In this document: positions 1 to 20,331 of the stretch, piece after piece | How positions within the stretch are numbered: the stretch's first letter is position 1 | How the letters are laid out: each line of letters begins with the position of its first letter | Source of the DNA: a virus | Length of the DNA stretch: 20,331 nucleotides | Direction: 5' to 3' (one strand) | IMG/VR virus record: IMGVR_UViG_3300031565_000486 | Coordinates: 1 to 20,331 of that record | Notes under the pieces: model-generated | The model's input: only the letters and a program-made list of their open reading frames with translations | The model's database searches: none | What the model was told of the DNA's origin: nothing | Program-made: the position numbers and the translations under genes

Positions 1-47
1 GCATCGCTTTCATTTCCGCGAAATTATGCAAATAGGGGGGAATCCCG

Positions 48-521
48 TTGGGCAGATCGAAAACTCCAATAAACAAAAGAAAACTGAGGGGCAACCCGGG
101 CAAAAGAGATTTACCAGTAGAGACAGAAGTTGACTCCGCTCCTATGCGGTGCCCGATTGGATTGTCAAAGCCTGAGAAAAAATATTGGCATATCTGGGCT
201 CCCTCTCTTATTGCCGCTGGTAAACTTACGATTCTGACAGTGCCCTCTCTAGTTACCCTGATACAAATGAAAGTCCGGCTGGACGAAGTCAACCGATTTA
301 TCAGGGAGAATAACAATTCACTCTTACAGGAAAGCATATTTATCGATGGCTCGGGTGCACAGCATAGCACATTTAGGGAAAGCGCTTACTCGAAGCTGTC
401 AAGAGACCTAACTACAGCTGTCCACCGACTGCAAAAATCTTGGGGACTGACGGCAGACTCAGCTATTGGAGTTTTTAAACCGAGGCCTAAGAAATCAGCA
501 GAGGAACAATTTCTCGAATAA
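48..521 (+). CDS. terS: Terminase small subunit, P27 family (TerS)
   Basis: This is the DNA-recognition subunit of the packaging motor; with the large subunit it selects phage DNA and starts packaging into the procapsid. The N-terminus (MGRSKTPINKRKLRGNPGKR) is the hallmark of P27-type small terminases, followed by the expected helical region and a C-terminal 'RLQKSWGLTADS' segment close to the family's L..LGLTP-like end. At 157 aa it is a normal length. The start is TTG at 48: an in-frame TAG at 33-35 closes the frame upstream, no ATG or GTG lies between, the family's N-terminus begins exactly here, and a G-rich Shine-Dalgarno (AGGGGGG, 34-40) sits 7 nt upstream. Position directly before the packaging ATPase supports the call. 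It is separated from terL by a small unknown gene, whereas the two are usually adjacent. Confidence 0.9.
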   Translation: MGRSKTPINKRKLRGNPGKRDLPVETEVDSAPMRCPIGLSKPEKKYWHIWAPSLIAAGKLTILTVPSLVTLIQMKVRLDEVNRFIRENNNSLLQESIFIDGSGAQHSTFRESAYSKLSRDLTTAVHRLQKSWGLTADSAIGVFKPRPKKSAEEQFLE

Positions 522-537
522 GAAAAGGAGGGGTGAA

Positions 538-801
538 ATGGAAATTAAGGATTGTGCAGTATTTAGTTTAGAAAAAGAAGATAAGAAAGACGATGATTTG
601 CTTATTGCGGTTTTTCCAAATGAAGAGTCAGATGATGGTTTCGTTATAAGTCTTAAAGAACTTTGTCTTTTTGAAATTCGTTCTTCTAAAATTTTTGATG
701 GAACAATGGAAAAGGAAGACATCTTAGAATTAGAAGGCGTTTCAAGGAAACTCAAATTATTAGCAAAAATCATTGATGATGAAATCGAAAAAAAATTGTA
801 A
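538..801 (+). CDS. Small acidic protein of unknown function between terS and terL
   Basis: An 87-aa protein I do not recognise. It is rich in Asp, Glu and Lys, with many phenylalanines and leucines, has no signal peptide or membrane segment, and ends in a helical, probably coiled region (LELEGVSRKLKLLAKIIDDEI). The start at ATG 538 is set by a strong AAGGAGGGG ribosome site at 525-533; the frame is open further upstream (from 466) but that part only overlaps terS in another frame. The coding sequence is clearly more AT-rich than terS and the terL exteins, which suggests later acquisition. Its last 26 bases overlap the start of terL in another frame. It could be a small packaging accessory factor or an unrelated cargo gene; the sequence does not decide. 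Confidence 0.7.
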   Translation: MEIKDCAVFSLEKEDKKDDDLLIAVFPNEESDDGFVISLKELCLFEIRSSKIFDGTMEKEDILELEGVSRKLKLLAKIIDDEIEKKL

Positions 802-3800
802 GCCTAAACCTAAAAACGGCGTAACGCAAGAGGATATTGACCGGATAGAATCCATCGTCAAGGGATATATGGCTGATGTGAAGTCCGGTAAGGTGTTAGC
901 TTGCAGGTTCGTTAAGTTAGCAGTTGATCGCCAAGAGAGAGACTTAAAAGAGGGTCCAGCGCGAAGCCTGGAATTTAATAAATATATGGCAGCTCGGGCC
1001 GTTAAGTTCTTCTCATTCCTGAAATTGTGGAAGGGCAAGGAATACAAGGGAAAAGAATTTATCCTTGGGCCGCATCGTGCCTTTTTTACTTGGGTTTTGA
1101 TGGGGTGGTACCGCGCAGACGGGACTCGACGCTTTAGGATGGCCTATGATGAGGAAGCTAGGAAGGGTGCGAAAGCCGAATGGATTGAAAACGAGATCCC
1201 AACACCAGATGGATTCAAAAGAATGGCCGATATTCACCCCGGCGATTATGTTTTTGGTTCTTCTGGAAAGCCCATAATGGTGATCGATGAGACAGAGACC
1301 ATGAACGGCAAAGACTGCATGGCTGTTTCCTTTTCTACTGGGGAAAAGATAATCGTCTCAGAAAATCATTTATGGGAGGTAAACAGAAATATTGAGCCGG
1401 AAAATAATCACCGAACATGGACACAAGAGGAAGATGGATTAATAAGACGAAAATATCCAACGGGCGGGTTGAACGCGCTTCAAGGGAAATTGCCGCACAG
1501 AAGCCGTTATGCGATAGCAAAAAGGACAGAATCCCTTGGTATTAAAAAGAAAGATGGGTGCCATAACAGAAGTATTGCCAAACTTAATGTCCCAAGAGTT
1601 TTTTCAATGCCAGAACCGCCAAGAGTTCTTAGCACAAGGATCATCTCAGAGACTTTAAGATATGGATCAAGACAAGATCTTCGGTATTCAATAAATGTTG
1701 CACCTGCCATTATAACGGAATCAAAAGCATTGCCAATCCCCCCATATTTTCTTGGTGTATGGCTGGGCGATGGTGAGAGTAAATCATCAAGAATAACTAT
1801 CGGATATGAAGATCTTGCCATTATTGAAAGGATAAGAGAAGAGGGACTCCTGGTAGAAGAAAGGAAGTCAAGCAATGTTGGCAGTGGGTTGTTTTATGTT
1901 CATACCGGTGACAAGAAAGCAAATATTAGGGGAAGATTGAACGCAATAGGGGTACTCAGCAATAAACATATTCCCCGAATGTATTTTCGCGCTGAATATA
2001 ATCAGCGGATCACGTTGCTCAACGGACTTATGGATTCAGATGGTCATGCGGATAAGCGCGGTCATTGCTCTTTCACTAATTGCAATAAAACGTTAGCGCA
2101 TAATGTCATGGAATTGTTGGCTACGCTTGGGATTAAGGCAACAATAAATGCACGGATGGCTAAATTGTATGGTCGTTGCATCCGAGATGCTTATAAAGTT
2201 GATTTTGTTCCCGCAGCTGGGATACAGATTTTTAATCTCAAGCGGAAGCAAGACAAAATTAAAGCACGAACAAAAAAAACTCGATTTGATACTAGAATGA
2301 TAACGTCTGTTGAATGCGTTCCGTCTGTTCCGGTAAGGTGCATAACCGTTGATTCCCCAGATGGACTATATCTTACTGGCAAGAGCTTTATTCCAACTCA
2401 CAATAGCACTTATGCCGGGGGCCTTGGTTCATACTTTTTTGTCGCTGATGGGGAGCAAGGTGCGGAAATATATTGTGCTGCAGTAAAGCGAGAGCAGGCC
2501 CGTATAGTCTGGCAAAATATCAAAAATCTTCTCAAGACTTCTGGGTTTGCTGATAAAGTTACATTTCTGACACATAATCTATCAATTGAATCAACAAATT
2601 CAAAGTGTGAACCGCTTGCCAGCGATTCAAAAAGCCTTGATGGACTCGATACCCATTTCGCCAGCCTTGATGAACTCCATGCACATCCGACACGAGAAGT
2701 TTATGACCTTATAGTTGATTCTATCGGCGCTCGTTCACAACCCCTTATCCTGATTATCACCACCTCCGGCTTTAACCAGACCGGGATATGTTATGAGATG
2801 CGAGAATATCTAACGCAAATTCTGAAGAATACGATCCAGGATGATTCATTTTTCGGGATTATCTTTACCCTGGACACCAAAAAGGACTGGCCGGATCTCA
2901 AAGATAAGAAAGAGAAGCTCAGGAAAGGCCAGCAGAGAGAAGACGACTGGACAAATGAAGATGTTTGGGTAAAGGCGGCTCCCGGGCTCCTCGGCATAAC
3001 AGAAAGTGGAAAGCGATTCGGGATTGACGACAAAGGACAGCCGATACCGGGCTACATGACAAAACTAGAAGATATGAGAGATAAGTGCCGGATCGCAAAG
3101 CAGATGCCGAGTGCCCAGAATAACTTCTTGACTAAAAGATTGAACATTTGGTGTGTCATTGGTTCAACCTTGATTCTCATGGCTGACGGCTCACGAAAAA
3201 GGGCGGATGCGGTAAAGATTGGTGACTTGATTGTCAGTTTCGATGAGAAAACCCGAAAACTGAAGCGCTCGAAAATAACAGGGGTATATGACAATGGCGT
3301 TCATGATGTAGTAACAATAACGACCGTTCGGGGCCGGGAAATTACAACTACGTTAAATCATCCATTTTGGACAAGGACCGATAGATGGAGGCGAGAAAAA
3401 AGCGATTGGATTCTTGCCGGAAATCTTAAAATGGGTGACAAAATAGGAGTTGCTTTAAATTACCAAACTAAAGAGGGGGGAAGGCGTTTAAATAGAGAGA
3501 AAGCTCAATTTATTGGGATAATGGTTGGGGATGGTAGTTGCCATACAATGCCACGGCTTACGAATACCGATAGCGGAGTAATTGAATTTTGTTCTAAATT
3601 TGCCAAAAAGAATAAATGCACACTTGACCCTTTGCCAGATGGGTATCATTGGGATTTTCACCATGCGGATAAAGTGGCGAAGTCGCTTAAAATGAAACCT
3701 ATAAAAAGATTACTGAAGAAATATAGAGTATGGGGAAAAGATGATAGCACAAAGAGAGTACCCGATGCTATTTTTAAGGGAGGACGGCCTGCCTGGATAG

Positions 3801-4954
3801 GGTTTCTATCGGGCTATATTGATACGGATGGGCACATAGCGAAAACAGGAATTATAATCGCTAGTTGCAATAAAGAACTGCTCATGGATTGTCAAGACCT
3901 GATCGCACTTTTAGGGGCGCAATCCATCGTTAAGCAGATTCAGGGTGGAACTTATCACCTTGGAATCTTTGATAGTAAAAGCCTAAAGCTTATGGCCAAG
4001 TTGTTAACCCTTTCTCATACAAAGAAAAACCGAGAATTAGAAAAGTTTAGGGGGTTTATTCTCAGTTATGATTATGCCACCAATTTTGATGCGATCAAAA
4101 GTATCAAATATCCTGGCCAGACCGCGACTATAGGAATTGAGATTGAGGACACTCATACACATATCACAAACGGGTTGATTACTCATAATACCCAGCAAGA
4201 AAACAGGTGGTTAGATCTTGCCCTTTGGGATCAGAATAATATCCGGCCTGTAACCGAGGCAACCTGCGCCAGCCGTACTTGTTACGGTGGCATTGACCTT
4301 TCTGCCGTGTCCGACCTTACCGTCTGGGTAATGCTATTCCCGGATACTGAAGATAAAGACCTGCTTGACATCTTGATCCGGGTATGGTGCCCGGAGGCGC
4401 GGCTATTTGATACCAGAAACAAATACCGCGAGCAATACCAGGCATGGAAGAAACGGGGATACCTGATTACCACAGAAGGCGATGCTATGGATTACGATTT
4501 TATCCGAGCGCAGATCGCTGGATCCACCGATAAGGATGGAAAATATGTGCCGGGAGATAAAGACCGATTTGACATACAGAGCATTTCCGTTGACCGCGGC
4601 TTTCAAGGGTATGAGTTTTCGCAAAAGCTAGATCAGGAGCTTGGTGGTGATGAGAAGAACCCGAAGGTTATCGCTTGTGGTATGGGATGGGTCTCAATGA
4701 ATGGCCCGTGCCAGGAGGTTGAAAGGCTATTGCTATTGAAGAAGTTAAACCATGGCGGCAACCCTATCCTCCGGTGGATGGCCGATAACGTAGCAGTAAA
4801 AATCAATCCCACTGGTGGCGGGAAGTCACCGAATAAAGCTACCAGCCAGGGCAAGATAGATGGAATCATCGGGATCCTGCTCGGGCTGGATAGGAAGCTG
4901 AGGATAAGAGAAGAGACCGGCAACATCTATGACCAATATAACCTTGTAAGGTAA
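776..4954 (+). CDS. terL: Terminase large subunit (Terminase_1/HK97 type) precursor with two inteins
   Basis: This is the packaging motor ATPase and headful/cos nuclease, made as a 1392-aa precursor. Removing the two inteins (residues 134-543 and 793-1138) leaves a 636-aa protein typical of Terminase_1. The rejoined P-loop reads EEARKGAK/STYAGGLG; Walker B is FASLDELHAH with Asp-Glu near nt 2669; ITTSGFNQTG follows as the coupling motif. The nuclease half starts after NFLTKRLNIW/TQQENRWLDL and has the acidic motif YGGIDLSAVSDLT, SVDRGFQGYEF and a C-terminal KIDGIIGILLGL. TTG at 773 is followed by ATG at 776 and 779; I take 776, but the ribosome site is weak (AGGAA, more than 20 nt upstream) and translation may be coupled to the overlapping upstream gene. 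Without both splicing reactions neither the ATP site nor the ATPase-nuclease linker would be intact, so packaging should depend on splicing. Confidence 0.95.
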   Translation: MMKSKKNCKPKPKNGVTQEDIDRIESIVKGYMADVKSGKVLACRFVKLAVDRQERDLKEGPARSLEFNKYMAARAVKFFSFLKLWKGKEYKGKEFILGPHRAFFTWVLMGWYRADGTRRFRMAYDEEARKGAKAEWIENEIPTPDGFKRMADIHPGDYVFGSSGKPIMVIDETETMNGKDCMAVSFSTGEKIIVSENHLWEVNRNIEPENNHRTWTQEEDGLIRRKYPTGGLNALQGKLPHRSRYAIAKRTESLGIKKKDGCHNRSIAKLNVPRVFSMPEPPRVLSTRIISETLRYGSRQDLRYSINVAPAIITESKALPIPPYFLGVWLGDGESKSSRITIGYEDLAIIERIREEGLLVEERKSSNVGSGLFYVHTGDKKANIRGRLNAIGVLSNKHIPRMYFRAEYNQRITLLNGLMDSDGHADKRGHCSFTNCNKTLAHNVMELLATLGIKATINARMAKLYGRCIRDAYKVDFVPAAGIQIFNLKRKQDKIKARTKKTRFDTRMITSVECVPSVPVRCITVDSPDGLYLTGKSFIPTHNSTYAGGLGSYFFVADGEQGAEIYCAAVKREQARIVWQNIKNLLKTSGFADKVTFLTHNLSIESTNSKCEPLASDSKSLDGLDTHFASLDELHAHPTREVYDLIVDSIGARSQPLILIITTSGFNQTGICYEMREYLTQILKNTIQDDSFFGIIFTLDTKKDWPDLKDKKEKLRKGQQREDDWTNEDVWVKAAPGLLGITESGKRFGIDDKGQPIPGYMTKLEDMRDKCRIAKQMPSAQNNFLTKRLNIWCVIGSTLILMADGSRKRADAVKIGDLIVSFDEKTRKLKRSKITGVYDNGVHDVVTITTVRGREITTTLNHPFWTRTDRWRREKSDWILAGNLKMGDKIGVALNYQTKEGGRRLNREKAQFIGIMVGDGSCHTMPRLTNTDSGVIEFCSKFAKKNKCTLDPLPDGYHWDFHHADKVAKSLKMKPIKRLLKKYRVWGKDDSTKRVPDAIFKGGRPAWIGFLSGYIDTDGHIAKTGIIIASCNKELLMDCQDLIALLGAQSIVKQIQGGTYHLGIFDSKSLKLMAKLLTLSHTKKNRELEKFRGFILSYDYATNFDAIKSIKYPGQTATIGIEIEDTHTHITNGLITHNTQQENRWLDLALWDQNNIRPVTEATCASRTCYGGIDLSAVSDLTVWVMLFPDTEDKDLLDILIRVWCPEARLFDTRNKYREQYQAWKKRGYLITTEGDAMDYDFIRAQIAGSTDKDGKYVPGDKDRFDIQSISVDRGFQGYEFSQKLDQELGGDEKNPKVIACGMGWVSMNGPCQEVERLLLLKKLNHGGNPILRWMADNVAVKINPTGGGKSPNKATSQGKIDGIIGILLGLDRKLRIREETGNIYDQYNLVR
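1175..2404 (+). mobile_element. Intein 1 in the terL P-loop: class 3 intein with SANT-like insert and LAGLIDADG endonuclease
   Basis: A 410-aa protein-splicing element between Lys and Ser of the Walker A motif (ARKGAK/ST). It begins AEWIENEIPTPDGF, so residue 1 is Ala, not Cys or Ser. It has the class 3 'WCT' set: Trp67 in block B (SENHLWEV), Cys389 in block F (VRCITVDS) and Thr408 in block G, followed by His409-Asn410, with Ser as +1. In class 3 inteins the block F Cys does the first attack, so the missing Cys1 does not mean it is dead. Between block B and the nuclease, nt about 1412-1549 encode a Myb/SANT-like DNA-binding segment (WTQEEDGLIRRKYPTGG, then LPHRSRYAIAKR). The homing nuclease has both LAGLIDADG helices with acidic residues kept: FLGVWLGDGE and LLNGLMDSDGH. 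The block is somewhat AT-richer than the exteins, as expected for a mobile insert. Confidence 0.93.
3152..4189 (+). mobile_element. Intein 2 at the terL ATPase/nuclease boundary: class 1 intein with LAGLIDADG endonuclease
   Basis: A 346-aa element between Trp792 and Thr1139 of the precursor (RLNIW/TQQENRW). It follows class 1 rules: Cys1 in block A (CVIGSTLILMADG), a block B TxxH in TTTLNHPFW with His70, block F IGIEIEDTHTHI, and a C-terminal Thr344-His345-Asn346 followed by Thr +1. The central homing endonuclease has two intact LAGLIDADG motifs, FIGIMVGDGS and FLSGYIDTDGH, so nuclease activity is plausible. The two inteins share only general family features and use different chemistry, so they look like independent invasions, not a duplication. 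Exact ends follow from reconstructing the conserved terminase junctions. Confidence 0.95.
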
Positions 4955-4957
4955 ATA

Positions 4958-5143
4958 ATGACCAGCCTACCCAATAAACCACTTTTACGAGTCGATGAAG
5001 TCGCGAGGTATTTTTCTGTCTCTAAAAGAACTATCTATCGTTGGATTGAGAACAAAAAACTAGATAGCCGGAAGATTTCTCGAAACGTCATCAGAATAAC
5101 CCACGAATCAATCGAAACCTGCCATTTTCAAAAACAAGCCTAA
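4958..5143 (+). CDS. Excisionase-like helix-turn-helix DNA-binding protein
   Basis: A 61-aa protein that is almost entirely one HTH_17/excisionase-type (MerR-like) domain: LLRVDEVARYFSVSKRTIYR is the helix-turn-helix, followed by WIENKKLDSRKI and an ISRNVIRITHESIE wing and helix. The ATG at 4958 lies 3 nt after the terL stop. No recombinase is encoded nearby, so a regulatory role is more likely than excision. Directly downstream lie 10-bp direct repeats (5158-5193) abutting a candidate promoter (5197-5224), which makes this protein the obvious candidate to bind them. That link is inference; the fold assignment is firm. Confidence 0.85.
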   Translation: MTSLPNKPLLRVDEVARYFSVSKRTIYRWIENKKLDSRKISRNVIRITHESIETCHFQKQA

Positions 5144-5157
5144 AAAAAACTGTGACG

Positions 5158-5193
5158 CCAGTAGACACCAGTGTACTCCAGTGTACTCCAGTG
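5158..5193 (+). repeat. 10-bp direct repeats (CCAGTGTACT), about 3.6 copies, upstream of a promoter
   Basis: The units are CCAGTAGACA, CCAGTGTACT, CCAGTGTACT and a final partial CCAGTG. The CCAGT core therefore recurs every 10 bp, close to one DNA turn, so a protein bound to each unit would line up on one face of the helix. The array ends 3 bp before the -35 element of the candidate promoter and starts 14 bp after the HTH gene. It lies outside any gene. A regulator-binding (operator or activator) array is the best reading; there are no spacers, so it is not a CRISPR. Confidence 0.75.
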
Positions 5194-5196
5194 CCC

Positions 5197-5224
5197 TTGA
5201 CTATCTTTTTTTTCTCTTCATAAT
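5197..5224 (+). promoter_or_regulatory. Candidate sigma70-type promoter for the portal-capsid operon
   Basis: TTGACT at 5197-5202 and CATAAT at 5219-5224 are separated by 16 bp; each differs from consensus at one position. Transcription would start near 5231, about 50 nt before the small membrane protein gene and ahead of portal, protease and capsid genes. The -35 element directly follows the 10-bp repeats, an activator-like arrangement. Seen from sequence only. Confidence 0.6.
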
Positions 5225-5282
5225 TATAGCTACATAGTTTTGAACTTACATCATACAACTGATATGAAGGGTTACTGTATGA

Positions 5283-5453
5283 ATGAGTAAACTCTCAGGT
5301 TCAATTAAATCTATTCTAGGGGTGCGGGAAGTTTTAATGATTATAGGCCTTGGCTTAGTTGCCTATGGCTTATATCTCTTTGTGCCATGGGTATCATACT
5401 CTGTGACCGGCTGCTTTTTGATGGCAGGCGGTTTTTTTTTAAGGGATGAGTGA
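5283..5453 (+). CDS. Small two-helix membrane protein upstream of the portal gene
   Basis: A 56-aa protein with a short basic N-terminus (MSKLSGSIKSILGVREV) and two adjoining hydrophobic stretches (LMIIGLGLVAYGLYLFVPW and VTGCFLMAGGFFL), ending in RDE. ATG 5283 is preceded by AAGGG about 11-12 nt upstream. Its stop (5451-5453) overlaps the portal ATG (5453) by one base, so it is probably translationally coupled to the portal gene. Small hydrophobic genes at this site are common in phages, but I cannot assign a function; a holin-like role is possible but unsupported. A terminator-like hairpin lies inside its 3' end, so its translation may affect transcription into the portal gene. Confidence 0.75.
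   Translation: MSKLSGSIKSILGVREVLMIIGLGLVAYGLYLFVPWVSYSVTGCFLMAGGFFLRDE
5407..5440 (+). terminator. Terminator-like hairpin plus T9 inside the end of the small membrane protein gene
   Basis: CCGGCTGC (5407-5414) pairs with GCAGGCGG (5424-5431) over 7 of 8 positions (one G-G mismatch), with a 9-nt loop, and is followed at once by nine T (5432-5440). This is the layout of an intrinsic terminator, yet it lies within a coding frame and upstream of the portal gene. It may limit readthrough from terL or act as a translation-sensitive attenuator. It could also be just the coding of a Gly-Gly-Phe-Phe stretch. Confidence 0.5.
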
Positions 5454-6733
5454 TGGGCTTTTTGCGCGGACTACGGCCAAAAGCCATGGACAGCGACGAA
5501 CTCGCCAGACTTATCGGCTCGGTTTATGGCGGTGGATCCACCTCGACAGGGATTTCCGTTAATACCGATTCGGCGATGAGAGCGATAAGCGTCCATACCT
5601 GCGTGAAGGCGAAGTCGAACGGTATCAGGATGATGCCTTGTCATCTTATGCAGAAGATGGAGACCGGCATTGATGGTATTCAAAACGTAAGGCAGGCAAC
5701 GGAGCATAATGTTTACCGCTTGCTACATGACCAGCCAAACAGTTGGATGACGCCCGCCGAATTTTGGGGGATGGCATCGGCTTGCTTGGATCTCCGGGGT
5801 AATTTCTTCGCATTTAAAAGCGGTTTACCCAATCGCTCAGTGAGAGAACTTATCCCCCTGGCCATCGGATCAGTAGAGGAAGTTATCCAGACCCCTGATT
5901 ATGGTCTATTTTACAAAGTCAGGCGACCAACCGCTGATAGTGGAACCATTGACATCATTCCCGGTAACCGGATTATGCATATACGTGGACTTACTTTAGA
6001 TGGTTTTATGGGTTTGAATCCTATCGCTTATGCTAGGGAGAGCATTGGCTTAGAGCTAGCTACCGAGAAGCACGGCGCAAAGCTATTCGGCCATGGGACT
6101 ATGATCGGCGGGGTTTTAACTATGCCGCACGGTCAATTCTTCAAAGATCGTGATCAAGCAAAGAAATTTCTGGATGATTTTAACGATACTTATTCCTCAG
6201 TCGAAAATGCTCATCGAACTGCCCTCCTCGAAAACGGAGTGACTTGGGCAAAGATGGCAATGACTTCGGTTGATAGCCAATTTCTTGAAGCTCGCCGTTT
6301 TCAGCATCGGCAGATAGTTGACCTCTTTTTTAGCATCCCCTTATCGATCATGACTTCAGAAGACAAGACGGCGACATTTGCCAGCTCTGAGCAATTCAGC
6401 ATCGCGTATGTGATCTATGCTCTTATGCCTTATATCGTCAATATTGAGCAGGCGATTTATAGGGATTTGCTGACAGAAGAGGAAAAAGAAACGAAAAGCT
6501 ATTATGCGAAATTTGAAGCGCGAGCACTTCTCCGAGGATCATTCAAGGAACAGATGGATAGCTTCTCTATCGCAATTGATAAAGAGATTTTCAATCCAAA
6601 TGAAGTACGGGCGCTCCTTGAATATAACCCATATCTTGGCGGGCAGATCTATCGCACTAGGACTAGCACAACCAAAGATACCGGGAAAGAGGCTAATGGG
6701 CGACCGAAAATCGTGCCAAAGGCGGAAGGATAG
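5453..6733 (+). CDS. Portal protein (HK97-type, phage_portal family)
   Basis: The 426-aa dodecameric portal forms the single capsid vertex through which DNA is packaged and to which neck and tail attach. Family marks are the N-terminal GISVNTDSAMRAISVHTCVK block, LMQKMETG then HNVYRLLHDQPNSWMT, a WGMASACLDLRGNFFAF segment, IMHIRGLTLDGFMGLNPI (the loop where HK97-type portals read i.Hi....dg..G.SPi), and the late SIPLSIMTSEDKTATFASSEQF region. Length fits the family. I place the start at ATG 5453, not GTG 5450, because the TGATG overlap with the preceding gene gives coupling and AAGGGATG is 7-12 nt upstream. The Lys/Glu-rich C-terminus is normal. The gene lies immediately before the prohead protease, the classic order. 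Confidence 0.95.
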   Translation: MGFLRGLRPKAMDSDELARLIGSVYGGGSTSTGISVNTDSAMRAISVHTCVKAKSNGIRMMPCHLMQKMETGIDGIQNVRQATEHNVYRLLHDQPNSWMTPAEFWGMASACLDLRGNFFAFKSGLPNRSVRELIPLAIGSVEEVIQTPDYGLFYKVRRPTADSGTIDIIPGNRIMHIRGLTLDGFMGLNPIAYARESIGLELATEKHGAKLFGHGTMIGGVLTMPHGQFFKDRDQAKKFLDDFNDTYSSVENAHRTALLENGVTWAKMAMTSVDSQFLEARRFQHRQIVDLFFSIPLSIMTSEDKTATFASSEQFSIAYVIYALMPYIVNIEQAIYRDLLTEEEKETKSYYAKFEARALLRGSFKEQMDSFSIAIDKEIFNPNEVRALLEYNPYLGGQIYRTRTSTTKDTGKEANGRPKIVPKAEG

Positions 6734-6778
6734 AACAGCCCTTTCAACCGGCACTTGCTATTTGAGGAGGTAATAAAA

Positions 6779-7612
6779 ATGAAACTGGCATATCGAAATA
6801 AAAAAAACGCGCGTGCTATTTCTGCTTTCTGGGGGAAATCATTAGACAAACCTGATTGGTATTCAATCAAATCGCTCTCTGAAGATGAAGCGGAGATTTT
6901 AATCTATGGTGTAATAGGCTTTCCTTTCAATGATGCCGGAGAAATTGTTCGGACCCTTGCAGAAATGAATCAGAAAACCATCTTGATTCGGATTAACTCA
7001 CCTGGCGGAGATGTTTTTGATAGTGTCGCCATTTTTAATGTTTTGCAATCTCACAAGTCGAAAATCATCACCCGTATTGAATCACTTGCAGCCTCTTCTG
7101 CTTCATTTATTGCCCTAGCTGGTAAAGAAGTCCAGGCCTATAAAAATGCGATGATGATGATCCATAATCCCTGGGTTTTTGCTATAGGGGATCAAAATGA
7201 TTTGCGGGATATAGCTGATGTATTAGAGAAAATCTCCGGAAACATGGTGGATATTTATTCTGATAATTCAAGCGTTGGCAAAAAAGAAATCAAGGAAATG
7301 ATGAAGGCCGAGACCTGGATGACTGCTAAGGAGGCCAAAGAAAAAGGATTCATTGATACGATCCTAGACGGCAAGGGGGCCAAGGCCCAGTTTGACTTGT
7401 CGATGTTCGCCAATGCCCCGGAGGATTTCCGAGGCGAGGAACACGAGATAACTGAAAGAGAATTAGAAAAAGAACTGCAGAAAATGGGAATTTCTCAAAG
7501 CAGGGCAAAACGCATGATTTCTATCGGTAAGGATGACGAAGAAAACAATATCAATGAAATTGCAGCTCAACTTAAAAAAGCCACTTCAATCCTTAGAGGA
7601 GAAAAGAATTGA
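6779..7612 (+). CDS. ClpP-like prohead (capsid maturation) protease
   Basis: A 277-aa serine protease of the ClpP/crotonase fold, expected to trim the capsid protein's N-terminal delta domain and itself during maturation. Core motifs: INSPGGDVFDS (the Gly-Gly turn), LAASSASFIALAG with nucleophile Ser106 (or Ser107), and MMMIHNPW with His129; an Asp after about residue 150 should complete the triad. ATG 6779 has GAGGAGG 8-9 nt upstream. After the catalytic domain a charged tail carries a motif ELEKELQKMGISQSRAK (nt 7460-7510) that recurs in the next two genes. The stop overlaps the next gene's start (ATTGA-type 4-nt overlap, 7609-7612). Confidence 0.92.
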   Translation: MKLAYRNKKNARAISAFWGKSLDKPDWYSIKSLSEDEAEILIYGVIGFPFNDAGEIVRTLAEMNQKTILIRINSPGGDVFDSVAIFNVLQSHKSKIITRIESLAASSASFIALAGKEVQAYKNAMMMIHNPWVFAIGDQNDLRDIADVLEKISGNMVDIYSDNSSVGKKEIKEMMKAETWMTAKEAKEKGFIDTILDGKGAKAQFDLSMFANAPEDFRGEEHEITERELEKELQKMGISQSRAKRMISIGKDDEENNINEIAAQLKKATSILRGEKN

Positions 7613-8151
7613 TTTATTTTTTGTCCATTTTAGACAGCGAATTTATAAAGATAGGATTTACAAGCCAAGATATAGAGAGAAGAAAATCAGCTCTTCAAAC
7701 GGGCAATTCGTACGAAATCCATATACTGCATACCACTGATGGATCAATGCAAGAAGAAAAAGAAATACATAGATGCCTGAAAGAAGTTTTTGAAAGATTG
7801 CAAGTATTTAATAATCCAATAAATGAATGGTATCCGGGAAACAATCCGATTATCAAAACATTTATAGGTAATGTCAAGAATCATGGAATTGCTTATTCAC
7901 TTGAAAATCTCAACAGTATTGTACGATGGGACTTAAGAATTAAAGAGGATCAGATTTTTACAGTAAGGCATCTTGAGAGGTGTTTGCGCAGAAACGGCCT
8001 ATCTAGGGGAGAGGCAAAAACATTAATTTCAAAAAGCAAAGTCGAGTTAAACGATCTCTTTGTTTTGAATACAGGAAGGCAATCTGGCACAGATGATAAG
8101 CCACAAAATATAGGCCGCACAGTGATTTTAAGGAAAGCGCAAAATGCGTAA
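7609..8151 (+). CDS. GIY-YIG nuclease domain protein (T5orf172/MUG113-like) within the capsid operon
   Basis: A 180-aa protein. Residues 1-85 match the T5orf172 subset of GIY-YIG nucleases: MIYFLSILDSEFIKIGFTSQ gives the IY...IKIG core, then IERRKSALQTGNSY, an EEKEIHRCLKE helix and a closing NEWYPG. Such genes in phage structural operons are usually free-standing homing endonucleases. It starts with TTG at 7609 overlapping the protease stop, with GAGGAGAA just upstream, and is AT-richer than its neighbours, as an invader would be. The C-terminal half is not part of the nuclease; it includes HLERCLRRNGLSRGEAK (nt 7969-8019), matching the tail motif of the protease and the following small protein. 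That may be a captured piece of the capsid operon or a DNA-binding helix pair. Activity is not provable from sequence. Confidence 0.82.
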   Translation: MIYFLSILDSEFIKIGFTSQDIERRKSALQTGNSYEIHILHTTDGSMQEEKEIHRCLKEVFERLQVFNNPINEWYPGNNPIIKTFIGNVKNHGIAYSLENLNSIVRWDLRIKEDQIFTVRHLERCLRRNGLSRGEAKTLISKSKVELNDLFVLNTGRQSGTDDKPQNIGRTVILRKAQNA

Positions 8152-8169
8152 TACAATGACGGTCAAATT

Positions 8170-8361
8170 ATGATGATGACCAGTTTTGATATTGAAAGAA
8201 TCCTTAGGGACGCTGGTGCTCCTAAGGCATTCGCGAGAGCGGTAGCGGCGGCATGCCGTGCCGCAGGGTTATTTGATCGGTGTCAAGCCGACATAGACCT
8301 AGAGATTGAAGAGCTGAAAAACATACTAACATCGATCATATCGAAAATTAAGGAGGAATAA
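8170..8361 (+). CDS. Small helical protein carrying the protease-tail motif, just before the capsid gene
   Basis: A 63-aa (or 61-aa) protein with three stacked possible ATG starts at 8170, 8173 and 8176. It opens with FDIERILRDAGAPKAFARAV, a version of the LExxLRxxGxSxxxA motif in the tails of the protease and the GIY-YIG protein, and ends in an acidic helix (IDLEIEELKNILTSIISKI). The stop at 8359-8361 overlaps the capsid ATG (TAATG). Because the motif normally sits at the end of prohead proteases in related phages (from memory of the family), this may be a detached protease tail or small scaffold-like factor. No catalytic residues are visible. Confidence 0.75.
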   Translation: MMMTSFDIERILRDAGAPKAFARAVAAACRAAGLFDRCQADIDLEIEELKNILTSIISKIKEE

Positions 8362-9572
8362 TGATGGAGGAATTAAAGAGACTTATAGAAGCCATGGGAA
8401 GGGCATTCGAGGAATTTAAAATGGCCAATGATGCCCGGATCAAGGCAATCGAAGCTAAAGGCCATGCAGATCCGCTTCTAGTGGAGAAGGTCGAAAGGAT
8501 CAATGCGGACCTTACGGCAATGTCTGCCATGAAACAACAATTAGAAGCACTAGAAACCATTGTGGCTCGCGGGCAGTTTCCCGGAGGCGGAGTGCCGAAT
8601 CAGGATGCCGTCAATAGAGTTAAGGCATTTAATCACCTCATGCGGAAAGGCGGCAAAAGTATCAAGGATCTTGATATTCAAGCAGCAGCCTCAACACTTT
8701 CAGATCCCGATGGCGGATTTACCGTACCGGAAGAAGTCGAGACAGCAATTGACCGTGTTGCAAAAATCGTATCTGCAATGCGGAGACTTTGTACTGTACG
8801 GCCAATATCAACAGATACCTATCGTAAGCTCGTCAATCAGGGTGGAGCGACTTCTGGGTGGGTAGCAGAGAAGGCATCTAGGGCAGCAACTACGACCCCG
8901 ACCCTTGCTGAAATCTCAATTAATACGAAAGAGGTTTATGCCATGCCAGCAGCCACGCAATCACTTCTGGATGATAGTGCCATTGATATCGGTCAATGGT
9001 TAGCTGACGAGGTCTCTATTGAGTTCACCGAAGAAGAAGGTGATGCTTTCATCACCGGCACTGGAGTTTCAGAGCCCAAGGGCATAGCCGCCTATACAAT
9101 GGTTGCTAATGCCTCCTATGCTTGGGGTAGCGTTGGTTATATTGCCGGGGGTCATGCTTCGCTGCTTAATAATGCAGATAAGCTGATTGACCTTCAGCAT
9201 GCGCTGAAACCCGTTTATCGCGGAGGTTCCGCATTTCTGATGAATGATTTGACAATGGCAGTTGTTAGAAAATTCAAGGATGGTGAGGGGAACTATCTCT
9301 GGAGGCCAGGTCTTGAGCAAGGCGCACCTGATACGCTATTGGGAAAGCCGGTCGAGATCGATGACAATGTTGCCGATATCGGTGCAGGTAAATATCCGGT
9401 CTTCTTTGCGAACTTCAAGCGAGCGTACATGATTATCGACAGGATTGGGATACGGGTTTTGAGAGATCCCTATACCAGCAAACCGTTCGTCCTCTTCTAT
9501 ACCACCAAAAAAGTTGGCGGCGGAATAGTCCACTATGAGGCGATTAAGGCTCTCAAGATTGCTACAACCTAA
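8361..9572 (+). CDS. Major capsid protein, HK97 fold
   Basis: A 403-aa shell protein of the phage_capsid family. Residues 1-72 form a charged coiled-coil (EELKRLIEAMGRAFEEFK onward), the HK97 delta domain that acts as internal scaffold and is cut off by the protease. The fold proper starts around residue 110 (STLSDPDGGFTVPEEVETAI), followed by TSGWVAEKAS, PTLAEISINTKEVYAMPAAT, an FITGTGVSEPKGIAAY loop and the C-terminal GKPVEIDDNV/IDRIGIRVLRDPY/GGGIVHYEAIKALK blocks typical of this family. ATG occurs at 8361 and 8364; AGGAGG at 8351-8356 is 4 and 7 nt away, so 8364 may be the real start. The maturation cleavage site probably lies between residues 72 and 110. Confidence 0.96.
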   Translation: MMEELKRLIEAMGRAFEEFKMANDARIKAIEAKGHADPLLVEKVERINADLTAMSAMKQQLEALETIVARGQFPGGGVPNQDAVNRVKAFNHLMRKGGKSIKDLDIQAAASTLSDPDGGFTVPEEVETAIDRVAKIVSAMRRLCTVRPISTDTYRKLVNQGGATSGWVAEKASRAATTTPTLAEISINTKEVYAMPAATQSLLDDSAIDIGQWLADEVSIEFTEEEGDAFITGTGVSEPKGIAAYTMVANASYAWGSVGYIAGGHASLLNNADKLIDLQHALKPVYRGGSAFLMNDLTMAVVRKFKDGEGNYLWRPGLEQGAPDTLLGKPVEIDDNVADIGAGKYPVFFANFKRAYMIIDRIGIRVLRDPYTSKPFVLFYTTKKVGGGIVHYEAIKALKIATT

Positions 9573-9581
9573 AATAATAGA

Positions 9582-9599
9582 GGCGGGGAAACTCGCCCC
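9582..9599 (+). other. GC-rich stem-loop after the capsid gene
   Basis: GGCGGGGAAACTCGCCCC can pair GGCG with CGCC, or GGGG with CCCC, around a small loop. It starts 9 nt after the capsid stop and has no T-run, so it does not look like an intrinsic terminator. It is the weakest of four intergenic hairpins in this region; a role in mRNA 3'-end stability or transcript tuning is possible. Confidence 0.4.
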
Positions 9600-9625
9600 A
9601 CAAAATAAGCAGGAGGTAAAAAACC

Positions 9626-10084
9626 ATGAAAGATTTGCATAGTAATATTTCTGTTGTGCAGGCCATTGCGCCGAAAACCTATTCTACTGGCATCACTGGA
9701 ACGGCAGATATTGATCTTGTCGGATTTAATTCTTGCGAGATCGAAATAACCTTCGGTGATCATGCGGATACTCTTTCCGCAGCGGTTGATTTTGATATTG
9801 AACTCCATGATTCTCCCGATACCGCAGGGGTTCATGGTGACTGGACTGATGTTGGGACTGCTGATGTTTTAGGATGCACCCCTGCTAGCGGGGTCATTCT
9901 CCATGTCGAAGATGATGCAGACACAAATCAGGTTTATCGCATTGGCTATGTAGGCGGGGAAAGATTTCTTAAGGTTGATGTGACGGCTGTTGGAACCCAT
10001 GCGACCGGAACTATCATCGGCGTGAATGTGATAAAAGGCCATCCCCTTGATGCACCCGTCGCCGATACAGCACCGACGGTTTAA
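9626..10084 (+). CDS. Probable capsid decoration/minor head protein
   Basis: A 152-aa protein directly after the major capsid gene. The start (MKDLHSNISVVQAIAPKTY), the LVGFNSCEIEITFGDHADTL segment, the D/G-rich beta strands and the VYRIGYVGGERFLKVDVTA block match a family of small structural proteins that commonly follow capsid genes in phages of this kind. I know it by context and pattern, not by a proven function. It is predicted to be all beta, acidic, with no signal peptide. AGGAGG at 9611-9616 lies 9 nt before ATG 9626. A decoration protein bound to the shell is the likeliest role; a neck or tail-surface protein is the alternative. Confidence 0.7.
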   Translation: MKDLHSNISVVQAIAPKTYSTGITGTADIDLVGFNSCEIEITFGDHADTLSAAVDFDIELHDSPDTAGVHGDWTDVGTADVLGCTPASGVILHVEDDADTNQVYRIGYVGGERFLKVDVTAVGTHATGTIIGVNVIKGHPLDAPVADTAPTV

Positions 10085-10118
10085 AACAATATATTAACCT
10101 GGTCTTAAATGACTACTC

Positions 10119-10143
10119 GGCGGGGGCCTCTCCGGCCCTCGTC
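10119..10143 (+). other. Strong GC-rich stem-loop after the decoration-like gene
   Basis: The left arm 10119-10128 (GGCGGGGGCC) pairs with 10134-10143 (GGCCCTCGTC) over ten positions, including two G-U wobbles, with a 5-nt loop TCTCC. There is no T-run after it, so it is not a standard terminator. It sits between the stop at 10084 and the next ribosome site, like the other hairpins in this stretch. Confidence 0.6.
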
Positions 10144-10176
10144 GGGGCAACCACAGGAGAAATGGAGGACATGGAA

Positions 10177-11145
10177 ATGGTAGACAATACTTATATGCCG
10201 AAGGTTTATAGAGACAGTGGCGGGGACCGCCAGGTTATTGCAGCGGGCGGAATTATGAGAATGGAGCCGGGATCGCTTATCCAATACGCGAACCCTACCG
10301 GCGCTGCGGACTATTACGTTGATGGAAATGTAGCTGCAACCGGAGCGGGCACGATTGACTCCCCATACTCAACACTCACTGAAGCAATCGCAGCTAGTAA
10401 TGTCAGCATCGCACTTACGGCGAACCGCTGGTGGGCGCGGCGTAACCGTATTTTCGTCATAGGTGATGACCTCGACGAAGACCTGGTTACCCTTCCCGAG
10501 AAATGCGATGTTATCGGTTTGGGAAGTGACGACACGATTTCCGGCCCAAAGATTTTAGGGCACCACACTATTGTGGCGGCGGAAGATTACAGCATGGGTT
10601 GCCGGTTTATCAATATGGGTTGGCTTTGTGACAGATCTGGGGCACTGATCACAATTCCTGCTGGTTGCGGTGGCCTTCAGATCATCGGTGGTATCATGTA
10701 CCCAGCCACCGGTAATTCGACAATCGCCCTTTCGCTAACGGATCTAGCCGATATCGTGATTGATGGTCTTGAAATTGCCTATAATGCCGGAGGCGGGATT
10801 TTCGCGGAAGGCATTAAGATTTTGGGTACAGTAAGTCACAAAAATAAGATCCGAAACATGGATATTTATGCAACCGAAGGGATCCATGTTGCAGCAGCAA
10901 ATGCCACATATGGCGGTATAATCGAAAAAAGCAACATCTATGCGACAGCCCTGACTATCAACGATGAATCTCTGCTATTCCGGGTAATCAATAATCGGCT
11001 TATCACGGATGCAACGGTAAATGTTGCTGCTGGCGCTCTTGGAATCGTCTGTAATCCTCTGCTTGCCTCCGGTAACAAACTTGGCGGCGCGGCTGCGGGT
11101 GCGACGAATGCTGACTATCCATACGTTAACCCGTTGACCTCATAA
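10177..11145 (+). CDS. Right-handed beta-helix virion protein
   Basis: A 322-aa protein. A short N-terminal segment (MPKVYRDSGGDRQVIAAGG) leads to YYVDGNVAATGAGTIDSPY, the phrase that opens many pectate-lyase-like parallel beta-helix proteins, then ladder-like repeats of short strands and turns (DVIGLGSDDTISG, IVIDGLEIAYNAGGG, NKIRNMDIYATEGIHV, FRVINNRLITDATV). It closes with LGGAAAGATNADYPYVN. No signal peptide. I prefer ATG 10177 because GGAGG at 10164-10168 is 8 nt upstream; in-frame ATGs at 10162 and 10171 have poor spacing. Its place after the decoration-like gene suggests a capsid-surface or neck fibre/spike. Catalytic activity on a polysaccharide cannot be inferred from the residues seen. 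Confidence 0.75.
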   Translation: MVDNTYMPKVYRDSGGDRQVIAAGGIMRMEPGSLIQYANPTGAADYYVDGNVAATGAGTIDSPYSTLTEAIAASNVSIALTANRWWARRNRIFVIGDDLDEDLVTLPEKCDVIGLGSDDTISGPKILGHHTIVAAEDYSMGCRFINMGWLCDRSGALITIPAGCGGLQIIGGIMYPATGNSTIALSLTDLADIVIDGLEIAYNAGGGIFAEGIKILGTVSHKNKIRNMDIYATEGIHVAAANATYGGIIEKSNIYATALTINDESLLFRVINNRLITDATVNVAAGALGIVCNPLLASGNKLGGAAAGATNADYPYVNPLTS

Positions 11146-11155
11146 ACCCCTTCTC

Positions 11156-11183
11156 GGCGGGCTGTTCTCTATAATGGCCCGCC
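11156..11183 (+). other. Perfect 7-bp GC stem-loop after the beta-helix gene
   Basis: GGCGGGC (11156-11162) and GCCCGCC (11177-11183) are exact inverted repeats around a 14-nt loop. Only TT follows, then AAAAGGAAG, which is the ribosome site of the next gene, so it is not a standard terminator and could mask or present that site. Confidence 0.6.
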
Positions 11184-11202
11184 TTAAAAGGAAGATATGG
11201 TA

Positions 11203-11364
11203 ATGGCTTATCAAAAAGGACCACTAAATTATCAGAAATCAACAGAGGACTTGCCGACCGATTTACAGGCGGGGGCAAGGATGCAATTCACAGATACCGG
11301 CGAGCGATTCATCTTTGACGGCGATGGATGGATTGAGGATCTTGCATATCCGGTTACAGAATAA
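11203..11364 (+). CDS. Small protein of unknown function in the structural operon
   Basis: A 53-aa protein (MAYQKGPLNYQKSTEDLPTD at the start) with a central FTDTGERFIFDGDGWIEDL segment that looks like a small beta-hairpin unit of the kind seen in virion-associated phage proteins, where a displayed 'D.G..f.fdG..W' phrase is common. ATG 11203 follows AAGGAAG by about 9 nt; an in-frame ATG at 11197 is too close. It lies between two structural genes with its own ribosome site, and the following gene also has one. Function unknown; a minor virion component is the natural guess. Confidence 0.65.
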   Translation: MAYQKGPLNYQKSTEDLPTDLQAGARMQFTDTGERFIFDGDGWIEDLAYPVTE

Positions 11365-11382
11365 AACAAGGAGGATTTTAAA

Positions 11383-11994
11383 ATGTATACGAAAATTGGA
11401 CGAATAACTCCGGCTTCGGTTGGGTCCAATGCGCTCCGGGGGAATCAACTCGGCGGACTGATTGTCGAGGGTGGCTATCAGGATAAAATGCAGGCCGGAA
11501 AGATGTATTTCGCATTCTGCGGGGTTCAGGATGTTGCGAAATATGATGCAACAGCGGCCATAGGATTGATTATTTATAACCCGCCTGGGAGTGGTGTAAA
11601 TCTGATCTGGGGTAAATGGTCGGTGAATGTTTCAATAACATCGGCATCGATGACCGGAATGGTGCTTGCAATTTCTCCGCAGATCATTACTCCGACAACG
11701 GTGACGGCGGCAACGCTGACGGGAAAGACGCTTTTAACCGGGTCTACTGGATTGGCCACAGGGGTAGCGAAAGCCTATTCCATCGCGACAATCATAACGG
11801 CTCCGGTTGTATTCTATCCTCTGTTCACAAATTACGCGGCGGTTAATACCGTGGCTGGATTTGTTGCCAACGGGGATCTTGAGGGCGCATTTGGCTCGGC
11901 TCCTGGTACTGTAACGGTGATGGGTGCATTCGGTGCGGCTGGTGTTGATGTTGATCTGTGTCTGACCTGGGAGGAAGGCCCTGTGGGTCTGTAA
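11383..11994 (+). CDS. Probable structural protein, Gly/Ala/Thr-rich, beta-rich
   Basis: A 203-aa protein I cannot assign to a named family. It has no signal peptide or charged coiled coil. It is dominated by Ala, Gly, Thr and Val with alternating beta-type patterns (GLIIYNPPGSGVNLIWGKWS, SITSASMTGMVLAIS, TPTTVTAATLTGKTL) and ends in DVDLCLTWEEGPVGL. AGGAGG with an A-rich spacer precedes ATG 11383. Flanked by beta-helix and fibre-like genes and by intergenic hairpins, it is most likely another capsid- or neck-surface protein. Confidence 0.65.
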   Translation: MYTKIGRITPASVGSNALRGNQLGGLIVEGGYQDKMQAGKMYFAFCGVQDVAKYDATAAIGLIIYNPPGSGVNLIWGKWSVNVSITSASMTGMVLAISPQIITPTTVTAATLTGKTLLTGSTGLATGVAKAYSIATIITAPVVFYPLFTNYAAVNTVAGFVANGDLEGAFGSAPGTVTVMGAFGAAGVDVDLCLTWEEGPVGL

Positions 11995-12014
11995 TATCAA
12001 GTTAATTAACCTCG

Positions 12015-12040
12015 ACAGGGCGGCGCTCATGTCGCCCTGT
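12015..12040 (+). other. Perfect 8-bp stem-loop before the first exported-protein gene
   Basis: ACAGGGCG (12015-12022) and CGCCCTGT (12033-12040) are exact inverted repeats, extendable inward by G-U and C-G pairs. It begins 20 nt after the stop at 11994. No T-run follows (AAGGCTT). It is the fourth GC-rich hairpin in a row to separate structural genes here. Confidence 0.6.
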
Positions 12041-12073
12041 AAGGCTTACAATTTAACGCAAGAGGTTTTAAGC

Positions 12074-12412
12074 ATGAAAAAACTGATTGTAACTTTATTG
12101 CTGGCTGTTTTCTTGGGTGTTATGTGTGCCCCTGCATTGGCCCAAGACCCTGCCCCCTCTTTGACTACTTTGTGGCAGGAGAAGACTCAAAGGCAGATTA
12201 TATTTGATGTAAGAGCGGCCCTTGAGGAAACGACTAATAACCTACAGGAAGGCATTTACAGGGTTCAAGAACTTGCTAAGAATACAAACTTTGACACGAT
12301 ACCTGATGCCGAAAAAGTTATTTTTGTAAAATGGCTTAATGCTTTTAAAGCGTTAAGGACTACTTTGCTAGGGGATGCCGAAATCAAGGCCCGTTACGAT
12401 TGGAGACCGTAA
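12074..12412 (+). CDS. Small exported protein of unknown function
   Basis: A 112-aa protein with a textbook Sec signal peptide: MKK, a hydrophobic core (LIVTLLLAVFLGVM) and an AxA site, with cleavage expected after APALA (residue 23) before QDP. The Cys18 in the core does not form a proper lipobox, so a lipoprotein is unlikely. The mature part (about 89 aa) is helical, with LTTLWQEKTQRQIIFDVRAALEETT-type heptads broken by turns and a YDWRP end. I do not recognise the family. AGAGG at 12061-12065 is 8 nt before ATG 12074. A signal peptide is unusual for a virion protein; it may act in the periplasm or cell surface of the infected host, for example in superinfection exclusion, but nothing proves this. 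Confidence 0.75.
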   Translation: MKKLIVTLLLAVFLGVMCAPALAQDPAPSLTTLWQEKTQRQIIFDVRAALEETTNNLQEGIYRVQELAKNTNFDTIPDAEKVIFVKWLNAFKALRTTLLGDAEIKARYDWRP

Positions 12413-12571
12413 TTGAAAAGATTCCGAGCGACAAAAGAGGGGAAGCCTTTGGAGAGTGTTTGGTTAAACATTTCTATCAAGGATGAAAATGGCAAAGAAC
12501 TTATCCTAAAAGAGTTGACCGACAAGGACGGCTGGACCCGCTTTATTGATATTGATGAGGCAATGAAGTGA
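12413..12571 (+). CDS. Small beta-sandwich-like protein (TTG start)
   Basis: A 52-aa protein starting with TTG at 12413, directly after the preceding TAA; there is no ATG option until the last codons, and AGACCG upstream is a poor ribosome site, so start and expression are less certain. The sequence after the basic N-terminus (ESVWLNISIKDENGKELI, then LTDKDGWTRFIDID) reads like one carboxypeptidase-regulatory/Ig-like repeat, in which '.V.d..G....... TD.dG...f' is the usual pattern. A similar phrase occurs at the end of the next protein. Its stop TGA overlaps the next gene's GTG, supporting coupling. Confidence 0.55.
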   Translation: MKRFRATKEGKPLESVWLNISIKDENGKELILKELTDKDGWTRFIDIDEAMK

Positions 12572-14133
12572 AGAGATTTCTGAAACATATCCTCATTGTT
12601 CTACTTGTCATTTTCCCTGCCTTTGCGTGGGCCGCACCAGGAACCCAAGTATATACAGTAGCCACTAATCTTGTTACCCTGGTTGGTGGTGACGACATAG
12701 GGGGAACTTCTGGCAATCCCTACACCTTTACCCTGTTCAAGACCTATGATGATGCAGGGACAGGGACAGTTTTGCTTAGTGCCGGTACTCCTGCCTCTGA
12801 CCTTGCCCTTACCTACGCAGTTAGACCCGTCGAATATCTGGCCATAGTCGTTAAATGTATTGTTGCCAATAAAACTCCCGCCCAAACCGATTATATTTTC
12901 ATCACTGGCAAGGATTTCAAAGGTGATGCTCAGACTGAAGCCATTGACGTTACGGCTGGGAACGATACCTACACCTCTACAAAGTATTGGGCCAGCATAA
13001 CCAACCTTGACTGCTCTGACAATGCTGCTGGCGGGGGTACGGTATGGGCTGATGGTACGATAGCAGTAACCCAGGACATCTGGGGGGTGGTGTGGGATCT
13101 TCTACAAAGCAACTATCAAATAGATAGTATCGTAGCATTCGGTAATGGATCAACGGCGACTTTTTTCAAGAGTACGAATGAAACAATCTATTTTGCAGAT
13201 ACGATTACATTTGGTGTTGTGGCAAACGCAACCTTACAATTGGGGAATTTGACTGGAGTAGGAGGCGTAAACGGAGTTTACTGGAGTATTGGGGCCAATA
13301 CAGATTGGTACAACATGGTTGTTGCCAATGGTACATTCAATATTTATGGGTCACTTATGGTGGAAAGAGGATATAGGGCTAATGGGGCTCCTTTCGTCTT
13401 TTGGGGTGGGATCGTTGATATTAGAAATTCCACATTACAACACTCTTCAAAAACCAAAGGGGATGGAGCTGTCCTCTTTTATACAGCCATATCGAGTTTG
13501 ACCCTAATAGATGTTATTTTCAGGCAAGTATATTTAGTAGAGTTAGATATTTCACCAACCGTTGCAGATAGAATAACCATTCATGATTCAACACACGGAT
13601 TATATAGCATAATTCCAGCAACTCTAACTAAACTTGAAATAACATCAGCAGCAACAAATCAAATAAGACATGCAGGGGCGAATACACTCACCATAGTTGA
13701 TAGTGTCAATGCTATTACGCAAGTCCGAATAGATAATGCAGCTGGCGTTATTAGGGATGCCCATCTCTGTGATATAAATATTACAGACAAAGATGGAAAT
13801 AATTTATCTGGAGCAATAGTAGCTTGTGTTGACCAATACAATACTTCAATTTTTTCGGTTTTAACCGATGTGAATGGAAATATTGCCCAACAAACTATAA
13901 TTTATAAACAATGGGCAACTACGGCTGAAACCCTAACCACCTATTCCCCCCATAAGTTCACATTAAGCAAGGCAGGGTACGAAACCCTTGTCCTTGATAA
14001 CATCACGGTAGACGGGCCTGTTGACTGGCATTTGGAGTTGCAAAGTATAAAACGACCAAGGCGCTTCCAAACGAGTTGTGCGGATGATTATTACGAGAAC
14101 GAGTACATCCACGAATTTAAAAAGGCGGCGTAA
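12568..14133 (+). CDS. Exported beta-rich protein with C-terminal carboxypeptidase-regulatory-like domain
   Basis: A 521-aa protein with GTG start at 12568 in a GTGA overlap. Residues 1-22 are a clear signal peptide (MKRFLKHILIVLLVIFPAFA, cleavage after AWA before APG). Residues about 180-390 look like a parallel beta-helix or ladder (GTFNIYGSLMVERG, GGIVDIRNSTLQHSS, SSLTLIDVIFRQVYLVELDI, ADRITIHDSTHGLYS). From about residue 399 comes a transthyretin-like/CarboxypepD_reg-like domain: INITDKDGNNLSGAIVACVD, VLTDVNGNIAQQ, FTLSKAGYETLVLDNI. The C-terminus is polar. A Sec-exported protein here is odd: virion parts are normally assembled in the cytoplasm. It might coat the host surface, be a host-derived adhesin-like cargo, or be a fibre whose hydrophobic N-terminus anchors it. 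Family not recognised. Confidence 0.75.
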   Translation: MKRFLKHILIVLLVIFPAFAWAAPGTQVYTVATNLVTLVGGDDIGGTSGNPYTFTLFKTYDDAGTGTVLLSAGTPASDLALTYAVRPVEYLAIVVKCIVANKTPAQTDYIFITGKDFKGDAQTEAIDVTAGNDTYTSTKYWASITNLDCSDNAAGGGTVWADGTIAVTQDIWGVVWDLLQSNYQIDSIVAFGNGSTATFFKSTNETIYFADTITFGVVANATLQLGNLTGVGGVNGVYWSIGANTDWYNMVVANGTFNIYGSLMVERGYRANGAPFVFWGGIVDIRNSTLQHSSKTKGDGAVLFYTAISSLTLIDVIFRQVYLVELDISPTVADRITIHDSTHGLYSIIPATLTKLEITSAATNQIRHAGANTLTIVDSVNAITQVRIDNAAGVIRDAHLCDINITDKDGNNLSGAIVACVDQYNTSIFSVLTDVNGNIAQQTIIYKQWATTAETLTTYSPHKFTLSKAGYETLVLDNITVDGPVDWHLELQSIKRPRRFQTSCADDYYENEYIHEFKKAA

Positions 14134-15944
14134 TGTATAAAAATCTGGCAGGTCAAAAATTTGTGGTGACTGCCTGGGACGGGGCAAACGGGACGTGGAA
14201 GACCGGGGATGCTTCCAATATCACCGCTCAGATAAGTAAAGATTGTGGGGCTTCCGCTGCGACCGATGATGTCAACCCCACCGAGCTTGACGCCACGAAT
14301 CACCCGGGAGTGTATTATTTCAATGCGCTTCAGGCTGAAAGCAATGCGGATTTGATTGTAGTGACACCGGTCAGCAGTACGCCTGATATATCATTTGAGC
14401 CGCTCAGGCTTTATACGACTGAGGTAATGAGAGGCACAGACGGAGCCAATACGACTGTGCCGGATGCGGCAGGCACAGCGGCAGGGCTACATGCAACAAC
14501 AGACGGGTTAATAGGAACAGCACAAGCCGACCTTGACATAATCACTGATGCCGATGGGGTGATAGTCGGGGCCGCAGGTGCAACAGCCATTATTGATGAA
14601 TTTGAAACACAAAGCCAGGCAGATCCTACAGGTTTCCATGTGAACGTAAAAGAAGTCAACGGGACCGCTCAGACTGCCAATGATAACGGAGCTGATATAA
14701 ATGAAATTCTAGTAGATACTGCTGTGATTGGAGCACTGGGTGCTGGCCTCACTGCATTATCAACTCAGGCAAGCGTTGATGCGATCAAAGCAGAGACAGC
14801 CTTGATTGTGGCAGACACCAATGAACTCCAAGTAGATGACACCCCTGGTACGCTCGCTACCATAGCCGGGTATATAGATGGAGAGATAGGTCAGATCATA
14901 GCAGCAGTTATCACCAATGCAGCCGGAGCAGACGTGGCGGCTGACATCATAGCTATTAAAGCTGAGACCGCAGCGATTGTCAATGATACAGATGTCATAG
15001 ATGATGGAACGTCAGGTCTTGTAAAAATTGCCCAAGATGTGGCAGCTATTTTGGTTGATTCAAACGAACTCCAAGGGGATTGGACGAATACCGGAAGGCT
15101 TGATGCGATACTTGACACTATTGCCGTTGATACCACCACGGATATTCCGGCATTGATAGCCACGGCGCAGGCAGACCTTGACGTTATTACCGGGGCCACA
15201 GGAGTCAATCTATTGGCGGCTACGCAGGCGAGTATTGATGCCATTGAAGCGGATACAGCAGAGATAGGCGCAGCAGGAGCCGGACTTACCGCCCTGGGTG
15301 ATGCACGGATTGCAGAACTCGCGGCTGCTAACCTCCCTGCTGATATAGATACCTTATTGACAAGACTGACAGATACGAGAGCTACTTATCTGGATTATTT
15401 GTTTTCTATATATTTTGGATTGGTCTCTGTTGTGGCTCAAGCACAGGATGGCGCGGCGGGAAGCATTACTCTGACTGCAAGTGCTTCCGCAGTCAACGAT
15501 TTCTATAAAGGACAAATAATTGTAATTTACACAGGGACCGGGGCCGGCCAAGCAAGGGCATGTTATGAATATAATGGGGGAACCAAGGTAGCCTTAACAA
15601 GACCTAGCTGGGCAACTGCCCCAGATAATACAAGCTGGTATGTTATTATTTCGGCAGGTTCGGCAGTCATGGCGGCTATGGAAGATATAGACTTTGGTGC
15701 AACCATGAAAGCGAGTATTACAGCAGCAGTACCCTCGGTGGCAAACATTCTTGATGGGGTTATTGAGGGAACCCTCACCTTAAAGGAAGTGCAATCTATC
15801 ATGCTCGCAGTCTTGGCGGGTATTTCGACAGGGGGAGGAACCGCTACGATAGCTTTCAGAGACCAGGCCGATACTAAAGATCGGGTAAGTGCAACGGTGG
15901 ACGCAACTGGCAATAGAACTGCCATAATTGTGGATGGAACTTAA
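14133..15944 (+). CDS. Long repetitive fibre-like protein (neck/tail fibre or whisker)
   Basis: A 603-aa protein in three parts. Residues 1-100 are a beta domain seen at the start of many phage fibre-like proteins (KFVVTAWDGANGTWKTGDAS, then AQISKDCGA, ELDATNHPGVYYF). Residues about 125-410 are an Ala/Asp/Ile-rich repeat region with degenerate units such as TAQADLDIITDADGV / TAQADLDVITGATGV, QASVDAIKAETALIVADTNE / DIIAIKAETAAIVNDTD / QASIDAIEADTAEI, and IGALGAGLTAL / IGAAGAGLTAL; this suggests a trimeric coiled or beta rod. Residues about 430-603 include a small beta domain and a closing LTLKEVQSIMLAVLAG then FRDQADTK.RV..TVD.TGNRT block frequent at phage fibre ends. The TAATG overlap at 14131-14135 couples it to the upstream gene. 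Its place before the connector genes fits a head-neck fibre; host binding is inference. Confidence 0.75.
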   Translation: MYKNLAGQKFVVTAWDGANGTWKTGDASNITAQISKDCGASAATDDVNPTELDATNHPGVYYFNALQAESNADLIVVTPVSSTPDISFEPLRLYTTEVMRGTDGANTTVPDAAGTAAGLHATTDGLIGTAQADLDIITDADGVIVGAAGATAIIDEFETQSQADPTGFHVNVKEVNGTAQTANDNGADINEILVDTAVIGALGAGLTALSTQASVDAIKAETALIVADTNELQVDDTPGTLATIAGYIDGEIGQIIAAVITNAAGADVAADIIAIKAETAAIVNDTDVIDDGTSGLVKIAQDVAAILVDSNELQGDWTNTGRLDAILDTIAVDTTTDIPALIATAQADLDVITGATGVNLLAATQASIDAIEADTAEIGAAGAGLTALGDARIAELAAANLPADIDTLLTRLTDTRATYLDYLFSIYFGLVSVVAQAQDGAAGSITLTASASAVNDFYKGQIIVIYTGTGAGQARACYEYNGGTKVALTRPSWATAPDNTSWYVIISAGSAVMAAMEDIDFGATMKASITAAVPSVANILDGVIEGTLTLKEVQSIMLAVLAGISTGGGTATIAFRDQADTKDRVSATVDATGNRTAIIVDGT

Positions 15945-16204
15945 TGGCAACAAAGCTGAATACCGGATATTGGCAAGAGGATTATTTTCCAGATGGTTAC
16001 TGGCAAGCTCTATACTGGCCGGGGTACATGGAACCCCTTGCCAACTTCATTACGGCAACCCGGCAGTTTGCATTTGCCACCGATGTTAAAGCGTTTTCAT
16101 GGACCGCCGAGGATAGGATTTATGCTATGACTACTAAGATAAAAACCATTGCTTTCACTACGGCTAAGACAATCTATAATTTCATTACAAAGGAAGTATT
16201 ATAA
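15944..16204 (+). CDS. Small aromatic-rich virion-associated protein
   Basis: An 86-aa protein whose N-terminus carries a Trp/Tyr-Asp-Pro repeat (YWQEDYFPDGYWQALYWPG), a signature of small phage proteins that accompany fibre or neck genes. The rest is alternating Thr/Ala/Phe (AFATDVKAFSWTAEDRIYAM, then KIKTIAFTTAKTIYNFI), again with weak internal repeats. TAATG overlaps at both ends (15942-15946 and 16202-16206) tie it to both neighbours. Function unknown; possibly an assembly partner of the fibre. Confidence 0.65.
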   Translation: MATKLNTGYWQEDYFPDGYWQALYWPGYMEPLANFITATRQFAFATDVKAFSWTAEDRIYAMTTKIKTIAFTTAKTIYNFITKEVL

Positions 16205-16551
16205 TGCCAAACTTCCAAGGTACTGATTCGATAACGGTCCAACCGAATACGGCTGCAATGCCATACACGTTTACCTTTACGGTATGCAGTTCTGTAATAG
16301 CTAATGATGGGCAGTTACCATACGGCACTAATATATCAGCTATAACAGTTACGGCACATACGAGTGATGGAACGGCAGATACCGACCTGATAAATGGCAC
16401 CCCCAGTGTGGCGGCAAATGTAGTGACGGTTGCTCTGGATTATCCGACTACCAATGGCGCGGGAACATATCATCTGACGTTTGTTTATACCTTGGATAGT
16501 GGCGCAAAAGACGAAGCCGATTTTAATCGTGTTCATGTAAAGGATAAATAA
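16204..16551 (+). CDS. Ig-like beta-sandwich structural protein
   Basis: A 115-aa protein with the pattern of one Ig-like or BppU-N-like beta sandwich: DSITVQPNTAAMPYTFTFTV, ISAITVTAHTSDGTADTDLI, NVVTVALDYPTTNGAGTY and HLTFVYTLDSGAKDEADFNRV. It lacks a signal peptide. AAAGGAAG lies about 8 nt before the coupled ATG at 16204. As the last gene before the connector it is likely a minor virion component, perhaps an adaptor for the fibre. The fold is inferred from strand patterns only. Confidence 0.65.
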   Translation: MPNFQGTDSITVQPNTAAMPYTFTFTVCSSVIANDGQLPYGTNISAITVTAHTSDGTADTDLINGTPSVAANVVTVALDYPTTNGAGTYHLTFVYTLDSGAKDEADFNRVHVKDK

Positions 16552-17150
16552 TGCAAGCAGTAATATATACGCCCCCGGTACTAGAGCCTATCACGCAAGA
16601 TGAAGCGAAAGAACACTTGCGGATTGAACAAACTGACGATATTGAAAACGATTATATTGATGCCATTATCAAAGCTGCCAGAGAGCACGTGGAAGATATT
16701 TGCCGGAGAGCCTTGCTAACTCAGGTGTGGGATTATTACCTTGACAAGTTCCCCGGGAATGATTTCATCAAGCTACCTTTTGGCAACCTGCAAGCTACCG
16801 GGCTAACCATTACATATTACTCGGTTGATACCGATGATTCAAAAAAGACCAATACCTTAACCTTGACAAGCGACTACCTGATTGAGACTAATGGCGAGGC
16901 GTGTGGTAAAATCGTTTTACCGTATGGTGAAACATGGCCGAGTTTTACGGCATGGCCGACCCAGCCTGTTAAAATCCATTTCACTTGCGGGTGGACGACC
17001 AGAGCTTTGGTGCCATACAAGATCAAGGCAGCTATCAAGATGCTGGCAGAGGATCTTTACAATATGAGAAGTGCTCAACATGTAGGGGTAACGGTAACTG
17101 AAAATAAAACTGTAATGGCTTTGCTCTCGCCATACAGAATCTGGGTTTAA
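16551..17150 (+). CDS. Head-tail connector protein (HK97 gp6-like)
   Basis: A 199-aa neck protein that forms a ring under the portal and bridges to the stopper and tail. Family marks: the N-terminal ITQDEAKEHLRIEQTDDIEN followed by DYIDAIIKAAREHVEDICRRAL (the two helices of gp6-like connectors), LTQVWDYYLDKFPG, a central beta part, FTCGWTT..LVPYKIKAAIKML and the C-terminal AEDLYNMRS...LLSPYRIWV end. Such proteins are usually 100-200 aa. The start ATG overlaps the upstream stop (TAATG). It normally follows the capsid gene at once; here about 7 kb of accessory genes lie between. Confidence 0.9.
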   Translation: MQAVIYTPPVLEPITQDEAKEHLRIEQTDDIENDYIDAIIKAAREHVEDICRRALLTQVWDYYLDKFPGNDFIKLPFGNLQATGLTITYYSVDTDDSKKTNTLTLTSDYLIETNGEACGKIVLPYGETWPSFTAWPTQPVKIHFTCGWTTRALVPYKIKAAIKMLAEDLYNMRSAQHVGVTVTENKTVMALLSPYRIWV

Positions 17151-17153
17151 GCA

Positions 17154-17471
17154 ATGCAATCAGGTGAACTTAAAAAACTTATAACTCTTCAATATGAAAC
17201 TAAAACGGCAGACGGGATGGGATCGTTTACGGTAGTCTGGACTGATTTGGCAACTGTTTGGGCGGCTATCTGGCCGATATCTGCCAATGAAATAGTACAA
17301 TCTATGCAGACTAATATGATCATAAGCCATAGGGTCAGGATTCGATATAGAAGTGGGGTTCTTTCAAGCTGGAGAATCAAGTTCGGTGATCGCTATTTTA
17401 ATATTGTGAGCATAATTAACCCTTCAGAACGAGGGGAATGGCTCGATATTATGGCAAAGGAGTCAACCTAA
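17154..17471 (+). CDS. Phage head-tail joining (head closure) protein
   Basis: A 105-aa protein of the Phage_H_T_join/SPP1 gp16-like type that plugs the connector and receives the tail. Motifs: the N-terminal SGELKKLITLQYETKTADGM then GSFTVVWTDLATVWAAIWPI, a central SHRVRIRYRSGVL, and FGDRYFNIVSIINPSERGEW near the end, all in the family's standard order and length. It begins 3 nt after the connector stop, the classic arrangement. Confidence 0.92.
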   Translation: MQSGELKKLITLQYETKTADGMGSFTVVWTDLATVWAAIWPISANEIVQSMQTNMIISHRVRIRYRSGVLSSWRIKFGDRYFNIVSIINPSERGEWLDIMAKEST

Positions 17472-17484
17472 GGAGATAGTATAA

Positions 17485-17715
17485 ATGTTTCTAAGTGTTA
17501 GGCATAAGCCATTGCAAAAAGAGGCATTACGACATTTTGTCATTAATAAGGATAATGATGAGGAGATCCCTCGCGTGATTTGGGCGAATGATGAAACAGG
17601 ACGCTACCGGCAATATCTAATAGATAATGCAGGGAAGCTAATAGTCGAAAATGGGGAAATCAAAAGCAAGATATTTACTGGAAATATTGAATTGCGGAAA
17701 AGGAAGTCAACTTAA
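17485..17715 (+). CDS. Small protein of unknown function between neck genes
   Basis: A 76-aa basic protein (VRHKPLQKEALRHFVINKDN, then VIWANDETGRYRQYLIDNAG, then KLIVENGEIKSKIFTG) with a probable small beta domain and no signal or membrane segment. AAGGAG upstream of ATG 17485 is a good ribosome site, and the stop is directly followed by the next ATG, so it is part of the operon. It stands where many siphophages encode an HK97 gp10-like tail-completion protein, but it is too short and lacks those motifs. I do not recognise it. Confidence 0.65.
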   Translation: MFLSVRHKPLQKEALRHFVINKDNDEEIPRVIWANDETGRYRQYLIDNAGKLIVENGEIKSKIFTGNIELRKRKST

Positions 17716-18144
17716 ATGCTCAATCTTACGACAGCTATAATAACAAAAGCTGCTGGATCTACTTTTTTGACCAGTATTGGTAGCCAATTACGTAACGGTA
17801 GGGCTGAAGATGATGATGCTTATCCCTATTGTGTCTTTTTGCTTCCTGTATTTGGCGACCCTCAATCACTATCAACATTTGAGAGGGACTATAACGACAT
17901 ATTAATGCAGTTTTCAATTTTTTCGGCACTGCATGCGCCATCTGAAGCTTGGACGATTTATGGATACCTAAAGGAACTTTATGATGATTGTACGCTAGAG
18001 ACGCTTACTGGAGAGACACTAATTTTAATGGAGCGCCGAAATATACCACAACCAATACCAGAAGATCATACGATAAAGGGTGGCGGTTTGCAAAGGGTTT
18101 GGCACCTTCCTGTTGAATATGGCATTGTAACGAAGCTCGATTAA
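17716..18144 (+). CDS. Tail completion/terminator protein, DUF3168-like
   Basis: A 142-aa protein with the DUF3168-type layout: an N-terminal helix (LNLTTAIITKAAGSTFLTSI), a short YPYCVFLLPVFGD strand, DYNDILMQFSIFSA, a long helix (APSEAWTIYGYLKELYDDC), and C-terminal strands ending in LQRVWHLPVEYGI. Proteins of this type cap the tail tube and join it to the neck, so the phage probably has a long tail. Its position after the head-tail joining gene fits. ATG 17716 directly follows the previous stop. Confidence 0.75.
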   Translation: MLNLTTAIITKAAGSTFLTSIGSQLRNGRAEDDDAYPYCVFLLPVFGDPQSLSTFERDYNDILMQFSIFSALHAPSEAWTIYGYLKELYDDCTLETLTGETLILMERRNIPQPIPEDHTIKGGGLQRVWHLPVEYGIVTKLD

Positions 18145-18157
18145 TTTAAGGAAATTT

Positions 18158-18361
18158 ATGGAAAAAGCTCTTTCACAAATCACCCGCGCAGAATGGATTG
18201 CTATTAACTGGATTGAGATTGATCCGGTAATGGGTGGTGACAGCGGTGACAGAGTATTTATGGGTAACAACAAAAGAACGCCGGATGAGGCAGCGGAAGC
18301 GGCCATGGATTGGGATTCAACGATAGAGGAAAGAGAAGAATTTCAAGGCGTAGAGTTATGA
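18158..18361 (+). CDS. Small acidic protein of unknown function
   Basis: A 67-aa acidic protein (EKALSQITRAEWIAINWIEI at the N-terminus, then a Gly/Asp/Asn-rich linker and an EAAEAAMDWDSTIEEREEF helix). AAGGAAA precedes ATG 18158. Its TGA overlaps the methyltransferase ATG (ATGA), so it is coupled to the modification genes, not clearly to the tail genes. I do not recognise the family. Confidence 0.6.
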   Translation: MEKALSQITRAEWIAINWIEIDPVMGGDSGDRVFMGNNKRTPDEAAEAAMDWDSTIEEREEFQGVEL

Positions 18362-19023
18362 AAAATAAAAATATCATAGTAGCTCGGAACTTAATCAGAT
18401 GCCTCGACCTCGACAGCCTCCGAAACGCAGAAGTTGTGGCAAATCTCGTGCGCTGTTTCGGGATTGTCGCATGGCCGCAGTCAACCGGCCCGGAAATGCA
18501 GTTCATTGTTCCTGTAGGAATAGCACAGACTCCCCAGCAGATCGCCAAGGCCCTTGTCTATGTGAGCCAATTTAAGATCACTTCATTCTGTGAGATCGGC
18601 GTCATGCACGGCGGAAATTTTCTTTTCTGTTCGGAATATCTCCGGCGATTCAACTCAAATATTCGATGTATAGGCATTGATCCGGCGGATTGTCTTGACC
18701 CGGAGATCCGGGAGATTATCGAAAAAGAGGTATGGTTGAGTTTCAAACCTTCCACAAGCGATGACATCGCGGGTATGATCTTCGATCTCATCTTCATTGA
18801 CGGAGATCACACAATGCCCTGGCTCGTGAGGGACTGGGAGAATGTCGGGCGGCTTTCAAAGATATGCGCTTTTCATGACCTACAGGAGCCTACGTGTCCC
18901 GACGTGGCGGTATTTTGGGAAATACTAAACGGTGAAAATAAAGAGAAGTTTGAATTTCTTGACGATCCATCTGGGCGCAAGATACATGGGATCGGGATTA
19001 TTCATGCAAAAGGAATCGAATGA
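18358..19023 (+). CDS. Class I SAM-dependent methyltransferase
   Basis: A 221-aa protein with the Rossmann methyltransferase motifs in order: motif I CEIGVMHGGNF (Glu79, Gly81, Gly85-Gly86), the acidic end of strand 2 in CIGIDPAD (Asp108), and DLIFIDGDHTMPWLVRDW (Asp148, Asp150, His151), a form typical of Methyltransf_24-like enzymes that act on small molecules or sugars rather than DNA. No DPPY-type DNA methylase motif is visible. ATG 18358 overlaps the upstream stop; a longer frame from 18310 overlaps that gene and is rejected. The ATGA overlap with the next gene, a glycosyltransferase-like protein, suggests both work on the same product, possibly a glycan. Confidence 0.82.
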   Translation: MKNKNIIVARNLIRCLDLDSLRNAEVVANLVRCFGIVAWPQSTGPEMQFIVPVGIAQTPQQIAKALVYVSQFKITSFCEIGVMHGGNFLFCSEYLRRFNSNIRCIGIDPADCLDPEIREIIEKEVWLSFKPSTSDDIAGMIFDLIFIDGDHTMPWLVRDWENVGRLSKICAFHDLQEPTCPDVAVFWEILNGENKEKFEFLDDPSGRKIHGIGIIHAKGIE

Positions 19024-20331
19024 AAAATGTTCACCTTTTCATGCCGTTCACAAGGTACGAACTCTGGTCGAAATTGCTTGACGCATATCGGCCAATGAAC
19101 GTGATTCTGCATCCGCTCACGTTCACGGGTACACCGCCGGTTGAATATTCTGAGGAATGGATTCAGCCCTTCGTTTACAACAAACCGAAATATGGTGACT
19201 TCGGAGTTCCCCTGCACAACGCATTTATACGAGAATTTCCCATCGCCGATGATGACTATTATGTCCAAATGGCAGATGATGATATGTATGAGTCGGGGGT
19301 ATTCGATTCTATCAGAAAACTCGATGATCCCGTGGTAATTATCTCCATGAAACGCGGAGATTGTGTTCCCCCCAACGCACTTCCAGAACGGGCATACCCG
19401 ACAAATACCCTTCTGGCAAAACCCGAAAATATGGTTGTCGGAAAAGTAGGCGGTGAACAGGTCTTTATGAAGGGATCTGTTTTGAAACTAGTTCAGTATG
19501 ATGAAAATTATCCGGCTATCGCCGATGGATTGATGGCCGAATACCTCAAGACCATATATCCAATTCATTATGAACCAGACCTGTTTGCTCTTTTCAATTT
19601 CTATGAGCCTGGGCGATGGGATAAAGGCGAAGCGAAGACGCACGGGAATACTGGTTTAAATGATAGCATGTTAAACATCCAATTTGGGGTGATGGTCAAT
19701 GACCAAGTGCGTCTTGATATGGTTCTCCGGCAATCGCAAATTAAAGGCAATATGCACTATCTCGACGAACCCGAATCAGCTACAAAGGGACTGAATAAAC
19801 TCCTTGCCGTGATGGAGGCTGAAGGTGCGGACATAGCGGTCCTTTGTCACCAGGATATGTTTTTCCGGCACGATTGGATCAAGCAGGTTGAGGAACAATT
19901 GGCGAAACTACCCGATTCATGGCTTGTTGCCGGAGTTATCGGGAAGGATATGCGGGGACGGATATGCGGCAAATTTCATGCCATGCAGATCCCTCTTTAC
20001 CATGATACTTCAGAGATTCATAACTTTCCGGAACCCGCATGTTGTCTTGATGAATGCGTTCTTATTGTTAATCTTAAAAGGGGGTTTAGGTTTGATGAGG
20101 GCTTGGAAGGATTTGATTTGTATGGAACATTAATTGTTTTGCAGGCATGGCAAATGGGTTTAACGGCTTGGGTTATCGATGCTTTTTGTGAGCATTATTC
20201 TTTGCGGCCACTTCCATATTTTCCAGATGAGTCATTTCGGAATGGTTTTAAATGGATTTATAACAAGTTCAATAAAAAAGTGATTAGGATTGATTCAACA
20301 GCAGCGGAATTTTCCGCAGAAAAAACAGAGC
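19020..20331 (+). CDS. Protein of two tandem glycosyltransferase-like modules (partial, runs off the window)
   Basis: An open frame of 437 codons with no stop before the window end, starting at ATG 19020 in an ATGA overlap with the methyltransferase. Module 1 (residues about 1-205) looks like a GT-A fold: MPFTRYELWSKLLDAY, then VQMADDDMYESGVFDSI with an Asp86-Asp88 metal-binding-type cluster and VGGEQVFMKGSVLK. Module 2 (about 215-415) looks like a second GT-A enzyme of the GT2-related type: AVLCHQDMFFRHDWIKQVEE with His277-Gln-Asp279 as the DxD counterpart, LVAGVIGKDMRGRICG and LDECVLIVNLKRGFRFDEGL then FDLYGTLIVLQAWQMGLTAW. Each would transfer a sugar from a nucleotide-sugar donor. The acceptor is unknown; virion protein or host surface glycan are both possible. 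Confidence 0.78.
   Translation, partial: MKNVHLFMPFTRYELWSKLLDAYRPMNVILHPLTFTGTPPVEYSEEWIQPFVYNKPKYGDFGVPLHNAFIREFPIADDDYYVQMADDDMYESGVFDSIRKLDDPVVIISMKRGDCVPPNALPERAYPTNTLLAKPENMVVGKVGGEQVFMKGSVLKLVQYDENYPAIADGLMAEYLKTIYPIHYEPDLFALFNFYEPGRWDKGEAKTHGNTGLNDSMLNIQFGVMVNDQVRLDMVLRQSQIKGNMHYLDEPESATKGLNKLLAVMEAEGADIAVLCHQDMFFRHDWIKQVEEQLAKLPDSWLVAGVIGKDMRGRICGKFHAMQIPLYHDTSEIHNFPEPACCLDECVLIVNLKRGFRFDEGLEGFDLYGTLIVLQAWQMGLTAWVIDAFCEHYSLRPLPYFPDESFRNGFKWIYNKFNKKVIRIDSTAAEFSAEKTE

Follow-up and report, generated by a model that had tools for sequence, protein, structure and literature searches.

A tiny HTH gene followed by one-turn repeats at the start of the head genes looks like a recurring regulatory switch in many uncultivated bacterial viruses

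Introduction

What does a gene for a 61-aa HTH protein do between the terminase and portal genes of a virus, where it is followed by direct repeats one helical turn apart and by a promoter? The arrangement lies in the 20,331-base virus contig IMGVR_UViG_3300031565_000486, which was analysed at its full length and is called the window here. Known cases of late head-gene control in phages are few and rely on antiterminators or activators such as Q, Ogr and RinA. If the reading that we favour is true, it adds a very small and portable type of such control and explains why the annotation 'excisionase-like' is common without a nearby recombinase. According to this reading, an excisionase/BldC-like protein probably coats the array and controls the portal-capsid promoter.

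The binding mode itself is known. Excerpts of PMC7498355 and PMC5859096 describe head-to-tail stacking on direct repeats one helical turn apart, both for excisionases (lambda Xis, 186 Apl) and for BldC. Apl of coliphage 186 binds in a strongly cooperative manner to direct repeats spaced by 10-11 bp, and it acts as a promoter regulator (PMC7498355, excerpt). BldC of Streptomyces is a 68-aa winged HTH protein without a dimerization domain, each monomer of which sits on a 9-bp direct repeat in head-to-tail order; on longer sites it forms a coat or filament with one monomer per turn (PMC5859096, excerpt).

Results and Discussion

Genes, array and promoter in the window

All genes of the window described here lie on the + strand. 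The gene for the small terminase subunit (48-521, phrog_83) is followed by that for the large subunit, TerL (773-4954), recognized by TerL_ATPase, TerL_nuclease, intein and LAGLIDADG domains. TerL contains two inteins with LAGLIDADG-type domains, one within the ATPase part and the other ahead of the nuclease part; the TerL of one relative (L002) has an intein-like insertion, too. The HTH gene (4958-5143), classified as HTH_17 (excisionase/BldC-like winged helix) by Pfam, PHROG and predicted fold, starts with an ATG 3 bases past the stop of TerL, its upstream neighbour in the same direction, with which it may be co-transcribed. Beyond array and promoter, the presumed regulated operon begins with the gene for a 56-aa membrane protein (5283-5453, phrog_502), followed by the genes for the portal protein (5450-6733, domain match), a ClpP-like head maturation protease (6755-7612) and the major capsid protein (8361-9572), the last two with domain and PHROG matches. 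A phrog_502 membrane protein of 50-70 aa recurs between promoter and portal in many relatives. Between the protease and capsid genes lies a GIY-YIG/MUG113-like frame (7609-8151; domain and PHROG match), probably a homing endonuclease.

The CCAGT cores of the array start at 5158, 5168, 5178 and 5188 on the + strand. They belong to the direct repeats CCAGTAGACA (5158-5167), CCAGTGTACT (5168-5177) and again CCAGTGTACT (5178-5187), and to a fourth unit consisting of the core CCAGTG only (5188-5193). TRF reported 5168-5193 with period 10, 2.6 copies and 100% match. When extended to 5154, the array reaches 22 in local self-match scoring at lag 10, more than any other site of the window at lags 8-14, whereas 60 first-order Markov copies of the window reached a maximum of 13 at lags 9-11. 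An RNA element at this place is unlikely, because the transcript of 5141-5285 folds no better than shuffles (z -0.49) and a comparison of the window with Rfam gave no match.

Three bases (5194-5196) separate the last CCAGTG from a predicted -35 hexamer, TTGACT (5197-5202), which a 16-bp spacer joins to a predicted -10 hexamer, CATAAT (5219-5224), both on the + strand. The initial annotation had described CCAGT cores every 10 bp, 3 bp before TTGACT-16-CATAAT, and was correct in coordinates and spacing. It had also placed an excisionase-like HTH gene just upstream of the repeats, which is borne out by the HTH_17 match (E 1.6e-11), and had claimed that a recombinase is absent nearby; in agreement with this, searches for tyrosine integrase and serine resolvase matched neither in the window record, which may be a fragment.

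By itself the window promoter is unremarkable, as 40 promoter-like sites were found in the window and 39.0 expected. It gains weight because promoter-like sites follow arrays in relatives, which supports the position of the -35 hexamer: using a weight matrix of hexamer frequencies, the best promoter scores just past arrays had a mean z of 0.92 against shuffles (n=35), compared with -0.12 (n=34) in the control. CATAAT was also found after the arrays of L115, L188, L196, L197, L226 and L231. The array-to-promoter distance ranges from -2 to 55 bp among relatives; distances to the -35 hexamer form apparent clusters, but the array ends are ill-defined. In an unbiased promoter search over 27 loci, the array preceded the best promoter in 17, overlapped it in five and followed it in another five; random placement would put 47% of arrays upstream, so that the excess is weak. 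Promoter strength did not differ between HTH-less loci (7) and loci with HTH gene and array (27; p 0.50), and hence gives no sign for activation or repression.

The protein resembles excisionases and BldC

The best PHROG for the 61-aa protein is 'excisionase and transcriptional regulator' (E 8.3e-08); weak matches to terminase small subunits were found as well. When the family profile was compared with PDB sequences, Pukovnik Xis of a mycobacteriophage came first (E 3.5e-09), and BldC, an HTH_17/MerR-like protein, was also matched (E 5e-06). The predicted model (pLDDT 84.5) comprises a strand (9-11), helices 12-19 and 23-31, a hairpin (37-48) and a helix (49-54). Its top fold matches (TMq) are Pukovnik Xis (0.76-0.77), BldC (0.70-0.71), RacA (0.60-0.70) and RdfS (0.63-0.64). 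The protein thus has the build of BldC, i.e. a winged HTH without a coiled-coil dimerization domain in a class of about 60-70 aa.

Among 61 family proteins, the position matching the base-reading Arg30 of BldC varies (L36 R11 G6), while Glu14 (61/61), Trp29 (60/61) and Thr25 (58/61) are conserved. This pattern fits a constant spacing with changing repeats, though the conserved positions may serve only the fold. The window residues L9, E14, F19, V21 and W29 match Leu11, Glu16, Phe21, Val23 and Trp31 of the BldC interface, and these, too, may be conserved for the fold alone. The salt-bridge residue Arg22 of BldC corresponds to S20, at a position that is not conserved (S24 G13 D11 of 61).

GenBank phages gave no match to the HTH proteins of the window and of L036; a match in Pseudoalteromonas phage PY6 was rejected as a portal-side relative, since it adjoins a putative integrase and not a portal gene. 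The HTH protein of L026 matched 57 GenBank phage records, 56 of them mycobacteriophages, and those listed are mostly annotated as excise/excisionase or HTH protein. A search of 84,980 species genomes with the HTH pattern matched no relative, and a portal search of genomes led to a single Deltaproteobacteria MAG contig, which does not suffice to assign a host. In L057 (2721-3180), two HTH_17 domains stand in tandem within a single frame.

One-turn repeats recur next to the HTH gene

To collect relatives, we used the HTH protein, alignments of such proteins and portal sequences as queries against viral contigs, and added one genome contig and one GenBank phage. Altogether 304 loci were gathered, L001 being the window itself and many being the same contig fetched again. 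The 236 HTH hits (loci and window) correspond to 96 non-redundant proteins, 65 of which are encoded no more than 700 nt ahead of a portal hit. We used the 61 with an HTH score above 50 bits; L073, L206, L193 and L259 were dropped for low scores (29-36 bits), and L009 was left out, as its HTH frame runs into other sequence. The hypothesis was formed by eye, from other 10-bp repeats that the first relatives carry at the corresponding position. For each locus, ungapped self-matches per lag were then counted in 88 nt, beginning 5 nt before the HTH stop, and compared with dinucleotide shuffles.

In the 60 non-redundant HTH-portal loci without the window, the excess at lag 10 is pronounced (z = 23.5), with smaller values at lag 20 (z = 7.5) and lag 9 (z = 4.3) and |z| of at most 3.2 at the remaining lags between 4 and 30. 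With the 31 loci that were added once the hypothesis stood, we obtained z = 17.2 at lag 10, 9.0 at lag 20 and only 0.8 at lag 9. Control stretches of the same length yielded lag-10 values of 1.5 (inside the HTH gene) and 3.2 (the next 88 nt), and 24 HTH hits without a portal within 700 nt gave 2.9. Shared ancestry can inflate such z values, but the repeat units differ widely. Whereas the spacing of 9-11 bp persists, the unit changes from CCAGTGTACT in the window to TTTAGCACCA (L188), TTTCCTAATT (L205), GAAGTTTGCA (L184), TGACAAATTA (L115), GTTAACTTCC (L003), TAACGTAAGC (L085), ATCCGCGTCT (L048), TACGCCTGAG (L053) and others. Of 35 array loci, 33 have the start of the array no more than 35 nt past the HTH stop.

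Taken singly, 27 of the 61 loci have an array at p <= 0.05, 20 at p <= 0.01 and 12 at the floor of 0.001; the other 34 have no individually significant array, and L030, L218 and L103 are among those scoring as chance. Relatives that keep the HTH gene without repeats had been named as an observation that would speak against a functional pair. The outcome is divided: at portal-adjacent loci, repeats accompany the gene far beyond chance, but fewer than half of these loci stand out on their own. In whole-record scans, the array after the HTH gene was the top site in three of five records (G002, 39 kb; G003, 48 kb; G013, 12 kb), though not in G001 and G010; in those three records there is therefore no second array of equal strength that would hint at a wider regulon.

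Repeats and protein may change together among close relatives

Over all 35 loci with an array score of at least 7, a Mantel test showed no significant correlation between HTH identity and array similarity (rho 0.05, p 0.23). In the 34 pairs whose HTH proteins are at least 55% identical, however, the arrays are more alike than expected (permutation p 0.0004), whereas the DNA 25 nt beyond the array is not (p 0.40). The thresholds were picked after the global test had failed; at 50% or more (87 pairs) the array likeness gave p 0.004, and at 60% or more (15 pairs) p 0.002, with p 0.07 for the flank. Array orientation is not strictly kept, as L278 and L184 match best on opposite strands (0.85).

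Portal loci that have no HTH gene mostly have no array either. Eight hand-picked portal relatives without the HTH gene (L005, L015, L016, L018, L081, L082, L083, L090) have no array at p <= 0.05 (0/8). We relied on these because an earlier set of 54 'no HTH' loci (lag-10 z 1.2) holds, by eye, other HTH types and displaced arrays. Three further loci were kept out of the eight: L025, whose HTH gene lies roughly 900 nt upstream, L099, where the upstream gene is not an HTH gene and the array has p 0.069, and L027, which runs against the pattern with an array but no adjacent HTH gene. Since the portals of L005 and L081 rank with those closest to the window portal (73% and 75%), the cassette appears and disappears even among closely related phages.

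What the array may do

The repeats could be functionless products of chance or slippage, and slippage can indeed produce short tandem repeats, a significant array being missing at many loci. Yet the excess is limited to lags 9-10 (with the harmonic at 20) and to the DNA past the HTH gene, no other lag of the 60 loci stands out, the repeat sequence differs by lineage, and the units have diverged within arrays, unlike those of fresh slippage; we find this explanation scarcely credible. Another view takes the protein for a true excisionase and the array for part of an attachment site, with incidental transcriptional control. The nearest relatives in sequence and fold are excisionases, the small winged HTH has the HTH_17/Xis fold by sequence and model, and the direct repeats, as putative binding sites about one helical turn apart, resemble excisionase sites as an excerpt of PMC7498355 presents them. 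On the other hand, a partner integrase together with an attachment site was not found in these possibly incomplete records: among 20 relative records (12-56 kb) that may be fragments, a tyrosine integrase is absent from 16 and present in four, and a serine resolvase occurs in none of the 20, nor in the window. Moreover, dozens of lineages have the pair at this same position, next to a promoter and flanked by the terminase and portal genes. Since the records may be fragments, the excisionase view is only weakened, but we hold it to be unlikely.

The location between terminase and portal genes would also suit a packaging (pac/cos) or replication site with the HTH protein as packaging helper. Some packaging proteins have similar HTH folds, and there are weak matches to RppC in the PDB (E 0.075) and to the terminase-small-subunit PHROGs mentioned above. 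A separate small terminase subunit exists in the window, however, and HTH gene and array are both missing from related phages whose portal is of the same kind, although a packaging site should be universal; this makes the proposal very unlikely in our judgement. Alternatively, the array might be an insulator, at which a filament blocks read-through from the terminase operon and does not act on the head promoter. Filament-forming proteins could serve as such roadblocks, and the close succession of HTH stop and array would suit this role, but the window array adjoins the -35 hexamer, which suggests promoter control, and we consider an insulator improbable.

We thus return to the excisionase/BldC-type winged-helix protein as a regulator of the head operon, to which, judging from the position of the array, control of the portal, protease and capsid genes would fall. 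The protein would be made from the terminase transcript, and its monomers would line up head to tail on a single face of the neighbouring 10-bp direct repeats, with one monomer for each helical turn. The short cooperative filament formed in this way would have its downstream end at the -35 hexamer of the promoter from which the membrane protein, portal, protease and capsid genes are presumed to be transcribed. Such cooperativity would set a sharp threshold, so that the head promoter would change its state once enough product of the terminase operon is present. Stacking on one DNA face, as proposed in the initial annotation, agrees with the predicted fold and with what has been published on excisionases and BldC, and the binding mode is put forward by analogy to these. 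The known relatives offer both signs: Apl and BldC are repressors, and the filament-forming RdfS acts as an activator at some promoters and as an attenuator at another (PMC11963761, excerpt). We give activation by contact at the -35 hexamer about an even chance and slightly prefer it to repression by spreading onto the promoter, which is a little less probable; the position of the array slightly favours activation.

Each of the known systems shares part of this arrangement. Like the window protein, Apl and the P2-family Cox proteins are small HTH phage proteins with direct repeats 10-11 bp apart; these recombination directionality factors bind cooperatively, spread and control the promoter beside the repeats (PMC7498355, excerpt), which we assume here by analogy. 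They act, however, at early lysis-lysogeny promoters and at att sites with an integrase, whereas here the promoter is that of a head operon, usually without a recombinase in the record. BldC is a chromosomal developmental regulator whose salt-bridge Arg22 is not conserved in the phage family and whose 9-bp AATTnnnnC motif is not used by the phage arrays, although they, too, offer 9-10 bp direct repeats beside a predicted promoter. The mycobacteriophage matches listed are presumed excisionases encoded mid-genome on the minus strand and were not seen as a portal-promoter cassette. Also an HTH_17 winged-helix protein, RdfS of ICEMlSymR7A differs by an extra N-terminal helix, an integrase partner and the lack of a consensus repeat. 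In a limited word-based search of the literature we found no description of a recurrent HTH-array pair at phage head operons. The earlier statement that the arrangement lacks a standard description thus holds for the genomic place and fails for the binding mode, which is that of lambda Xis, 186 Apl and BldC (PMC7498355 and PMC5859096, excerpts). What is new is the apparent repeated use of this mode at phage head operons, mostly in records in which no recombinase was found.

As the spacing is constant and the repeat sequence varies by lineage, there would be dozens of natural protein-operator pairs from which the DNA choice of winged-helix proteins could be read. Such pairs could serve synthetic biology as orthogonal cooperative switches.

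Other HTH types and further arrays

In a diverged second HTH type (L008, L010, L084, L154, L298-L304), 8 of the 11 rows examined carry arrays of 10 or 11 bp at p <= 0.01, and two of these eight are contigs fetched twice (L298 = L008, L299 = L010); against the pattern, L300, L302 and L304 have no significant array. In L154, an extra small gene lies between HTH gene and array. Arrays also follow small genes in L092 and L107 (11 bp) and in L110 (9 bp). These genes may be further HTH types, although the resemblance was judged by eye only: in Pfam, L092 had no match and L110 had HTH matches below the threshold.

Taken together with the main family, these loci would fit a widespread, exchangeable late-gene cassette, in which an excisionase/BldC-like protein encoded between terminase and portal polymerises on a fast-changing phased array and times head-gene transcription. 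It would comprise at least two HTH types, possibly three or four, in the same place and with the same one-turn spacing, and protein-array pairs would therefore be swapped or lost as units. For this broader proposal, the chances of being right and wrong seem to us equal.

Several minor observations concern single loci. L092 (-190 to -120 upstream of the portal) and L107 carry five to six GTACC units 10-11 bp apart (scores 21 and 28, p 0.001), perhaps another protein-array pair with the small gene. In L027 (3622-3710), four TTTCC units 10 bp apart lie ahead of a TTGACA promoter with no HTH gene adjacent; the partner of this array may be elsewhere. L016, a phage without the HTH gene, has a direct repeat of longer period (TTGTATCGTTAAAATAGT / TTGTATCATTTTAATAGT) past the promoter at about 2590-2660. 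Finally, arrays were found within predicted frames at two loci, a long G-rich 10-bp array of GGCGAGGCATGG-like units in L314 (2979-3084, score 38) and GC-rich 10- and 11-bp tandem arrays of ACGCGTGG units in L307 (4634-4697), which comes from the same record as L205.

Follow-up and report, generated by a model that had tools for sequence, protein, structure and literature searches.

Gene content of the head module

The window, which is the whole stretch of DNA that was analysed, comprises 20,331 bases of a virus record and contains a head module whose genes occur in the order terminase, portal, S14 protease, GIY-YIG protein, 63-aa protein and capsid protein. The portal protein (5450..6733, plus strand, as are all features below; Pfam Phage_portal 6e-79) is followed by a prohead protease of 277 aa (6779..7612) that matches Pfam CLP_protease (2.6e-33), a PHROG of head maturation proteases (1e-65) and the NCBIfam model Clp_rel_HeadMat. 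This protein belongs to the S14 proteases, having a ClpP fold domain of the phage head-maturation subfamily, a portal gene upstream and a capsid gene downstream. Its catalytic body covers approximately residues 1-215, and the remainder includes a C-terminal tail (7451..7609) composed of the motif TERELEKELQKMGISQSRAKRMIS and a terminal helix, as delineated by sequence comparison and by the helices of AlphaFold models.

The following gene (7609..8151) encodes a GIY-YIG nuclease of the MUG113/T5orf172 type (Pfam MUG113 1.4e-6, 29.2 bits for a cut-off of 22.3) in which the conserved residues Y3, K14, G16, T18, R25, E50 and E73 are in place; it is a probable homing endonuclease. The gene has a low GC content (0.32), it begins with a TTG that overlaps the stop codon of the protease gene (TTGA) and has a GGAG upstream, and it looks translationally coupled to the protease. 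Within its C-terminus, the protease-tail motif occurs as TVRHLERCLRRNGLSRGEAKTLISK (7960..8034; 26.5 bits with the outside profile described below). The AlphaFold model of this protein (mean pLDDT 62) is too poor to reveal the fold: its confident part is limited to the tail hairpin (helices 119-128 and 133-142), the alignment having contained tail rows, and a fold search with the model returned no usable match. Relatives of the nuclease among viral contigs were limited to a near-identical contig and one distant protein. The near-identical contig (IMGVR_UViG_3300031539_000949, hereafter L082) is the same as the window over 3,409 bases from 7950 onward and displays a 160-bp deletion, corresponding to 7790-7949, that breaks the GIY-YIG frame; either an intact nuclease is dispensable in this genome or the contig is misassembled. 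According to PMC10448857, T5orf172/MUG113 homing genes are frequent close to capsid genes; the nuclease of the window shares domain family and location with the phage genes described there, and differs from them in carrying a protease tail.

The third gene (8170..8361) encodes a predicted protein of 63 aa that corresponds to a free-standing protease tail, with motif and terminal helix (35 bits with the outside profile). Its ribosome-binding site appears weak by eye, and BLAST-like searches found relatives in the near-identical contig only. It is directly followed by the gene of an HK97-type major capsid protein (8361..9572; Pfam Phage_capsid 2e-83) that begins with an N-terminal delta/scaffold-like helical region.

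Other features of the window lie outside this set of genes. The large terminase ORF (773-4954, 1393 aa) contains two intein-like insertions, located ahead of, and between, the ATPase and nuclease domains, with matches to LAGLIDADG-type homing endonuclease and intein-splicing models (PF14528 twice, PF14890 and PF05204); by eye, the first begins with an alanine inside the Walker A region (GAK|AEW...HN|S). A methyltransferase-like gene (18310-19023; Methyltransf_24, 2e-6) is found downstream of the head-tail genes.

Three homologous copies of a prohead protease tail

The earlier note had aligned one segment from each of the three consecutive genes without gaps, and this alignment was confirmed. 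The 17-mers concerned are located at 7460-7510 (protease residues 228-244), 7969-8019 (GIY-YIG residues 121-137) and 8188-8238 (residues 7-23 of the 63-aa protein), with 7, 4 and 6 identities between pairs. They form the best-scoring ungapped triple across the three whole proteins, with a sum of pairs of 78 compared to 45 +/- 6 for shuffled proteins, of which none out of 200 reached 78. Further evidence came from a profile comparison, also proposed beforehand, that was made with an outside profile of 30 columns built from the tails of 20 proteases from other phages, the window being left out, and scanned over 12,021 six-frame ORFs. Similarity was significant for the 63-aa protein (E=4e-9) and for the GIY-YIG tail (E=2.5e-6), at 35.3 and 26.5 bits respectively, when the maximum observed in 4,000 antisense windows of 840 nt was 10.6 bits. 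The tail of the window's own protease is the weakest of the three copies (12 bits, E=0.07 over the same 12,021 ORFs), so that conservation runs opposite to expectation, the bona fide protease having the poorest match; its homology is indicated by its position and by full-length alignment with relatives, from which it is only more diverged. The three segments are homologous, and the resemblance runs past the 17 residues: the 63-aa protein represents an entire tail, terminal helix included, as does the protease C-terminus, whereas the GIY-YIG protein has the motif alone.

The motif corresponds to the tail that HK97-type prohead proteases have at their C-terminus. In the C-termini of relatives it takes the form xTxRxxEKALRDAGxSRxxAKA, followed by a linker and a short terminal helix, and its predicted shape is a helix-turn-helix hairpin with a C-terminal helix. 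The AlphaFold model of the window protease, based on 33 aligned proteases, places a tail helix at 226-235, then a turn and a long helix at 240-272, with pLDDT values of ca. 75-88 for the hairpin. The search of prohead protease C-termini that had been suggested revealed the same tail in two protease families of unrelated sequence, the S14/ClpP-like and the S78 proteases, HK97 gp4 being among the latter. A consensus query derived from S14 tails matched cultured phages having S78 proteases, as confirmed by Pfam and by reading their C-termini, and the first collection of distinct motif-bearing ORFs comprised 70 of the S78 and 24 of the S14 family. In HK97 gp4 the motif, TIRDVENWLRDSVGLTKSQAVGLIARF, is found at residues 166-195 of 225, followed by a sequence able to form a terminal helix and immediately upstream of the capsid gene; a search with the HK97 tail also reached the protease of Azospirillum phage Cd, another carrier of the motif. 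HK97 nevertheless differs from the window in that the tail is present on its S78 protease only, while in the window it is found on an S14 protease, a nuclease and a free-standing 63-aa protein. The curated models matching these proteases (Pfam S78, TIGR01543 and Clp_rel_HeadMat) stop short of the tail, and phrog_22327, a family of 74 aa and unknown function, matches S78 tails with values up to 5e-40, its matches to the GIY-YIG tail and to the 63-aa protein being weak.

Elsewhere the tail is restricted to prohead proteases. Contigs were scanned with a synthetic two-motif query, and 139 of the 140 tail loci have a capsid gene downstream, 135 of them within 120 nt. In a bacterial sample of 1,149 genomes (385 + 395 + 369, gathered through alphaproteobacterial, Syntrophaceae and gammaproteobacterial centres), all matches of at least 23 bits were prohead proteases, the best non-protease scoring 17.4 bits. 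With the exception of this phage and of a relic in contig L004 (see below), every confident carrier found in these searches is a prohead protease encoded immediately upstream of the major capsid gene. If the window and its near-copies are set aside, the few ORFs initially classed as "other" amount to L194, with the near-identical L195 and L196, which is S78 by Pfam, and L197, which Pfam left unclassified. The S78 proteases L194-L196 are ca. 430 aa long and contain a long insertion, with a weak Hva1_TUDOR match, ahead of the tail motif.

The protease-capsid junction and the probable origin of the extra copies

Close relatives have no more than about 80 nt between the stop of the protease gene and the start of the capsid gene. 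The two genes are 749 nt apart in the window and 835 nt apart in L004, these being the only two known cases of insertion at this junction, and a nuclease gene is present in both. In L004, where the stretch concerned is 3826-4656, the nuclease gene is of another type, HNH/endonuclease-VII-like (PHROG 2.8e-17), and is followed by a decayed second tail of 34 codons, MEKADVFLRDAGYRRRGNRSIAAQIKKNKAILGG, that starts with an ATG at 4551 and sits directly before the capsid gene; the score of this second tail is matched by one of the 4,000 null windows and is weak on its own. The occurrence of two nuclease families at one junction, each with a second tail after it, suggests a common process. No intron match was found in the window with Rfam, and an intron or spliced gene was rejected on this basis.

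The composition of the window changes across the junction, GC falling to 0.33-0.38 over ca. 7500-8200 and rising again to 0.48 at the 63-aa gene, whose own GC content of 0.46 resembles that of the capsid gene. The 63-aa gene sits where the protease tail ends in relatives, immediately upstream of the capsid start, and its tail is of the ASRxFA subtype seen in L260, L261, L259, L263, L002 and L256, the first five of which have the closest tails. The tail that the protease itself carries has the subtype found in L003, L004 and L005, unlike the tails of the nearest relatives of the protease. The two tails share 24% identity (score 23) and are less alike than either is to those of nearly all relatives listed. 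The 63-aa gene is probably the orphaned native 3' end of the protease gene, as judged from its sequence and location. The "foreign" subtype of the tail on the protease does not prove replacement, since protease bodies of this clade have exchanged tails even where no endonuclease is present: L262 and L263 have the same tail motif and different terminal segments, the end of L263 matching that of L005. Rank correlations between body and tail are about equal for the orphan (0.34) and for the own tail (0.33), although the best matches fit a pattern of displaced and inserted tails.

Because the corresponding genes abut in relatives, the cassette is low in GC, the 63-aa tail is native-like and L004 offers a second, independent case, the extra copies are read here as traces of homing insertion. 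On balance, the motif being a protease tail, we consider it probable that it serves to bring the protease into the growing prohead and that its extra copies derive from the insertion of a GIY-YIG homing cassette with replacement of the tail. According to this scenario, a GIY-YIG homing-endonuclease cassette would have entered between the protease and capsid genes. The incoming DNA would have provided both a replacement 3' end for the protease gene and a nuclease fused to a further copy of the tail, and the native tail would have been left stranded as the 63-aa gene ahead of the capsid start. The copy internal to the GIY-YIG protein would call for an additional step, such as read-through into a tail stranded earlier.

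Mobile ORFs of fungal mitochondria present the same layout, with a core gene, an inserted C-terminus, an endonuclease ORF and a displaced native C-terminus, as documented for Allomyces atp6 and for Glomus atp6, atp9, cox2 and nad3 (PMC3630166). An in-phase inserted C-terminus, an endonuclease and a displaced native C-terminus are found in this arrangement in the window and in L004. Differences from the fungal cases are that the gene concerned is a phage structural gene, that the native tail forms an ORF of its own from start to stop, that an extra copy of the tail is fused to the nuclease and that homing is putative in the window. The locus may represent, in a phage, the kind of C-terminal replacement driven by endonucleases that has been described for fungal mitochondria, and may also be a natural example of a targeting tail on a protein other than a protease.

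Proposed capsid targeting and alternative readings

Duda, Oh and Hendrix (2013) reportedly showed that fusions to C-terminal fragments of HK97 gp4 enter proheads, and assigned a putative capsid-targeting signal to the last fifth of this protein; the tail motif of gp4 overlaps the segment reported to be responsible for this targeting. For phage SPN3US, a similar role has been proposed, in independent work, for the C-terminal propeptide of the protease (PMC7411985). On these two grounds, the docking tag for the procapsid that the earlier note had put forward is well founded for the protease, and the distribution of the tail over S14 and S78 proteases, its location next to the capsid gene and its presence in HK97 gp4 all support it; docking of the nuclease and of the 63-aa protein is hypothetical. 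In HK97-type prohead proteases the tail is very probably a capsid-targeting domain, and it would have this function in the present phage. Co-variation between the tail and the N-terminal delta region of the capsid protein gave no signal beyond that of the protease body (Mantel partial 0.02-0.10). The presence of one tail on both S14 and S78 proteases turns a shared dock into a testable question, and the tail offers a simple rule, based on sequence, for recognising proteins that are sent into heads of the HK97 type.

Among other explanations for the extra copies, the one that survives best, although rather unlikely, is that the tails have been kept by selection as docking tags, the nuclease being a prohead cargo and the 63-aa protein a small scaffold, adaptor or competitor. 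The prohead targeting that the tail module reportedly confers in HK97 (Duda 2013) counts in its favour, together with the fact that the 63-aa ORF spans the full tail domain and retains most of the key residues and that the GIY-YIG gene, which overlaps the protease stop, looks translationally coupled. There is also precedent in the internal proteins of T4 and in DarB of P1, which are packaged by means of targeting tags (PMC9024508); these tags resemble the tail in being short and transferable and in directing proteins into the head, and differ in being N-terminal and of other sequence whereas the tail of the window is C-terminal. This explanation is opposed by the broken GIY-YIG frame of L082, which keeps all else of the window that it covers, by the weak ribosome-binding site of the 63-aa gene and by the finding of no other tailed nuclease or small protein in the 1,149 sampled genomes or in the tail search of viral contigs. 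In a more specific form, a homing nuclease would have acquired the prohead-targeting tail, been packed in the head and been delivered with the DNA, while the 63-aa protein would tune the entry of cargo or protease. Such a packaged nuclease is possible, the chain of events as a whole being improbable, and insertion by homing with tail replacement is the best reading of the extra copies. If the nuclease is packaged, it would cut the genomes of competing phages or spread its own gene.

A similarly low probability is given to a tandem duplication, inside this phage, of the 3' end of the protease gene, followed by divergence and without homing. Three homologous tails following each other in one operon are what this process would leave, but the tail of the 63-aa protein differs in subtype from that of the protease, each is closer to tails of other phages than to the other, and nuclease genes are found at both known insertions. 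The repeated copying of one sequence that the earlier note had envisaged was right in spirit and does not hold as simple tandem copying given the different subtypes, their 24% identity and the anatomy of the cassette.

It is more improbable still that the hairpin is a nucleic-acid-binding helix-turn-helix or SAP-like element serving the nuclease, with a merely convergent likeness to protease tails. The helix-turn-helix shape of the predicted structures fits this view, and the hairpin pattern resembles that of SAP domains, but no SAP or HTH profile of Pfam matched P0001, P0002 or P0005 at E<=1, the tail is absent from the other T5orf172-type proteins that were compared, and the residue-level match to protease tails is far beyond chance. 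Finally, the possibility that short helices are alike by chance, which segments so short, charged and rich in alanine and leucine might raise, was rejected as next to nil given the shuffled proteins, a profile made without the window, and null windows none of which exceeded 10.6 bits.
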